DNA of 64,000 bases from an uncultured Pelagibacteraceae bacterium (GTDB lineage: Bacteria > Pseudomonadota > Alphaproteobacteria > Pelagibacterales > Pelagibacteraceae): assembly GCA_902527415.1 (NCBI GenBank), contig CABZPD010000002.1:1-64000 (forward strand), written 5' to 3'. A program made the translations under genes and the position numbers. Positions 1-64,000 of the stretch are shown here, piece by piece (position 1 is the first letter of the stretch; every line of letters begins with the position of its first letter). The notes under the pieces are model-generated. The model worked only from the letters and a program-made list of their open reading frames with translations, did not search any database and was not told the DNA's origin.

Positions 1-549
1 AATAGTAGCTAAAGTTGTGTAAGCAGTTCCTGATGAATTAGGATTTGCTACTTGGATTTCACCCTTATAAATAGGTTTTGTTAAGTCCATCCATGATTTT
101 GGAGCTGGAAGACCTTTTTTAGCCAAAAGATCTTTATTATATCCAAAACCTAGTGCACCAACATAAATCCCTACAGATTTATAGTCAGCATTTTTTGCTT
201 GGTTTTGTGCTGCTGGTAATAAATCATCAAAGTGTTTTGATTTATATTTTTCAGTTAAATTTTCCTGAGCAGCTGTTAAGTGTGGATCACCTGTTCCACC
301 AAACCAAACATCTCCTTTTGGATTAGACGCTTCTGCTTTAATTTTAGCAAAAGTTTCACCACTACTTGCTCTTGTCATTGCAACTTTTGTGCCTGTTTCT
401 TTTTCATAAGCTTGTTCAAGCATTTCACAAACATCAATTTCTACACTGCAATATAAAGTTAATTTTGCTGCAGAAGCTTTGTTTGTAAGACCAAACAATG
501 TTATTGAAAAAAGAAGGACAATAGATGCTATCTTGATTAGATTTTTCAT
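1..549 (-). CDS. ABC transporter periplasmic substrate-binding protein, Fe3+-type family (3' end cut by window edge)
   Basis: Reverse-strand reading from ATG at 549 gives MKNLIKIASIVLLFSITLFGLTNKASAAKLTLYCSVEIDVCEMLEQAYEKETGTKV..., a signal peptide followed by an FbpA/PotD-like start; open to base 1. Confidence 0.75.
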   Translation of the reverse strand, partial: MKNLIKIASIVLLFSITLFGLTNKASAAKLTLYCSVEIDVCEMLEQAYEKETGTKVAMTRASSGETFAKIKAEASNPKGDVWFGGTGDPHLTAAQENLTEKYKSKHFDDLLPAAQNQAKNADYKSVGIYVGALGFGYNKDLLAKKGLPAPKSWMDLTKPIYKGEIQVANPNSSGTAYTTLATI

Positions 550-705
550 TATTTCCTCTCTCTAAAGTTATATTGTTCTGAAAGTTAATATGTTTTATTA
601 AAAATTGTTACTATTTTATTACAAAATTCACTTCTAGGTTTAAAATTTATTTTAGTTATTAAATTAAAAATATTGTATAATTTTTTTTTTAAGAGGGGGA
701 AGTCA

Positions 706-1557
706 TTGGAAATTGTAACTAAGATAGCGCCAATCATATTGGCTCTGATCATGTTAGGCTTAGGCCTAGGATTAAAAATAGAAGATTTTGGAAGAGTATT
801 CAAAGCGCCAAAAGATTTTATAGTTGGTTTTATTTCTCAATTAATAATTCTTCCAATTGTAGCATACATATTAATTTTAATTTTAAAAACACCACCTGAA
901 ATAGCAATAGGAGTTATGATCATAGCTGCTGCACCAGGAGGAGTAACCTCTAATGTAATGACCAAATTTGCTGATGGTGATGTTGCATTATCAATATCTT
1001 TAACAGCTGTTATTAGTTTATTAAGTATAATTACAGTTCCTTTAATTATATTTACTTCTGCAGACATGTTAGGGATAACAGAAGTTTCTCAAAATATTTC
1101 AATGACTGGAATAGCACTAAAAATGTTTTTAGTGGTAACAGTACCTGTAATGTTAGGAATGATTATTAGAAAATTTGCTGAAAATTTCATATCTTCTAAA
1201 GTTGAAATATTTAATAAACTTAACATAATTTTATTCGCTGTTTTTTTCGTAGCAGCTTTTTATTCAGAAAGAGAAAATATTCTAAGCTTTATAAAACAAG
1301 CTGGTTTAATTGCTTTAATATTAAATATATTGATGATGGTTATTGCATACTACATTGCAAAAGCTTTTGCTTCAGGTGTAAAACAAATGAAGTGTATTGC
1401 TTTAGAATGTGGATTGCAAAATGGCACGTTAGCGTTATTTGTCTCTACGCAAATATTTGGTACTGATATATTATATGCATTACCAACAGGTGCGTATGCA
1501 CTAATCATGTATATAACAGGATTTATTTTTATTTATTTTTTAAAAAAATCTAATTAA
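706..1557 (+). CDS. Bile acid:sodium symporter family transporter
   Basis: ORF 673..1557; multi-TM with 'AAAPGGVTSNVMTKFADGDVALSISLTAVISL' and 'ECGLQNGTLALFVSTQIF' motifs. A TTG start at 706 preceded by AGAGGGGG fits better than 673. Confidence 0.85.
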   Translation: MEIVTKIAPIILALIMLGLGLGLKIEDFGRVFKAPKDFIVGFISQLIILPIVAYILILILKTPPEIAIGVMIIAAAPGGVTSNVMTKFADGDVALSISLTAVISLLSIITVPLIIFTSADMLGITEVSQNISMTGIALKMFLVVTVPVMLGMIIRKFAENFISSKVEIFNKLNIILFAVFFVAAFYSERENILSFIKQAGLIALILNILMMVIAYYIAKAFASGVKQMKCIALECGLQNGTLALFVSTQIFGTDILYALPTGAYALIMYITGFIFIYFLKKSN

Positions 1558-2513
1558 GGATTGATTATTCTTATTTGATTAAAGGTTTTATAAATAAAAT
1601 TACTTAAGCTAAGCATATTTTGGTTTATCATTTTACTTGTTTTTTGAAAGGCACTATCTTTAGCATCGAATGTAATTAATTTTTTTTCATTTATGTGAAG
1701 ATATTTTTTATTAATTAAATATTTTAGTTTTCTTACAACTGTTGGTCTTGGAATACCAGTTATCTCAGAAATCGACATGGCATTAACACCTCTTGAATCA
1801 GAACCCATAAGTGCTTTATGGTATGAACGTATATTTTTCTTTGGAGTAAATTCTTTATTCTTAACTGCATTAATAATGACCACCATTCCAATTGCTAAAT
1901 ATTCTAAATCTTTAATTTCATCCCTCCATCTCTTCATATAAATGAACCAGAATTTATTAAATTGGTACCAACAATAAGAGAAATTTTCTTTCATCGCAGA
2001 TATTATTTCATCAACTGAATAAACTTCAGTTGCAAGTTTTTCTTTTTTTAAAATTTTGTTAAATTCATGTAATATTGTTGCAATCTCTGTCAAAGTGTTG
2101 GTTGCTCTTGCCGAGTAGAGTGTATTTCTGACAATAAATATTTTCTTACCAACTCTTTTAATTGTTCCTTCATTCTCTAGTTCTAAAACTTTTCTCCTGA
2201 TACTCTCTTTGGGTACCCCAAGATCTTTTGAAATGTCTGAAATATTAATTTTACTAATCTCGATTGATTTATCTTTATAAAATGTGTCGTAATCAATTTT
2301 TACCCCATTTTGCCTGAAATATATAAGATCTTGATGTATCAAATATATAATGATTACGAACTTATCTATGTCTTTGTAATAATTGTAAGCTCTGACAAAC
2401 CAGTTGCTTGTTAAGGTAAAAAAAGAGGGTGCTAATGCGGCAAAATTATCTTGAATTATTTTATTGATTACCTTCTCATCAATATGTGCGGAAATACTAG
2501 GTAATGTATTCAT
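1554..2513 (-). CDS. Transcriptional regulator with two winged-helix DNA-binding segments
   Basis: ISDISKDLGVPKESIRRKVLELENEGTIKRVGKKIFI and AMSISEITGIPRPTVVRKLKYLINKKYLHINEKKLITF both look like wHTH units. Confidence 0.65.
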   Translation of the reverse strand: MNTLPSISAHIDEKVINKIIQDNFAALAPSFFTLTSNWFVRAYNYYKDIDKFVIIIYLIHQDLIYFRQNGVKIDYDTFYKDKSIEISKINISDISKDLGVPKESIRRKVLELENEGTIKRVGKKIFIVRNTLYSARATNTLTEIATILHEFNKILKKEKLATEVYSVDEIISAMKENFSYCWYQFNKFWFIYMKRWRDEIKDLEYLAIGMVVIINAVKNKEFTPKKNIRSYHKALMGSDSRGVNAMSISEITGIPRPTVVRKLKYLINKKYLHINEKKLITFDAKDSAFQKTSKMINQNMLSLSNFIYKTFNQIRIINP

Positions 2514-2629
2514 ATCTTTTAAAAAAACCCAATATGAACAAAAGTGAAATTAGAGTCAACCCATTTTGGACAACCCTAGTATGTAAAATTTAAACTAATA
2601 ATGATTAAAATTAACTTTATAAAACCAAT

Positions 2630-2827
2630 ATGAGTACAGAAAGCTTACATAGAACATCCGAAATTGTAGAGACCCCCTCTCAATATGTTGAAACTCCGAA
2701 AAGGGTTAATGTGGATGTTCTAAAGCAAAGGCTTTTAGAAGAAAAGAAGAAGGAAAAAGTTAAACGAACAATAATTTTATCATCTGTTATCGTTTCTTTG
2801 GGTGCTCTAACGATGTTAACTTATTAA
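2630..2827 (+). CDS. Small protein with C-terminal transmembrane helix
   Basis: 65 aa, charged N-terminus, 'RTIILSSVIVSLGALTML' TM; similar to 13803..14012. Confidence 0.55.
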   Translation: MSTESLHRTSEIVETPSQYVETPKRVNVDVLKQRLLEEKKKEKVKRTIILSSVIVSLGALTMLTY

Positions 2828-3820
2828 GGTTTCCAAATCTTTCTTTATTATATCCGGTATAGAAATTTCTTTTTTTGAGTTATTTTTATACCGGTTAAAT
2901 TTATTTTGTCCTGGATACATTATTTCCTTAACTCCTTTAATCTTAGGAAGTTTTTTTATTGTTATAATATTATCTTTAATTCGTTGGTTATAATTTTTTT
3001 GAAATAAATTTGCTTTAAAAGTTATAAATAAATGTCCAATATTTTGTGGGCCTGAAAAATCATCAAATGGATCTTTAACTCTTCCTGCGTGATTTCCTCC
3101 TGTTAAAACTCCACTTAATATATCTACCATCCAAGCAAGCCCCGAACCTCTAAAACCTGCAATTGGTAATTGAACTCCTGCTAATGCTTTTTTCGCATCT
3201 GTAGTTGGTTTGCCAAATTTATCTAAAGCAACTCCCGCAGGAATTGATTGATTGTTTCTTGCTGCAACTCTTATTTTTCCTCTATTAATCATTGAGATAG
3301 ATGTATCTAAAATAAATGGAATTTTAGAACCAGTAGGAGATCCAAAACAAATTGGATTTGTTCCAAACAACGTTTTTAATGCACCATGTGGAGCAACTGC
3401 TGGAGGAGCATTTGTATATATCATTGTAATTAAATTTTTTTTTACTGCTTGTTCAGCGTAATAGCCAGATAAACCATAGTGACCACTATTTTTAACAGCT
3501 ACCATTCCTATTCCAGTTTTTTGAGCATGTTTAATTGCAGTTTTAATTCCTAGATCAGCAGCAACAAAACCAATACTATTATTTGCATCAATGTGAGAAA
3601 TAGAAGAAGAAATTTTTTTAATTTTAATTTTTGGTTTTGGATTAATTACTTTTTTAGAAATTCGATCACAGTACATCTTAAGTCTAGATAAACCATGACC
3701 ATATGCACCAACTAATTCTGCGTTAATTAATGCATTAGTAGAAATTAAAGCATGATCTTTACTTAGACCAAATTTTTGGAATATTTTAATGACTTGTTTT
3801 TTTAAAACTGGGGTCTTCAT
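2816..3820 (-). CDS. Malate/L-lactate (Ldh family) dehydrogenase
   Basis: 'GHGLSRLKMYCDRI', 'NSGHYGLSGYYAEQA', 'GTNPICFGSPTG' motifs of the MDH2/LDH2 family. Confidence 0.85.
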   Translation of the reverse strand: MKTPVLKKQVIKIFQKFGLSKDHALISTNALINAELVGAYGHGLSRLKMYCDRISKKVINPKPKIKIKKISSSISHIDANNSIGFVAADLGIKTAIKHAQKTGIGMVAVKNSGHYGLSGYYAEQAVKKNLITMIYTNAPPAVAPHGALKTLFGTNPICFGSPTGSKIPFILDTSISMINRGKIRVAARNNQSIPAGVALDKFGKPTTDAKKALAGVQLPIAGFRGSGLAWMVDILSGVLTGGNHAGRVKDPFDDFSGPQNIGHLFITFKANLFQKNYNQRIKDNIITIKKLPKIKGVKEIMYPGQNKFNRYKNNSKKEISIPDIIKKDLETLIS

Positions 3821-3836
3821 TTCATCCCCTTAACAT

Positions 3837-5762
3837 TTATCCTTTTCCACGCCAAGGAATAGTTTTATCTATTATTTTTCTTAATGTAATATCAAATAAC
3901 AGACCAAGTAGTCCCATAATAAATATCGTTATCCAAATTACCTCATATTGGAAGTACTTTTTAGCAACGTTTTCAACAAAACCGATACCTGTTGTACCCG
4001 CTAAAAACTCTGCAGCAACAAGTGTTCCCCAACACATACCAACAGCAACTCTTATTCCTGTAAGAATTTCAGGAAGTGAATTTGGGAAAATTACATGTCT
4101 TAAAATTTGTTTTTTGGTAGCACCTAATGAGTGGGCAGCATGGATTTTTGAAAGCTGTGTTCCTGAAGCACCAGCTCTTGCAGAAATTATCATAATTGAT
4201 AAAGAGACCATAAATAATAAAAATACTTTTCCTGAGTTATCAATTCCAAGTACAGAAATAATCAAAGGTGCCCATGCAAGAGGAGGGACCGGTCTATAGA
4301 GTTCGATTAACGGATCAAAGAAACCTTTAGCAAATCTATTTAAACCCATAAACAGCCCTAAAGGTACACCAATGATGATACCAAAGATTAATCCTAAAAA
4401 TACTCTTAAAAAAGAATCCCAAATGTGTCCGTATGGAACGGGTACTTTAAATAATTTAAAATCACCTGTAACAACTTTTAAGACATTACTTTTAAAGTTT
4501 TCTTTAACAATTCCATCTTTTGTGTGCACTGGATACTCACCAGGTAATATATCTGCTATCCAATCTGGTAAAATAAAACCTATCATTTTACTCACGTCCA
4601 CCATCTCAATCCATAAAAGAGGAATATTTTTGTAGCCAACACTTGGTTTTGACATCAGGATAAATTTATTAAAAGTATCAGATGGTTTTGGTAGCCATCT
4701 TCCTGATCCTTGTTCTGAACATGTTGGTCCACTTGCAACTATTGTTCCAGCAGGGAATAAAAGAATATCTATTAATCTTAATCCACCTTGTTCTTTATTT
4801 TGTAATTCATCAAATTCAACAATTGCTGCCTGCATTTCATTTAATGCATTAGGGGGATAGATACTTGCAAACTCTATTCTTCTAGCAATTTTAACAATGT
4901 TCTTTGCATAATCAGATGCAATTTCCTGACTGTCATCTAAACCTTTTCTATAAGCTTTGATATCATCTTTAAGTTGTTTGATTGCATTTTTAAACTGTGG
5001 ATTATGATTTCTTACTTTAAAAAATTTATCGTTTATAATTTTAAGTTCAGCAGCTGCTGCAGCAAATTTTAAACCTCTATTCGTTTGTGGTGCAGTTGGT
5101 ATTTCTATTGTATTTTCTATAGAACCACTTCCAGAATCTATTGTTGTTATTCCCCAACCACCTTGTTCATTAATAAGCGTTTGCCTTTCACTTTTTTGAG
5201 CATCTGTTTCAAAAGGATAATCTTTCTTTTGGAAATTTAAGCTTAGAAGTTTTATTTCCTCAGTCATTTCGTTGATTTTAATTTTAGTTTCCATTTCCAT
5301 TAGCTCTTCACTAGTTAAGAAAGGAATTAATCTAGATGTTCTATCAATATAGCTTACTAGAATTGTTTTTTGTTGATCATTTAAATCTGGAGATCTATTT
5401 ATTTCGTTAGCAATTTTTTTAAGATTTTTATTTTCAATTTTTATAATTGAAGTACTTTTGAATTCTCTTTCTTCAATAGGAAATTGATATTTTAAACCTA
5501 ATAATGACTCGTTAATTTTTGCAACCTGACATAATTCATTCGCTGATTTTGGATAGAAACCTTTTGCAATATCCCATGAATAATAAAGCCATAACATTAG
5601 AATTGCACTCGTTCCAACTATTACCCAGTGGGTTCCACCTTTTGCTCTCTCTGGATTGCCAAAAACAGCATCAACTTTTTCAGTTCTAATTAATCTTCTC
5701 CCATAAAGAATACAGCCAATAACAGATACGATAATTAATATTGTTACAAATTGGGTTAACAT
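3837..5762 (-). CDS. ABC transporter permease (nitrate/sulfonate/taurine type) with long N-terminal extension
   Basis: C-terminal ~220 aa is a BPD_transp_1 TauC/SsuC-like permease (EAA loop 'AAHSLGATKKQILRHVIFPNSLPEILTGIRV'); N-terminal ~400 aa is atypical. Confidence 0.85.
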   Translation of the reverse strand: MLTQFVTILIIVSVIGCILYGRRLIRTEKVDAVFGNPERAKGGTHWVIVGTSAILMLWLYYSWDIAKGFYPKSANELCQVAKINESLLGLKYQFPIEEREFKSTSIIKIENKNLKKIANEINRSPDLNDQQKTILVSYIDRTSRLIPFLTSEELMEMETKIKINEMTEEIKLLSLNFQKKDYPFETDAQKSERQTLINEQGGWGITTIDSGSGSIENTIEIPTAPQTNRGLKFAAAAAELKIINDKFFKVRNHNPQFKNAIKQLKDDIKAYRKGLDDSQEIASDYAKNIVKIARRIEFASIYPPNALNEMQAAIVEFDELQNKEQGGLRLIDILLFPAGTIVASGPTCSEQGSGRWLPKPSDTFNKFILMSKPSVGYKNIPLLWIEMVDVSKMIGFILPDWIADILPGEYPVHTKDGIVKENFKSNVLKVVTGDFKLFKVPVPYGHIWDSFLRVFLGLIFGIIIGVPLGLFMGLNRFAKGFFDPLIELYRPVPPLAWAPLIISVLGIDNSGKVFLLFMVSLSIMIISARAGASGTQLSKIHAAHSLGATKKQILRHVIFPNSLPEILTGIRVAVGMCWGTLVAAEFLAGTTGIGFVENVAKKYFQYEVIWITIFIMGLLGLLFDITLRKIIDKTIPWRGKG

Positions 5763-6559
5763 TAATTATCTTTCCCCATTATTTCTTCTTCCATATTCCA
5801 AATCATGGATAAAATTTCTTCTCTTGTAGATGAAAATTCTTTATTTTTTTTAATTTCTCTTAAATCTTGTGTAAGACCCATTTCTGCAAATGGAAGATTG
5901 TACTCTTTATGTATACGCCCTGGTCTTGGTGCCATTACATACAATCTTTCTCCTAGTAACAATGCTTCTTCAACAGAGTGAGTAATTAAGATAATAGTTT
6001 TTCCTGTTTCTTTCCAAATCTTTAAAACTAAAGACTGCATCTTTTCTCTTGTTAATGCATCTAACGCACCTAAGGGTTCATCCATTAAAATCAAATCAGG
6101 ATCATTGATTAAACATCTTGCAAGCGCAACCCTTTGCTGCATACCACCTGATAATTGATAAGTTGGCGTGTTACCAAAACCTTTAAGTCCAACTATATCT
6201 AACCACTCATCAACTTTCTTAGCTGTAACTTCAGGATCTTCTTTTTTCATTCTGAGTCCGAAATTTACATTTTCAGCTACCGTTAACCATTCAAACAAAG
6301 CACCTTGTTGAAAAACCATTCCTCTTTCAACACCAGGTCCATCAATTTCATTATTGTTAAGCGTTATTTTTCCTGAAGTAGGTCTTAAAAATCCTGCAGT
6401 AATATTTAATAAAGTTGTTTTTCCACAACCTGAAGGACCAAGAACTGTAAGCAACTCTCCTTTTTTTAAAGTAAAGCTTACATCTTTTAAAGCATGAACT
6501 GTTTCTCCTTTAGGAGTTTTAAAAATCATGTTCAGATTTTGAGAAATCAGATCACTCAT
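5762..6559 (-). CDS. tauB: ABC transporter ATP-binding protein, taurine/nitrate type
   Basis: Walker A GPSGCGKTT, signature LSGGMQQRVALARCL, Walker B LILMDEPLGALDALTR; overlaps the permease gene. Confidence 0.85.
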   Translation of the reverse strand: MSDLISQNLNMIFKTPKGETVHALKDVSFTLKKGELLTVLGPSGCGKTTLLNITAGFLRPTSGKITLNNNEIDGPGVERGMVFQQGALFEWLTVAENVNFGLRMKKEDPEVTAKKVDEWLDIVGLKGFGNTPTYQLSGGMQQRVALARCLINDPDLILMDEPLGALDALTREKMQSLVLKIWKETGKTIILITHSVEEALLLGERLYVMAPRPGRIHKEYNLPFAEMGLTQDLREIKKNKEFSSTREEILSMIWNMEEEIMGKDN

Positions 6560-6589
6560 AAGTGCCTTATATTAGAAATTTTATAAAAA

Positions 6590-6630
6590 AAATAGGCACC
6601 AATCATAAAATCAGTGCCTATTTAAAAACT
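6590..6630 (-). terminator. Stem-loop plus U-tract between substrate-binding protein and ATPase genes (putative attenuator)
   Basis: AAATAGGCAC (6590-6599) / GTGCCTATTT (6614-6623); on the minus strand it is followed by a run of T. Confidence 0.7.
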
Positions 6631-6645
6631 TTTAAACCCTTAAAA

Positions 6646-7587
6646 TTATAAAGGTAAGAAACTTGTATCTACAGCTCCTCCTGGAGTTCCCATTCCTTTT
6701 AGGAAACCATCAAGATTACCACTTTCCATAGATTGTTTAGTTTCTTCTGGAGTTAAGAATTTGAAACCACTTAAAGTGTCTTTCATATCTGCAACTGTCA
6801 TTTCAGAAGCTTTCGCCATAGCATTCATATCAGCTTTACCAGCTTTATATCTAGCATTAGCTTCATGAGTAACTTCGATGAAAGTTCTTAACATACCTGG
6901 GTTTTCTTTCATGAATTTATCTGTAACAGAAGTGATATCTATACCTAAGATACCAGCCGCTCTAGCTTCATCTACAGTTAAAAGTCTTGATCCAACTGCA
7001 GTTGCTGCTTTAATAGAGTTACCACCAAATAAACATGCCATTACAACATCACCGCTTACTAATGCAGCAGCACCTTCTTCTGGGTCCATTTGAATAATGT
7101 CCATTTTACTTCTGTCAGCACCAACAACTTTCATACTTTCATCAAAAACGTATTCAGCCATTGTTCCTAGTGGAACAGCAACTTTTTTACCTTCTAATTC
7201 AGTAGCGTTTGCTTTTGTAATTCCAGATGCATTAGATGTAACACATGTAGTTCCACCCATTCCGTATTCCATAGCAATATCAACTAATTTGATAGGTGCA
7301 TTAGATTTTACAGCATTGATAAAAGGTACTAATCCTTGAGAGTAAGAAATATCAATATCTCCTGCTAACATTGCATCAGTCATTGCTCCACCATTAGTGA
7401 AATTTGTCCATTTAACTGGAACACCAAGAGCTTTAGCAAAATTCTTTTTCTGCATGTCTTCTAAATTTGGGCTTGGCCATTCTAGAAAGTATGCAACTCT
7501 AACTTCATTTGCAGCTGAATTAGCAACTGAAATTGATAGGTTAAGTGCGAATATAGATCCTAGAATAAAACTTAATATTTTTTTCAT
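6646..7587 (-). CDS. tauA: Taurine-type ABC transporter substrate-binding protein
   Basis: Signal peptide, 'VRVAYFLEWPSPN...' and NMT1/TauA-like fold motifs; genes for an ATPase and permease follow. Confidence 0.8.
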   Translation of the reverse strand: MKKILSFILGSIFALNLSISVANSAANEVRVAYFLEWPSPNLEDMQKKNFAKALGVPVKWTNFTNGGAMTDAMLAGDIDISYSQGLVPFINAVKSNAPIKLVDIAMEYGMGGTTCVTSNASGITKANATELEGKKVAVPLGTMAEYVFDESMKVVGADRSKMDIIQMDPEEGAAALVSGDVVMACLFGGNSIKAATAVGSRLLTVDEARAAGILGIDITSVTDKFMKENPGMLRTFIEVTHEANARYKAGKADMNAMAKASEMTVADMKDTLSGFKFLTPEETKQSMESGNLDGFLKGMGTPGGAVDTSFLPL

Positions 7588-7690
7588 TTATTCCCCTATG
7601 TTTAATTAATTAAATTACCTCATTTAAATTCAATTTCAGAGGGATGTAAAACAAAAAAAAATAATTCAATTCAAGGTTGTATAGTTATAA

Positions 7691-7704
7691 TACCAAATAT
7701 GGTA
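7691..7704. promoter_or_regulatory. Candidate operator TACCA-N4-TGGTA between divergent transporter and aminotransferase genes
   Basis: Perfect 5-bp arms TACCA/TGGTA in the divergent intergenic region. Confidence 0.4.
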
Positions 7705-7784
7705 GACAAAATATTTCTAGCAATGAAAATGATTTAGTCTAATAGTTAGAAAATTAATAACACTTTTTATAGAAAGAAATTTTT

Positions 7785-9131
7785 ATGAGCACACAAAATA
7801 AAACAGCAATTCCAAATTCTTTAAATGAGCATTGGATGCCATTTACATCTAACAAAGATTTTAAAGAGAATCCAAGATTAATTGTTGAAGCAAAAGGTGT
7901 GTATTTAAAAAACCATCAAGGACAAACACAAATTGATGCAAGTTCAGGATTATTTTGTAATCCTTTAGGCCATGGTAGAGAAGAAATTATTGAAGCAATA
8001 ACAAATCAATTAAAAACTTTAGATTATTGTCAACCTTTCCAACAAGGTTTTGGTGGATCATTTGAATTAGCAACTAGAATTTCAAAACATACTCCAGGAA
8101 ACTTGAATAGAATGTTTTATACTATTTGTGGTTCAACTGCTGTTGAAACTGCAATTAAAATTGCAATCGCTTATCACAGGGCAAGAGGAGATAGTCAAAG
8201 ATTTAGATTTGTTGGTAGAGAAAGAGGTTACCATGGAATGAATATTGGCGCGACTTCTGTTGGAGGTATGGTTAATAATGTTAAAACTTTTGCAAGTGTT
8301 TTAATGCCAGGTGTTGTTCATATGAGACATACACACTTACCAGAACATAAGTTTGTAAGTGGTCAACCAGAAACAGGTGTTGAGTTAGCAGAAGATTTAG
8401 AAAGAATTTGTATGAACTTTGGAGCTGAAAATATAGCAGCTTGTATTGTTGAACCTATTGCAGGATCAACAGGTACATTAGTTCCACCAAAAGGATACTT
8501 ACAAAGGTTAAGAGAAATTTGTGACAAACACGGAATACTTTTAATTTTTGATGAAGTAATCACTGGTTGGGGAAGAACTGGATCTCCATTTGCATCACAA
8601 GAGTATGGAGTCACTCCAGACATGATGACAATGGCAAAAGCTACTACAAACGGAATAAGTCCAATGGGAGTTGTTGCATGTAAAGAAGATATTTATGATG
8701 CCATTGCAGAAAATGCTCCTAAAGGAACAATTGAATTATTCCATGGATATACTTATTCAGGAATTCCAATTTCTGTAGCTGCTGGATTAGCTGTGCAAGA
8801 TATCATTGAAAAAGATGATATTTTTAACAGAGCTAAAAATTTAGCACCTTATTTCCAAGAAGGTTTAATGTCTCTAAAAGATATTGATGTTGTTGATAAC
8901 ATCAGAGGATATGGAATGATGGGTGGAATAGATATTGTAATGGATAAAAAACCAGGTGCTGCTGGATTTACTTGTTTTAAACATTGTTATGAAGCTGGAG
9001 TAAATTTCAAAGCTACAGGTGATTGTTTAATCATTGCACCAATGTTTATTTGTGAAAAAAAACATATTGATGAGATTATTGAAAAACTTCGAACTGGAAT
9101 AACAAATTACGCAAAAAGCAAAAAGAATTAA
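7785..9131 (+). CDS. Class III omega-aminotransferase, probably taurine--pyruvate aminotransferase
   Basis: 'LLIFDEVITGWGRTG' PLP-lysine region motifs; divergent from the tauAB-like genes and followed by alanine dehydrogenase. Confidence 0.8.
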   Translation: MSTQNKTAIPNSLNEHWMPFTSNKDFKENPRLIVEAKGVYLKNHQGQTQIDASSGLFCNPLGHGREEIIEAITNQLKTLDYCQPFQQGFGGSFELATRISKHTPGNLNRMFYTICGSTAVETAIKIAIAYHRARGDSQRFRFVGRERGYHGMNIGATSVGGMVNNVKTFASVLMPGVVHMRHTHLPEHKFVSGQPETGVELAEDLERICMNFGAENIAACIVEPIAGSTGTLVPPKGYLQRLREICDKHGILLIFDEVITGWGRTGSPFASQEYGVTPDMMTMAKATTNGISPMGVVACKEDIYDAIAENAPKGTIELFHGYTYSGIPISVAAGLAVQDIIEKDDIFNRAKNLAPYFQEGLMSLKDIDVVDNIRGYGMMGGIDIVMDKKPGAAGFTCFKHCYEAGVNFKATGDCLIIAPMFICEKKHIDEIIEKLRTGITNYAKSKKN

Positions 9132-9140
9132 TTTTCGTTT

Positions 9141-10256
9141 ATGAAAATTGGAGTTCCTAAAGAAATAAAACCTCAGGAAAATAGAATTGGTTTAACACCA
9201 GATAGTGTTAAAACTTTAGTTTCAGAAGGACATGAAGTTTTAGTTGAAAACAATGGTGGGTTTGAAGCGGGTTTTGAGAATGATCAATATTTAAAAGCTG
9301 GGGCTAAAATTGCTAATACAGCAGCTGATATTTTTAATGATGCAGAAATAATTGTTAAAGTTAAAGAACCTCAAAAAGTAGAAGTAGATATGATAAGAGA
9401 AAATCAAATTGTATATACCTATCTCCATTTAGCTGCTGCAAAAGAATTAACCGAAGGATTAATAAAATCTAAAAGTATTAATATCGCATACGAAACAGTT
9501 ACTGATGATAATGGAAGACTGCCTTTACTTGCTCCCATGAGTGCTGTTGCGGGAAGAATGTCAGTACAAGCTGGTGCTCATTGTTTGGAGAAAAATCAAA
9601 GTGGCAGAGGTTTGCTATTAGGGGGTGCACCAGGTGTAACAGGTGGAACAGTAGTTATATTGGGTGGAGGAGTTGTTGGAGAAAATGCTGCAGTGATTGC
9701 AACTGGTATGCAAGCTAAAGTTCATATTGTAGATAAATCAGAGGCTAGATTAAAACAACTTGTTGAAATGTTTGGAGATAAAATTATCCCAGAACAAAGT
9801 GATAAAACTGATTTAGATAAATTAGTTGCTGAGGCAGATTTATTAGTTGGTGGAGTATTAATCCCAGGTGCAGAAGCACCAAAATTAATTACCAAAGAAA
9901 TGATTAAGACTATGAAAAGAGGATCTGTAATTGTTGATGTTGCAATTGACCAAGGAGGATGTGTTGAGACAAGTAAACCAACAACACATGGAGATCCAAC
10001 ATATATAGTTGATGATGTAGTTCATTATTGTGTAGCGAATATGCCAGGTGGTGTTCCTAGAACCTCTACTTTAGCGCTAAATAATGCTACATTACCCTAT
10101 TTGATAAAACTCGCTAATAAAGGTTATGAAAAAGCATTAAGTGAAGACAAAAACTTTTTAGCAGGTCTTAATATATACAAAGGAGAGGTAACTTATAAAG
10201 CCGTTGCCGATGTTTTTGGTTATGAATATTCTAATCCTGAAAAAATATTTAATTAA
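9141..10256 (+). CDS. ald: Alanine dehydrogenase
   Basis: MKIGVPKEIKPQENRIGLTPDSV; 'HLAAAKELTEGL'; NAD-binding 'VVILGGGVVGENAA'. Confidence 0.93.
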   Translation: MKIGVPKEIKPQENRIGLTPDSVKTLVSEGHEVLVENNGGFEAGFENDQYLKAGAKIANTAADIFNDAEIIVKVKEPQKVEVDMIRENQIVYTYLHLAAAKELTEGLIKSKSINIAYETVTDDNGRLPLLAPMSAVAGRMSVQAGAHCLEKNQSGRGLLLGGAPGVTGGTVVILGGGVVGENAAVIATGMQAKVHIVDKSEARLKQLVEMFGDKIIPEQSDKTDLDKLVAEADLLVGGVLIPGAEAPKLITKEMIKTMKRGSVIVDVAIDQGGCVETSKPTTHGDPTYIVDDVVHYCVANMPGGVPRTSTLALNNATLPYLIKLANKGYEKALSEDKNFLAGLNIYKGEVTYKAVADVFGYEYSNPEKIFN

Positions 10257-10294
10257 ATCTTTATTTTTTTAAAAAGAAAATTATAAAAAAATTA

Positions 10295-11308
10295 ATGATC
10301 AAAAATAAAAAAATTCTTATTGTTGGTGCAGGCGGTTTTATTGGTGGCCATCTAGTAAAAAAATTACTTAAAGATGGAAATAAAATAGTTGCTACAGATA
10401 TAAAACCTAAAGAATATTGGTTTCAGGATTTTGATGAAGTTAAAAATTTTTACTCTATGGATATGAAAGATATTAGTAATTGTCGAAAAGTAACAAATGA
10501 TATCGATTATGTTTTTAATATGGCTTGCAATATGGGTGGCATGGGATTTATCGAAAATAATAAAGCAGAATGCATGCAATCAGTTCTTATAAACACCAAT
10601 CTTTTAATTGCTTGCAAGGAAGATAATGTTAAAAAATATTTTTTTTCATCTAGTGCATGTGCTTACAACAAAACTAAACAACAAGACGTTTTTATAGAAG
10701 GATTAAAAGAAGAAGATGCTTATCCAGCAGATCCAGAGGATGGTTATGGATGGGAAAAATTATTTAGCGAGAGAATGTGCAGACATTTTATGGAAGATTA
10801 TGGAATTGAAGTAAGAGTTGCAAGATACCACAATATATATGGACCTTTTGGAACCTATGATGGAGGAAGAGAAAAAGCACCTGCTGCTTTATGCAGAAAA
10901 GTTCTACACGCAAAAAAAAATAATGATAATAAAATACAAGTTTGGGGAGATGGGAAACAAACGAGAACTTTTTTATATATAGATGATTGTATAGAAGGAA
11001 CTCTTAGATTGTTTGAGTCAGACTATTCTGAACCAGTAAATATTGGAAGTGATGAACAGGTTTCAATAAATCAAATGATTGAAATAATCGAAAAAATATC
11101 TGGTATTGAAAAATTAGAGAGAGAATATCAATTAGACAAACCTAAAGGCGTAAGAGGTAGATCTAGTAATAATGACTTAGTAAAAAAAGTTCTTAATTGG
11201 AGTTATAAAATAAAATTAAAAGAGGGCCTTAAAAACACTTACGACTGGATAAGTTCTGAGACTGATAAAACTGGTTCAAACTTAAATAGATTTACAAAAT
11301 CATATTAA
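10295..11308 (+). CDS. NAD-dependent epimerase, GDP-mannose 3,5-epimerase-like
   Basis: NADB 'GAGGFIGGHL'; 'NMGGMGFIENN', 'HNIYGPFGTYDGGREKAPAALCRK', 'EPVNIGSDEQVSINQM' motifs of GME-type SDRs. Confidence 0.8.
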   Translation: MIKNKKILIVGAGGFIGGHLVKKLLKDGNKIVATDIKPKEYWFQDFDEVKNFYSMDMKDISNCRKVTNDIDYVFNMACNMGGMGFIENNKAECMQSVLINTNLLIACKEDNVKKYFFSSSACAYNKTKQQDVFIEGLKEEDAYPADPEDGYGWEKLFSERMCRHFMEDYGIEVRVARYHNIYGPFGTYDGGREKAPAALCRKVLHAKKNNDNKIQVWGDGKQTRTFLYIDDCIEGTLRLFESDYSEPVNIGSDEQVSINQMIEIIEKISGIEKLEREYQLDKPKGVRGRSSNNDLVKKVLNWSYKIKLKEGLKNTYDWISSETDKTGSNLNRFTKSY

Positions 11309-11309
11309 A

Positions 11310-13754
11310 TTGAATAAAACTTTCCCAAGTGCTGCAAAAGTTGTTGTAATTGGGGGAGGAGTTGGTGGAACTTCTTGTGCGTACCATCTAGCCAAGTTTG
11401 GCTGGAAAGATATAGTTTTGCTTGAGAGAGATCTATTAACATCAGGTACAACTTGGCATGCAGCAGGATTAATAGGTCAATTAGGAGCAACTTCTACAAT
11501 TACTAAACTAAGAAAATATTCTTTAGATCTTTACAAAGAGCTTGAAAAAACAACAGATTTATCAACTGGTCTTAAACAAAATGGAGCAATAACAGTTGCA
11601 TCAACAAAGGAAAGGATGCAGGAATTATTAAGACAAGCCACAACTGCACAATTATCAGATGTAGAAGTAGAGGTTTTAAATAAAGAAAGAATAAAAGAAT
11701 TATATCCAGTTTTAAAAAACGAGGATCTTGTTGGTGGAGTCTATATGCCAAAAGATGGTCAGGCAGATCCAGTAGGTGTTACCAATGTATTAGCTAAAGC
11801 TGCCAAAATGCTAGATGTTCAAATATTTGAGAAGTCACCAGTAAAAAAAATTTTAGTAAAAAACAAAAGAATATGTGGCGTTGAAACCTCTCAAGGAAAA
11901 ATTGATTGTGAATATGTAGTTTTAGCTACAGGTATGTGGTCTCGACAAATTGGAGAAGATGTTGGTGTTAGTATTCCATTATATCCTAATGAGCATTTCT
12001 ATGTGATTACAGAGCCAATGAGAGATCTTCCTAAAGATTTACCTGTCTTGAGAGATTATAATGCTTGTCTATATTTAAAAGAGGACGCTGGAAAAATGTT
12101 AGTTGGAATTTTTGAACCTAACGCAAAACCTGCTTTTAAAGATAGCGGCAGAGTTCCTGATGATTTCTCATTTGGAGAATTTCCTGACGATTTTGATCAC
12201 TTCGAGCCCTACCTTGAAAAATCTTTTCACAGACTCCCAATGTTAGAAAACGCAGGTATAAGAAAATTTTTTTCAGGACCCGAGTCGTTTACACCTGATA
12301 CTCAATATTTACTTGGAGAAACGCCAGAAGTTAAAAATCTTTATGCATGTTGTGGTTTTAATAGTATTGGAATAGCAAGTTCTGGAGGAGCAGGAAGAGT
12401 AACTGCGGAATGGATGATTAACGGTCATATAAATGAGGATTTATTTTCACTAGATATAAAGAGATTTCAAAAGTTTCATTCATCTAAAAAATTCATAATG
12501 GAGAGGGTTACTGAAACCTTAGGGGATTTATATGGTATGCATTGGCCGTATAAACAACACGAAACTTCAAGAAATCAAAAATTATTACCTTATCATGAAG
12601 AATTAAAAAAAGCTGGTGCATGTTTTGGAGTAGCTGGAGGGTTTGAAAGACCTATGTGGTATTCTTTAAACGGAGAAGAAGCAAAATATAATTATAATTT
12701 TAATTATCAAAATTGGTACCCCTCTGCAAAGTATGAAACAATAAATGCTAGAAAAAATGTTGGACTTTTTGATTTTTCAACTTTTTCTAAATTTGATTTA
12801 AAAGGTGAAAAAACTCATAGCGAATTACAAAAAATCTGCACAGCTAATATTAAAAATGAAATTGGAAAAACTACTTATACTCATATGCTAAATGAAGATG
12901 GTGGTATTGAAACAGATCTAACGATTATTTGTATAGATAAAAATTATTTTAGAATAGTTAGTTCGGCAGCAACAAGAGAAAGAGACAAACATCATATCCT
13001 TAAATATTTATCTGATGATGTTGAGTTTATTGATGTTACAGAAAGTATTTGTTGTCTTGGTTTGTTTGGTCCCAAAAGCAGAGATATGATTCGAAATATT
13101 AGCAGCGATGATTTTACTTCTGAAAATTTTAAATTCGGCACAGGTAAAAATATAAATATACATGAGATTAAAGTTTGGGCACAAAGAATATCTTATGTTG
13201 GTGAGCTCGGGTTTGAATTATATGTAAATAAAGAAGATGCTTTGCATTTATATAAAATTTTAATTAGTGAAGGTAAAAACTTTGACTTATCTCATTGCGG
13301 CATGCATGCAATGGACATAATGAGAATGGAAAGTGGCTTTTTACATTGGGGCCATGATATTTCTCCAGAAGAAAATCAATATCAGGCTGGTCTAAATTTT
13401 ACTATTAGTTATAAAAAAAATGTTAATTTTATAGGTAAAGATGCCTTGTTAAAAATTAAAGATAAACCTTTAGAAAAAAGAATGATGATGTTTGTATTAA
13501 AAGATAGTAAACCTGGTGAACCTTTGTTGTTGCATGAAGAGCCTATTTATTTAGAAGATAAAATCATTGGAAGAACAACTTCAGGAAATTATTCATTCTT
13601 CTTTGATAAAAATTTATCATTTGGTTATGTTAATTCAGGAAACACTATAGATACGCTTAAAGATAAAAACTTGTTTATAGAAGTTGAGAAGATCAAATAT
13701 CCTGTCGAAATTTTATCAAAACCTTTGAATACTAAAGATTTTAGACGAGCTTAG
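11310..13754 (+). CDS. FAD-dependent oxidoreductase fused to GcvT-like domain (dimethylglycine/sarcosine dehydrogenase type)
   Basis: 'VVVIGGGVGGTSCAYHLAKFGWKDIVLLERDLLTSGTTWHAAGLIGQ' N-terminus and GcvT/aminomethyltransferase-like C-terminus; TTG start. Confidence 0.88.
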   Translation: MNKTFPSAAKVVVIGGGVGGTSCAYHLAKFGWKDIVLLERDLLTSGTTWHAAGLIGQLGATSTITKLRKYSLDLYKELEKTTDLSTGLKQNGAITVASTKERMQELLRQATTAQLSDVEVEVLNKERIKELYPVLKNEDLVGGVYMPKDGQADPVGVTNVLAKAAKMLDVQIFEKSPVKKILVKNKRICGVETSQGKIDCEYVVLATGMWSRQIGEDVGVSIPLYPNEHFYVITEPMRDLPKDLPVLRDYNACLYLKEDAGKMLVGIFEPNAKPAFKDSGRVPDDFSFGEFPDDFDHFEPYLEKSFHRLPMLENAGIRKFFSGPESFTPDTQYLLGETPEVKNLYACCGFNSIGIASSGGAGRVTAEWMINGHINEDLFSLDIKRFQKFHSSKKFIMERVTETLGDLYGMHWPYKQHETSRNQKLLPYHEELKKAGACFGVAGGFERPMWYSLNGEEAKYNYNFNYQNWYPSAKYETINARKNVGLFDFSTFSKFDLKGEKTHSELQKICTANIKNEIGKTTYTHMLNEDGGIETDLTIICIDKNYFRIVSSAATRERDKHHILKYLSDDVEFIDVTESICCLGLFGPKSRDMIRNISSDDFTSENFKFGTGKNINIHEIKVWAQRISYVGELGFELYVNKEDALHLYKILISEGKNFDLSHCGMHAMDIMRMESGFLHWGHDISPEENQYQAGLNFTISYKKNVNFIGKDALLKIKDKPLEKRMMMFVLKDSKPGEPLLLHEEPIYLEDKIIGRTTSGNYSFFFDKNLSFGYVNSGNTIDTLKDKNLFIEVEKIKYPVEILSKPLNTKDFRRA

Positions 13755-13802
13755 TTTTCTCTATTTTATTGTATTAATACTTGTTACCTGTTTTAATAGA
13801 GT

Positions 13803-14012
13803 GTGAAAAAAATCGATCAAGACACATCACTATTTAATACTGATATTGCTTTAAATAAAGATTTAGAAGTAGAAAAGATTAAAACTACTAATGTAAATAT
13901 TTTACTGAATAGAGTTCGATTAGATCAAAAAAGAACTTTAAAAAAAAGAATTGTTTTTTCAATTATTTTGGTTGGTTTAGTTAGTTCGTTAGCTATTTAT
14001 TTTATTATTTAG
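13803..14012 (+). CDS. Small protein with C-terminal transmembrane helix, related to 2630..2827
   Basis: 69 aa, GTG start; shares the V-N-(V/I)-L..R......K(K/R)..-TM pattern with the 65-aa protein. Confidence 0.5.
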   Translation: MKKIDQDTSLFNTDIALNKDLEVEKIKTTNVNILLNRVRLDQKRTLKKRIVFSIILVGLVSSLAIYFII

Positions 14013-14038
14013 TTTAGAATTTGATTTAAAAAAGTTTA

Positions 14039-14066
14039 TTGAAACAATAAAGATTTGTATTATAAA
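14039..14066 (+). promoter_or_regulatory. Sigma70-like promoter upstream of tRNA-Met 5' fragment
   Basis: TTGAAA (14039-14044), 16-bp spacer, TATAAA (14061-14066), 15 bp before the tRNA fragment. Confidence 0.55.
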
Positions 14067-14079
14067 CCATTTATCAATT

Positions 14080-14120
14080 AAGGCGGGGTAGCTCAGTTGG
14101 TTAGAGCGCGGGACTCATAA
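14080..14120 (+). repeat. Left direct repeat (att-like): tRNA-Met 5' half fragment
   Basis: aaggcggggtagctcagttggttagagcgcgggactcataa, identical to 15861-15901. Confidence 0.93.
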
Positions 14121-14203
14121 AATAAAATTCAACCGTCATTAGTTAAAATTCATTGTAAAATAACAAAAATTTTTTTAATTTTTTATCATTTTTAACCAAC
14201 CAA

Positions 14204-14223
14204 GAACCATTTCTGAACCAAAT
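14204..14223 (+). repeat. Left GAACCA pair: GAACCATTTCTGAACCAAAT
   Basis: GAACCA at 14204 and 14215 (11-bp period); matches GAACCAAATCTGAACCAAAA at 15837. Confidence 0.75.
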
Positions 14224-14409
14224 TTATTTATTATTTTTTTTTATAAATTTGATTATAGTTTTTTTATTTTCCTCTTGTGGTTCAAGAGGTTTCTCCCATA
14301 GATCTACTAATGACTGCGTTATTGGTCCTGTAGGTCCACCTTTTTCCATTATGGTATCGTACATAGTTTCTAAGATACCTTTTTTATTATTTGATTGATT
14401 GTTTTTCAT
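14224..14409 (-). CDS. Hypothetical small protein in the mini-island
   Basis: 61 aa; strong SD (AAAGGAGAAAAATG on the minus strand). Confidence 0.55.
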   Translation of the reverse strand: MKNNQSNNKKGILETMYDTIMEKGGPTGPITQSLVDLWEKPLEPQEENKKTIIKFIKKNNK

Positions 14410-14522
14410 TTTTCTCCTTTAGCGTTGTGTTTAAAGTCCCAGCAAGTAGAGTTAATTTCTAAATCAGGACTAAGAAATTTTACTATATTTACTAAAAATT
14501 AAAAAGCACTTAAAATAAATTC

Positions 14523-15725
14523 ATGGAAATTTGGGGATGGATTATTCTAATTTTTTTCACTTTTTATGTTCTAGGAACAATTCATGATTTTATACAAGAA
14601 AAGAAAAATTTAAAAGAAAGAACAATAGCCGATCTTGCTGCCGAAAAAAGACTTAAACAAGAAAACAAACAGACTGAATTATTAAATAAAAAAGCCAAAC
14701 TTTATAACGAAAAGGCTTTAATCCAAAAATTAATAAATAAAGCAAATTTAAGCATTCAAGATACAAAAAAAATTAAAGGAAATAACAAAGCTAGAACTTG
14801 GTTCTCTGCACTATATGCAGAAACACAAGCTTTACTTGATGATTACCAGGCTAATTTATTGTTAATTAAAAAAAGACCTTCGGTTAGAGGATCAGAGCAA
14901 GTTCAACAAATTAAGAGAGAGAAAAGAGAACTTAATAAAAAATTAAAAGTTTTAGAATACCAATTGAAAACTTATGAACAATATTTTCCAATAATTGAAG
15001 ATTTTAAAGATTATATATTGGAGGATGATTCTTTTTTAATCCAATCTGATGGTACTGTAGGACAAGAACAAGATTTTGATCCTGCTCAAAAGTATCTTAA
15101 GCCAGAGGAATTTAAAAAACTTCCAGTTGATAAAAAAAACCAATTAGCCTTAGATAGATATTTATCTAAAACTCACTCAAAATTAGAAATAGGAAGATTT
15201 TATGAAAGATACATTGGTTATCTTTATGAAATGGAAGGCTGGACTGTAAAATTTTTTGGAATAATTGAAGGTTTTGATGACTTAGGAAGAGATTTAATTT
15301 GCAGTAAAGGTAACGAAATTCATATTGTTCAAACTAAAAATTGGTCAAAGTTTAAAACAATTAGAGAAAAATATATGTATCAACATTTCGCCACTACGAT
15401 GCATTATCAATTGACAGAAAAAATTAACAAAAAAACTAAAGTTAAACCTTATTTTTTTGCAACCATTGATTATTCTGACATGGCCAAAAAAGTTGCTAAA
15501 GCACTTAAAATTGAGATCAAAACTGAGAAACTAAAAAAAGATTATCCTATGATCAAATGCAATATAAATCCTGGCACTAAAGAAAAAATTTATCATTTAC
15601 CTTTTGATCAACAGTACGACAAAATAATAATTGGAAATACTTCTGGTGAGTTTTATGCAAAAAGTGTTAACGAAGCAGTTAAGAAAGGATTCAGAAGAGC
15701 ATTTAGATATAGAGGTCCAGCGTAA
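14523..15725 (+). CDS. Membrane-anchored coiled-coil protein with Mrr-like PD-(D/E)XK endonuclease domain
   Basis: N-terminal TM 'WGWIILIFFTFYVLGTI', Lys/Glu-rich coiled coil, then 'GRFYERYIGYLYEMEGWTVKFFGIIEGFDDLGRDLICSKGNEIHIVQTKNW' (D...QxK core). Confidence 0.7.
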   Translation: MEIWGWIILIFFTFYVLGTIHDFIQEKKNLKERTIADLAAEKRLKQENKQTELLNKKAKLYNEKALIQKLINKANLSIQDTKKIKGNNKARTWFSALYAETQALLDDYQANLLLIKKRPSVRGSEQVQQIKREKRELNKKLKVLEYQLKTYEQYFPIIEDFKDYILEDDSFLIQSDGTVGQEQDFDPAQKYLKPEEFKKLPVDKKNQLALDRYLSKTHSKLEIGRFYERYIGYLYEMEGWTVKFFGIIEGFDDLGRDLICSKGNEIHIVQTKNWSKFKTIREKYMYQHFATTMHYQLTEKINKKTKVKPYFFATIDYSDMAKKVAKALKIEIKTEKLKKDYPMIKCNINPGTKEKIYHLPFDQQYDKIIIGNTSGEFYAKSVNEAVKKGFRRAFRYRGPA

Positions 15726-15732
15726 TTCTTAA

Positions 15733-15763
15733 TAGAGCGCAGGATACACTAAGCAACGCTCTA
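15733..15763 (+). terminator. Stem-loop after endonuclease-like gene; also resembles a degenerate tRNA D/anticodon-arm segment
   Basis: TAGAGCG (15733-15739) / CGCTCTA (15757-15763); no long U-tract. Confidence 0.35.
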
Positions 15764-15772
15764 GAAAATTAA

Positions 15773-15800
15773 TTGATTTTGAAGTTGATTGAATTATAAG
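15773..15800 (+). promoter_or_regulatory. Candidate island-borne promoter for the intact tRNA-Met
   Basis: TTGATT (15773-15778), 16-bp spacer, TATAAG (15795-15800). Confidence 0.4.
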
Positions 15801-15836
15801 ACTTGCTAAATTGTTCAGATATTGAGATTTGTTGAT

Positions 15837-15856
15837 GAACCAAATCTGAACCAAAA
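15837..15856 (+). repeat. Right GAACCA pair: GAACCAAATCTGAACCAAAA
   Basis: GAACCA at 15837 and 15848 (11-bp period), 4 bp from the right direct repeat. Confidence 0.75.
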
Positions 15857-15862
15857 CGTCAA

Positions 15863-15939
15863 GGCGGGGTAGCTCAGTTGGTTAGAGCGCGGGACTCATA
15901 AGCCCGAGGTCAGTGGTTCGATCCCACTTCCCGCTACCA
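15863..15939 (+). tRNA. tRNA-Met (CAT anticodon), CCA encoded
   Basis: Full cloverleaf: acceptor GGCGGGG/TCCCGCT, D-stem GCTC/GAGC, anticodon loop CTCATAA, T-arm AGTGG-TTCGATC-CCACT, 3' CCA. CAT could in principle be tRNA-Ile2. Confidence 0.92.
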
Positions 15940-15945
15940 AAAATT

Positions 15946-16458
15946 ATGAAAGATATTTATATAACTTGGGAAGATTATCATAAAAAGATAGAGCAATTAG
16001 CTAAAAAAGTTTATGAAGATAATTTAAAATTTAATCAAATTATTTGTATTGCAAAAGGTGGATTAAGAGTAGGAGATGTTTTTAGTAGACTTTTCAACGT
16101 CCCCTTAGCCATCTTGTCAGTAGAGTCTTACCATGGTGATAGTGATGATATTAAAAACCAACAAGGACAATTTACTTTTTCAAGAGATTTAGCGAAAACT
16201 ACTCCAAATTTAGGTTCACATGTTTTGTTGGTTGATGATTTAGCTGACTCTGGAAAAACTTTAATAAAAAGTATTAAATGGTTAGAGCATTTTTATGGAT
16301 TTTATTTAGATGAAAAAATTAAAACTGCAGTCATATGGCACAAATCTACTTCAAAATTTAAACCTGATTACTCTGTAGATTATTTAAAAGATTCTCCTTG
16401 GATACATATGCCTTTTGAGAAATATGAAACTACAAATATAAAAGATTTTAAATTTTAA
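15946..16458 (+). CDS. Purine (xanthine/hypoxanthine-type) phosphoribosyltransferase
   Basis: PRPP motif 'VLLVDDLADSGKT'; ATG at 15946, because the ORF-track start at 15913 lies inside the tRNA. Confidence 0.82.
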   Translation: MKDIYITWEDYHKKIEQLAKKVYEDNLKFNQIICIAKGGLRVGDVFSRLFNVPLAILSVESYHGDSDDIKNQQGQFTFSRDLAKTTPNLGSHVLLVDDLADSGKTLIKSIKWLEHFYGFYLDEKIKTAVIWHKSTSKFKPDYSVDYLKDSPWIHMPFEKYETTNIKDFKF

Positions 16459-16464
16459 AATTAA

Positions 16465-17499
16465 TTATTTAATTAAACTATCGTTGAACTGGTTGGACAC
16501 TCTAACAAATGTTGTGCATTTACTTAATTGTTTAAGTGAAGGGGCACCAACATAAGTGCAGCTACTTCTTACACCACCAAGAATATTTAAAATAGTATCG
16601 TTTATTTTACCTCTATATTTTACTCTTACTTTTCTTCCTTCACTACTTCGATAATCTGATAGTCCACCATAGTGTTTTTTATTAGCAACTTCGGAACTAG
16701 ACCCATAAAACTCTATATATTTTTCTCCATTAACTTTAACTATTTTACCATTTCCTTCATCATGTCCTGCAAGCATGCCTCCAAGCATCACAAAGTCTGC
16801 ACCACCTCCAAAACCTTTAGCTACATCACCAGGACATGTACATCCACCATCTGCAATTACATGAGCACCAAGTCCATGAGCAGCATCAGCACATTCGATC
16901 ACTGCACTCAATTGTGGATAACCAACACCAGTTTGAATTCTTGTAGTACAAACACTGCCCGGTCCTATTCCAACTTTAACAATATCTGCTCCACTTAAAA
17001 CTAATTCTTGAGTCATATCTGCTGTTACAACATTACCTGCGATTATTGTTTTAGTTGGATATTTATCTCTTACTGATTTAATAAAATTGGTAAAATGTTC
17101 TGTGTATCCATTCGCAACATCAATACAAATGAATTTAAAAAAACTAAATTCTTTTAATACTTTATCTAAATTTTGAAAATCTTCTTTTTTAATACCAACG
17201 CTAAGTGCGATATTAGGATAGATTTTTTTAATATTTTTATTTTGTTTGATTTTTTTAACATCATGTTGTTTTGTTAATGATGTTATCATTCCATATTCAT
17301 TTAATTTTTCAGCAACACCTAATTCTCCAACACCATCCATGTTTGCTGCCATTATTGGAATACCTGACCATTCATTTTTACTGTATTTGAATCTGTATGT
17401 TCTTAGAAGATTTACGTCTTTACGGCTTTTTAAGGTACTTCTTTTGGGCCGAAAAAGTACATCTGAATAATCTAACTTTAGCTCTTCTTCAATTCTCAT
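16465..17499 (-). CDS. guaC: GMP reductase (IMPDH/GMPR family)
   Basis: 'LDYSDVLFRPKRSTLKSR', 'VGIGPGSVCTTR', 'GADFVMLGGMLAGHDE'. Confidence 0.88.
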   Translation of the reverse strand: MRIEEELKLDYSDVLFRPKRSTLKSRKDVNLLRTYRFKYSKNEWSGIPIMAANMDGVGELGVAEKLNEYGMITSLTKQHDVKKIKQNKNIKKIYPNIALSVGIKKEDFQNLDKVLKEFSFFKFICIDVANGYTEHFTNFIKSVRDKYPTKTIIAGNVVTADMTQELVLSGADIVKVGIGPGSVCTTRIQTGVGYPQLSAVIECADAAHGLGAHVIADGGCTCPGDVAKGFGGGADFVMLGGMLAGHDEGNGKIVKVNGEKYIEFYGSSSEVANKKHYGGLSDYRSSEGRKVRVKYRGKINDTILNILGGVRSSCTYVGAPSLKQLSKCTTFVRVSNQFNDSLIK

Positions 17500-17569
17500 T
17501 GGTAATCAAGTTATTATCATAAAAATTAATTTCAAACATTATATGGCCTGTGGATAAGTTTTTTGCTTT

Positions 17570-18097
17570 CTAATGCCCTGGAAATTCAATTAAATTCTCA
17601 ACTTTATAATTATTTTTTACTAAATTATCTGATCCACCTAGATCAAATAGGTTTATTACAAACACAAATCCCGCAACTTTACCTTTCGAAATCTCAACTA
17701 ATTTTGCAGCTGCTTCAGCTGTACCTCCAGTTGCAATTAAATCGTCTATAATTAGAACTTCATCTTTTTCATTTATAGAGTCTTTATGAATCTCAATCGT
17801 TGCGGTTCCATATTCAAGCTCAAAATCTACCGAGTGAACATCCGCAGGCAGCTTATTTTTTTTTCTAAGCATAATAAACGGTTTTTTAAGAACAAAAGAA
17901 ACAGCAGATGCAAATACAAATCCTCTAGACTCTATAGCTGCAATTTTAGTAAAGCTAAATTTTTTTGATCTTTCAACAATTTGATTAATTGTTTCTGCAA
18001 ATGCATTTTCATCTTTTATTAATGTAGTTATATCTCTAAATAAAATACCTTTTTTTGGGTAATCAGGTATAGATCTAATATAATCTTTTAAGTTCAT
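17570..18097 (-). CDS. apt: Adenine phosphoribosyltransferase
   Basis: 'IRSIPDYPKKGILFRDITTL', 'IESRGFVFASAVS', 'VLIIDDLIATGGTAEAA'. Confidence 0.95.
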   Translation of the reverse strand: MNLKDYIRSIPDYPKKGILFRDITTLIKDENAFAETINQIVERSKKFSFTKIAAIESRGFVFASAVSFVLKKPFIMLRKKNKLPADVHSVDFELEYGTATIEIHKDSINEKDEVLIIDDLIATGGTAEAAAKLVEISKGKVAGFVFVINLFDLGGSDNLVKNNYKVENLIEFPGH

Positions 18098-18138
18098 AAT
18101 AATTAAATATAGAAGTATAAATAAATAGATTTTTAATT

Positions 18139-19011
18139 ATGACAACAAATAAATTAGCAATTATAGGTGGTAGTGGTCTTTATGATGTTGAGGAATTTAA
18201 AGATAGGGAATTACTTGATTTAGAAACTCCTTGGGGAAAACCATCTGATCAGATTTTAAAAACCAAATATAATGGCAAAGAAGTTTATTTTTTACCAAGA
18301 CACGGAAGGGGACATTTTGTTTCTCCTTCAAACATAAATTTTAGAGCAAATATAGATGCACTTAAGCAGTTAGGGGTAACAGATATTGTTTCTGTATCAG
18401 CTGTTGGTTCTCTTAAAGAAAATTTACCTCCTGGAAAATTTGTAATTATAGATCAATTTATAGATAGAACTTTTGCAAGAAATAAAACTTTTTTTGATGA
18501 CGAGATTGTTGCTCATGTATCAATGGCACATCCAACTTCTAATGGATTAATGAATGCATGCGAAGAAGCAATAAAAAAATCAAACATAGACTATCAAAGA
18601 AATGGAACATATGTAGTTATGGAAGGTCCTCAATTTTCTACATTAGCAGAGTCTAATTTATATAGATCTTGGAAAGCAGATGTAATTGGAATGACAAATA
18701 TGCCTGAAGCAAAATTGGCAAGAGAGGCAGAAATTAGATATGCATCAGTTTCTATGGTTACAGATTTTGATTGTTGGCACCCTGATCATGAAAACGTTGA
18801 TGTTCAGCAAGTAATTAAAGTATTATTAGGAAATGCAGAAAAAGCAAAAATTATGATTAAAAATTTGATTGATAATTTTGAAAATCATATTGATCCATAT
18901 GATCCAACAAACAATTGTTTAGATGTAGCAATAATAACATCTCCAGAAAAAAGAACTAAAAAAACAATTGAGAAACTTAAAACTATTGCTGGAAGAGTAT
19001 TGTCTAAATGA
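18139..19011 (+). CDS. mtnP: S-methyl-5'-thioadenosine phosphorylase
   Basis: 'IIGGSGLYDVEEF', 'RHGRGH..SPSNINFRANI', 'EGPQFSTLAESNLYRSWKADVIGMTNMPEAKLAREAEI'. Confidence 0.94.
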   Translation: MTTNKLAIIGGSGLYDVEEFKDRELLDLETPWGKPSDQILKTKYNGKEVYFLPRHGRGHFVSPSNINFRANIDALKQLGVTDIVSVSAVGSLKENLPPGKFVIIDQFIDRTFARNKTFFDDEIVAHVSMAHPTSNGLMNACEEAIKKSNIDYQRNGTYVVMEGPQFSTLAESNLYRSWKADVIGMTNMPEAKLAREAEIRYASVSMVTDFDCWHPDHENVDVQQVIKVLLGNAEKAKIMIKNLIDNFENHIDPYDPTNNCLDVAIITSPEKRTKKTIEKLKTIAGRVLSK

Positions 19012-20078
19012 AGATTGAAGGTAAGGAATATAGAACAATATGGTATGAGGGAAATATTGTTAAAATAATTGATCAAACAAAACTTCCCCATCAATTTATA
19101 ATTAAAGAACTAAATACAGTAAAAGATGCAATTAATGCTATTAAAATAATGGAGGTAAGAGGAGCACCTCTAATAGGAGGAACAGCAGCTTATGGTATAG
19201 CTTTGGCAGTTCAAGAAAGTAATGATAAAAAATTTATTAAAAAAAGTGCAGAAGAATTAATTCAATCCAGGCCTACTGCTATAAATCTTAAATGGGCAGT
19301 TGACCGCATGATGAAAAAATTAACAGGAGTTAATAGTGAACAAATTTTAGATATTGCATTAAAAGAAGCTAATGAAATATGTGATGAAGATGAAAAATTC
19401 TGTGAAAATATTGGAATTAATGGACTAAAAATAATTGAGGAAATTTACAATAAAAAAAAGGATACTGTAAATATATTAACACATTGCAATGCGGGTTGGT
19501 TAGCAACTATTAATTGGGGTACAGCCACATCACCAATTTATCATGCAAAAAAAAAAGGTATACCGGTGCATGTATGGGTAGATGAAACAAGACCAAGAAA
19601 TCAAGGTGCAAACTTAACTTCATACGAATTAAACGAAGAGGAAATTCCAAATACTATTATTGCTGATAATACAGGAGGTATTTTAATGCAGAGGGGTGAA
19701 GTTGATATGTGTATTGTAGGTACTGATAGAACTTTGTCTAATGGAGATGTTTGTAATAAAATTGGAACTTATCTTAAAGCATTAGCTGCTCATGATAATA
19801 ATGTTCCTTTTTATGTGGCACTTCCAAGCTCAACAATTGATTGGGATATTAAAGATGCAAAAGATATTCCAATAGAGGAGAGAAGTTCAGAGGAATTGTC
19901 TCATGTAGAAGGTATTGATGAGAATAATAAAATTAAAAAAGTTTTGATTTATCCAAATAAAAGTAAAGCAATGAATTTAGCATTTGATGTTACACCTGCA
20001 AAATATGTTACAGGTTTAATTACTGAAAAAGGAATTTCAGAAGCTTCTTCCGAAGGATTAAAAAAGTTATTTAATTAA
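19008..20078 (+). CDS. mtnA: S-methyl-5-thioribose-1-phosphate isomerase
   Basis: 'MEVRGAPLIGGTAAYGIAL', 'NILTHCNAGWLAT', 'VDETRPRNQGANLTSYEL', 'GTDRTLSNGDVCNKIGTY'; overlaps mtnP by 4 bp. Confidence 0.94.
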   Translation: MKIEGKEYRTIWYEGNIVKIIDQTKLPHQFIIKELNTVKDAINAIKIMEVRGAPLIGGTAAYGIALAVQESNDKKFIKKSAEELIQSRPTAINLKWAVDRMMKKLTGVNSEQILDIALKEANEICDEDEKFCENIGINGLKIIEEIYNKKKDTVNILTHCNAGWLATINWGTATSPIYHAKKKGIPVHVWVDETRPRNQGANLTSYELNEEEIPNTIIADNTGGILMQRGEVDMCIVGTDRTLSNGDVCNKIGTYLKALAAHDNNVPFYVALPSSTIDWDIKDAKDIPIEERSSEELSHVEGIDENNKIKKVLIYPNKSKAMNLAFDVTPAKYVTGLITEKGISEASSEGLKKLFN

Positions 20079-20079
20079 A

Positions 20080-22113
20080 TTATCTAAGAGAAGCAGCTAT
20101 ATTTCCACCATCAACGGTTAGTACTGCTCCAGTTGTTTTTTTTGATATAGCTAAATGAAAAAAGGCTTTAGCAACATCTTCTGCTTTTACCTCGTTTAAA
20201 AGTAGGTTTCCTCTCATATATTCATCAGTTGAAACCTCTCTCGCCTTAGCTCGAGATTTAATCATTCCATCATTTAAAAGACCGCTTCTAATTCTATCAG
20301 CATTAACTCCATTTGATCTAATGCCAAGTGATCCATAATCAACTGCATATTGTTTACATAAACTCAACAAAGCTGTTTTTGGGAGACCATATGGACCAAA
20401 ATTTTTTCCAGGATTTACTGATTGTTTTGAAATATTAAATAATAAGCATCCTTGAATATTTTGTTTTTTCATTATTTTAATAGTTTCTGAAGCACAATTT
20501 TGATGAGAGAAAAAATTATCCTCAAAGCTTTCTCTTAAAATATTATCATCGACTTCAGCAATAGATCCACCAACTGCTGTTCCAGCATTTGATATTAAAA
20601 TATCAATACCACCATATTGTTCACAAATTTTTTTAAAAGCATTTTGAACGCTATTTTTATTTCTTACATCACAGTGTAAACATAAATCTTTAATTTTACT
20701 TTGCATTTCTTTTACTTTTTTAGAATCATAATCAAGTAATACAATTTCTGCCCCATAATTTTTAAATAGTTTATAAGTGGCTGAACCAATTGCACCAAAC
20801 CCACCAGTTATTACAACAACATTTCCTTGAAGAATTTTTTTAGTTTTTTTGATTTTAGCTTGTTCGAGCGACCAATATTCTACATCAAATAAATCTTTTT
20901 CAGGTATAAACTTGTATTTTGTTGTTTCTTCAACTGATGAAATTACTCTAGCATTTGTTTCAGTTAGGTCTCCAGCTATTTTCGAAGCATTTAAACTATC
21001 ACCCACACTATATAAACCAACGTTTTGCACCAAGATTACCCTAGGAGATGTATCTAACATTGTTTTTTTACCTTTAACTTTTTTTTTATTTGTATTGAAA
21101 TATTTCACATACTTTTTTCTATAATCTTTAAAACTTTTCTTTGCTATTTTTTTGAAATCTTCAATACTTGAATTTTGTTTTGGTGTGATTACTAATGGAA
21201 ATGGTTTTACTCTTATAACATGATCTGGAGTAGCAGTTCCAATACCAGAATATCTTTTAACTTCTTTACCATTTATAAAATAGTTTAAGGTTTTGTTTAC
21301 CCTAAAATTAAGTACAAATTTTTGATCTTTTTTTTCAGTTAATAAACCTCTTAAAATTGGTGCAATTTCATGTGGCTTAAACTTTGTATTATAATTTTTG
21401 ATTTGTTTTATTTTTTTTCGTTTTAATTTTCTAATAGTTTTTTCTGCTATAGAGACATATTTAATCATTAAGTCATATGATTTTTTAGCATCATTATCAA
21501 AAGTAAATATTCCATGGTTTAAAAGTATTAAGCAATTAATATTTGGATTTTTGTTATAAACTTCATTAATTTTTTGAGCCAAACTAAATCCAGGCATTAC
21601 GTAAGGTACAATACTAACCTTAGTTCCAAAAATTTTTTTACAAAGATCTTTTCCATTTGGTCTATTTGTTACATCCATAATTGCATCAGAATGGGTGTGA
21701 TCAACAAATTTGAAAGGTAAAAAGGCATGCAAAAAAGTTTCTACAGATGGGTTAGGTGAATTAATATCAATTAAGTTTCTTTTTTGATATGCAACCATAT
21801 CTTCATCACTTAAATATTTTTTATCTTTAAGAGCTAAAAGTGGATTTAATTTCACCGCGGGTAAACCAGCCGGTTCTATTTCAGCCATATCCCAACCACT
21901 TCCTTTTACACAGAGTACCTCGTAATTTTTACCATCAATATCTTTAATTGAGGTTTTTACAGATGTATTTCCACCTCCATGAAGAACAAGTTCACTATTT
22001 CTTCCTAATAGTCTTGTTGTATAAACTCTTAAAGCCATATCTTTTGAATGACCAAGTTTTGTATACTTTTTGATGTATTTTTTTGCTTCTAAATTTGACC
22101 AATTGTTTTTCAC
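20080..22113 (-). CDS. Bifunctional class II (RhaD-like) aldolase / short-chain dehydrogenase
   Basis: 'LHGGGNTSVK', Zn motif 'DHTHSDA', 'LLNHGIFTF'; C-terminal SDR 'VVITGGFGAIGSATY', 'YGLPK'. Confidence 0.88.
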   Translation of the reverse strand: MKNNWSNLEAKKYIKKYTKLGHSKDMALRVYTTRLLGRNSELVLHGGGNTSVKTSIKDIDGKNYEVLCVKGSGWDMAEIEPAGLPAVKLNPLLALKDKKYLSDEDMVAYQKRNLIDINSPNPSVETFLHAFLPFKFVDHTHSDAIMDVTNRPNGKDLCKKIFGTKVSIVPYVMPGFSLAQKINEVYNKNPNINCLILLNHGIFTFDNDAKKSYDLMIKYVSIAEKTIRKLKRKKIKQIKNYNTKFKPHEIAPILRGLLTEKKDQKFVLNFRVNKTLNYFINGKEVKRYSGIGTATPDHVIRVKPFPLVITPKQNSSIEDFKKIAKKSFKDYRKKYVKYFNTNKKKVKGKKTMLDTSPRVILVQNVGLYSVGDSLNASKIAGDLTETNARVISSVEETTKYKFIPEKDLFDVEYWSLEQAKIKKTKKILQGNVVVITGGFGAIGSATYKLFKNYGAEIVLLDYDSKKVKEMQSKIKDLCLHCDVRNKNSVQNAFKKICEQYGGIDILISNAGTAVGGSIAEVDDNILRESFEDNFFSHQNCASETIKIMKKQNIQGCLLFNISKQSVNPGKNFGPYGLPKTALLSLCKQYAVDYGSLGIRSNGVNADRIRSGLLNDGMIKSRAKAREVSTDEYMRGNLLLNEVKAEDVAKAFFHLAISKKTTGAVLTVDGGNIAASLR

Positions 22114-22198
22114 AGTTACAACCTCAGCGAAGTATTATAATAGTTTTTTGTTTGAAAGAAGCAAAAAATTTGATTAGTAAGGTTTCATCAAGGTTATT

Positions 22199-23239
22199 AT
22201 GACAAAAGTTGGTGAACACATTACCCTAGATATTATTGGAACTACAAAAGAATATAAGCCTGTTGTATTTGAAAAGGTGATCCATGATATTGCAAAAGCT
22301 GCTAAAGTGACAATTCTTAATATTTCAAAATATAAATTTGAACCACAAGGTTTTACAATTTTAGCTTTATTGGCTGAAAGCCACATTAGCTTTCATACTT
22401 TTCCAGAAAAGGGGATTATTAGTTTTGATTTTTTTACTTGTGGAAAGGTAAGTCCTTCCGTTGCAATAGATATTATTAAAAAAGAATTCGAACATAAAAG
22501 AATAGTAAAAAAAGAGTTTAACAGAGATACAATATCTCTTTATCATGACATTTATAGCTCACCAGGTTTACAAAAATCATATGTAGTAAACGATGTTTTA
22601 GAAGATTTTAAATCTAAAGTAGGTCAACATATTGAAATACTAGATTTAGAGCAGTTTGGAAAATCATTATTTATAGATGGAGAAATTCAAGTTGCTTCAA
22701 CAGATGAACATTTATACAGCTCAACTTTTGTTGGTTCTGGTTTAGATTTAAATAAAAACAATGAAAGGGCTGCTATCATTGGAGGAGGTGACGGTGGTGT
22801 AGCAAGAGAATGTATTTCTAAAAAATTTAATTTTATCGATTGGTACGAACTTGATCCAGAAGTGGTTGATGTTTGTAATATGCATCTTGGAGAAATTGGT
22901 AAGAAGGCAACAGAAAAAAATTCTGTTAAATGTGTATGGGGAGATGCATTCGAAAGTATTAAATCAGTAGGTGATGACACTTATGATCATATTTTTGTTG
23001 ATCTTAATGATGATCAATTTTGTATAGATTTGGCTGCTAAAAACATGGATTCATTAGTTAGAATTTTAAAACCAAAAGGAGTTATAACTGCTCAAGTAGG
23101 TAGTCAGGACAAAAAACCACATCAGGTTGAAAATTGGTTAAATGTTTTCAACCAAAATTTTGGGAATGCCAAATTATCAAGAGTTTACATACCAAGTTTT
23201 GATTGCTCTTGGAATTTTTCTTCATCAATTAATCATTAA
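22199..23239 (+). CDS. S-adenosylmethionine decarboxylase / spermidine synthase (aminopropyltransferase) fusion
   Basis: SpeD 'ESHISFHTFPEKGIISFDFFTCG' (pyruvoyl Ser) followed by SpeE 'GEIQVASTDEHLYS', 'AAIIGGGDGGVARE', 'DWYELDPEVVDVC'. Confidence 0.92.
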   Translation: MTKVGEHITLDIIGTTKEYKPVVFEKVIHDIAKAAKVTILNISKYKFEPQGFTILALLAESHISFHTFPEKGIISFDFFTCGKVSPSVAIDIIKKEFEHKRIVKKEFNRDTISLYHDIYSSPGLQKSYVVNDVLEDFKSKVGQHIEILDLEQFGKSLFIDGEIQVASTDEHLYSSTFVGSGLDLNKNNERAAIIGGGDGGVARECISKKFNFIDWYELDPEVVDVCNMHLGEIGKKATEKNSVKCVWGDAFESIKSVGDDTYDHIFVDLNDDQFCIDLAAKNMDSLVRILKPKGVITAQVGSQDKKPHQVENWLNVFNQNFGNAKLSRVYIPSFDCSWNFSSSINH

Positions 23240-23298
23240 TTTTTCTTTTTTCTTATTTAAATTTGTGAAATAATTCTCTTCAATTAAAGGAGAAAATA

Positions 23299-24150
23299 AT
23301 GAATATATTCAAAAAAACTATTTTAACAGTTCTTGCTTCTTTATTTATCATTGGAAATGTTTCTGCTGAAAAAATAAAAATTGGAACTGAAGGCGCTTAC
23401 CCTCCATGGAATTCAAAGGATGCATCAGGTAATCTTATTGGTTTTGAGGTAGAGCTTGCTCAAGAACTTTGCAAAATTATGAAGTATGAGTGCACAATTG
23501 TTGAACAAGATTGGGACGGTATGATCCCAGCTCTAGTAATGAGAAAGTTTGATGCAATAATGGCTGGAATGTCTATTACGGCTGAAAGACAAAAAACAAT
23601 TACTTTTTCACAAGGTTATGCTGATGAAGTAGCATCTCTTGCGGTAATGAAAGGTTCAAGCTTAGAGGGTATGGATACACCAGAAGGTATTAACTTATCA
23701 TTAGGTGGATCTGATGTTAAGAAAGCTCTTAAAACATTAACAGGCGCACTTGCTGGTAAAACAGTATGTACTCAAACAGGAACAATTCACCAAAACTTTT
23801 TAGAGTCTGGTGATGTAGGAAGTGTAAATGTTAGAACTTATAAAACTCAAGATGAAGTTAACCTAGATCTAACTTCTGGAAGATGTGATGTTGCTTTAGC
23901 TGCAGCAGTAGCATTCACAGATTATGCAGACAAATCAGGTAAACCAGTTGTATTAGTTGGACCAACTTTTTCAGGTGGTGCATTTGGTAATGGTGTAGGT
24001 GTTGGTATCAGACAAGCTAGTGATAGTGCGATTGGAAAAAGAGATGCCAAAATCTTAAAAGACTTCAACAAAGCAATTAACAAAGCTAGAAAACAAGGAA
24101 TTATTAGCAAACTTGCTATTAAGCACTTTGGTTTCGACGCTTCTATGTAA
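23299..24150 (+). CDS. Amino-acid (basic/opine-type) ABC transporter substrate-binding protein
   Basis: Signal peptide, 'KIKIGTEGAYPPWNSKDASGNLIGFEVELAQELCK', SBP_bac_3. Confidence 0.9.
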   Translation: MNIFKKTILTVLASLFIIGNVSAEKIKIGTEGAYPPWNSKDASGNLIGFEVELAQELCKIMKYECTIVEQDWDGMIPALVMRKFDAIMAGMSITAERQKTITFSQGYADEVASLAVMKGSSLEGMDTPEGINLSLGGSDVKKALKTLTGALAGKTVCTQTGTIHQNFLESGDVGSVNVRTYKTQDEVNLDLTSGRCDVALAAAVAFTDYADKSGKPVVLVGPTFSGGAFGNGVGVGIRQASDSAIGKRDAKILKDFNKAINKARKQGIISKLAIKHFGFDASM

Positions 24151-24162
24151 TTCATTTCAGAT

Positions 24163-24189
24163 TTGGCGACTATAATATATAGTCGCCAA
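24163..24189 (+). promoter_or_regulatory. 12-bp perfect stem-loop between SBP and permease genes
   Basis: TTGGCGACTATA-ata-TATAGTCGCCAA, ending 5 nt before the permease ATG. Confidence 0.85.
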
Positions 24190-24194
24190 TCTAT

Positions 24195-24887
24195 ATGGAA
24201 CTTCTAGCATTTGGTAAAACAGGTTGGGGTGACGAGTTATTTTACGCAACCTTAATGACAATTGCTGTATCGATTACAGCAATGTTCGTTGGTTTTCTTT
24301 TTGCTTTAATTTTTACTCCTTTAAAACTCTCAAAATATAAAACTTTAAATTTAGTTGGTAATTTTTATACAACAGTAATCCGTGGTGTGCCTGAACTATT
24401 AGTAATATACCTTTTCTTCTTTGGGGGAAGCGGTGCAATTATGTATGTAGCTTCAATTTTTGGTTATTACGAATACATAGAGATTAACGCCTTTATTACT
24501 GGTTCAATCGCTATTGGTATTATTTCTGGTGCTTATTCAACTGAAGTATTTCGGGGAGCAATTCAATCAATAGATAAAGGCCAGTTTGAAGCAGCAAAGG
24601 TACTTGGAATAAATAAGTTTGGGCAGTTTTATAAAATAATTTTACCTCAAATGCTGAGGTTAGCTATTCCAAATTTAAGTAATGTTTGGCAAATAACATT
24701 AAAGGACACATCTCTTATTTCAGTAACAGGACTAGTAGAAATAATGAGACAATCTTATATTGCGGCAGGATCTACTAGAGATCCATTATTCTTCTATTCA
24801 TTTGCAGCAGTTTTATATCTGCTGCTTACTTACGTGAGTATGAAATTAATTAACAAACTAGAAGTTAGGTATAGCAGGGGGTATTAA
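24195..24887 (+). CDS. Amino-acid ABC transporter permease (HisQ-like)
   Basis: 'VIRGVPELLVIYLFFFG', 'EVFRGAIQSIDKGQFEAAKVLG'. Confidence 0.88.
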   Translation: MELLAFGKTGWGDELFYATLMTIAVSITAMFVGFLFALIFTPLKLSKYKTLNLVGNFYTTVIRGVPELLVIYLFFFGGSGAIMYVASIFGYYEYIEINAFITGSIAIGIISGAYSTEVFRGAIQSIDKGQFEAAKVLGINKFGQFYKIILPQMLRLAIPNLSNVWQITLKDTSLISVTGLVEIMRQSYIAAGSTRDPLFFYSFAAVLYLLLTYVSMKLINKLEVRYSRGY

Positions 24888-25564
24888 TGGATTTTGATTT
24901 AATGATTACTAGTTTCCCTAAACTTCTAGGAGCAACAGTAGTTACTTTAAAATTATTATCTGCATCATTATTTTTTGGATTATTCCTAGGTCTTTTCTTT
25001 GCAATTTTAAGATTAAATAAAAATATATTTATCAATAAATTTGCTTATGGATATTCATACATATTTAGAGGAACACCATTATTGGTCCAGATTTTCATAA
25101 TTTATTTTGGCTTAGGACAAATCGAATATTTAAGGACAACTTTTCTATGGGTAATTCTAAAAGAACCTTATTGGTGCGCAATAATAGCATTTACTTTAAA
25201 TACTGGAGCATATACTTCTGAAATTTTAAGATCAGCATTTCAAACAATAAAACCAGGCATTATTGAAGCTGGAAAAAGTTTAGGAATTTCAAATAAAATT
25301 ATATTTTATAAAATTCAAATTCCAATTGCGATAAGACAATCACTTCCAGCATATGGAAACGAAATAATATTAATGATGAAAGGCACTTCACTTGCAAGTA
25401 CAGTTACTCTAATGGATTTAACAGGTGTTGCTAAATATATAATTTCAACAACTTTTAAACCTATAGAGGTATTTATTGTTGCTGGTGGAATTTATTTGTT
25501 CATGACTTTTGTCATCCATAATGTGATTAAATATTTAGAGAAAAAGTATAGTTTTCAACAATAG
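24887..25564 (+). CDS. Amino-acid ABC transporter permease (HisM-like)
   Basis: 'IFRGTPLLVQIFIIYFGLGQ', 'SEILRSAFQTIKPGIIEAGKSLG'. Confidence 0.88.
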   Translation: MDFDLMITSFPKLLGATVVTLKLLSASLFFGLFLGLFFAILRLNKNIFINKFAYGYSYIFRGTPLLVQIFIIYFGLGQIEYLRTTFLWVILKEPYWCAIIAFTLNTGAYTSEILRSAFQTIKPGIIEAGKSLGISNKIIFYKIQIPIAIRQSLPAYGNEIILMMKGTSLASTVTLMDLTGVAKYIISTTFKPIEVFIVAGGIYLFMTFVIHNVIKYLEKKYSFQQ

Positions 25565-25566
25565 AA

Positions 25567-26355
25567 ATGTTTTTATCTGATAGACAAATTAAAGAGTATC
25601 AAAACAATGGTGTGATTATAATTAAGGATGTATTTAAAGATTGGATTGAGCCACTTAGAAAAGGATTTCAAAAAGTTTTACATAATCCAAGTAAGCACGG
25701 AAGAGAAAATGTCACTGATGAAAATGGAAGATTTTTTGAAGATTATTGTAATTGGGAAAGAATAGAAGAATTTAAGGATTGTTTATATAATTCACCTGGA
25801 GCTCAAATAGTTGCAGAAGCAACTAATTCTAAATCAACTCAAATTTTTCATGAACATATTTTTATAAAGGATCCAGGTACTCAAAAAGAAACACCCTGGC
25901 ATCAAGATATGCCTTATTATTGTGTTAATGGTAATGATACTGGAAGTTTTTGGATTCCATTAGATGAGGTTGATCATAAAAATAATCTTAAATTAATTTT
26001 AGGTTCTCACAAATGGTCAAAGTTAATTAGACCCACAAAATGGTCAAATAACCAATCTTGGTATGATGATGATAGTGCTTTTATGGATTTACCTCCTAAA
26101 AAAGAATTTAAAAAAAATATTTTAATTCCGGAACTAAACTTAGGGGATGCTGTTTTGTTTAATTTTAAAACTGTACATGGTTCAACAGGAAACAATTCTT
26201 CTAAATCACGAAGAGCATTTTCGATGCGATTTATAGGAGATGATGTAAAATATATTGATAGAGGAGGGCCAACCTCACCTCCATTCGATGGGATAAATTT
26301 AAAAACAGGAGATTTGATGAGAGATGATTGGTTTCCTAAAGTTTTTAGTATCTAG
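25567..26355 (+). CDS. Phytanoyl-CoA dioxygenase family protein
   Basis: 'TPWHQDMPYY' HxD Fe-ligand motif; distal His/Arg region 'FNFKTVHGSTGNNSSKSRRAFSMRFIGDD'. Confidence 0.82.
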   Translation: MFLSDRQIKEYQNNGVIIIKDVFKDWIEPLRKGFQKVLHNPSKHGRENVTDENGRFFEDYCNWERIEEFKDCLYNSPGAQIVAEATNSKSTQIFHEHIFIKDPGTQKETPWHQDMPYYCVNGNDTGSFWIPLDEVDHKNNLKLILGSHKWSKLIRPTKWSNNQSWYDDDSAFMDLPPKKEFKKNILIPELNLGDAVLFNFKTVHGSTGNNSSKSRRAFSMRFIGDDVKYIDRGGPTSPPFDGINLKTGDLMRDDWFPKVFSI

Positions 26356-26734
26356 TATATTCTTTAATCTCTTTGATAATTGATCCAGTGTGATTATTCA
26401 TTTCCAATTTAATTTTTGCTCGATCATCATTTAAAAAATGAACATCTCTTGATAATTTTATAAATTTATCGCCAAAGTCTTTATTTTTTTCACAATCTCT
26501 TTTGTCATCTTCTATAACCCACAACTTGGCATTAATTTCTTTTAAATTTTGGAATAATTTATTTAGTTTATCGTCAGATTTTACATTTTTTTCTAATTGA
26601 TCTTTGAGAATCGAATGTTCATTCGATATGAATTTTAGTTTTTCAGGGTCTTTAATTTTTTCTTTTTTAATTTCTAGGATTGAAATTTTGTCTAAAAGCT
26701 CCCCTACAGATACTTCTACTATAATTTTATTCAT
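26345..26734 (-). CDS. DUF6165-like conserved small protein
   Basis: 'VEVSVGELLDKISILEIKKEKI' start and coiled-coil helix; family name from memory. Confidence 0.55.
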   Translation of the reverse strand: MNKIIVEVSVGELLDKISILEIKKEKIKDPEKLKFISNEHSILKDQLEKNVKSDDKLNKLFQNLKEINAKLWVIEDDKRDCEKNKDFGDKFIKLSRDVHFLNDDRAKIKLEMNNHTGSIIKEIKEYTRY

Positions 26735-26766
26735 TAAATTTTATACTATGTTAAATTGTTAAAAAT

Positions 26767-27708
26767 ATGTCTAATATTTTAATCATTAAACATGGATCTT
26801 TGGGTGATATAGCTCAAGCTTGTGGTGCAATTCAAGATATTTCTGAGAATCATAAAGGAGATGAAATTTATTTGCTAACAACTAAACCATATTTTGATTT
26901 ATTTAAAAAAAATCCACATATTTCTGATGTTATTTTAGATAAGCGATTATCAAGACTAAACCTGATTTATTTATATTCATTAATGAAAAATATAAAAAAA
27001 TATAATTTTTCTAAAGTTTACGATCTACAGAATTCAAGTAGAACAGCCTTTTATAAAAAAATTTTATTTCCAAAAGCAACAAAAGATATTTGGTCTTCTT
27101 CAGAAACCACTTTGCCTGAAGGTACTACTAAAGAAGATTTTGATAAAGACTCTGTTCTATCTAGATTTGATTATCAATTAAAAAGTTCAGGCATAAATAC
27201 AAATCATACTTTGAAACCTGATTTTTCATGGAGCACAACAGACATATCTCAAATAAAAAATCACCATCAATTAGATAAATATATTCTCCTTTTTCCTTTT
27301 TGTTCTCCTCATTTAACTGCAAAGAAATGGCCTTATTATAATGAGTTAATTGCTATGATTAATGAAAAGTTAGATAACAAATTTAAAGTAGTAATTGCAC
27401 CTGGACCGAGTGAAATTAAAGAAGCATCAAATATTAATGCACTTTGCCTTTTAGATAATGGTAAAGCCTTAGATGTTTCTCAGTTAGCAACATTAATAAA
27501 AGATAGTTCATTTGTAATTGCAAATGATACTGGACCAGCACATATTACAGCTCATTTAGGTTCAAAAGGAATCGCTTTATTTGGATCTCACACAACTCCT
27601 TTTAAAGTAAGTATCGAAAGAGAAAATTTTAAAGCAATACAAACTCCAGAATTATCTAAACTCTCAGCAGAAAAAGTTTTTGAAAGACTTTCTGAAATTA
27701 TTTCTTAA
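26767..27708 (+). CDS. Glycosyltransferase family 9 (heptosyltransferase-like)
   Basis: 'IIKHGSLGDIAQACGAIQDI', 'FVIANDTGPAHITAHLGSKGIALFGSHTTP'. Confidence 0.85.
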   Translation: MSNILIIKHGSLGDIAQACGAIQDISENHKGDEIYLLTTKPYFDLFKKNPHISDVILDKRLSRLNLIYLYSLMKNIKKYNFSKVYDLQNSSRTAFYKKILFPKATKDIWSSSETTLPEGTTKEDFDKDSVLSRFDYQLKSSGINTNHTLKPDFSWSTTDISQIKNHHQLDKYILLFPFCSPHLTAKKWPYYNELIAMINEKLDNKFKVVIAPGPSEIKEASNINALCLLDNGKALDVSQLATLIKDSSFVIANDTGPAHITAHLGSKGIALFGSHTTPFKVSIERENFKAIQTPELSKLSAEKVFERLSEIIS

Positions 27709-28774
27709 TTTTTTCTAATACTCTTAAAAATACTGGAACAGTGAAAAGTATGAAAAGTAATCTTATTATATGGTGAAAAGCAACAAAATCTGGGTCTAAA
27801 TCAAAAGCAATTGCTATAACTGCCACTTCATAAATTCCACCAGGACTAAAAGATAAAATTAGAGTTAAAATATTTGTCTCAACAAAGAATGTTGCAACAT
27901 AGGCTGCAACCAAACCTAATATTACCAAAATAGTAGTAGCGACAATACTATGAAGAGAATTATTAGCTATCTCTTTAACAGTTTTTTCAGCAAATCTACA
28001 ACCAACTGAAGAACCAAGAATTAGCAGACAAAAATTTACTGTTTCATCTGGTAATTTATATGAGGCTATATCTGTAATTTGTAACAAACCACTTGCAAAT
28101 AATGTTCCAGATAGTAAAGCTGCAGGTATTCTAATTTTATCAAAAACAATTATAAAAAACAAAGAAGCAAAAATAAGTAAAATTAAATTGAAATGATTTT
28201 GAGCTAAATAATTGAGGTCATCATTTAACAAAACACTGTTGTCAGTATTATTAACTATAATAAATGGAATGACAGTTATTATGATTATTAATCTAATTAA
28301 GTGAGAAGTTGCAACTTGAGATAAATCTGTTTTTTCATTTTCTGCCAAAATCATTAAAGGACCAAGTGCACCAGGTGCTGCTGAAAATATTGAAGCTTTT
28401 TCTCCATAACTTGCAAATTTTTGGAGGTATTTAGCGACAACTAAAATACAAATTATTATGTAGATTAACATAATTAATGAAGTCCAAATCCAATCAAGCA
28501 TTTGATTAAATAGATTTTGATCTATGTAATTTCCAATATGCAAACCTAAAATTATCAAGATAAAGCTTAATACAATTTTAGGCATCAGGATTTTTAGACC
28601 TGATAAAGCAGCAATTGATGTGACAATCATAGGTCCTAAAAACCAAGCAAGAGGAATATTAAAATAGTCAGCAATAATTGCGCTAGGAAAAGAAATTGTC
28701 AGAACAGAAATAAATTTAATTGAAAATACTTGTTTAGCATTTTCAAGATAAGATTTGATTTGATGTTTAATCAT
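27698..28774 (-). CDS. AbrB family membrane protein
   Basis: 'PLAWFLGPMIVTSIAALSG', 'FSAAPGALGPLMILAE', 'LSFSPGGIYEVAVIAIA'; multi-TM. Confidence 0.8.
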   Translation of the reverse strand: MIKHQIKSYLENAKQVFSIKFISVLTISFPSAIIADYFNIPLAWFLGPMIVTSIAALSGLKILMPKIVLSFILIILGLHIGNYIDQNLFNQMLDWIWTSLIMLIYIIICILVVAKYLQKFASYGEKASIFSAAPGALGPLMILAENEKTDLSQVATSHLIRLIIIITVIPFIIVNNTDNSVLLNDDLNYLAQNHFNLILLIFASLFFIIVFDKIRIPAALLSGTLFASGLLQITDIASYKLPDETVNFCLLILGSSVGCRFAEKTVKEIANNSLHSIVATTILVILGLVAAYVATFFVETNILTLILSFSPGGIYEVAVIAIAFDLDPDFVAFHHIIRLLFILFTVPVFLRVLEKIKK

Positions 28775-28990
28775 TCATTAAGCTTCTATCATCTACTATG
28801 TAAAAGATAATAGAAAATGTATTAGTCAATAAAGTGAAAATTTAATTTTTAAAATTAATAAATTTCTAAGTTTTATTAATATTTTTTTTGAGAAAATACT
28901 TTCAATTAAAAGTTGTGTTACTTAATTAGAGGTTGAATAAAGATTAAGACTATAATTAACTTACATTTTTAAATTAGAGAGGGATAAATA

Positions 28991-29971
28991 ATGAAAAACT
29001 TAAAAAAAATAGTTTCAGTATTATTCTCAGCAATCCTATTATTCTCAGCAACAACTACAAGCTCAGTAGCAATTGACAAATTGCACTTTGTAATTGGTGG
29101 TGGTGCTGGTGGTGGTTGGGATGGAACTGCTAGAGGTACTGGAGAGGCTTTAACAAAAGCTGGTATGTTAAAAAGTGCATCATTTGAAAATATGTCAGGT
29201 GGTGGTGGTGGTAAAGCACTTGCTTACATGATTAATACTAAACCTGCTAACACAGTTTTAGTTCAATCTACACCATTAGTACTAAGATCAATTACTAGAC
29301 ACGAAGGTTATGTAAAAGGTAGCGGAACTTTGTCTTATAAAGATGTTGTGCCAATTGCTGGTGTAATTGGTGACTACGGTGCTATTGCAGTTGCAAAAAA
29401 CTCACCTTACAAAAACTTTAAAGATGTAGTTGATGCATACAAAAAAGATCCAAGCTCAATCAAAATGGCTGGTGGATCAGTAAGAGGAAGTATGGACCAT
29501 TTAATTGGTGCTTTAGCATTCCAAGCTGCTGGTGCAGATCCAAATGCTGTTGCATATATTCCTTATGATGCTGGTGGAAAAGCTTTAGCTGGACTTTTAT
29601 CTGGAGAAACTCAAATCATTTCAACTGGTTTAGGTGAATTAATGGGTGCAAGAGACCAAGTGAGAATTATTGGTATTACTGCTCCTTCAAGAGTTTCGGA
29701 TGCACCAGATGCACCAACTCTTAAAGAACAAGGGTATGATGTACAATTCGTTAACTGGAGAGGTTTCTTTGGCCCTCCAGGTATGAGCAATGCTGATAAA
29801 GCAGCAATTGCTAAAATGCTAGGCGATGTACAAAAAACTCCTGAATGGGAAACAGTAAGAGCAAGAAATGCTTGGGTTAATATTTATAACCCAGAAGGTA
29901 AGTTTGTATCTTTCTTAGAAAAGCAAACTGAAGAAATGACAGCTCTTATGAAAAAATTAGGAGTTATCTAA
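28991..29971 (+). CDS. Tripartite tricarboxylate transporter substrate-binding protein (TctC)
   Basis: Signal peptide; 'LHFVIGGGAGGGWDGTARGTGEAL' start; followed by TctB- and TctA-like genes. Confidence 0.88.
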   Translation: MKNLKKIVSVLFSAILLFSATTTSSVAIDKLHFVIGGGAGGGWDGTARGTGEALTKAGMLKSASFENMSGGGGGKALAYMINTKPANTVLVQSTPLVLRSITRHEGYVKGSGTLSYKDVVPIAGVIGDYGAIAVAKNSPYKNFKDVVDAYKKDPSSIKMAGGSVRGSMDHLIGALAFQAAGADPNAVAYIPYDAGGKALAGLLSGETQIISTGLGELMGARDQVRIIGITAPSRVSDAPDAPTLKEQGYDVQFVNWRGFFGPPGMSNADKAAIAKMLGDVQKTPEWETVRARNAWVNIYNPEGKFVSFLEKQTEEMTALMKKLGVI

Positions 29972-29999
29972 CCTTTGGTTAGAAATTAAAATTAGAGCA

Positions 30000-30470
30000 G
30001 TGAATATAAATACTACAAAAATTATATCACTGCTCTTTTTTGTTTTTTCAGCATTTTATTTATATTTAGCTTATCAAATTCAAGTTTTCACATTCGATGA
30101 AAATGCTCCATTTAATGCTAGAACATTTCCAATTTATTTAGGTTATGCAGGTTTATTTTTTTCTGGATTAAAACTCATTTTACCAGACCCAAATACAATT
30201 AAAGTAGAGCATAAAAATTTAGAGTACAAAAAAACAGGTATACTTATATTAATCGCTATTATTTACGGAGCTACAATTTTAAAAGTTGGTTATTTTTTAA
30301 CTACTTCATTATTTTTATTTGCTTCATATTATTTTTTAGGAGAACGAAGGTGGATTTTAATGTTTTTATTATCCTTTCCATTTGTTGCTGCCTTTATGTA
30401 CTTGCTTCATGGTATTCTTGATATTTATTTAAGAGATCCATTCTTACAATCAATTGGAGTTATGGGATGA
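30000..30470 (+). CDS. Tripartite tricarboxylate transporter small membrane subunit (TctB)
   Basis: 4-TM 156-aa protein between TctC and TctA. Confidence 0.85.
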   Translation: MNINTTKIISLLFFVFSAFYLYLAYQIQVFTFDENAPFNARTFPIYLGYAGLFFSGLKLILPDPNTIKVEHKNLEYKKTGILILIAIIYGATILKVGYFLTTSLFLFASYYFLGERRWILMFLLSFPFVAAFMYLLHGILDIYLRDPFLQSIGVMG

Positions 30471-31966
30471 TTGAAGGAATACTAATTGGATTAACAACAG
30501 CACTTACACTTCAAAATATATTAATGGTAATGGTTGGTTGTTTTTTTGGAACAATCATTGGAATGCTTCCTGGTCTTGGTCCAATGACTGCAATTGCTTT
30601 AATGATACCTATTACATATGGTTTTGAACCTGCAACTGGGTTAATTTTGATGGCTGGAGTTTATTATGGAGCAGTATTTGGTGGTTCGACTTCTTCAATA
30701 TTATTAAATGCCCCCGGTGTTCCTGGAACAGTTGCAACTTCATTTGATGGTTATCCAATGGCTCAACAAGGTAAAGCTGGAAAAGCTTTAGCTATTGCAG
30801 CATGGAGTTCCTTTGCAGGTGGTACATTATCTGCAATTTATTTGTTATTCATGGCACCAAGCTTATCTAAAGTAAGCTTATCTTTTAGATCTCCTGATTA
30901 TTTTGCTTTAATGATTTTAGGTTTAACAGCTATTGCTGCATTTTCATCTAAAGGACAATTTTTAAAAGCAATGATGATGGTTGTATTAGGTTTAATGTTA
31001 GCTTCAGTTGGTCAAGACAGTTTGTCTGATATTACAAGATATACATTTAACAATATGAACCTGACTGACGGAATTAGCTTCGTACTAGTTGTGATGGCAA
31101 CTTTTGCAATGAGTGAAGCTTTAACAATTATTTTAAAAAGAAACGATCCAACCAGTGCTGCTAAACAAGTTTCTTTAACTGAATTAGGCTCAATTAAAAT
31201 TAATAAAGAAGAACGAACCAAAATGTATAAAACAATTCCAAGATCATCTGTAATTGGTTTTTTAATTGGTGTTTTACCTGGAGCTGGTGCTACAATTGCA
31301 TCTTTTTTAGCTTACGGAATGGAACGAAACGTAGTTAGTGATGAGGAAAAAGAAAAATTTGGTAAAGGAAGTGTAAATGGTTTGTCTGCACCAGAAACTG
31401 CAAATAATGCAGCTTGCTCAGGTTCATTCGTGCCAATGCTCACGTTAGGAATTCCCGGAAGTGGAACTACAGCTGTAATGTTAGGGGCTCTTTTGGGTTT
31501 TGGTGTTCAGCCTGGTCCTAGACTTTATATGACGAATCCAGAGATTTTTTGGTCAATAATTATGTCTATGTATATTGGAATGGTAATTCTGCTTATATTA
31601 AACTTACCACTCATTCCTTATATAGCTAGAATTCTTGCTGTACCTAAAAATTATTTAATTCCTTTAATTTTATTTTTCTCTGTCACTGGAATTTATGTAA
31701 TGTCATTTAATAATTTTGACATTTATTTAATGATTGGAATTGCAGTAGTTGCAACATTTTTAAGATTATATGATTTCCCTATGCCACCTTTGATATTAGC
31801 TTTTGTGCTTGGCGGATTGATGGAAGAAAACTTGAGACGATCTTTATTATTAAGCAATGGTTCGTGGGAATTTTTATGGGACAGAACATTGACTGCATGT
31901 ATCCTAGCTACTACAATTTTAATTGTAGTTTGGCATATCTACAAAACTTTTAAGAAAAAAAATTAA
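30467..31966 (+). CDS. Tripartite tricarboxylate transporter large membrane subunit (TctA)
   Basis: 'GMLPGLGPMTAIALMIPITYG', 'YYGAVFGGSTSSILLNAPGVPGTVATSFDGYPMAQQGKAGKAL'. Confidence 0.94.
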   Translation: MIEGILIGLTTALTLQNILMVMVGCFFGTIIGMLPGLGPMTAIALMIPITYGFEPATGLILMAGVYYGAVFGGSTSSILLNAPGVPGTVATSFDGYPMAQQGKAGKALAIAAWSSFAGGTLSAIYLLFMAPSLSKVSLSFRSPDYFALMILGLTAIAAFSSKGQFLKAMMMVVLGLMLASVGQDSLSDITRYTFNNMNLTDGISFVLVVMATFAMSEALTIILKRNDPTSAAKQVSLTELGSIKINKEERTKMYKTIPRSSVIGFLIGVLPGAGATIASFLAYGMERNVVSDEEKEKFGKGSVNGLSAPETANNAACSGSFVPMLTLGIPGSGTTAVMLGALLGFGVQPGPRLYMTNPEIFWSIIMSMYIGMVILLILNLPLIPYIARILAVPKNYLIPLILFFSVTGIYVMSFNNFDIYLMIGIAVVATFLRLYDFPMPPLILAFVLGGLMEENLRRSLLLSNGSWEFLWDRTLTACILATTILIVVWHIYKTFKKKN

Positions 31967-32853
31967 GATTTAATATCTAGTCGTTTTCTAATAATTTCTT
32001 TATCAAGCTTCATTTCACGATAAGACATAATGATAACCCCTATGAATATCACACTTGCACCAATCCAAGTGAAGAGATCGGGTGTTTCACTAAAAACATA
32101 ATAGCCAATTAAAGAAGCGAAGACTAAACTTAGAAAAGAATATGGTTGTGTCATACTAACATCAACTAACTTATATGCGTGATTAATACAAAGATGCAAT
32201 AATGTACCCGATAAACCTGAAAAAAATAAATAAATCAAAGTTTGAAAACTAGGTGTTTGCCAATAAAACAATGCAATAATGAAGCTAAAAATTGTCATAT
32301 ACGTATATCCATAAGATAAAATCGTAATCGAACTATCATCTTTTGTAATTGTTTTTGTAATTATAATCACTATTGACCACATAAAAGAGGAGGCTAATGC
32401 CATATAAACTCCAGTAGAGATTTCAATTATTCCTGGTCTTAAAATTATTAACATCCCAATAAATCCTAAAATTAGAGCAAAACTTCTGTATATGTAAATT
32501 TTTTCTCCAAGAAATAAAACAGCCAAAATAGTTACTATGAAAGGAACAACAAAAGATATTGCTGTAGCTTTTTCAATTGGCATCATTACTAAAGCTGAGA
32601 AATATAACAGCATTGAAGGTAAATTTAAAACTGCTCTTAAAAAATGTTTTTTATGATGATTAGTTTTAAAAACTGTAAATTTAGATTTTAACATATAAGG
32701 AAAAATAATTAGGAAACCAAATAAAAATCTAAAAAAACCTGCAACATAAACATTCACTTCTTCTTGAGCTAATTTTAAAAAGGTTAACATTAATGTTCCA
32801 CAAAAAACTGAGATTATAATTAAAAAAATTGCTAATTTATTATTCGAAATCAA
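31963..32853 (-). CDS. DMT/EamA family transporter
   Basis: 10-TM; EamA repeats 'EKATAISFVVPFIVTILAVLFLGEKIYIYRSFALILGFIGMLIILRP'. Confidence 0.88.
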   Translation of the reverse strand: MISNNKLAIFLIIISVFCGTLMLTFLKLAQEEVNVYVAGFFRFLFGFLIIFPYMLKSKFTVFKTNHHKKHFLRAVLNLPSMLLYFSALVMMPIEKATAISFVVPFIVTILAVLFLGEKIYIYRSFALILGFIGMLIILRPGIIEISTGVYMALASSFMWSIVIIITKTITKDDSSITILSYGYTYMTIFSFIIALFYWQTPSFQTLIYLFFSGLSGTLLHLCINHAYKLVDVSMTQPYSFLSLVFASLIGYYVFSETPDLFTWIGASVIFIGVIIMSYREMKLDKEIIRKRLDIKS

Positions 32854-33932
32854 TTTAGTATCTTTTTGTATTCTTCAATTATTTTTGACCATTGAAATTT
32901 ATTCACAAATTCTTTCGCATTTTTTCCAAGCTCTAAATATTTTTTATTTTCCAGTAAAGAATTAATAGAGGAATAAATGTCTTCAAGATTATTTCCATCG
33001 CATATCAGACCAGTTTTTTCATGATCAATTGCATCTCCAGCTCCACCATCTTTACCACCAATGGATGGAATGCCGTATTGTGCAGCTTCAACATAAGCTA
33101 TACCAAAACCTTCAACTGATTTTTTATGTATTATAGATGGCATCACAAAGATATTTGATTTTGAAACTAAAGCATTTTTTAAATCATTACTAATATCTTT
33201 AAAAAACATAACTTGTGCTTCAAGATCTAGTTCTTTTACCAATTTCTTAATATTTTCTTCTTCTCCTCCATATCCAACACAAATGTAAACAATATCAGGA
33301 TAAATTTGTTTTAAATTCCTTATAGCCATTACTATTTTTTCATGATTTTTACGTTTATCAAATCTTGAAACTGTAATTAGTCTTGGATTTTTAACTTTAA
33401 GTATACTTTCAACTTTATCTAAAGTTTTTTTATTTAATTCTTCAGCAGGATCCACACCTGGATTTATTACAATTACTTTATTTTCATTAACGCCAAGTTC
33501 TATTGCTAGATTTTTTGTAAACTGAGAATTTGCTATAACTTTTTCAACATTATTTAAAATACTAACCACTCTTTTATTTTGACTAGAACCTTTGGGATGG
33601 TTGATTTCTTTACTATGAATTAAACAGTATTTTTTCTTAGAAGTTTTAATAAGCTCTAAACTTTTCCAATGATCAGCAATAATTCCATCTATTTTATTTT
33701 CTTTGATATATTCATTAATTAATTGTGCTTTTCTATATTTTCTAAGTAGTTTAATTCCTCCAACTCTTTCGATCGAAAAAGAGGCTTGCTCATCAAATTC
33801 TTTATGACCTTCTATATGATCTGCAAAAACTTTTATCATAAAGTTTTTAGACAGTTCTCTTGAAAGGCCCCACATTAGATTTTGCATACCACCAAGTTCA
33901 GGTGGGAATGATCTAGTTACAATTAGATACAT
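32850..33932 (-). CDS. Glycosyltransferase family 4
   Basis: 'TRSFPPELGGMQNL', 'LITVSRFDKRKNHEKIV', 'EGFGIAYVEAAQYGIPSIGG'. Confidence 0.88.
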   Translation of the reverse strand: MYLIVTRSFPPELGGMQNLMWGLSRELSKNFMIKVFADHIEGHKEFDEQASFSIERVGGIKLLRKYRKAQLINEYIKENKIDGIIADHWKSLELIKTSKKKYCLIHSKEINHPKGSSQNKRVVSILNNVEKVIANSQFTKNLAIELGVNENKVIVINPGVDPAEELNKKTLDKVESILKVKNPRLITVSRFDKRKNHEKIVMAIRNLKQIYPDIVYICVGYGGEEENIKKLVKELDLEAQVMFFKDISNDLKNALVSKSNIFVMPSIIHKKSVEGFGIAYVEAAQYGIPSIGGKDGGAGDAIDHEKTGLICDGNNLEDIYSSINSLLENKKYLELGKNAKEFVNKFQWSKIIEEYKKILN

Positions 33933-34486
33933 TAATCATACTTCCATTTAATACCACAGCCCGCGCTGGGTATTTGATCTTCAGGACCTTTTTCAGTTTC
34001 AGCTATTTGTCTCATAGCTGTTAGCAGATCACTTTCTCCGTCTTTAACTGGAATAAACTTTTTAAGTTCTCTGAATCGTCCTCTGTATTGAAGTTCTAGA
34101 TTTTTATTGTAGCCAAAGAAATCTGGAGTACATACAGCATCATATGCTTTAGCAATTTCTTGAGTTTCATCATGTAAGTAAGGAAAATTGAAATGATTTT
34201 CATTTGAAAACTTGATCATGTTATCAAATGAGTCGTCTGGATAATTAACAAAGTCATTTGAGCAGATAGCAACTGAGTTGATACCAATTTTTTTCAATTC
34301 ACTACAATCTTCAACTAATTCTTTTGTAATAGCTTTTACATATGGACAATGATTGCAAATGAACATTATCAAAGTTCCATTTTCACCTTTGATATCATTT
34401 AAAGACAGAATTTTATTATCAGTAGATTTTAATTCAAATGGAATAGCTTTTTGACCAAAATCACATATTGGAGTTTGTATAGGCAT
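33932..34486 (-). CDS. Thioredoxin-like (AhpC/TSA/redoxin) family protein
   Basis: 'LIMFICNHCPYVKAITKEL', 'CTPDFFGYNKNLELQYRGRF'. Confidence 0.85.
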   Translation of the reverse strand: MPIQTPICDFGQKAIPFELKSTDNKILSLNDIKGENGTLIMFICNHCPYVKAITKELVEDCSELKKIGINSVAICSNDFVNYPDDSFDNMIKFSNENHFNFPYLHDETQEIAKAYDAVCTPDFFGYNKNLELQYRGRFRELKKFIPVKDGESDLLTAMRQIAETEKGPEDQIPSAGCGIKWKYD

Positions 34487-34505
34487 AATGTAAAATATAT
34501 AGATT

Positions 34506-35018
34506 ATGTTTTATGATTTAAAAGATAAAAAACCAAAAAACTCTGGCGAAAATTGGGTAGCTCCTAATGCCACAATAATTGGAGATGTTACTTTAGAAAA
34601 AAATACAAGTATTTGGTTTAATGCAGTGCTAAGAGGAGACATTGAAAATATTCATATTGGTGAAGGATCTAATGTACAAGATGGAAGCGTATTACACACA
34701 GATCCTGGATGTCCTTTAAAAGTAGGAAAAAATGTTACGGTTGGCCATCTAGTTATGCTTCATGGATGTACGATTGGAGATAATAGTTTAATTGGTATTG
34801 GAGCTGTTATCTTAAATAAAGCTAATATTGGTAAAAATTGTATCATAGGTGCAAAAGCTTTAATAACTGAAAATAAAGTCATACCAGATAATTCATTAGT
34901 TGTTGGTTCTCCAGGTAAAGTTATTAGAGAAGTTTCAGAGGAAGAAAAAAAAGCAGTGTTTGAAAACACAAAACATTATCAAGATAATTGGAAAAAATAT
35001 TCGAAATCAATTTTTTAA
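34506..35018 (+). CDS. Gamma carbonic anhydrase family protein
   Basis: Left-handed beta-helix hexapeptides; 'NAVLRGDIENIHIGEGSNVQDGSVLH', 'VGHLVMLHGCTIGD'. Confidence 0.9.
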   Translation: MFYDLKDKKPKNSGENWVAPNATIIGDVTLEKNTSIWFNAVLRGDIENIHIGEGSNVQDGSVLHTDPGCPLKVGKNVTVGHLVMLHGCTIGDNSLIGIGAVILNKANIGKNCIIGAKALITENKVIPDNSLVVGSPGKVIREVSEEEKKAVFENTKHYQDNWKKYSKSIF

Positions 35019-35027
35019 AGGAGATAA

Positions 35028-35318
35028 ATGCCAGCAGGCTACGTAATAGCTCAATTAAAAGTAACTAATCCTGAAAATTATAAAGAGTATGTTGAAAAGG
35101 TTACGCCACTCGTAAAAAAATTTGGTGGAGAATTTTTAGTAAGAGCTGGTGAATTTCAAATTTTTGATGGCGAAACAAATTTTCCTAGAATTATTATTCT
35201 TAAATTCCCTACATATGAAAAAGCATTAGAATGGTACAATTCTGAAGAATACAAACCAATAAAACAAATAAGATTAGATAATTCCGAAGGTACAAATATA
35301 ATCATTAAAGGTATTTGA
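35028..35318 (+). CDS. DUF1330 domain protein
   Basis: 'MPAGYVIAQLKVTNPENYKEYVEKV', 'IILKFPTYEKALEWYNSEEYKPIKQIR'. Confidence 0.88.
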   Translation: MPAGYVIAQLKVTNPENYKEYVEKVTPLVKKFGGEFLVRAGEFQIFDGETNFPRIIILKFPTYEKALEWYNSEEYKPIKQIRLDNSEGTNIIIKGI

Positions 35319-35331
35319 AATTATAATTTAT

Positions 35332-35535
35332 TTACTTAATTAATAGATCGTTCACCGAATAAATGATCAATCCAATTATTGCTATAAATAAAATTAAGAA
35401 AGATAATTGTCCATTTAACTTAGATTTAATTTTGGTTTTACCCTCTTTAAATTTTTTAAAATGAATACTCCCAAATCTCATTACAGCTAATCCTAAAATT
35501 ATAAGAAATGCTGTAAATATATATCCAGTAACCAT
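35332..35535 (-). CDS. Hypothetical two-TM membrane protein
   Basis: 67 aa with two hydrophobic helices; abuts the next gene. Confidence 0.55.
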   Translation of the reverse strand: MVTGYIFTAFLIILGLAVMRFGSIHFKKFKEGKTKIKSKLNGQLSFLILFIAIIGLIIYSVNDLLIK

Positions 35536-36141
35536 CTATGGAACTAACCAGGTATCTTTATTATTTTCCAAATTAAACTTAGCCCTTCGATGTCCTTTAG
35601 CTGCCAAATAAAGCCATTCTATTGATTTAATCTTGCACTGAATGACAGTAAAGTTTTTGTAACCTTCCTCACTTTGTTCTTTAGTGTAATCAAAATTATC
35701 TAATTCTGGTTTTAGTCCTGAGGTTGGTAAATCTGACTCAGTTCCAGGACCATTATCTACTAAATAACATTTTCTACTAATATGTTGGGTTTTAGACCAA
35801 GATTCTTTTGTTATATCATTATTGTGATTAATCGTGCATTCAACTTTTAATCTTACCTGTATTTTTTCATCTTTATCATAAAACAACATTGCAGCGTTTT
35901 TATTCACTTTCAATTTTTCAATTTTATCTGACCTAATATCGCTATGATATTGTACTAAATTATTTGATTGATCAGACTTTCTAAGAACAACAATTCTTCC
36001 ATCAAAGTCTGATTGATCACCACAAATGAATACCGGTATTCTAAAAGGAGAACCTCTGTCTTTCACAGCATTATCCAGCATTGACCAAATTTTCTTTTTG
36101 ATCTCTGCAAAGTCCTCGTAATAAGGAACTGTATCCGTCAC
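35536..36141 (-). CDS. Pyridoxamine 5'-phosphate oxidase family flavoprotein
   Basis: 'GRIVVLRKSDQSNNLVQYHSDIRSDKIEKLKVNKNAAMLFYDKDEKIQVRLK', 'IEWLYLAAKGHRRAKF'. Confidence 0.82.
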   Translation of the reverse strand: MTDTVPYYEDFAEIKKKIWSMLDNAVKDRGSPFRIPVFICGDQSDFDGRIVVLRKSDQSNNLVQYHSDIRSDKIEKLKVNKNAAMLFYDKDEKIQVRLKVECTINHNNDITKESWSKTQHISRKCYLVDNGPGTESDLPTSGLKPELDNFDYTKEQSEEGYKNFTVIQCKIKSIEWLYLAAKGHRRAKFNLENNKDTWLVP

Positions 36142-36146
36142 AAATA

Positions 36147-37022
36147 TTATTTTTTCTTTTTTAATCGAGCAATCAAACCTGAGCTATCCCATCGGTTTCC
36201 ACCCATTTCTTGAACCTCAGCATAATAACCATCAATAATTTCTGTTATAGGCACAGGTGAACCATTTTTTTTTGCTTCCTCGATAGCAATTTTTAAATCT
36301 TTTCTCATCCAATCAATAGCAAAACCATAATCAAACTTATCATCAGTCATAGTTCGGTATCTATTTTCCATTTGCCAAGACTGTGCTGCACCTTTAGATA
36401 TGGTTTCCATAACTTTATCCATATCTAAACCGGCGTTAATTCCAAAATTGATTGCTTCAGATAAACCTTGGACTGTTCCAGCAATACACATTTGGTTCAT
36501 CATCTTTGTTAACTGACCACTTCCACATGGACCAATTAATTTTACTTTTTTACTATAACAATCAATTACAGGCTCAGCCTTTTTAAACACTTCTTGATCA
36601 CCACCAACCATTACAGTTAGTATTCCACCTTCAGCGCCAGCTTGACCTCCTGAAATAGGGGCATCTAAAAAACTAAACCCTTTATCATTTGCTTTTTTAT
36701 TTAATTCTCTTGATACTTCTGCAGATACAGTTGAGTTATCAATAAAAATAGACCCAGCTTTTGCTGTGTTAAATAATCCATTTTCTCCAGTTGCTACTTC
36801 TCTTAAATCATCATCATTACCAACACATGTGAAAATGAAATCAGCACCATCTGCAGCCTCCGCAGGTGTATTGGCCATTTTACCTTTATATTCACCAATC
36901 CATTTTTCAGCTTTAGATTTAGTTCTATTAAAAACAGTTACATTGTGTCCGGCTTTTGATATATATCCAGCCATTGGGTAGCCCATAACCCCAAGACCTA
37001 TGAAAGCAACATTACAAGTCAT
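36147..37022 (-). CDS. NAD(P)-dependent beta-hydroxyacid dehydrogenase
   Basis: 'FIGLGVMGYPMAGYISKAGHNVTVFNRT', 'FLDAPISGGQAGAEGGILTVMVGG', 'KMMNQM'. Confidence 0.92.
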   Translation of the reverse strand: MTCNVAFIGLGVMGYPMAGYISKAGHNVTVFNRTKSKAEKWIGEYKGKMANTPAEAADGADFIFTCVGNDDDLREVATGENGLFNTAKAGSIFIDNSTVSAEVSRELNKKANDKGFSFLDAPISGGQAGAEGGILTVMVGGDQEVFKKAEPVIDCYSKKVKLIGPCGSGQLTKMMNQMCIAGTVQGLSEAINFGINAGLDMDKVMETISKGAAQSWQMENRYRTMTDDKFDYGFAIDWMRKDLKIAIEEAKKNGSPVPITEIIDGYYAEVQEMGGNRWDSSGLIARLKKKK

Positions 37023-37033
37023 AATTTTTTTCT

Positions 37034-38239
37034 ATGTTTAAAAGTTTAAGTTTAAAAGTAATTGTATTTGGATTTATCTTTACATTTTTTTCCAGTTTTG
37101 GACAGAGTTTTTTTCTTGGTTTATTTAATTCTAGTATTAGAGATGCCTTATCAATTACACATGGACAATTTGGCTCAATTTATGCATCAGCAACTTTATT
37201 GAGTAGTATTGTTCTAGTTTGGATTGGGAAAAAAATTGATGATGTAAATATCTTAAAGTTTGCTTCTTATGTTATAATTTTTTTATCTGCCTCCTGTTTT
37301 ATATTTTCAAAAATTTCATCAGTTATTTTTTTATTTATAGGAATTTTTTTGATGCGTTTAGCTGGACAAGGATTATCAAGTCATACAGCTACAACAACCA
37401 TATCTCGTTTTTTTGAAAAAAATAGAGGTAGGGCTTTAAGTACAGGTTGGTTAGGATTGTCATTGGCTGAATTTATAATGCCAGTTTTAATTGTTTTTTT
37501 ATTAACTTTTATAGAATGGAGAGATATTTGGGTTTCAATTTCTATTTTAGTTATACTTGTTCTACCTGTTGCAACTTTTCTTTTAGTTAAAGATGTTAAG
37601 CTTGATACGAGAGAAGAATCTAAAATAGATGAGAATAATAAAGAAATTAAACAATGGAAAAGAATAGAAGTTTTAAAAGATTATAGATTTTACATCATGT
37701 GTATGACGATGTTAGCAATGCCATGGATTGCAACAGGATCTTTTGTTTATCAATCTTTTATATCTTCTTCTAAAGAGTGGGGACCCTATGTGATTGCACA
37801 ATCATTTATGGCTTACTCTATTTTATCTGTGATTACTCTGTTTATATCTGGTTTTTTAATTGATAAATTCTCAAGTAGAAAATTATTAATCTACATGAAT
37901 ATCCCACTTCTTTTTGGCACTATAGTTCTTTACTATTTTAATGCACCGATTTCTTCTTTTGTATTTTTTGGTTTAGTTGGGGTCACCAATGGTTTGGCAA
38001 ATGTACTTGGTTCCTCAACTTGGGCTGAGATTTATGGTGTTAAATATATTGGGTCTATAAAAGCCTTAACAACTGCATTGATGGTATTTTCAACAGCATT
38101 TGGTACAGCTCTATTTGGCTTTCTAATTGATATTGGTTTTTCAATTGAAGACATAGCCGTTGTTTCAGGAACTTATATCTTTGGCTCAATTATTCTTCTT
38201 TATTTGGTTAAAAATAAGTTAAATCCTCATTATTTATAA
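37034..38239 (+). CDS. MFS transporter
   Basis: 12-TM MFS-type protein ('FFEKNRGRALSTGWLGLSLAEF'). Confidence 0.85.
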   Translation: MFKSLSLKVIVFGFIFTFFSSFGQSFFLGLFNSSIRDALSITHGQFGSIYASATLLSSIVLVWIGKKIDDVNILKFASYVIIFLSASCFIFSKISSVIFLFIGIFLMRLAGQGLSSHTATTTISRFFEKNRGRALSTGWLGLSLAEFIMPVLIVFLLTFIEWRDIWVSISILVILVLPVATFLLVKDVKLDTREESKIDENNKEIKQWKRIEVLKDYRFYIMCMTMLAMPWIATGSFVYQSFISSSKEWGPYVIAQSFMAYSILSVITLFISGFLIDKFSSRKLLIYMNIPLLFGTIVLYYFNAPISSFVFFGLVGVTNGLANVLGSSTWAEIYGVKYIGSIKALTTALMVFSTAFGTALFGFLIDIGFSIEDIAVVSGTYIFGSIILLYLVKNKLNPHYL

Positions 38240-38283
38240 AAATAGCCCTTGATTTTTAAAGACTCACTGTGTAGATACTCCGC

Positions 38284-38820
38284 ATGGCTAGAGTTACCGT
38301 AGAAGATTGTATTGATAAAGTAGAGAGCCCATATGAATTAGTACTTGTTGCTAAAGAAAGAGCTACTCAACTTAATGCAGGAATAGAACCAACAATTGAT
38401 AGAGATAACGATAAAAATACGGTTATTTCATTAAGAGAAATTGCCGATGAAAAAATTAAAGTTTCAGATTTAACTGATAGCGCCGTTTACAAACTTAGAA
38501 AACATGTTGAGCAAGTTGACGATACTGCTGAGGATGATGAAGAAATAGGTGATGATTTTGAAAATCTATATAAAGGTGAAATTTCAAAAAGTGGTACTCC
38601 AATTTTACCATCTAAAAGAGCAAGAAAAACTCCAGAAAAAATCCAAGTTACAAAAGAAGATTTGGCTGATCTATCTGAAACAGCTACAGCAGAAGTTGAT
38701 AATTCCGTAGGCGAAGAAACGATGAATGAGCAAGGAGAGGTTTCTTTAGATGAAGTATCAGAATCAGAAAATCAAGAAGCAGACGTATCTTCAGACGACA
38801 CTGAAGCTTCAAACTCTTAA
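38284..38820 (+). CDS. rpoZ: RNA polymerase omega subunit with extended acidic tail
   Basis: 'MARVTVEDCIDKVESPYELVLVAKERATQLNAG'; Glu/Asp/Ser-rich C-terminus. Confidence 0.92.
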   Translation: MARVTVEDCIDKVESPYELVLVAKERATQLNAGIEPTIDRDNDKNTVISLREIADEKIKVSDLTDSAVYKLRKHVEQVDDTAEDDEEIGDDFENLYKGEISKSGTPILPSKRARKTPEKIQVTKEDLADLSETATAEVDNSVGEETMNEQGEVSLDEVSESENQEADVSSDDTEASNS

Positions 38821-38842
38821 AAAAATAATATAAAGTTATATC

Positions 38843-39835
38843 ATGAATAGGAAAGTATCAGTTGCTCCTATGATGGATTGCACAGATCGTCATGAACGAT
38901 TTTTTCTAAGATTAATATCTAAAAACACTCTTCTTTACACTGAAATGGTGGTTGATGAAGCCATAAATAGAGGAGATAAAAAAAAGTTATTGGAGTTTAA
39001 TATCAATGAGAAACCTGTAGCACTTCAATTAGGAGGTTCTTCTCCAAAACTTTTAGCTGAAGCCACTAAAGTAGGTGAAGATTTTGGTTATGATGAAATT
39101 AATCTGAACTTGGGTTGTCCTAGTAAAAAAGTTGAAAAAAATAGATTTGGCGCTTGTTTAATGAAAGAGCCAAATTTAGTGGCAGATTGTTTAAGTAAAA
39201 TGCAATCAGTTACAAAACTACCAGTAACTATAAAAACAAGAATTGGTTACGATGATGTGGAAGATTATGAAAATTTACATAGTTTTATTTCTACTTTAAA
39301 AGCAACTGGGGTTAAAACTTTTATCATACATGCAAGAAAAGCAATGTTAGGTAAATTTACACCTAAGCAAAATTTAAACATTCCCCCTTTAAAATATGAA
39401 TATGTTTATAAATTAAAAAAAGATTTTCCTAATGAAGAGATTATTATCAATGGTGGAATAACTTCAGTAGATGAAATAAAACCTCATTTAGAAAAAACAG
39501 ATGGTGTAATGATAGGAAGAGCTGCGTATCATACCCCTTATTTATTAGCAGATATTGAAAGAGAAATATTTAATAATGACGATGTTCTAAGTAGACAAGA
39601 TGTAATTGAACAACTCATTCCTTATGTTAAAGAAGAATTAAAAAAAGGAACAAGATTAAATCAAATCATGAGACATACTCTTGGTTTATTTCATGGTCAA
39701 ACAGGTGCAAGTTATTGGAAAAGATATTTAAGTGAAAACATGTGTGTAAGAGATGCTGATATAAAAAAGATTGATCACATCATGGATAAAATTAAATACA
39801 ATAATGTAGATACTAGTGTAGGGCAGTCTGCTTAA
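38843..39835 (+). CDS. dusA: tRNA-dihydrouridine synthase A
   Basis: 'VAPMMDCTDRHERFFLRLIS', 'LQLGGSSPKLLAEA', 'INLNLGCPSKKVEKNRFGACLMKEPNLVADC'. Confidence 0.94.
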   Translation: MNRKVSVAPMMDCTDRHERFFLRLISKNTLLYTEMVVDEAINRGDKKKLLEFNINEKPVALQLGGSSPKLLAEATKVGEDFGYDEINLNLGCPSKKVEKNRFGACLMKEPNLVADCLSKMQSVTKLPVTIKTRIGYDDVEDYENLHSFISTLKATGVKTFIIHARKAMLGKFTPKQNLNIPPLKYEYVYKLKKDFPNEEIIINGGITSVDEIKPHLEKTDGVMIGRAAYHTPYLLADIEREIFNNDDVLSRQDVIEQLIPYVKEELKKGTRLNQIMRHTLGLFHGQTGASYWKRYLSENMCVRDADIKKIDHIMDKIKYNNVDTSVGQSA

Positions 39836-39875
39836 TTCAATATTAACAAACGAATACAGTTATATTATTCTATTA

Positions 39876-40661
39876 ATGGCCTTAACAGCTATACCAGTTG
39901 GTTTTGTTGCTGGATTATTTGGTATTGGCGGAGGGTTAATAACTGTTCCTTTTTTATATTTTATTTTTGGTTCTTTAGAAATTGATCCTCAATATGTTAT
40001 GCACCTTGCTGTTGGAACTTCTTTTGCAATTATAATACCAACTTCTACAGTTTCAGTTTTAACACATCACAAATTTAAAGCTGTTGATTTCGATATTGTT
40101 AAGAATTACGGTCTTTTTGTCGTAATAGGAGTTATTGTTGGTACTGCTTTTGCAGCTTCTTTAAAAACTAAATCTTTAGTTTTATTTTTTTCTGTAATTA
40201 TTTTATTTTTAGGAATTTATTTACTTTTAATAAAAGAAAAGGAGCAAAACATAATTATTAAAATGAAATTACATTTGAAAGTAATTCTTGGTTTTCTTGT
40301 AGGGTTTATATCTGCTCCTATGGGTATAGGAGGAGCTGTAATGAATGTACCAATCCTTAAGTTTTTTGGTTATTCAATAAATAAAGCTATAGGAAGTGCA
40401 GCAGCAATAGGTTTTCTAATTGCTCTATTTGGAGCAATAGGTTTTTTAATTTCAGGAAGTTTTTTAAATTCTAGTCTTCCACTAAGTATTGGTTTTATAA
40501 ACATACCAGCCTTTCTAATTTTCATACCAATCACAACTTTCATGGCTCGAATAGGAGCTAAAACAGTTCACAGTATTGATAAAAATAAAATTAGTAAGTT
40601 TTTTGGAATTTTTCTTTTAGTGGTTTCGATTAAATTTTTTTATGAATACTTGAAATTATAA
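39876..40661 (+). CDS. TauE/SafE family sulfite exporter-like permease
   Basis: 'VAGLFGIGGGLITVPFL' and repeat 'SAPMGIGGAVMNVPIL'. Confidence 0.87.
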   Translation: MALTAIPVGFVAGLFGIGGGLITVPFLYFIFGSLEIDPQYVMHLAVGTSFAIIIPTSTVSVLTHHKFKAVDFDIVKNYGLFVVIGVIVGTAFAASLKTKSLVLFFSVIILFLGIYLLLIKEKEQNIIIKMKLHLKVILGFLVGFISAPMGIGGAVMNVPILKFFGYSINKAIGSAAAIGFLIALFGAIGFLISGSFLNSSLPLSIGFINIPAFLIFIPITTFMARIGAKTVHSIDKNKISKFFGIFLLVVSIKFFYEYLKL

Positions 40662-40674
40662 CAAGCAAAAAAAA

Positions 40675-40704
40675 GAGGTGACTTCAGTCTCCCTCCATCA
40701 CCTC
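40675..40704 (+). ncRNA. Hairpin with C-rich loop (terminator or small structured RNA)
   Basis: GAGGTGA-(16 nt)-TCACCTC; GC-richer than its surroundings; no U-tract after it. Confidence 0.35.
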
Positions 40705-40876
40705 ACAAATTCAAACTAAATGATTCTTTAAATATTTATGAACACTTAATAGTTGAAAATGCAATTTATCAACTAATTTAAATTCAAACAATCTTAAGTT
40801 GTATTTAGTCTGAGAAAAAACTCAATTTAGCCACACATAATATTTAGTGTTATTATTCTAATTGATACTTTTAAAA

Positions 40877-41980
40877 ATGGTTTCAATAAAAGACATTAAT
40901 AAAAATATTAAAAAGAATTTATTTGATCCAATAGATAAAACTAAAGATAAGTTTTCCTCGCTATTAAAAGATTTTAAAAAAAACAAAGTTAAAAAAGATT
41001 TAGCATTACAAAAACAACTAGAGAAAGAGAAGAAAAGAGAATTAATTTTAGAAAAAAAATTAGCAAAAAAAGCTAAACAAGACGAACTTAAAGAAGAAAG
41101 AAAGAAACTTCTTTTTCAAAAAAAATTAATCATTGAAAATGAAAAGCAAGAAAAAAAGAATGAAGAGAAAAGACAAAAAATAGAAGCTCAAAGAATTAAA
41201 ATAGAACAGAAAAAAATTAAAGACGAAGAAACTAGAAAACTTAGAGAGGAAGCCAGAAAGCTTAAAGAAGAAGATTTAAGGCTAAAAATGTTAGAGAGAC
41301 AAAGAATTAGAGAAGAAAATATAAAAATTAAAGAGGAACAATTAAAAAATAAAGAAATTGAAGCTCAAAAGAGAAGAGATGAAAAAGAAAAAGAAAGACA
41401 AGAAAAAATAAGATTAAAAGAAATTGAAAGGAAAAATAGACTTGAGGAAGAGCAAAGATTAAGAGAGGCAGCTAGGAAGCTTAAATATGAGCAAGAAAAA
41501 CTTAAAGAAATGGAACAAAGATTAAGAGATCTAGAAACTGAAAGACAGCAGGAAATTCAAAGACAAATTTTAAAAGAAGAGGCTGAGCAAAGAGCAAAAG
41601 AAGAGGAATTAAGAAATAAAGAAAAAGAACTTAAAGAAGCTGAACGTGAGAGAATAAATAAAGAAAATGAAAGACGTCAAAGAGAAAGAGAATTGAAAAT
41701 AGAGGAGGAAAGACAAAAAAGAATTGATGAAGAAAACGAGAGAATTAGATTAGCTGAAATTGCTCAAAAAGAGAGAGAAGATGAGGAAAATAGGCGAATG
41801 AAAGAATGGGAGAAAAAATTTGATGAAGAACAACGACTTAAAGAGGAGGAATTGGTTAGAAAGTTTTATAGCGACGAAACTCCTGAACAAGAAAATAATC
41901 AGGATGGCGATAATTTAGAAACTAAAACTGATAACGAAAACTTAGAAAATAAAAACGATGAAGATAATTTAAAGAATTAA
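40877..41980 (+). CDS. Highly charged K/E/R-rich long-helix protein
   Basis: ~370 aa, central ~280 aa almost entirely E/K/R/Q/L/I; probable start 'MVSIKDINKN'. Confidence 0.7.
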   Translation: MVSIKDINKNIKKNLFDPIDKTKDKFSSLLKDFKKNKVKKDLALQKQLEKEKKRELILEKKLAKKAKQDELKEERKKLLFQKKLIIENEKQEKKNEEKRQKIEAQRIKIEQKKIKDEETRKLREEARKLKEEDLRLKMLERQRIREENIKIKEEQLKNKEIEAQKRRDEKEKERQEKIRLKEIERKNRLEEEQRLREAARKLKYEQEKLKEMEQRLRDLETERQQEIQRQILKEEAEQRAKEEELRNKEKELKEAERERINKENERRQRERELKIEEERQKRIDEENERIRLAEIAQKEREDEENRRMKEWEKKFDEEQRLKEEELVRKFYSDETPEQENNQDGDNLETKTDNENLENKNDEDNLKN

Positions 41981-43431
41981 ATTTTCTGATCATATTCACC
42001 GACCTTACCTGTTTTTTGTAACAAATCGTCAATAAAATCAAAGATTTTTTTCTTTCTTTCATCTGATGTTGGGCTTTCAGTAACAATAACCAAAGATGGT
42101 TTGTTTGAAGATGCTCTTATAAGTCCCCAAGAACCATCTTCAAATGAAAACCTAACTCCGTTAACAGTTAAAATATCATTAATAACTTGGCCATCTATTT
42201 CAGTTTTGTTTTCTTTTAAATTTTTAATTTGTTTAACTAGTTCTTCAACAACAATATATTTTTCTTCATCTTTGCAAAAAGGTGCCATTGTTGGTGTTTG
42301 AAATGTGTTAGGTAATTCACTAATAATTTCATTCATTTTTTTATTTTGATTATCTAATAAGTGACATACTTGAATTGCTGAGTTAATCCCATCATCATAA
42401 CCATATCCTAAAGGTTGATTAAAAAAGAAATGACCACTTTTTTCAAAACCTGCTAAAGCTTTTTCAGTGTTCACTTTTCTTTTAATGTGAGAATGACCTG
42501 TTTTCCAATAAATTGTTTCACAGTTGTTTTCTAATAAAATTTTATCTTTTGAGTATAAACCTGTTGATTTTACATCTACTATAAATTTTGAATTTTTATG
42601 TTTACCTGATAAATTTCTAGCAATTAGAAGACCAATTTTATCTGAAAATATTTCATTACCTTTATCGTCAATAACACCAACCCTATCTCCATCACCATCA
42701 AATCCAAAACCTATATCAGCTTTGTTTTCTTTAACTACTTTTGCTATTTCGTGAAGCATTTCTAAATCTTCTGGATTTGGATTGTATTTAGGAAAATTCC
42801 AATCTAGGTTACAATCTAACTCTATTACTTCACATCCAATACCTCTTAGGATATCTGGGGCAAAAACACCTGCTGTTCCATTTCCACAAGCCACCACAGC
42901 CTTTATTTTTTTCTTAATTTTATTTTTATCAATTAGGTCTTTTTTATAAATTTTATCAAAATTTTTTATTTGTTTTTCATTACCTTCACCTTTTGTAAAT
43001 TTTTCATTTAAGGTAATTTCTTTTAATTCCTTCATTTCTTCAGGTGCATGAGTTAGTCCTCTTTTGATTCCCATTTTTACACCAGTCCAACCATTTTCAT
43101 TATGACTTGCTGTAACCATAGCAACTGCATCTGCATCTAAATTAAATTGTGCAAAATAAACCATGGGAGACAATGAAAGACCAATATCCTCTATACTGCA
43201 TCCCGTAGATATTAATCCTTTTTTGAGAGCAGTTTTTATTTCTTCACTATAGGAACGGTAATCATGACCCACTATGATTCTTGGATTATCTTTTTTGGTA
43301 TGTATTTTTATCTGTGTTCCAAGCCCTCTTCCAAGATTCTCTATTCCAGATTTATTTATATCTTTCTCATACAACCATCGGGCGTCATATTCTCTAAAAC
43401 CATAAGGATCTATTTTTATATTCAGGCTCAT
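41977..43431 (-). CDS. Phosphomannomutase/phosphoglucomutase
   Basis: 'VAMVTASHNENGWTGVKMG' active Ser loop, 'GFGFDGDGDRVGVID' metal loop. Confidence 0.92.
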   Translation of the reverse strand: MSLNIKIDPYGFREYDARWLYEKDINKSGIENLGRGLGTQIKIHTKKDNPRIIVGHDYRSYSEEIKTALKKGLISTGCSIEDIGLSLSPMVYFAQFNLDADAVAMVTASHNENGWTGVKMGIKRGLTHAPEEMKELKEITLNEKFTKGEGNEKQIKNFDKIYKKDLIDKNKIKKKIKAVVACGNGTAGVFAPDILRGIGCEVIELDCNLDWNFPKYNPNPEDLEMLHEIAKVVKENKADIGFGFDGDGDRVGVIDDKGNEIFSDKIGLLIARNLSGKHKNSKFIVDVKSTGLYSKDKILLENNCETIYWKTGHSHIKRKVNTEKALAGFEKSGHFFFNQPLGYGYDDGINSAIQVCHLLDNQNKKMNEIISELPNTFQTPTMAPFCKDEEKYIVVEELVKQIKNLKENKTEIDGQVINDILTVNGVRFSFEDGSWGLIRASSNKPSLVIVTESPTSDERKKKIFDFIDDLLQKTGKVGEYDQKI

Positions 43432-43564
43432 TGGTTATTTACTTACTGTTTATTATGTTAATTTCTTGAAAAATTTTTTATTTTTTTATTGATTATCATA
43501 TTGTCGCGTTCTATAAATGTTCTATTGTACAAAAGTTTATATAGTATATTTACAATAAACGCCT

Positions 43565-43579
43565 ACAACATATAGTTGT
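43565..43579. promoter_or_regulatory. Palindrome upstream of nrdA, possible NrdR box
   Basis: ACAAC-ATATA-GTTGT; a weaker match (AAAGTTTATATAGTAT) starts 33 bp upstream at 43532. Confidence 0.4.
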
Positions 43580-43612
43580 TTTCGTACAAATAACAAAATA
43601 TAATTAAAATTT

Positions 43613-45550
43613 ATGAATAAGATTCTTTCTCAAGCCCTCAAAAAAGCTGTCTCTGAATATAGCCCAGAAGTTAAGGAAGTTTCTAAGATAAATAAGCCTG
43701 ATCTTTTCTCTTTAAACAATGAAACAGAATTATTTCAAAATGACAAAGGCATCATAATTAAAATTGACCGTTCAAAAGATGCAAATCTTACAGACTTTGG
43801 TAAAGCAACTTTAAAAGACAGATACTTAGGTTTGAACGAATCTTATCAAGATTTATTTGCAAGAGTAGCAAGCACATATGCAGATGATAATTTGCACGCT
43901 CAAAGAATATATAATTACATAAGTAATCTTTGGTTCATGCCAGCAACACCAGTGTTATCAAATGGTGGTACAAAAAGAGGATTGCCTATTTCATGTTTTT
44001 TAAATGAAGCATCTGATAGCTTAGGAGGCATTCTTGATTTATGGAGTGAGAATGTTTGGTTGGCAGCTAAGGGTGGAGGAATTGGAAGTTACTGGGGTAA
44101 CTTAAGATCTATTGGTGAAAAAATAGGAAGAGTTGGAAAAACTTCAGGAATAATTCCTTTCATAAAAGTTATGGACTCTTTAACTATGGCTATCAGTCAA
44201 GGATCATTAAGAAGAGGTTCTGCAGCATGTTATCTTCCAATTGATCATCCTGAAATAGAAGAGTTTATTGAAATGAGAAGACCTACTGGTGGTGATCCAA
44301 ATAGAAAAGCATTAAATTTACATCATGGGGTTTTAGTTTCTGATGCCTTTATGAGAGCTGTAGAAACTGATGAGCAGTGGGCATTGAAAAGTCCAGCAGA
44401 TGGCAGTGTTCAACAAACTATTTCTGCAAGAAATTTATGGATAAGATTATTAACTGCAAGAATTGAAACTGGTGAACCGTATATAATTTATATTGATACT
44501 GTTAACAGACAAATTCCTCAACATCATAAGCTAGCAAACCTAACAGTTAAAACTTCTAACCTATGTAGCGAAATAACTTTACCAACAGGAATTGATAAAG
44601 ATGGAAGAGATAGAACAGCTGTATGTTGTTTGTCTTCATTAAATTTAGAAAAATATGATGAGTGGAAAGATGATCCAGACATGATTGGTGATGTGATGAG
44701 ATTTTTAGACAATGTATTATCTGATTTCATTAACAAAGCACCAGATCAATTTAAAGATGCAAAATATTCTGCGGAAAGAGAAAGAAGTGTTGGATTAGGT
44801 GTAATGGGCTTTCATTCTTTTTTACAAAAAAATAGAATTCCACTTGAGTCTGTAATGGCAAAATCATGGAATAAAAAAATATTTAAAAATATTCATGAAA
44901 AAGTTAATCAAGCTTCTAAAGATTTAGCTGAGGAGAGAGGTGCATGTCCAGATGCAGCTGAGTATGGTTATAAAGAAAGATTTTCTAACAAGACAGCGAT
45001 TGCTCCAACTGCTTCAATCTCAATTATTTGTGGAGGAGCATCACCAGGAGTAGAACCAATTGCTGCAAACAGTTACACACATAAAACCCTTTCAGGATCT
45101 TTCAATGTAAGAAATAGATACTTAGAAGAAATCCTTCAATCTCATGGAAAAAATGACGAAGAGACATGGTCTAGTATTACTACAAATCAAGGTTCTGTTA
45201 ATCATTTAGATTTCCTAACTGATTTGGAAAAAGATGTATTTAAAACTGCATTTGAGCTGAACCAAAATTGGATAATTGAATTAAGTGGTGACAGAACACC
45301 ATTTATTTCGCAGGCACAGTCAGTAAATCTATTTTTACCAGCAGATGTTCACAAGAAAGAATTACATAAAATTCATTTTGATGCTTGGAAAAAAGGCTTA
45401 AAGAGCCTTTATTACTGTAGATCAAAATCAATTCAAAGAGCTGAGAATGTTAATGACTCAAAATCAACTGATATCTTAGCAAATGTTTACAAAAATAAAT
45501 CAAACGAAAGTCAAGAACAAGAATACGAGGAGTGTTTATCATGTCAGTAG
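43613..45550 (+). CDS. nrdA: Ribonucleoside-diphosphate reductase, alpha subunit
   Basis: 'PATPVLSNGGTKRGLPISCFLNE', 'LCSEITLP', 'PTASISIICGGASPGVEPI', C-terminal CxxC 'CLSCQ'. Confidence 0.94.
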   Translation: MNKILSQALKKAVSEYSPEVKEVSKINKPDLFSLNNETELFQNDKGIIIKIDRSKDANLTDFGKATLKDRYLGLNESYQDLFARVASTYADDNLHAQRIYNYISNLWFMPATPVLSNGGTKRGLPISCFLNEASDSLGGILDLWSENVWLAAKGGGIGSYWGNLRSIGEKIGRVGKTSGIIPFIKVMDSLTMAISQGSLRRGSAACYLPIDHPEIEEFIEMRRPTGGDPNRKALNLHHGVLVSDAFMRAVETDEQWALKSPADGSVQQTISARNLWIRLLTARIETGEPYIIYIDTVNRQIPQHHKLANLTVKTSNLCSEITLPTGIDKDGRDRTAVCCLSSLNLEKYDEWKDDPDMIGDVMRFLDNVLSDFINKAPDQFKDAKYSAERERSVGLGVMGFHSFLQKNRIPLESVMAKSWNKKIFKNIHEKVNQASKDLAEERGACPDAAEYGYKERFSNKTAIAPTASISIICGGASPGVEPIAANSYTHKTLSGSFNVRNRYLEEILQSHGKNDEETWSSITTNQGSVNHLDFLTDLEKDVFKTAFELNQNWIIELSGDRTPFISQAQSVNLFLPADVHKKELHKIHFDAWKKGLKSLYYCRSKSIQRAENVNDSKSTDILANVYKNKSNESQEQEYEECLSCQ

Positions 45551-46554
45551 CAGAAAATATAAATAAAGAAGCGGTTCCACCAAAAAAAAATAATAATGGT
45601 TTGTTAGTAGCTAATCCAGTTTATAAACCATTCAGATATCCATGGTGTTATGATGCTTGGTTAACACAACAAAGAATTCACTGGTTGCCAGAAGAAGTTC
45701 CTCTTGGTGACGATGTAAGAGACTGGCAAAAAAATCTAAGCCCATCAGAAAAAAATTTATTAACTCAAATTTTTAGATTTTTCACTCAAGCTGACGTTGA
45801 AGTAAGTAATTGCTACATAAGACATTACATGAATGTGTTTAAACCAACAGAAGTTTTAATGATGATGTCTTCATTTGCATCTATGGAAACAGTTCACATT
45901 GCAGCTTACTCTCATTTATTAGATACAATTGGAATGCCAGAGTCAGAATATTCAGCTTTCATGAAATATAAGGAAATGAAAGATAAGTATGATTACATGC
46001 AAGGCTTTGATGTTAAATCTAATCATGACATCGCAAAAACCATAGCCGTGTTCAGTGCATTTACCGAAGGTTTACAATTGTTTGCAAGTTTTGCGATTTT
46101 GTTAAATTTCCCAAGACACAATAAAATGAAAGGTATGGGTCAGATCGTTACTTGGTCTGTAAGAGATGAGACTTTGCATTGCAATTCGATGATCAGACTT
46201 TTCAAAGATTTTATAAAAGAAAATCCTGAAACATGGAATCCACAATTAAAAAAAGAAATTTATGAAGCTTGCAGAACTATAGTAGAGCATGAAGATGCTT
46301 TCATAGATTTAGCATTTCAAATGGGTCCAATGGAAGGATTAACGGCAGATGATGTAAAAAAATATATTCGTTTCATTGCCAATAGAAGATTAAGTCAGTT
46401 AGGTTTAGAAGGAATTTATGATATTGAAAAAAATCCTTTAACATGGCTTGACACTATGCTTAACGCAGTTGAGCATATGAACTTCTTTGAAGGACGTGCA
46501 ACAGAATATTCTAAAGCATCAACGCAAGGTACTTGGGCAGAAGCTTTTAGTTAA
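45541..46554 (+). CDS. nrdB: Ribonucleoside-diphosphate reductase, beta subunit
   Basis: 'FRFFTQADVEVSNCYIRHYM', 'ASMETVHIAAYSHLLDTIG', 'VRDETLHCNSMIRLF'; ATG at 45541 overlaps the nrdA end. Confidence 0.94.
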   Translation: MSVAENINKEAVPPKKNNNGLLVANPVYKPFRYPWCYDAWLTQQRIHWLPEEVPLGDDVRDWQKNLSPSEKNLLTQIFRFFTQADVEVSNCYIRHYMNVFKPTEVLMMMSSFASMETVHIAAYSHLLDTIGMPESEYSAFMKYKEMKDKYDYMQGFDVKSNHDIAKTIAVFSAFTEGLQLFASFAILLNFPRHNKMKGMGQIVTWSVRDETLHCNSMIRLFKDFIKENPETWNPQLKKEIYEACRTIVEHEDAFIDLAFQMGPMEGLTADDVKKYIRFIANRRLSQLGLEGIYDIEKNPLTWLDTMLNAVEHMNFFEGRATEYSKASTQGTWAEAFS

Positions 46555-46562
46555 TAATAAAA

Positions 46563-47687
46563 TTATCTTTGATTTAACTGCATAACTTTTCTATGCTTGC
46601 TACCTTTATAACTAGCTAAAGGTCTAATGAGTTTGTTAGCAGCATGCTGTTCCATTATGTGGGCAGACCATCCAGTAATTCTTGAAATTACAAATATTGG
46701 GGTAAAAAAATCAGTATCAAAGCCCATTAGATGATAAGTGGGTCCAGTTGGATAATCTACATTAGGGTGAATATTTTTCTCTTTGATCATTACTTTTTCA
46801 ACAATGTCATAGATTTTTTCAAATTTTTTATCTTTCTTAAGTTTAGCCACTTTACCAAAGTATTTTCGCATAGTTGGAACTCTCGAGTCACCTGATTTAT
46901 AAACTCTATGACCAAATCCCATCACCACTTCCTTATTTTTAAGCGCATTGTTTATCCATTTTAATGCATTTTCTGGTTTTTTAATATTATTCATCATATG
47001 CATCACTTCTTCATTAGCTCCACCATGAAGTGGACCTTTTAAACTTGCAATTGCTCCTGTTATTGCGCCGTGTATGTCAGATAAGCTACTAGTAATTGTT
47101 CTTGCTGTAAAAGTTGAAACATTAAAACTATGTTCTGCATATAAAATTAAAGATACATCAAAAGCTTTAACAATTTCTTTTTGTGGAACTTTTCCAAAGC
47201 ACATATAGAAAAAGTTTTCAGCAAAGGTTAATGTTTTTTTAGGTTTAATTATTTTTTTACCTTTTCTTATTCTATAAAAAGCAGCTAGGGCAGTTGGAGT
47301 TTTTGCAAAAATTCTTAGAGCTTTTCTCATATTTGCTTCTGGTGAAGAATCTGTAGTTTCTTTATCCTCTAATCCCATTACACTCACAGCTGTTCTTGCA
47401 ACATCCATTGGATGAGATTTCTTTGGCATGTGTTTGATTATTTCATATAAATTTTTTGTTAGTTCTCTGTTGTTTCTTTCTTCTTTTTCAAATTGTCTAA
47501 GTTGGATAGTATTAGGGAGATCCTTATTAAGAATAAGATATGCAACTTCCTCAAATCTACAATATTCACATAAATCTTGAGCTGCATACCCTCTATAAGT
47601 AAGAGAATTTATTTCTGGCATTACTTTTGAAACTTCTGTTTCATCCACAACAATACCTAGTAAACCTTTTTTAATATCATCACTCAT
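46563..47687 (-). CDS. prpC: 2-methylcitrate synthase (citrate synthase family)
   Basis: 'LKGPLHGGANEEVMHMM', 'VMGFGHRVYKSGDSRVPTM', 'NVDYPTGPTYHLMGFDTDFFTPIFVISRI'; next to prpB/prpD. Confidence 0.92.
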   Translation of the reverse strand: MSDDIKKGLLGIVVDETEVSKVMPEINSLTYRGYAAQDLCEYCRFEEVAYLILNKDLPNTIQLRQFEKEERNNRELTKNLYEIIKHMPKKSHPMDVARTAVSVMGLEDKETTDSSPEANMRKALRIFAKTPTALAAFYRIRKGKKIIKPKKTLTFAENFFYMCFGKVPQKEIVKAFDVSLILYAEHSFNVSTFTARTITSSLSDIHGAITGAIASLKGPLHGGANEEVMHMMNNIKKPENALKWINNALKNKEVVMGFGHRVYKSGDSRVPTMRKYFGKVAKLKKDKKFEKIYDIVEKVMIKEKNIHPNVDYPTGPTYHLMGFDTDFFTPIFVISRITGWSAHIMEQHAANKLIRPLASYKGSKHRKVMQLNQR

Positions 47688-48583
47688 TATTCATGTCCTT
47701 CCGTACTAAAATTATAAATTTTTTCGTCTAAAGAATTATATTTTTCGTAATCAACCAACTCATAGAGTCTTTTCCTAGTTTGCATCTTATCAATAATATT
47801 ATTTTGATGTCCATTTGCATAAATGTCTCTTAATCCATCTTCGACATTTTTCATTGCTAATCTTTGTGAGGTTACTGGATAAATAACTATATTATACCCA
47901 AAATTTTCTAATTCTTTGTAATTAAACAATTTCGATTTACCAAATTCAGTCATATTAGCTAATAAATAACCAGTTAATTCTTTACGTACTATTTCAAAAT
48001 CTTTTTCATCTTGAAGAGCCTCTGGGAATATTATTTCAGCACCAGCATCAATATACGCTTTACATCTTTCAATCATTTTATGGAGACCTTCAACACTTTT
48101 AGCATCTGAACGAGCGATAATTTTAAAATTTTGATCTTTTTTTGCAGCAACACATTCTTTAATTTTTATAACCATAGCATCAGTTGAGATAAGTTCTTTA
48201 TTATCAAGATGACCACATCTTTTTCTCTCAATTTGATCCTCTAAATGAACTCCTGTTATTCCAAATTCCTCAAATGTTTCTATTGTTTCTTTGCATGATT
48301 TAAATCCTGTATCTATATCAACTATTGTTGGAAGATTAGTTACTCTCGAAATCAGATAAGATCTTGTACTAACATCTTGTAGTGTTGTTAAACCAATATC
48401 TGGAAAACCAAGATCGTTAGCCATTACTCCACCGGATACATAAACCGCATCATATCCAATTTCTTCTATCAATTTTGCTGTTAGAGGATTGTATGCGCCT
48501 GGAACTCTTAATATTTTATTTGATTTTAATTTTTGATCAAAATCTAATCTTTTTTGACTTGGTTCTTTTTCTACAAAGTGCAT
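47687..48583 (-). CDS. prpB: Methylisocitrate lyase
   Basis: 'PGAYNPLTAKLIEEIGYDAVYVSGG', 'GVHLEDQIERKRCGHLDNKEL'. Confidence 0.92.
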   Translation of the reverse strand: MHFVEKEPSQKRLDFDQKLKSNKILRVPGAYNPLTAKLIEEIGYDAVYVSGGVMANDLGFPDIGLTTLQDVSTRSYLISRVTNLPTIVDIDTGFKSCKETIETFEEFGITGVHLEDQIERKRCGHLDNKELISTDAMVIKIKECVAAKKDQNFKIIARSDAKSVEGLHKMIERCKAYIDAGAEIIFPEALQDEKDFEIVRKELTGYLLANMTEFGKSKLFNYKELENFGYNIVIYPVTSQRLAMKNVEDGLRDIYANGHQNNIIDKMQTRKRLYELVDYEKYNSLDEKIYNFSTEGHE

Positions 48584-50085
48584 TAAAAGATTCCTTTTTT
48601 ATTATTTTGTTTTAATTTGCTTTTTCTTACTTCAATATTTAATTTATGAAGTTGACCAGATTTTAAATTTCTTAAATTTTGTACTGTAGTTAAAAAACGG
48701 TTGCTTTCTTTTTTATCCAAAATACCCTCAGTTAAAGTTAAAAATTTATTTATATAATTTTCTCTCTTAAACGGTCTTGCTCCATATGGATGTGCATCTG
48801 CTCTATCTAGTTCCTCTGTTATTTTTTTTCCATTATTAAGTGTTACTAATACTTTAGCACCAAATGCTTTATTTTTTGGATTTGGATCATGATATTTCTT
48901 TGTCCATTTTTTATCTTCATATGTTTTAATTGATCTCCAAATTTTAATTGTACTTTTTCTATTTGCCCTAGCTTTAGTATAAGATTTAATATGATGCCAA
49001 TCTCCGTCTTCCAAGGCAACAGCAAAAATATACATAATAGAATGATCTAATGTTTCTCTACTGGCATTAGGATCCATTTTTTGAGGGTCGTTAGCGCCTG
49101 TACCAATAACATAATGTGTGTGGTGGCTTGTGAATATATCAATTTTTTTAATTTGATTTAAATTTGAAATTTTTGTTTTTAGCTTTTTAGCTAGATCTAT
49201 TAATGCTTGCGATTGGTATTCTGCAGAATATTCTTTTGTATATGTCTCTAAGATAGCTTTCTTACTTTCACCTTTTTTCGGTAATGGGACTTTATATTTA
49301 GCTTTTTTGCCATCTAATATTCTTGCTAATACACTATCCTCACCTTCATAGATTGGACTTGGAGCGCCTTCACCTCTCATAGCTCTATCCACAGCTTCGA
49401 TAGCAAGCTTACCTGCATGTGCTGGAGCATAAGCTTTCCAACTTGAAATTTCTCCTTTTCTTGATTGTCTTGTAGAAATTGTTGTATGTAGTGCCTGCTG
49501 AACAGACTGATAAATAGTTTCAGTATTAAGTTTTAACAGTGTTCCTAATCCAGCAGCCACACTAGGTCCTAAATGAGCAATGTGATCAACTTTATGTTTA
49601 TGTAAACAAATTCCTTTAACTAAATTTACTTGAACTTCATATGCAGTAATTATTCCTCTTAGTAAATCCAATCCACTTTTTTTATTTTGTTGTGCAACAC
49701 TTATAAGTGGAGGTATGTTATCACCAGGATGACTATAATCTGCAGCTAAAAAAGTGTCATGAAAATCTAATTCTCTAACTGCGGTTCCATTAGACCAAGC
49801 TGCCCATTCACAATCAAATTTTAATTTTGAGTTTACACCAAATAAAGTTGCGCCATTTTTTCTAGAGTGTCTTAAAGCCATTTCTCTAGATGAAATTACT
49901 GGTTTTCTGTTTAAAGAAGCGATCGCCACAGAAGCATTATCAATAATTCTATTGATAACCATTTCAATAGCATTTTTATCTAGTTTAGCATTATCGCTTG
50001 CTATCTCTGCAATTTTCCATGCAAGCTGTTTCTTCTTTGGCAGATTAATTTTTGATGGATATACTTTAACTGTATGTAATAACAA
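48583..50085 (-). CDS. prpD: 2-methylcitrate dehydratase (MmgE/PrpD)
   Basis: '[30 protein letters not shown]', '[18 protein letters not shown]'. Confidence 0.92.
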
Positions 50086-50138
50086 AATAACTCCTTATTT
50101 GTGATTTTGTTTTAATAGTTAAAATAAATTAATCAATA

Positions 50139-50819
50139 TTAAAGATATTGAGATACAATTTTTTCAATACCTACAAAGTCTTTTATCAAGTGATTATGAT
50201 AAATTTCATCAATATTCTTTTCAGTATATCCGTCTTCTAATAAAATCATTGGAATTTCTGCCGCTTTAGCTGCATTTGCATCTGACTCACTATCACCAAT
50301 CATAATTGATTTATTTTTACTACCATCTAAAATTTCTATGATTGTTGTTATGTGCCTTGGATCAGGTTTGCAATAATCAAAAGTATTATAACCAGCAACA
50401 TACTCAAAGTAATCATATATCCCAATTTTTTTTAGAAGATCTACCGCAAGATGTTCGGTTTTATTAGTACATACAGCCATTGATATATTTTCATTTTTAC
50501 ACCAATTTAAAAAATCTTTTACACCAGGCATCAAAGTACTTTCATTTAAAATATTATTTCCATAATAGGAAATAAACTCATCTGTCATTTCATTTTTAAT
50601 TTTCTCATTAATCGAAGTTAATTCTTTTTTAGCCTGGCTCCATATAGATCTACCAATCATTGCCCCAGCTCCTTGACCGACAGCACTTTTGAGTTCATCA
50701 AGAGATTTTGTAGGATATCCAAATTTCCTCATAACATGGTTATGAGCAAGCATTAGATCAGGCGCTGTGTCAACCAACGTACCATCTAAATCAAATAAAA
50801 TTGTAAATTTTTGTTTCAT
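50139..50819 (-). CDS. gph: HAD family phosphatase, phosphoglycolate phosphatase-like
   Basis: 'FDLDGTLVDTAPDLMLAHN', 'CTNKTEHLA', 'MIGDSESDANAAKAA'. Confidence 0.85.
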   Translation of the reverse strand: MKQKFTILFDLDGTLVDTAPDLMLAHNHVMRKFGYPTKSLDELKSAVGQGAGAMIGRSIWSQAKKELTSINEKIKNEMTDEFISYYGNNILNESTLMPGVKDFLNWCKNENISMAVCTNKTEHLAVDLLKKIGIYDYFEYVAGYNTFDYCKPDPRHITTIIEILDGSKNKSIMIGDSESDANAAKAAEIPMILLEDGYTEKNIDEIYHNHLIKDFVGIEKIVSQYL

Positions 50820-50888
50820 TTTAAAAGTATTTTAAAGAAATAAATTGTGAATTAATCAATATATATACTTAATGTAAATCAATTCTAA

Positions 50889-51500
50889 ATGAAAGTTTTA
50901 AATCAAAAAAAACTTAGAGAAAAATTTATTAAGTCAGGTGTAAAGATGATAGGTCCTGAAACTATTTTTTTTTCAAAAGATACAAAGATAGGGAGTAACG
51001 TAACTATAGAACCTTATGTTGTTATTGGTTCTAAAGTAAAAATTGGGAATAATGTAATTATAAAATCTTTTTCACATTTAGAATCTTGTAAAATTGAAAA
51101 TAAAGTTGAGATTGGTCCTTATGCCAGAATAAGACCTAATACAATTTTAAAAGAAGGATCCAAAGTAGGTAATTTTGTAGAGATTAAAAAAAGTACTTTA
51201 GGAAATAAATCTAAAGTTAACCATTTGTCTTATGTGGGAGATGCACAAATTGGAAAATCAGTAAATATTGGAGCAGGCACAATTACTTGTAATTATGATG
51301 GAGTTAAAAAAAATAAGACAAATATTAAAGACAAAGTATTTATAGGCTCAAACTCTTCTTTAGTTGCTCCAATAACCATAAACAAAAATAGTATTGTTGG
51401 AGCTGGATCTGTAATTACAAAGAACGTTAGAACAAAATCTTTAGCATTAACAAGACCGCCACAATTAGAAGTTAAGAATTACAAAAGAAAGAAAAAATAA
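50889..51500 (+). CDS. Stand-alone GlmU C-terminal-like acetyltransferase (left-handed beta-helix)
   Basis: 'NHLSYVGDAQIGKSVNIGAGTITCNYDGVKKNKTNIKDKVFIGSNSSLVAPITI'; no uridylyltransferase domain. Confidence 0.88.
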   Translation: MKVLNQKKLREKFIKSGVKMIGPETIFFSKDTKIGSNVTIEPYVVIGSKVKIGNNVIIKSFSHLESCKIENKVEIGPYARIRPNTILKEGSKVGNFVEIKKSTLGNKSKVNHLSYVGDAQIGKSVNIGAGTITCNYDGVKKNKTNIKDKVFIGSNSSLVAPITINKNSIVGAGSVITKNVRTKSLALTRPPQLEVKNYKRKKK

Positions 51501-51503
51501 TTT

Positions 51504-53324
51504 ATGTGTGGAATTATTGGAATATCAAGTAACAAACCTGTTTCTGCAAATATAATTAATTCATTAAAAAAATTAGAGTACAGAGGGTATGACTCAGCAG
51601 GAATAGCTACACTTTCAGATGGTGAAATCAATGAAGTAAAATCAGAGGGAAGAGTTGATAACTTAGAAAATAATTTTGATTTAAAAAATTTAAGAGGAAA
51701 TATTGGCATAGGCCATGTAAGATGGGCAACTCATGGAATTCCAAATAGTTTAAATGCTCATCCTCATTCTTCTCATAACGTATCTGTAGTTCATAATGGA
51801 ATTATTGAAAACTCTACAATATTAAAAAAACATCTAATTAACAAAGGTCATAATTTCAAATCACAGACAGATACAGAAGTAATTGTTCATTTAATAACAG
51901 AACATTTAAAGACTTCAGAATTAGAAGAAGCCATCACAAAAACTTTAAAACAACTCCATGGCAGTTTTGCTCTTGGAATTGTTTTTAAAGATATGCCAGA
52001 CTTAATAGTCGGTGCTAGAAGAGGGTCACCATTAGCTGTTGGTTATGGTCCAAACGAAAACTATCTAGGGTCAGATTCTTATGCTCTAAAATCTATGACA
52101 AATAAAATTACTTATCTGGATGATGGTGAATTTTGCATTGTTAAAAAAGATCAAGTTCTTTTTTTCAATGAAGATGGAAAGAAGGTTAATAAAAAAATAT
52201 TAGAATTATCATCTAATGAAGCAAATTATGACAAAGGTGATTTTAAACATTTCATGGCAAAAGAAATTGAAGAACAACCAACAACAATTAAAACTGGAAT
52301 TAAAGAATATGTAGATAATGTAAATAAAGACATAAATATTTTTAATTTTCCTTGGAAACTAGAAGAGATTAATTCAATCACATTAATAGGATGTGGAACA
52401 GCGTACCACTCTTGCTTAATGGCAAAATATTGGTTTGAGGAACTTACAAATTTAGATGTTAATATAGATATAGCGTCAGAATTTAGATATAGAAAAAATA
52501 GATTTAAAAAAGACAGTTTATATATCTTTGTTTCACAATCCGGGGAAACAGCAGATACTTATGCAGCTTTAGATATATGTAACAAAAACAGCATGAAAAC
52601 GTGTGCTGTTGTTAATGTAATCGAAAGCTCAATAGCAAGAAATTCTAATTTTGTATTACCAATTCATTGTGGTCCTGAAATTGGAGTGGCATCAACAAAA
52701 GCATTTCTTGGACAAATACTTGTTTTATATATTTTGGCTTTAAAACTTGGATCAATGAGGAATGAAATTGAAAAAAAAGAATATCAAGAAAAGATTAAAG
52801 ATTTAAAAGCTTTACCAGACTTAATAGAAAAAACACTGCTCCATGACAATAATATCCAGGCAATATCTTCAACATTTAATGAAGCTAAAGGTTCAATGTT
52901 TTTAGGAAGAGGGTATTCTTATCCAATAGCTTTAGAAGGTGCATTAAAACTAAAAGAACTCTCTTATGTTCATGCTGAAGGATATCCAGCAGGGGAAATG
53001 AAACACGGACCTTTGGCCTTAATAGAAGAGGGCATGCCAGTTGTTGTTTTGGCCCCAAGAGATAATTATTACAAAAAAACAATTTCTAATATGCAGGAAG
53101 TTATTGCTAGAGGAGCGAAGGTATTATTGATAACCAACAAAAGTAAAGATGAAGTTGTGTCAGAAAATATTTGGGAAACTATTGAAGTTGAGAATACAAA
53201 TGACGACTTACTTCCATTCCTTTTGACTATTCCTCTTCAAAAACTCGCTTATTACTCTGCTCTTAAAAAAGGTTATGACATTGATAAGCCTAGAAATTTG
53301 GCTAAATCTGTCACTGTTGAATAA
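51504..53324 (+). CDS. glmS: Glutamine--fructose-6-phosphate aminotransferase
   Basis: 'MCGIIGISSNKPVSANIINSLKKLEYRGYDSAGIA'; two SIS domains. Confidence 0.96.
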   Translation: MCGIIGISSNKPVSANIINSLKKLEYRGYDSAGIATLSDGEINEVKSEGRVDNLENNFDLKNLRGNIGIGHVRWATHGIPNSLNAHPHSSHNVSVVHNGIIENSTILKKHLINKGHNFKSQTDTEVIVHLITEHLKTSELEEAITKTLKQLHGSFALGIVFKDMPDLIVGARRGSPLAVGYGPNENYLGSDSYALKSMTNKITYLDDGEFCIVKKDQVLFFNEDGKKVNKKILELSSNEANYDKGDFKHFMAKEIEEQPTTIKTGIKEYVDNVNKDINIFNFPWKLEEINSITLIGCGTAYHSCLMAKYWFEELTNLDVNIDIASEFRYRKNRFKKDSLYIFVSQSGETADTYAALDICNKNSMKTCAVVNVIESSIARNSNFVLPIHCGPEIGVASTKAFLGQILVLYILALKLGSMRNEIEKKEYQEKIKDLKALPDLIEKTLLHDNNIQAISSTFNEAKGSMFLGRGYSYPIALEGALKLKELSYVHAEGYPAGEMKHGPLALIEEGMPVVVLAPRDNYYKKTISNMQEVIARGAKVLLITNKSKDEVVSENIWETIEVENTNDDLLPFLLTIPLQKLAYYSALKKGYDIDKPRNLAKSVTVE

Positions 53325-53353
53325 ACTTTAAACTCTGCTAAAACACCTCTAGG

Positions 53354-54739
53354 TTGAATATGAAAAGTTGGAAAAAAAATAGTTGGAGAAAATATCCTGT
53401 AAAACATATTCCAGAATATCCAGATAAAAAAGAACTGGATAAAGTTTTGGATAAGATAGGAACATTTCCTCCATTAGTATTTGCTGGAGAAACAAGACAT
53501 CTTAAAAGTCAGTTAGCTGATGTTGTAGATGCAAAAGCCTTTTTGCTTCAAGGCGGAGATTGTGCTGAAAGTTTTGCAGAATTTAATCCAGATAATATTA
53601 GAGATACGTTTAAACTAATGTTGCAAATGTCACTAGTTTTAACTTACTCAGCTTCATTACCAGTAGTAAAAGTTGGAAGAATAGCAGGGCAATTTTCAAA
53701 GCCAAGAAGTGCACCGACAGAAATAAAAGATGGAGTAGAGCTGCCAAGTTATTTAGGTGACAACATAAATGCTATGGAATTTACTGAAAAGGCAAGGGTT
53801 CCAGATCCTAAAAGATTATTTAAAGCATACTCACAATCAGCTGCAACATTAAACCTTATAAGAGCATTCTGTCATGGTGGTTTTGCAGATCTAAAGAATG
53901 TTCATAATTGGAATTTAGGTTTTATTAAAAATTCACCTGAGTTAAAAAGATTTAAAGAGTTAGAGGATAATATTGCAAATGCTTTAGCTTTTATGGATGC
54001 TTGTGGAATTAACTCAGATTTTAATAGAAGATTAAAAACTGTTAACTTCTGGACATCACATGAGGCATTATTACTTCCTTTTGAAGAAACAATGACAAGA
54101 ACAGATTCTACAACGGGAGAGAATCACGATACATCTGCCCACTTTGTTTGGATTGGAGATAGGACAAGACAACTGGACGGAGGTCATGTTGAGTTTTGTA
54201 GGGGTATAGAAAATCCAATAGGAATTAAATGTGGACCTACTTTAAAAGCTGATGATTTAATTGATCTTTGCAACAGAATAAATCCTAAAAATGAAAAAGG
54301 TAAAATTACACTGATATCAAGATTTGGAGCAGATAATGTTTCAAAATTTTTACCAAAATTAATTAGGGCAATAAAAAAAGAAGGTTTAAATGTAATTTGG
54401 TCATGTGATCCTTGTCATGGAAATACAGTAAAAGCTGCTACAGGATTTAAAACAAGACCATTTAACAGTGTATTAAAAGAAGTTAAAAATGTTTTTGCAT
54501 GTCACCAAAGCGAAGGAAGTTACGCTGGTGGTTTACATATAGAATTAACTGGTCAAAATGTAACAGAGTGTATTGGTGGAGCACAAAAGATATCAGAAAA
54601 AGACTTATCATCAAGATATCACACGCATTGTGACCCAAGACTAAATGCAAACCAAGCTCTGGAATTAGCTTTCTTGATTTCAGATGAGATTAAAAAGAAT
54701 AGCTCTTATTCTAAAAACGCAGATAGAGCGGCATCTTAA
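53354..54739 (+). CDS. Class II DAHP synthase
   Basis: 'SWRKYPVKHIPEYPD', 'AFLLQGGDCAESFAEF', 'GRIAGQFSKPRSAPTE', 'WSCDPCHGNTV'. Confidence 0.95.
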   Translation: MNMKSWKKNSWRKYPVKHIPEYPDKKELDKVLDKIGTFPPLVFAGETRHLKSQLADVVDAKAFLLQGGDCAESFAEFNPDNIRDTFKLMLQMSLVLTYSASLPVVKVGRIAGQFSKPRSAPTEIKDGVELPSYLGDNINAMEFTEKARVPDPKRLFKAYSQSAATLNLIRAFCHGGFADLKNVHNWNLGFIKNSPELKRFKELEDNIANALAFMDACGINSDFNRRLKTVNFWTSHEALLLPFEETMTRTDSTTGENHDTSAHFVWIGDRTRQLDGGHVEFCRGIENPIGIKCGPTLKADDLIDLCNRINPKNEKGKITLISRFGADNVSKFLPKLIRAIKKEGLNVIWSCDPCHGNTVKAATGFKTRPFNSVLKEVKNVFACHQSEGSYAGGLHIELTGQNVTECIGGAQKISEKDLSSRYHTHCDPRLNANQALELAFLISDEIKKNSSYSKNADRAAS

Positions 54740-54777
54740 GACATTGTAAAATTTTAAATATCTAATACTTTAAAATC

Positions 54778-55515
54778 ATGAATGCTTCAGAAAAAGTAAA
54801 ATTTATCACTACTTGGATTAAAGATTATGTAAATAATATGCCAAGTAAGGCAGAGTCATTAGTTATAGGAATTTCTGGAGGAATAGATTCGTCAGTTTCT
54901 AGCACATTAAGTGCAATGACAGGTTTAAAAACTATTGTTTTATCAATGCCAATCAAACAGAAATCACATCAACATGATTTAAGTTTAAAGCATCAACAGT
55001 GGTTAGTTAAAAATTTTAAAAATGTTGAGGCACATACTATCAATTTAGATGAGTTATTTTTGGCTTTTAGTTCCAGTTTATCAAATTTTGATAATGAACA
55101 TGGAATGGCGAATTCTAGAGCTAGATTAAGAATGACAACGCTTTATCAAGTTGCTGCAGCAAATAAAGGAATAGTAGTTGGAACTGGAAATAAAGTTGAG
55201 GATTTTGGTGTTGGGTTTTATACAAAATATGGAGATGGTGGCGTAGATATATCGCCCATAGCAGATTGCAATAAAACTGAAGTTTGGGAGATTGGAAAAG
55301 AGCTTGGAATTTTAAAAGAAATTATAGACGCAGCTCCCACAGATGGTTTGTGGGATGATGGAAGAACGGATGAAGGTCAACTTGGACTAAAATATGAAGA
55401 ATTAGAAGAGGCTATGGATAATCCAAATTCAGCTAATCGAGCTAAATACGAAACAATTAGAAAACAAAATTTGCACAAAATGGAGCCAATTCCAGTGTGT
55501 AAAATTCCAAATTAA
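54778..55515 (+). CDS. nadE: NAD+ synthase (ammonia-dependent size)
   Basis: 'VIGISGGIDSSVSSTLSAM', 'VVGTGNKVEDFGVGFYTKYGDGGVDISPIADCNKTEVWE'. Confidence 0.93.
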   Translation: MNASEKVKFITTWIKDYVNNMPSKAESLVIGISGGIDSSVSSTLSAMTGLKTIVLSMPIKQKSHQHDLSLKHQQWLVKNFKNVEAHTINLDELFLAFSSSLSNFDNEHGMANSRARLRMTTLYQVAAANKGIVVGTGNKVEDFGVGFYTKYGDGGVDISPIADCNKTEVWEIGKELGILKEIIDAAPTDGLWDDGRTDEGQLGLKYEELEEAMDNPNSANRAKYETIRKQNLHKMEPIPVCKIPN

Positions 55516-55517
55516 TC

Positions 55518-55542
55518 AAATAGATTCACAAATCTATTTTTT
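55518..55542 (+). terminator. Intrinsic terminator downstream of nadE
   Basis: AAATAGATT-CACA-AATCTATTT followed by T residues. Confidence 0.65.
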
Positions 55543-55560
55543 AAGTATATTCCTAAAATA

Positions 55561-56916
55561 ATGAGTAAAGATATTTTTTTAACAAATAATCTTTCAAATA
55601 AAAAAGAGAAATTTGTTCCACTAGATAAAAATAATATAAGAATGTATGTGTGTGGTCCAACAGTTTATGATGATCCCCATATTGGGAATGCGAGACCAAT
55701 AGTTGTATTTGATATTTTATTTAAAATTTTTAAAAAAAATTATCCCAAAGTTACATATGTTAGAAATATTACAGATGTAGATGATAAAATTATTAAATCT
55801 TCAAAAGAAAATAATATTTTGATTTCAGAATTAACCAATAAGGTAACTAAAAGTTTTAGTGAAGATTGTCATTACTTAAATTGTGAAGAACCAACCCATC
55901 AACCTAAAGCAACAGAAAATATAGATTTGATGATTGAAATGATTTCTGAATTAATAAAAAAAGGATTTGCATATGAAAATAATAGGCATGTTTATTTTGA
56001 GGTTAAAAAATTCAAGGATTATGGTCAACTATCAAATAAAAAATTAGAAGAACTTATTGCTGGATCCAGAGTAGAAGTCAGTGAAAATAAAAAAAATTCA
56101 GAAGACTTTGTTTTGTGGAAACCTTCAGAAGATGACGAACCTTCATGGGAATCTCCATGGGGAAAAGGAAGGCCAGGATGGCATCTAGAGTGTTCAGCAA
56201 TGTCAAAAAAATTTTTAGGAGATGAGTTTGATGTTCATGGAGGTGGTATAGATTTGTTATTTCCTCATCATGAAAATGAAATAGCTCAATCAAGATGTGC
56301 AAATGGTACAAAAATATTTGCAAAATTTTGGATGCATAATGCATTCATCACTATGTCTAATGAAAAGATGGCTAAGTCTCAGGGAAATATTTTAAAAATA
56401 AAAGATTTTAGAAATAAGATAAGCGGTCAAGTTTTGAGATTAGCTTTATTGAGTGCGCATTATAAACAACCATTAGATTGGAACAATAAACTTCTGGACG
56501 ACTGTCAAAACACGATAAATAAATGGTACAATTCATATTTAGATATTGAAAATAATTCTAAAGTTTCTGATGAAATTCTTCAGCCACTTTACGATGATTT
56601 AAATACACCTGGATACATTGCTAATTTACATCAATTATATGACAAAGCTCAAAAAGGTAATGATGAAGATAAATCTTTATTTGTTTCTGCTTGTAAATTT
56701 GTAGGACTATTAAACGAAAGTAAAGAAAATTGGCTTAAATTTAAAATTAGCAAAGCTTTAATTTCTGAAAAAGAAATCTTACAAAAAATTCAGGAAAGAA
56801 ATAAGGCAAGAGAGAACAAAAATTACGAAGAAGCTGATAAAATTAGAAATGAGCTTTTAGACAAAGGTGTTTTAATAGAAGATAAAGATGGTAAAACGAC
56901 TTGGAAATTTAAATGA
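55561..56916 (+). CDS. cysS: Cysteinyl-tRNA synthetase
   Basis: 'MYVCGPTVYDDPHIGNARP' HIGN, 'PGWHLECSAMS', 'KMAKSQGN' KMSKS-like. Confidence 0.96.
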   Translation: MSKDIFLTNNLSNKKEKFVPLDKNNIRMYVCGPTVYDDPHIGNARPIVVFDILFKIFKKNYPKVTYVRNITDVDDKIIKSSKENNILISELTNKVTKSFSEDCHYLNCEEPTHQPKATENIDLMIEMISELIKKGFAYENNRHVYFEVKKFKDYGQLSNKKLEELIAGSRVEVSENKKNSEDFVLWKPSEDDEPSWESPWGKGRPGWHLECSAMSKKFLGDEFDVHGGGIDLLFPHHENEIAQSRCANGTKIFAKFWMHNAFITMSNEKMAKSQGNILKIKDFRNKISGQVLRLALLSAHYKQPLDWNNKLLDDCQNTINKWYNSYLDIENNSKVSDEILQPLYDDLNTPGYIANLHQLYDKAQKGNDEDKSLFVSACKFVGLLNESKENWLKFKISKALISEKEILQKIQERNKARENKNYEEADKIRNELLDKGVLIEDKDGKTTWKFK

Positions 56917-58514
56917 GCAAAGAACAACTTTATATATTTGATACAACACTGCGTGATGGTGCACAAACTCAAGGTGTAGATTTTTCAATTGATGATAAAG
57001 AAAAAATCTCATCAGCTTTAGATAAATTGGGTGTTGATTATGTTGAGGGTGGTTGGCCAGGGGCAAATCCAACTGATACTGAGTTTTTCAATAAAGATCA
57101 TAACTTTAAATCAACAAAATTAACTGCATTTGGTATGACTAAAAAATCTGAACATAGCGCAGAAAATGACCCTATGCTCTCATCCTTAATTAATTCAAAA
57201 AGTACTTCTGTTTGCTTGTTTGGAAAATCATGGGATTTTCAAGTGGATGTCGCATTAGGAATAAGTAATGAGCAGAATTTAATGAATATAAGTGAAAGCA
57301 CAAAACACATTGTTAAATCTGGAAAAGAGTTCATGTTTGATGCTGAACATTTTTTTGATGGATATAAAGCTAATCCAGAATATGCAATGTTATGTTTAAA
57401 AGCTGCTTTTGATAATGGTGCTAGATGGATTGTGTTATGTGATACTAACGGTGGTACACTTCCACACGAGGTTACAGAAATTGTATCTAAAGTAAGTAAG
57501 CAAATTCCAGGAAAAAATTTAGGAATACATGCTCATAATGATACCGAAAATGCAGTAGCTAATAGTCTTGCAGCAGTTCAAGCAGGTGTCAGACAAGTGC
57601 AGGGCACAATCAATGGTTTGGGTGAAAGATGTGGAAATGCTAATTTGATGTCATTAATTCCTTCATTTTTTTTAAAGAAAGATTTTTCAGATAATTTTAA
57701 TTTAAAAATTAAAAGAGAAAATTTAAAAAACTTAACTCAATGCTCAAGATTATTAGATGAGATATTAAATCGTAAACCAAATAAACATTTACCTTATGTT
57801 GGAGCTTCTGCTTTTTCTCACAAGGGTGGAATGCATGTTTCAGCAGTTCAAAAAGATCCCAAAACCTATGAGCATATTAATCCTGAAGAAGTTGGAAATT
57901 CTAGAAATATTGTAGTTTCAGACCAATCAGGTCAATCCAATATAATGTCAAGATTGAATTCTATAGGAATTAAAGTTGAGAAAAGCGACCCAAAGATTAA
58001 AAAACTTTTAGATGAAGTGAAAGATCGAGAATTTATTGGTTATAGTTACGATGGTGCTGACGCATCCTTTGAGCTGTTAGCTCGAAGATTAATGGGAGAG
58101 ATACCAAGGTATATTTCTATTAATGAATATGATGTTTCAGTAAAGAAAGATAATGCAGGAGAAATTGTTTCATATGCAAAAGCTCAATTAGAAGTAGATG
58201 GAGATAAAATTTTGTGTGAGGGGCAAGGAAATGGACCTGTTAATGCTCTAGATAATGCAATTAGAAAGAATGTTAACAAGCTTGCTAAATATTCAGAATA
58301 TTTAAAAGATTTAAGACTTGTTGATTACAAAGTTAGAATTTTAAATACTGGTACAGAAGCTGTAACAAGAGTTAGTATTGAAAGTACTGATTCAAAGGGT
58401 GTTAACTGGTTTACCATTGGAGTATCACCAAATATCATTGATGCATCTTTCAAAGCTTTAGTAGACAGTCTAGATTATAAGTTATTTAAGGATAAAGCAC
58501 CCGGTAGTTTGTAA
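56913..58514 (+). CDS. cimA: Citramalate synthase
   Basis: 'YIFDTTLRDGAQTQGVDFSIDDKEKI', 'GIHAHNDTENAVANSLAAVQAGVRQVQGTINGLGERCGNANL'. Confidence 0.93.
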   Translation: MSKEQLYIFDTTLRDGAQTQGVDFSIDDKEKISSALDKLGVDYVEGGWPGANPTDTEFFNKDHNFKSTKLTAFGMTKKSEHSAENDPMLSSLINSKSTSVCLFGKSWDFQVDVALGISNEQNLMNISESTKHIVKSGKEFMFDAEHFFDGYKANPEYAMLCLKAAFDNGARWIVLCDTNGGTLPHEVTEIVSKVSKQIPGKNLGIHAHNDTENAVANSLAAVQAGVRQVQGTINGLGERCGNANLMSLIPSFFLKKDFSDNFNLKIKRENLKNLTQCSRLLDEILNRKPNKHLPYVGASAFSHKGGMHVSAVQKDPKTYEHINPEEVGNSRNIVVSDQSGQSNIMSRLNSIGIKVEKSDPKIKKLLDEVKDREFIGYSYDGADASFELLARRLMGEIPRYISINEYDVSVKKDNAGEIVSYAKAQLEVDGDKILCEGQGNGPVNALDNAIRKNVNKLAKYSEYLKDLRLVDYKVRILNTGTEAVTRVSIESTDSKGVNWFTIGVSPNIIDASFKALVDSLDYKLFKDKAPGSL

Positions 58515-58517
58515 AAA

Positions 58518-59381
58518 ATGAAAATTAAAAAATTTTCAGAAAAACCATCTGATCTTAAAAGTAGAATAGGGACAAAACCAATAGTTTGTTATCCAAATAC
58601 GAATATTGAAGAAAAAAATTTAAGTATTTTACATTCTGCTAGAGAACACTTAATTAAAAAGGATGAAGTAATAATACCTCCAAGAGACGCAAAAACGTTC
58701 GAAGTTAAATTTGGAGAGTTTTTTAGAATTGAAAGTGTAGAGGGACCTCAAGTAGGAGATTTAAATTTATTTAATTTAAATAATTTAGAAGAAAAATTTT
58801 ACTCAGGTAAAACAAGAGCACTTTATGGTACTCATCTTTCAGTAGGCGATAAAATGTTTAGTAGTTTTCCCTATCTTAGATCTTTAGCAACAATAACTTG
58901 GGACACTTTAGATTGGTATGATTATGATAAAGATGGAGGATCGGTTCATGATGTCATTGGCACAAGATGTGATCCTTATACATCAAAACTTTTGAGCGAT
59001 AATGATTATCACTATTGTTGCCACTCAAATTTAACAAGAGCTTTAGTTAAAGAAAAAAATATTCAATTAGATCGTGCAGAAAAAATAGTTCATGATGTAT
59101 TAAATGTATTTATGTTAACTGGATTTACTAATGATACTAAACAATACTTTATGAAAGCAAGTCCTGTAAGACCTGGTGATTATTTAGAGTTTTTTGCTGA
59201 AACAGATTTGTTAGGTGCCCTCTCTGCTTGTCCAGGGGGTGATTGCGGATCTGAACATTCATCTGATGTAGCAAAATGCTATCCATTAAAAGTTTCTATT
59301 TGGTCAGTAGATCATAAATATTTAAATAATATCAAACCATCGGCTATTTCCAATTATAACAGAAATCATGGCATAGATTAA
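58518..59381 (+). CDS. Urea carboxylase-associated family protein (DUF1989)
   Basis: 'GPQVGDLNLFNL', 'GTRCDPYTSKLL', 'HSNLTRAL', 'LSACPGGDC'. Confidence 0.85.
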   Translation: MKIKKFSEKPSDLKSRIGTKPIVCYPNTNIEEKNLSILHSAREHLIKKDEVIIPPRDAKTFEVKFGEFFRIESVEGPQVGDLNLFNLNNLEEKFYSGKTRALYGTHLSVGDKMFSSFPYLRSLATITWDTLDWYDYDKDGGSVHDVIGTRCDPYTSKLLSDNDYHYCCHSNLTRALVKEKNIQLDRAEKIVHDVLNVFMLTGFTNDTKQYFMKASPVRPGDYLEFFAETDLLGALSACPGGDCGSEHSSDVAKCYPLKVSIWSVDHKYLNNIKPSAISNYNRNHGID

Positions 59382-60094
59382 TGTCTGTTAATAATATTTC
59401 TTTCATTTTACACAAACCTCAACTCTCAGAAAATATTGGAGCCTGTGCAAGGGGAATGAAAAATTTTAATTTTAATAAACTGATTGTTATTGAACCTAAA
59501 CCAATATTTCCAAATGATAAAATTTTAGCGACCTCAGTAGGAGCAAAAAATATAATTAATAAAGCAAAAAATTTTGAAAATTTAGAAAAACCTTTAAAAA
59601 ATATTGATATTGTAATTGCAACATCAGCACGATTTAGAAATAAAAATATTAAACATATCCAATTAGAAGATTTAAAAAAAATTAATTATAAAAAGAAAAT
59701 AGCTTTTTTATTTGGTTCAGAAGCGTCTGGTTTATCAAACAATGAAATAAGCTATGCAAATTATACTCTTCAAATTCCAACTAATCCTGATTTTAAATCA
59801 TTAAATTTATCTCACAGCTTAATAATAATTGCTCAATATCTATCAAGCATAATTAATTCAAAAACATCTTCTTTTAAGAAATCGAGTAAAGTTAAATCAG
59901 CATCTAAAAAAGAGATAGTTGCTATGGCAAATCTTTGCATACAGAATCTTGAAGAGATTAATTTTTTTAAATCAAAAGAGAAGAAACCAATAATGCTTGA
60001 AAACTTGAGGAATATTTTTTATAGGATGGAATTATCAACCAAAGAAACACGTATTTTATCAGGTGTATTTGCAAGTTTAGGTAAAAAACGTTGA
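59381..60094 (+). CDS. TrmJ-like SpoU-class RNA methyltransferase
   Basis: 'ILHKPQLSENIGACARGMKNF', 'AFLFGSEASGLSNNEI', 'SLNLSHSLIIIAQYL'. Confidence 0.88.
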   Translation: MSVNNISFILHKPQLSENIGACARGMKNFNFNKLIVIEPKPIFPNDKILATSVGAKNIINKAKNFENLEKPLKNIDIVIATSARFRNKNIKHIQLEDLKKINYKKKIAFLFGSEASGLSNNEISYANYTLQIPTNPDFKSLNLSHSLIIIAQYLSSIINSKTSSFKKSSKVKSASKKEIVAMANLCIQNLEEINFFKSKEKKPIMLENLRNIFYRMELSTKETRILSGVFASLGKKR

Positions 60095-60134
60095 TTGACA
60101 AAATGATGAGTAAGTTTATAAAGCCCACTATCAA

Positions 60135-60752
60135 ATGACAAAAAGATTAAACTCTAAACATAAAGTAGACAGAAGATTAAAAGTTAACCTTTGGGGCAGA
60201 CCCAAAAGTCCTTTTAATACTAGAGCTTATGGACCAGGACAACATGGTCAAACAAAAACATCAAAGCCATCTGATTATGGAATACAGCTTCAGGCTAAAC
60301 AAAAATTAAAAGCCTATTATGGTAACATTAACGAGAGACAATTTAGAAATATTTACAAAAAAGCAGTAATGCTTAAGGGTGATACTGGTGAAAATTTAAT
60401 TGGTCTTCTTGAAAGAAGGTTAGATGCTGTGATTTACAGAGCAAAATTTGCAACAACAATTTTTTCAGCTAGACAATTAATCAATCATGGACATGTAAAA
60501 GTAAATGGCAAAAAAGTGAATATTGGAAGTTATTTAGTCAGAGAAGAGGATTCAATTGAGATAAGAGATAAATCTAAACAGCTTGCAATAATCGATATAG
60601 CTCTTGCTAATAAAGAAAGAGAAACTCCAGAATACATTCAGATGGATGAAAAAAATAAAAAATTAAAATTTGTTAGAGTACCAAAATTTGAAGAAGTCCC
60701 GTATCCAATTGTTATGGAACCTAATCTAGTAATTGAATATTATTCTAGATAA
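60135..60752 (+). CDS. rpsD: 30S ribosomal protein S4
   Basis: '[10 protein letters not shown]', '[45 protein letters not shown]'. Confidence 0.96.
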
Positions 60753-61091
60753 TTAGTTTTTCGCCTTAAAATTTATATTTTTGCTTTCAAAAAGTTTTGC
60801 CAATTCACCACTTTCATACATTTCTTTAACAATGTCACATCCACCTATAAATTCATTTTTAACATAAAGTTGTGGGATGGTTGGCCAATCACTAAAAACT
60901 TTAATACCCTCTCTTAAATTTTGATTTTCTAAAACATTTATACCTTTAAAATTTACTTCTAGTATTTTTAAAATATTTGAAGTAGCCATTGAAAATCCAC
61001 ATTGAGGAGCGTCAGGTGTGCCTTTCATAAACAAACATACTTCGTTGTTTTCAATTTCATTTTTTATTAAATCATTTGTTTGTTGATCCAT
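60753..61091 (-). CDS. grxD: Monothiol glutaredoxin, Grx4 family
   Basis: 'VCLFMKGTPDAPQCGFS' CGFS, 'WPTIPQLYVKNEFIGGCDIVKEMYESGEL'. Confidence 0.94.
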   Translation of the reverse strand: MDQQTNDLIKNEIENNEVCLFMKGTPDAPQCGFSMATSNILKILEVNFKGINVLENQNLREGIKVFSDWPTIPQLYVKNEFIGGCDIVKEMYESGELAKLFESKNINFKAKN

Positions 61092-61322
61092 TTAACTCTC
61101 CTTTGTTTTAATTGCTAATGCATGTAGCTCATTACCCATTCTACCTTTTAATGAGTTGTAAACCATTTTATGTTGTTCAATTTTACTTTTTCCAGAAAAT
61201 TGAGATGAGGTAACAGTCGCTGAATAATGATTTCCATCACCTGCCAAATCTTGTATTTCAACAATTGCATCTGGCATTGCCTCTTTTATAAAATTCTCAA
61301 TTTCTTTTAAATCCATCGCCAT
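61092..61322 (-). CDS. BolA family protein
   Basis: 'IENFIKEAMPDAIVEIQDLAGDGNHYSATVTSSQFSGKSKIEQHKMVYNSLKGRMGNELHALAIKT'. Confidence 0.94.
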   Translation of the reverse strand: MAMDLKEIENFIKEAMPDAIVEIQDLAGDGNHYSATVTSSQFSGKSKIEQHKMVYNSLKGRMGNELHALAIKTKES

Positions 61323-63514
61323 TATTTACTCATATAATTTATAAGCCAACTTTTATTAGAAGTTGATAATTCGTCAATTGTAACTTTTGTCTTATCGTTA
61401 ATATATACTTCATTTTCAATAATTGTGCCAAGTTCATCAAAATGGACTGCATTTTTATTCAATATATCAGCTACTTTTTTAAAATCTTTTTTATTAATTT
61501 CTATAACATATCTACCTTGATCTTCAGCAAACAAGTATTCTATTTCATTAATTAAATATTTAGGTTTGTTAATATTTATTCCTTTTTTTCCTTTAATACA
61601 CATTTTTGCTACTGCAGTAATTATGCCACCTAAAGAAACATCATGAGCACTTTTTATTAAATTATTATCAATCAACTTCAGCAACGTTTCTCCATTATTT
61701 TTTTCATTAAATAAATTTACTTCAGGCGGGGGTCCATTTTTTTCATCTAAAATAGTTCTTGCAAATAAACTTTGATCAATATGTCCTTCGGTTTTTCCAA
61801 TTACTAAAACTAAATTATCAACCTCTTTAAAATCCAAAGTAATCATATTTTTATAATCTTTGATTAACCCAACACCACCAATTGCAGGTGTAGGTTTTAT
61901 ACCTTCCTCTTTTGTTTGGTTGTAGAAAGATACATTTCCAGAAACCACTGGGAATTTTAAATAATCACTTGCTTCACCAATACCTTGAACACATTCAACA
62001 AACTCACCCATGTTTTCTTCATTTTCAGGACTACCAAAATTTAAACAATTAGTAATAGCAATTGGTTTTGCACCAACAGAAATAAGATTTCTAAAACTTT
62101 CACAAACTACCTGCTTTCCACCAGTTAAAGGATGGGCCCAACAATAAACTGCAGATGAATCTACCGAAGCTGCAATAGCTTTATCTGTTCCATGAACTCT
62201 TACAACGCCTGCATCTCCACCAGGTTTTTGAATTGTATCTCCCATAACAGTATGGTCATACTGTTGCCAAATCCATTCTTTGCTGCATACGTTTGGATTA
62301 GCTAAAATTTTCTTTAATACATCAATAATTTTTAAATGTTTAATGTCTTCTTTTTTAATTTTATTCTTTTTAGGAAGTTTTGCTTTTTTCCATTTACGAT
62401 CATACATAGGAGAGTTTTCAACCAAAGTATTAACTGGAATGTCTGCAACTTTTTCTTCATCAAAATAAAGTTCTATTTTTTTAGATTTAGTAGTTTTTCC
62501 AATCACAGCAAAATCTAAGTTCCATTTATCAAATATTTTTTTTGCTTGTTCTTCTTTGCCGTTTTCTAAAACAATCAACATTCTTTCTTGGCTCTCAGAG
62601 AGCATTATTTCATACGGTGTCATTTTGGCTTCTCTACAAGGTACTTTGTTTAAGTTAATTTCTATACCAAGGTTTCCTTTTGAGGCCATTTCAATACTTG
62701 AGGAAGTTAATCCAGCAGCACCCATATCTTGAATAGCTATAATCGAGTCTCCTGCCATAAGCTCTAAGCAAGCTTCAAGCAAAAGTTTTTCAGTAAATGG
62801 ATCTCCAACTTGAACTGTAGGTTTCTTTTCCTCTATTTTTTCATCAAAACTAGCTGAAGCCATACTTGCACCATGTATTCCATCTCTTCCAGTTTTAGAT
62901 CCAACATAAATAACAGGCTTATTTAAGCCAGCTGCTTTAGAATAAAAAATCTTATCTTTTTTGACCAATCCTAATGTCATAGCGTTAACCAAAATATTTC
63001 CATTATAGGAGCTATCAAAACTTGTTTGGCCAGCAATTGTAGGAACACCCATACAATTTCCATAACCACCTATTCCATGAACAACACCTCTTAATAAATT
63101 TTTCGTTTTTTTATGTTGTGGTGATCCGAAATGAATAGAGTTCAAGTTAGCTATTGGTCTTGCACCCATTGTAAATACATCACGCATTATTCCGCCAACT
63201 CCAGTAGCAGCGCCTTGGTAAGGTTCAATAAATGAAGGGTGATTGTGACTTTCTATTTTAAAAACTATTGCATCATTATCCTCAATATCAATAACACCTG
63301 CATTTTCTCCAGGACCTTGGATAACTTTCTTTCCTTTAGTAGGTAGCTTCTTTAAATGTAATCTTGATGATTTATAAGAACAATGTTCATTCCACATTGC
63401 AGAAAAAATCCCAAGTTCTGTGATATTAGGGGTTCTCTTTAATAGCTCACAAATTTTAGCGTATTCATCTTTCTTTAAACCGTGATCAACTGCTACTTGT
63501 TCGTTTACAATCAT
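61322..63514 (-). CDS. purL: Phosphoribosylformylglycinamidine synthase, PurL (small form)
   Basis: 'ELGIFSAMWNEHCSYKSSR', 'ESHNHPSFIEPYQGAATGVGGIMRDVFTMGARPIA'. Confidence 0.95.
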   Translation of the reverse strand: MIVNEQVAVDHGLKKDEYAKICELLKRTPNITELGIFSAMWNEHCSYKSSRLHLKKLPTKGKKVIQGPGENAGVIDIEDNDAIVFKIESHNHPSFIEPYQGAATGVGGIMRDVFTMGARPIANLNSIHFGSPQHKKTKNLLRGVVHGIGGYGNCMGVPTIAGQTSFDSSYNGNILVNAMTLGLVKKDKIFYSKAAGLNKPVIYVGSKTGRDGIHGASMASASFDEKIEEKKPTVQVGDPFTEKLLLEACLELMAGDSIIAIQDMGAAGLTSSSIEMASKGNLGIEINLNKVPCREAKMTPYEIMLSESQERMLIVLENGKEEQAKKIFDKWNLDFAVIGKTTKSKKIELYFDEEKVADIPVNTLVENSPMYDRKWKKAKLPKKNKIKKEDIKHLKIIDVLKKILANPNVCSKEWIWQQYDHTVMGDTIQKPGGDAGVVRVHGTDKAIAASVDSSAVYCWAHPLTGGKQVVCESFRNLISVGAKPIAITNCLNFGSPENEENMGEFVECVQGIGEASDYLKFPVVSGNVSFYNQTKEEGIKPTPAIGGVGLIKDYKNMITLDFKEVDNLVLVIGKTEGHIDQSLFARTILDEKNGPPPEVNLFNEKNNGETLLKLIDNNLIKSAHDVSLGGIITAVAKMCIKGKKGININKPKYLINEIEYLFAEDQGRYVIEINKKDFKKVADILNKNAVHFDELGTIIENEVYINDKTKVTIDELSTSNKSWLINYMSK

Positions 63515-64000
63515 TTTAAATTATTTATTAAATTTTTAAAAAATAATGATCCATCCTCACCAGATAATGATGTATCAATCATTCTTTCAGGGTGGGGCAT
63601 CATTCCTAGAACATTTTTTTCTTTATTAAATATACCAGCAATATTTTTTATCGATCCATTGGGATTAAATTGATCTTCTATTTTTCCATTTTCATCACAA
63701 TAGTTAATAGCTATTTGATTATTATCTTCAATTTCTTTTAATTGATCATTGGTACAAAAATAATTTCCTTCATTATGAGCGATATGAAATTCAAAAACTT
63801 CGTTATCAACATTTTTAAAATATTTATTTTTTTTATCGTTAATTTTTACAAAAACGTTTTTACAGATAAATTCTAAATATTTATTTCTAAGCAAAACACC
63901 TGGAACCAAACCAGTTTCTACCAATATTTGAAATCCATTACAGATACCCATGACCATACCTCCTGAATTTGCAAAATTAATTACAGACTGCATTATTTTT
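63511..64000 (-). CDS. purQ: Phosphoribosylformylglycinamidine synthase glutaminase subunit (N-terminus beyond window)
   Basis: 'GICNGFQILVETGLVPGVLLRN' catalytic Cys motif, 'MMPHPERMID'; reading frame continues to the window edge. Confidence 0.9.
   Translation of the reverse strand, partial: KIMQSVINFANSGGMVMGICNGFQILVETGLVPGVLLRNKYLEFICKNVFVKINDKKNKYFKNVDNEVFEFHIAHNEGNYFCTNDQLKEIEDNNQIAINYCDENGKIEDQFNPNGSIKNIAGIFNKEKNVLGMMPHPERMIDTSLSGEDGSLFFKNLINNLK

Follow-up and report, generated by a model that had tools for sequence, protein, structure and literature searches.

An integrase-less mini-island in the tRNA-Met gene of a Pelagibacteraceae bacterium, with ends resembling pelagiphage attachment sites

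Structure of the island and its insertion site

The window, by which we mean the whole 64,000-nucleotide stretch of uncultured Pelagibacteraceae DNA analysed here (contig CABZPD010000002.1), contains a tRNA-Met gene directly preceded by a small island whose ends are marked by two exactly equal 41-bp direct repeats spaced 1,781 bp apart (Table 1). Each copy comprises two upstream A residues and the first 39 nucleotides of the tRNA gene, and stops at the last base of the 7-nt anticodon loop (nucleotides 33-39 by gene index, canonical A38), exactly where the sequence-only reading of this DNA had placed it; about 1.6e-13 such repeats are expected by chance in 64 kb. Between the copies lie two plausible ORFs, of 400 aa on the forward strand and 61 aa on the reverse strand. 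The description of the island as ~1.78 kb with two plausible genes and no integrase agrees with both the ORF list and a six-frame HMM search, which found no integrase in the island and detected all of its positive controls (the integrase-bearing loci L201, L081 and L079 described below). PF00589 has no match in the source genome, which is 75% complete, and the island was found to have neither satellite functions nor genes for packaging, capsid or replication. A recombinase hidden in the 400-aa gene was ruled out, as the C-terminal domain of its product is PD-(D/E)XK-like.

Table 1. Positions in the window of the island, its attachment features and its target gene
Feature	Position	Strand	Remark
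Promoter-like TTGAAA/TATAAA, 16-nt spacer	14039..14066	+	Consensus resemblance only; empty-site alignment
attL core: displaced tRNA-Met 5' fragment (2 nt + tRNA nt 1-39)	14080..14120	+	Exact repeat
Anticodon-loop 7-mer CTCATAA, left copy; putative strand-exchange (overlap) region	14114..14120	+	Within sole stretch common to all island-family cores
Left arm-site pair GAACCATTTCTGAACCAAA; two GAACCA 11 bp apart	14204..14222	+	+83/+94 from core
61-aa ORF	14224..14409	-	Weak or no family matches
SAM-II (SAM_alpha)-like leader ahead of 61-aa ORF	14403..14480	-	Below Rfam gathering score
400-aa cargo gene, predicted Mrr-like PD-(D/E)XK nuclease	14523..15725	+	
35 nt identical to L081 attP flank	15821..15855	+	81-nt match including core, 94%
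Right arm-site pair GAACCAAATCTGAACCAAA	15837..15855	+	-26/-15 from core, register as in three phage contigs
attR core: restored tRNA-Met 5' half	15861..15901	+	Exact repeat
Intact tRNA-Met, anticodon CAT	15863..15939	+	

A relative, G022, shares with the window the gene order gcvT-like gene, 69-aa ORF, tRNA-Met, phosphoribosyltransferase and guaC, and carries an empty site from which the island is absent. Fusing the flanks of the window across a single repeat copy reproduces this site: the repeat and the tRNA agree in full and the flanks differ by isolated substitutions only, from which it follows that the insertion was precise at the anticodon loop and that the restored 5' half of the tRNA is island-derived. 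The comparison with relatives that the sequence-only reading had recommended therefore yields a clean empty site, and its claim of site-specific insertion in tRNA-Met is upheld. The promoter-like element, which lies upstream of the tRNA at the empty site, stands here ahead of the displaced fragment only.

The same reading had named two findings that would speak against it, namely a lack of variable sites among relatives and a simple local tandem duplication; instead, we find the empty site in G022, variable islands at the locus and phage-like arms. Direct repeats at both ends would also be left if the tRNA locus had been duplicated locally in tandem, or if assembly or amplification had gone wrong, but duplication cannot produce the island, given that the enclosed 1.74 kb is missing from G022 and that arm sites matching phage attP lie at both ends, and we regard this explanation as scarcely credible.

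Cargo of the island

The 400-aa protein has a hydrophobic helix at its N terminus, a long stretch of coiled coil and, at its C terminus, a Mrr-like PD-(D/E)XK domain (approximately residues 205-395). Homologs of this domain are Pelagibacter proteins of ~190 aa with 44-49% identity; Mrr_cat is matched by six of the homologs (best 8.9e-13), although not by the 400-aa protein itself. Residues D257, Q270 and K272, corresponding to the catalytic D...QxK motif, are invariant, which places the domain with the PD-(D/E)XK/Mrr_cat nucleases. The AlphaFold model of the protein is of moderate confidence overall (pLDDT 69) and better over the nuclease domain, and the nearest PDB matches to the predicted fold are the nucleases MspJI and EndoMS (best E 1.8e-3); a PDB sequence search with the same protein returned coiled-coil matches only. 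The protein is predicted to be a membrane-anchored Mrr-like nuclease, for which a role in anti-phage defence is plausible. No PADLOC model was matched by the island cargo. Homologs of the nuclease domain at other loci (L263-L268) have a tRNA-Thr or tRNA-Val nearby and a conserved neighbour gene of 112 aa, in what appears to be another SAR11 variable locus.

The leader ahead of the 61-aa ORF scores 23.3 bits against the SAM-II (SAM_alpha) model, compared with an Rfam cut-off of 36. It is conserved at 29 other loci, with scores of 23-30 bits for the leaders L231-L260, and also precedes a 55-60 aa ORF, unrelated to the 61-aa ORF, in some of the islands described below (family B) and at other SAR11 loci. 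This 55-60 aa ORF is present in 67 of 399 Pelagibacter genomes. A putative SAM-sensing micro-ORF is thus seen riding on islands that are seated in a methionine tRNA.

Attachment signals shared with pelagiphages

On both sides, the core of the island is flanked by paired GAACCA arm sites 11 bp apart, and the two pairs were combined into a single pattern, GAACCANNTCTGAACCAAA, for scanning genomes and viral contigs. Exact matches in 197 Pelagibacterales genomes were confined to the two ends of the island, with none for the controls, and five matches were found in 2.9 million viral contigs. In two of these, L081, which belongs to a 33-kb contig, and L079, the arm motif adjoins a tRNA-Met 5' half beside a tyrosine integrase (412 or 421 aa), and a third contig, L058, found through the tRNA half alone, combines an identical 41-bp core with a GTACCA arm variant and a 417-aa integrase. 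Core identity to the island is 100% over 41 bp for L058, and ~97% for L079 and L081. The GAACCA motif is also present in the three remaining viral contigs (L080, L082 and L083), but these lack a tRNA core and resemble chance matches.

The arrangement of the arms is shared as well as their sequence. Half-sites at -26/-15 from the core occur in all four of the island, L081, L079 and L058, each with a second pair across the core. To the right of the island's genes lies the stretch that resembles L081 (Table 1); a comparison of the 63-nt right flank with 319 genomes of the genus gave nothing similar, the next best match scoring 34.6 bits against 114. On the integrase side, the phages carry pairs near +131/+142, and L079 and L058 also have one near +65/66, whereas the second pair of the island is its only one there. 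The island thus has the design of an HTVC028P-like attP, with a tRNA 5' half up to the anticodon loop, the -26/-15 pair and a second 11-bp pair opposite, but with that second pair displaced and the middle site absent. Because the displacement of 48 bp does not correspond to whole helical turns and the +65 site is missing, the attP of the island may be impaired.

That L081 is pelagiphage DNA follows from its alignment to the isolate HTVC028P (70% identity across 53% of 7.2 kb), whose host is HTCC1062. HTVC028P itself carries, upstream of its own integrase, a 5' half of tRNA-Asn(GTT) that ends at the anticodon loop (L269, 3589-3628) and is probably, to judge from this layout, an attP of the same design. 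The duplication of the 5' half had been taken in the sequence-only reading as a sign of non-autonomy, a view that must be abandoned, since integrase-bearing pelagiphages use the same half of tRNA-Met, and HTVC028P the 5' half of tRNA-Asn. The HTVC028P-like phages in question (proposed Ubiqueviridae; L081, L079 and L058) share with the island the tRNA-Met 5'-half core, the arm motif and its register, yet they are genomes of ~35 kb with an integrase and virion genes, whereas the island has att arms and two unrelated genes only.

As the island has no recombinase of its own and its ends carry the attachment signals of SAR11 viruses, it is probably moved by a borrowed phage integrase. Our preferred reading, which we hold to be likely, is that 14080-15901 is a non-autonomous integrative element whose two ends make up an attP for a tyrosine integrase of the pelagiphage L081/L079/L058 group, acting in trans. 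The integrase would be supplied by an infecting or resident HTVC028P-like phage, would bind the GAACCA arm pairs and would swap strands within tRNA-Met, across the 7 bp of its anticodon loop. Upon integration the host 5' half would come to lie beside the left end of the element, while the element's own 5' half would rebuild the tRNA at the right end; the junction of the excised 1,781-bp circle would consist of the right arm GAACCAAAACGTC, the core and the left end CATAAAATAAAATTC. We infer this binding, and likewise present mobility and a route of transfer. The earlier proposal of a non-autonomous element is supported by the empty site, by the other small integrase-less insertions at the locus and by the occurrence of the core and arms beside phage integrases, and its mobilisation in trans is probable.

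Relatives of the L081-type integrase group are rare in hosts (one at 34% identity and one marginal match among 300 genomes), and besides the island no further member of its family, which we term family A, was found in the sampled genomes. Pelagibacter genomes carry approximately one tyrosine recombinase of 304-334 aa each, at a recurrent variable locus (L059-L066, L068, L069, L072 and L073). This ~317-aa recombinase is unlikely to be the helper, because it sits at that other locus, where there is no tRNA-Met gene.

Islands at tRNA-Met and their place among known elements

Many insertions at tRNA-Met occur across SAR11 genome and single-cell contigs, and the search for other insertions suggested by the sequence-only reading has brought to light further small islands at this gene. 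Of the 21 islands examined, an integrase is absent from 20, which measure 1.1-5.1 kb. Family B, with the arm motif TTGGTCCACTGGTGGTCCAC, has at least 10 islands, and families C, D and E are distinguished by GATCACA, TTGACACACATATGACACAC and GCTCCAATAGTGCTCCAATG, respectively. Family F is represented by a 2.6-kb tRNA-Met island (L201, 5021-7651) that encodes an integrase of 314 aa, bears TTGTGACA arm pairs and is a minimal autonomous counterpart of the integrase-less islands. The displaced part of the tRNA is the 5' part in families A, B, C and F and the 3' part in D and E, and the cores of all families share just one stretch of the tRNA, namely the anticodon loop plus two adjacent bases, which is what strand exchange across the loop would predict. 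Arm-like pairs were present upstream of tRNA-Met in 35 of 142 contexts, against 4.6 expected, in a set partly enriched by selection. Within family B the ends are conserved (mean identity 92% on the left and 77% on the right) and the cargo is unrelated (40%, near random). Nuclease- or defence-like cargo is found in several islands, including HNH, type IIG-like helicase and GajB/UvrD-like proteins. Viral-contig scans recovered no phage with the arms of families B to E, and comparison of the family B left end and the family E right end with phage records gave no meaningful match, so that the helper link is documented for family A only.

Several other arrangements were observed at or near these sites. 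In the single-cell contig CACAIU010000007.1 of AG-897-P04 (L148 and L120), one tRNA-Met has an island on either side: that at the 5' side is 778 bp long, with a single gene of 166 aa that appears HNH-like by eye, and that at the 3' side measures 4.8 kb. Two genomes (L224 in G077 and L222 in G120) carry family-B arrays of three or four arm-site pairs, mostly at or just before a gene start, with one 214-aa module common to both, in what looks like the stacking of cassettes. A nearly identical element encoding a trypsin-like protease, with the promoter and 5' part of tRNA-Met, lies between a hisE-like gene and dctM, outside an intact tRNA-Met, at ~8519-10051 in L054 and L055 (G011 and G027), and may mark a secondary site or a relic.

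The main rival to a phage-mobilised element is a decayed, CIME-like remnant of an HTVC028P-like phage that has lost its integrase and all phage genes, leaving attL, attR and passengers, and that is immobile or moves only through the tandem integration of an incoming element. CIMEs, the cis-mobilizable elements of ICEs and IMEs, are defined by attL and attR flanks with the genes for integration and transfer absent (PMC5704250), and the island fits this description; moreover, its right arm is nearly identical to that of L081 and its left arm shortened and diverged, as decay might leave them. However, beyond the right end, which is 94% identical to the phage attP flank over 81 nt, we find no phage gene or other convincing phage sequence, and the nuclease domain of the cargo has Pelagibacter relatives. 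The island also differs from CIMEs in matching a phage and not an ICE, in its very small size, in that none was seen in tandem with a functional element, and in belonging to families that recur and whose ends are conserved. The same minimal layout is seen in at least five families at tRNA-Met, and family B keeps its ends while changing its cargo, so that repeated independent decay is hard to credit. On the absence of phage sequence past the arms and the recurrence of the layout, we disfavour this reading and consider it unlikely.

Alternatively, the island might spread solely when the chromosome on either side of it undergoes homologous recombination, as after transformation or generalised transduction, with the att arms as passive traces of history. 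We think this quite improbable: the island sits precisely at the anticodon loop, its flanks are colinear with the empty site, unrelated families converge on one 7-bp loop, and the terminal arm pairs have been kept.

If the island is instead a phage-mobilised element, it may be one of a class. We propose, with the case for and against about evenly balanced, that SAR11 genomes harbour attP-only cassettes (0.8-5 kb, with one or a few genes, several of them nuclease-like) that mimic phage attP sites, land in the anticodon loop of tRNA-Met and are moved wholly by pelagiphage integrases in trans, the families being keyed by arm sequence to different integrases. Phage satellites (P4-like, PICI, PLE and PICMI) and tycheposons resemble the island in being integrative and helper-linked, a link that the match of its att sites to phage sequences suggests for the island, and often have anti-phage or niche cargo, and tycheposons likewise use tRNAs in marine bacteria. 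To our knowledge these elements, as described, carry their own integrase or recombinase. The island, by contrast, has neither an integrase or recombinase of its own nor the hallmark tyrosine recombinase, and no packaging, capsid or replication genes.

Islands of the kind collected by Islander are similarly marked at their ends by a tRNA gene and a displaced fragment in the same orientation, and include anticodon-centred sites, with a 5' fragment in only 159 of 3,919 islands (PMC4383910). The Islander filters demand an integrase gene and a length of at least 2 kb (PMC4383910), and so would reject an integrase-less island of 1.78 kb. CALINs and MITEs are also non-autonomous and depend on a recombinase in trans (PMC11389934); unlike them, the island targets a tRNA and has an attP of the tyrosine phage type that includes arm sites, and neither attC sites nor terminal inverted repeats were noticed. 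Non-autonomous elements moved in trans are thus already known in the form of CIMEs, CALINs, MITEs and satellites (PMC5704250, PMC11389934), and Methylophilaceae have additive islands whose tRNA ends are repeated (PMC10872708). No account of attP-only mini-islands in SAR11 turned up among open papers.

SAR11 bacteria are among the most abundant cells on Earth. Their streamlined genomes contain few recognisable mobile elements, yet even closely related cells differ in their flexible genes. This gene turnover would have a concrete mechanism if SAR11 possessed a set of att-only mini-islands matched to the integrases of pelagiphages, and the demands of standard island finders for an integrase and at least 2 kb would explain why such islands escape notice. 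If the proposal is true, attP-only cassettes would provide a minimal, recombinase-free means of exchanging anti-phage and other genes among streamlined genomes, and the small islands that phages would be spreading, some of which encode predicted nucleases, may work against phages.
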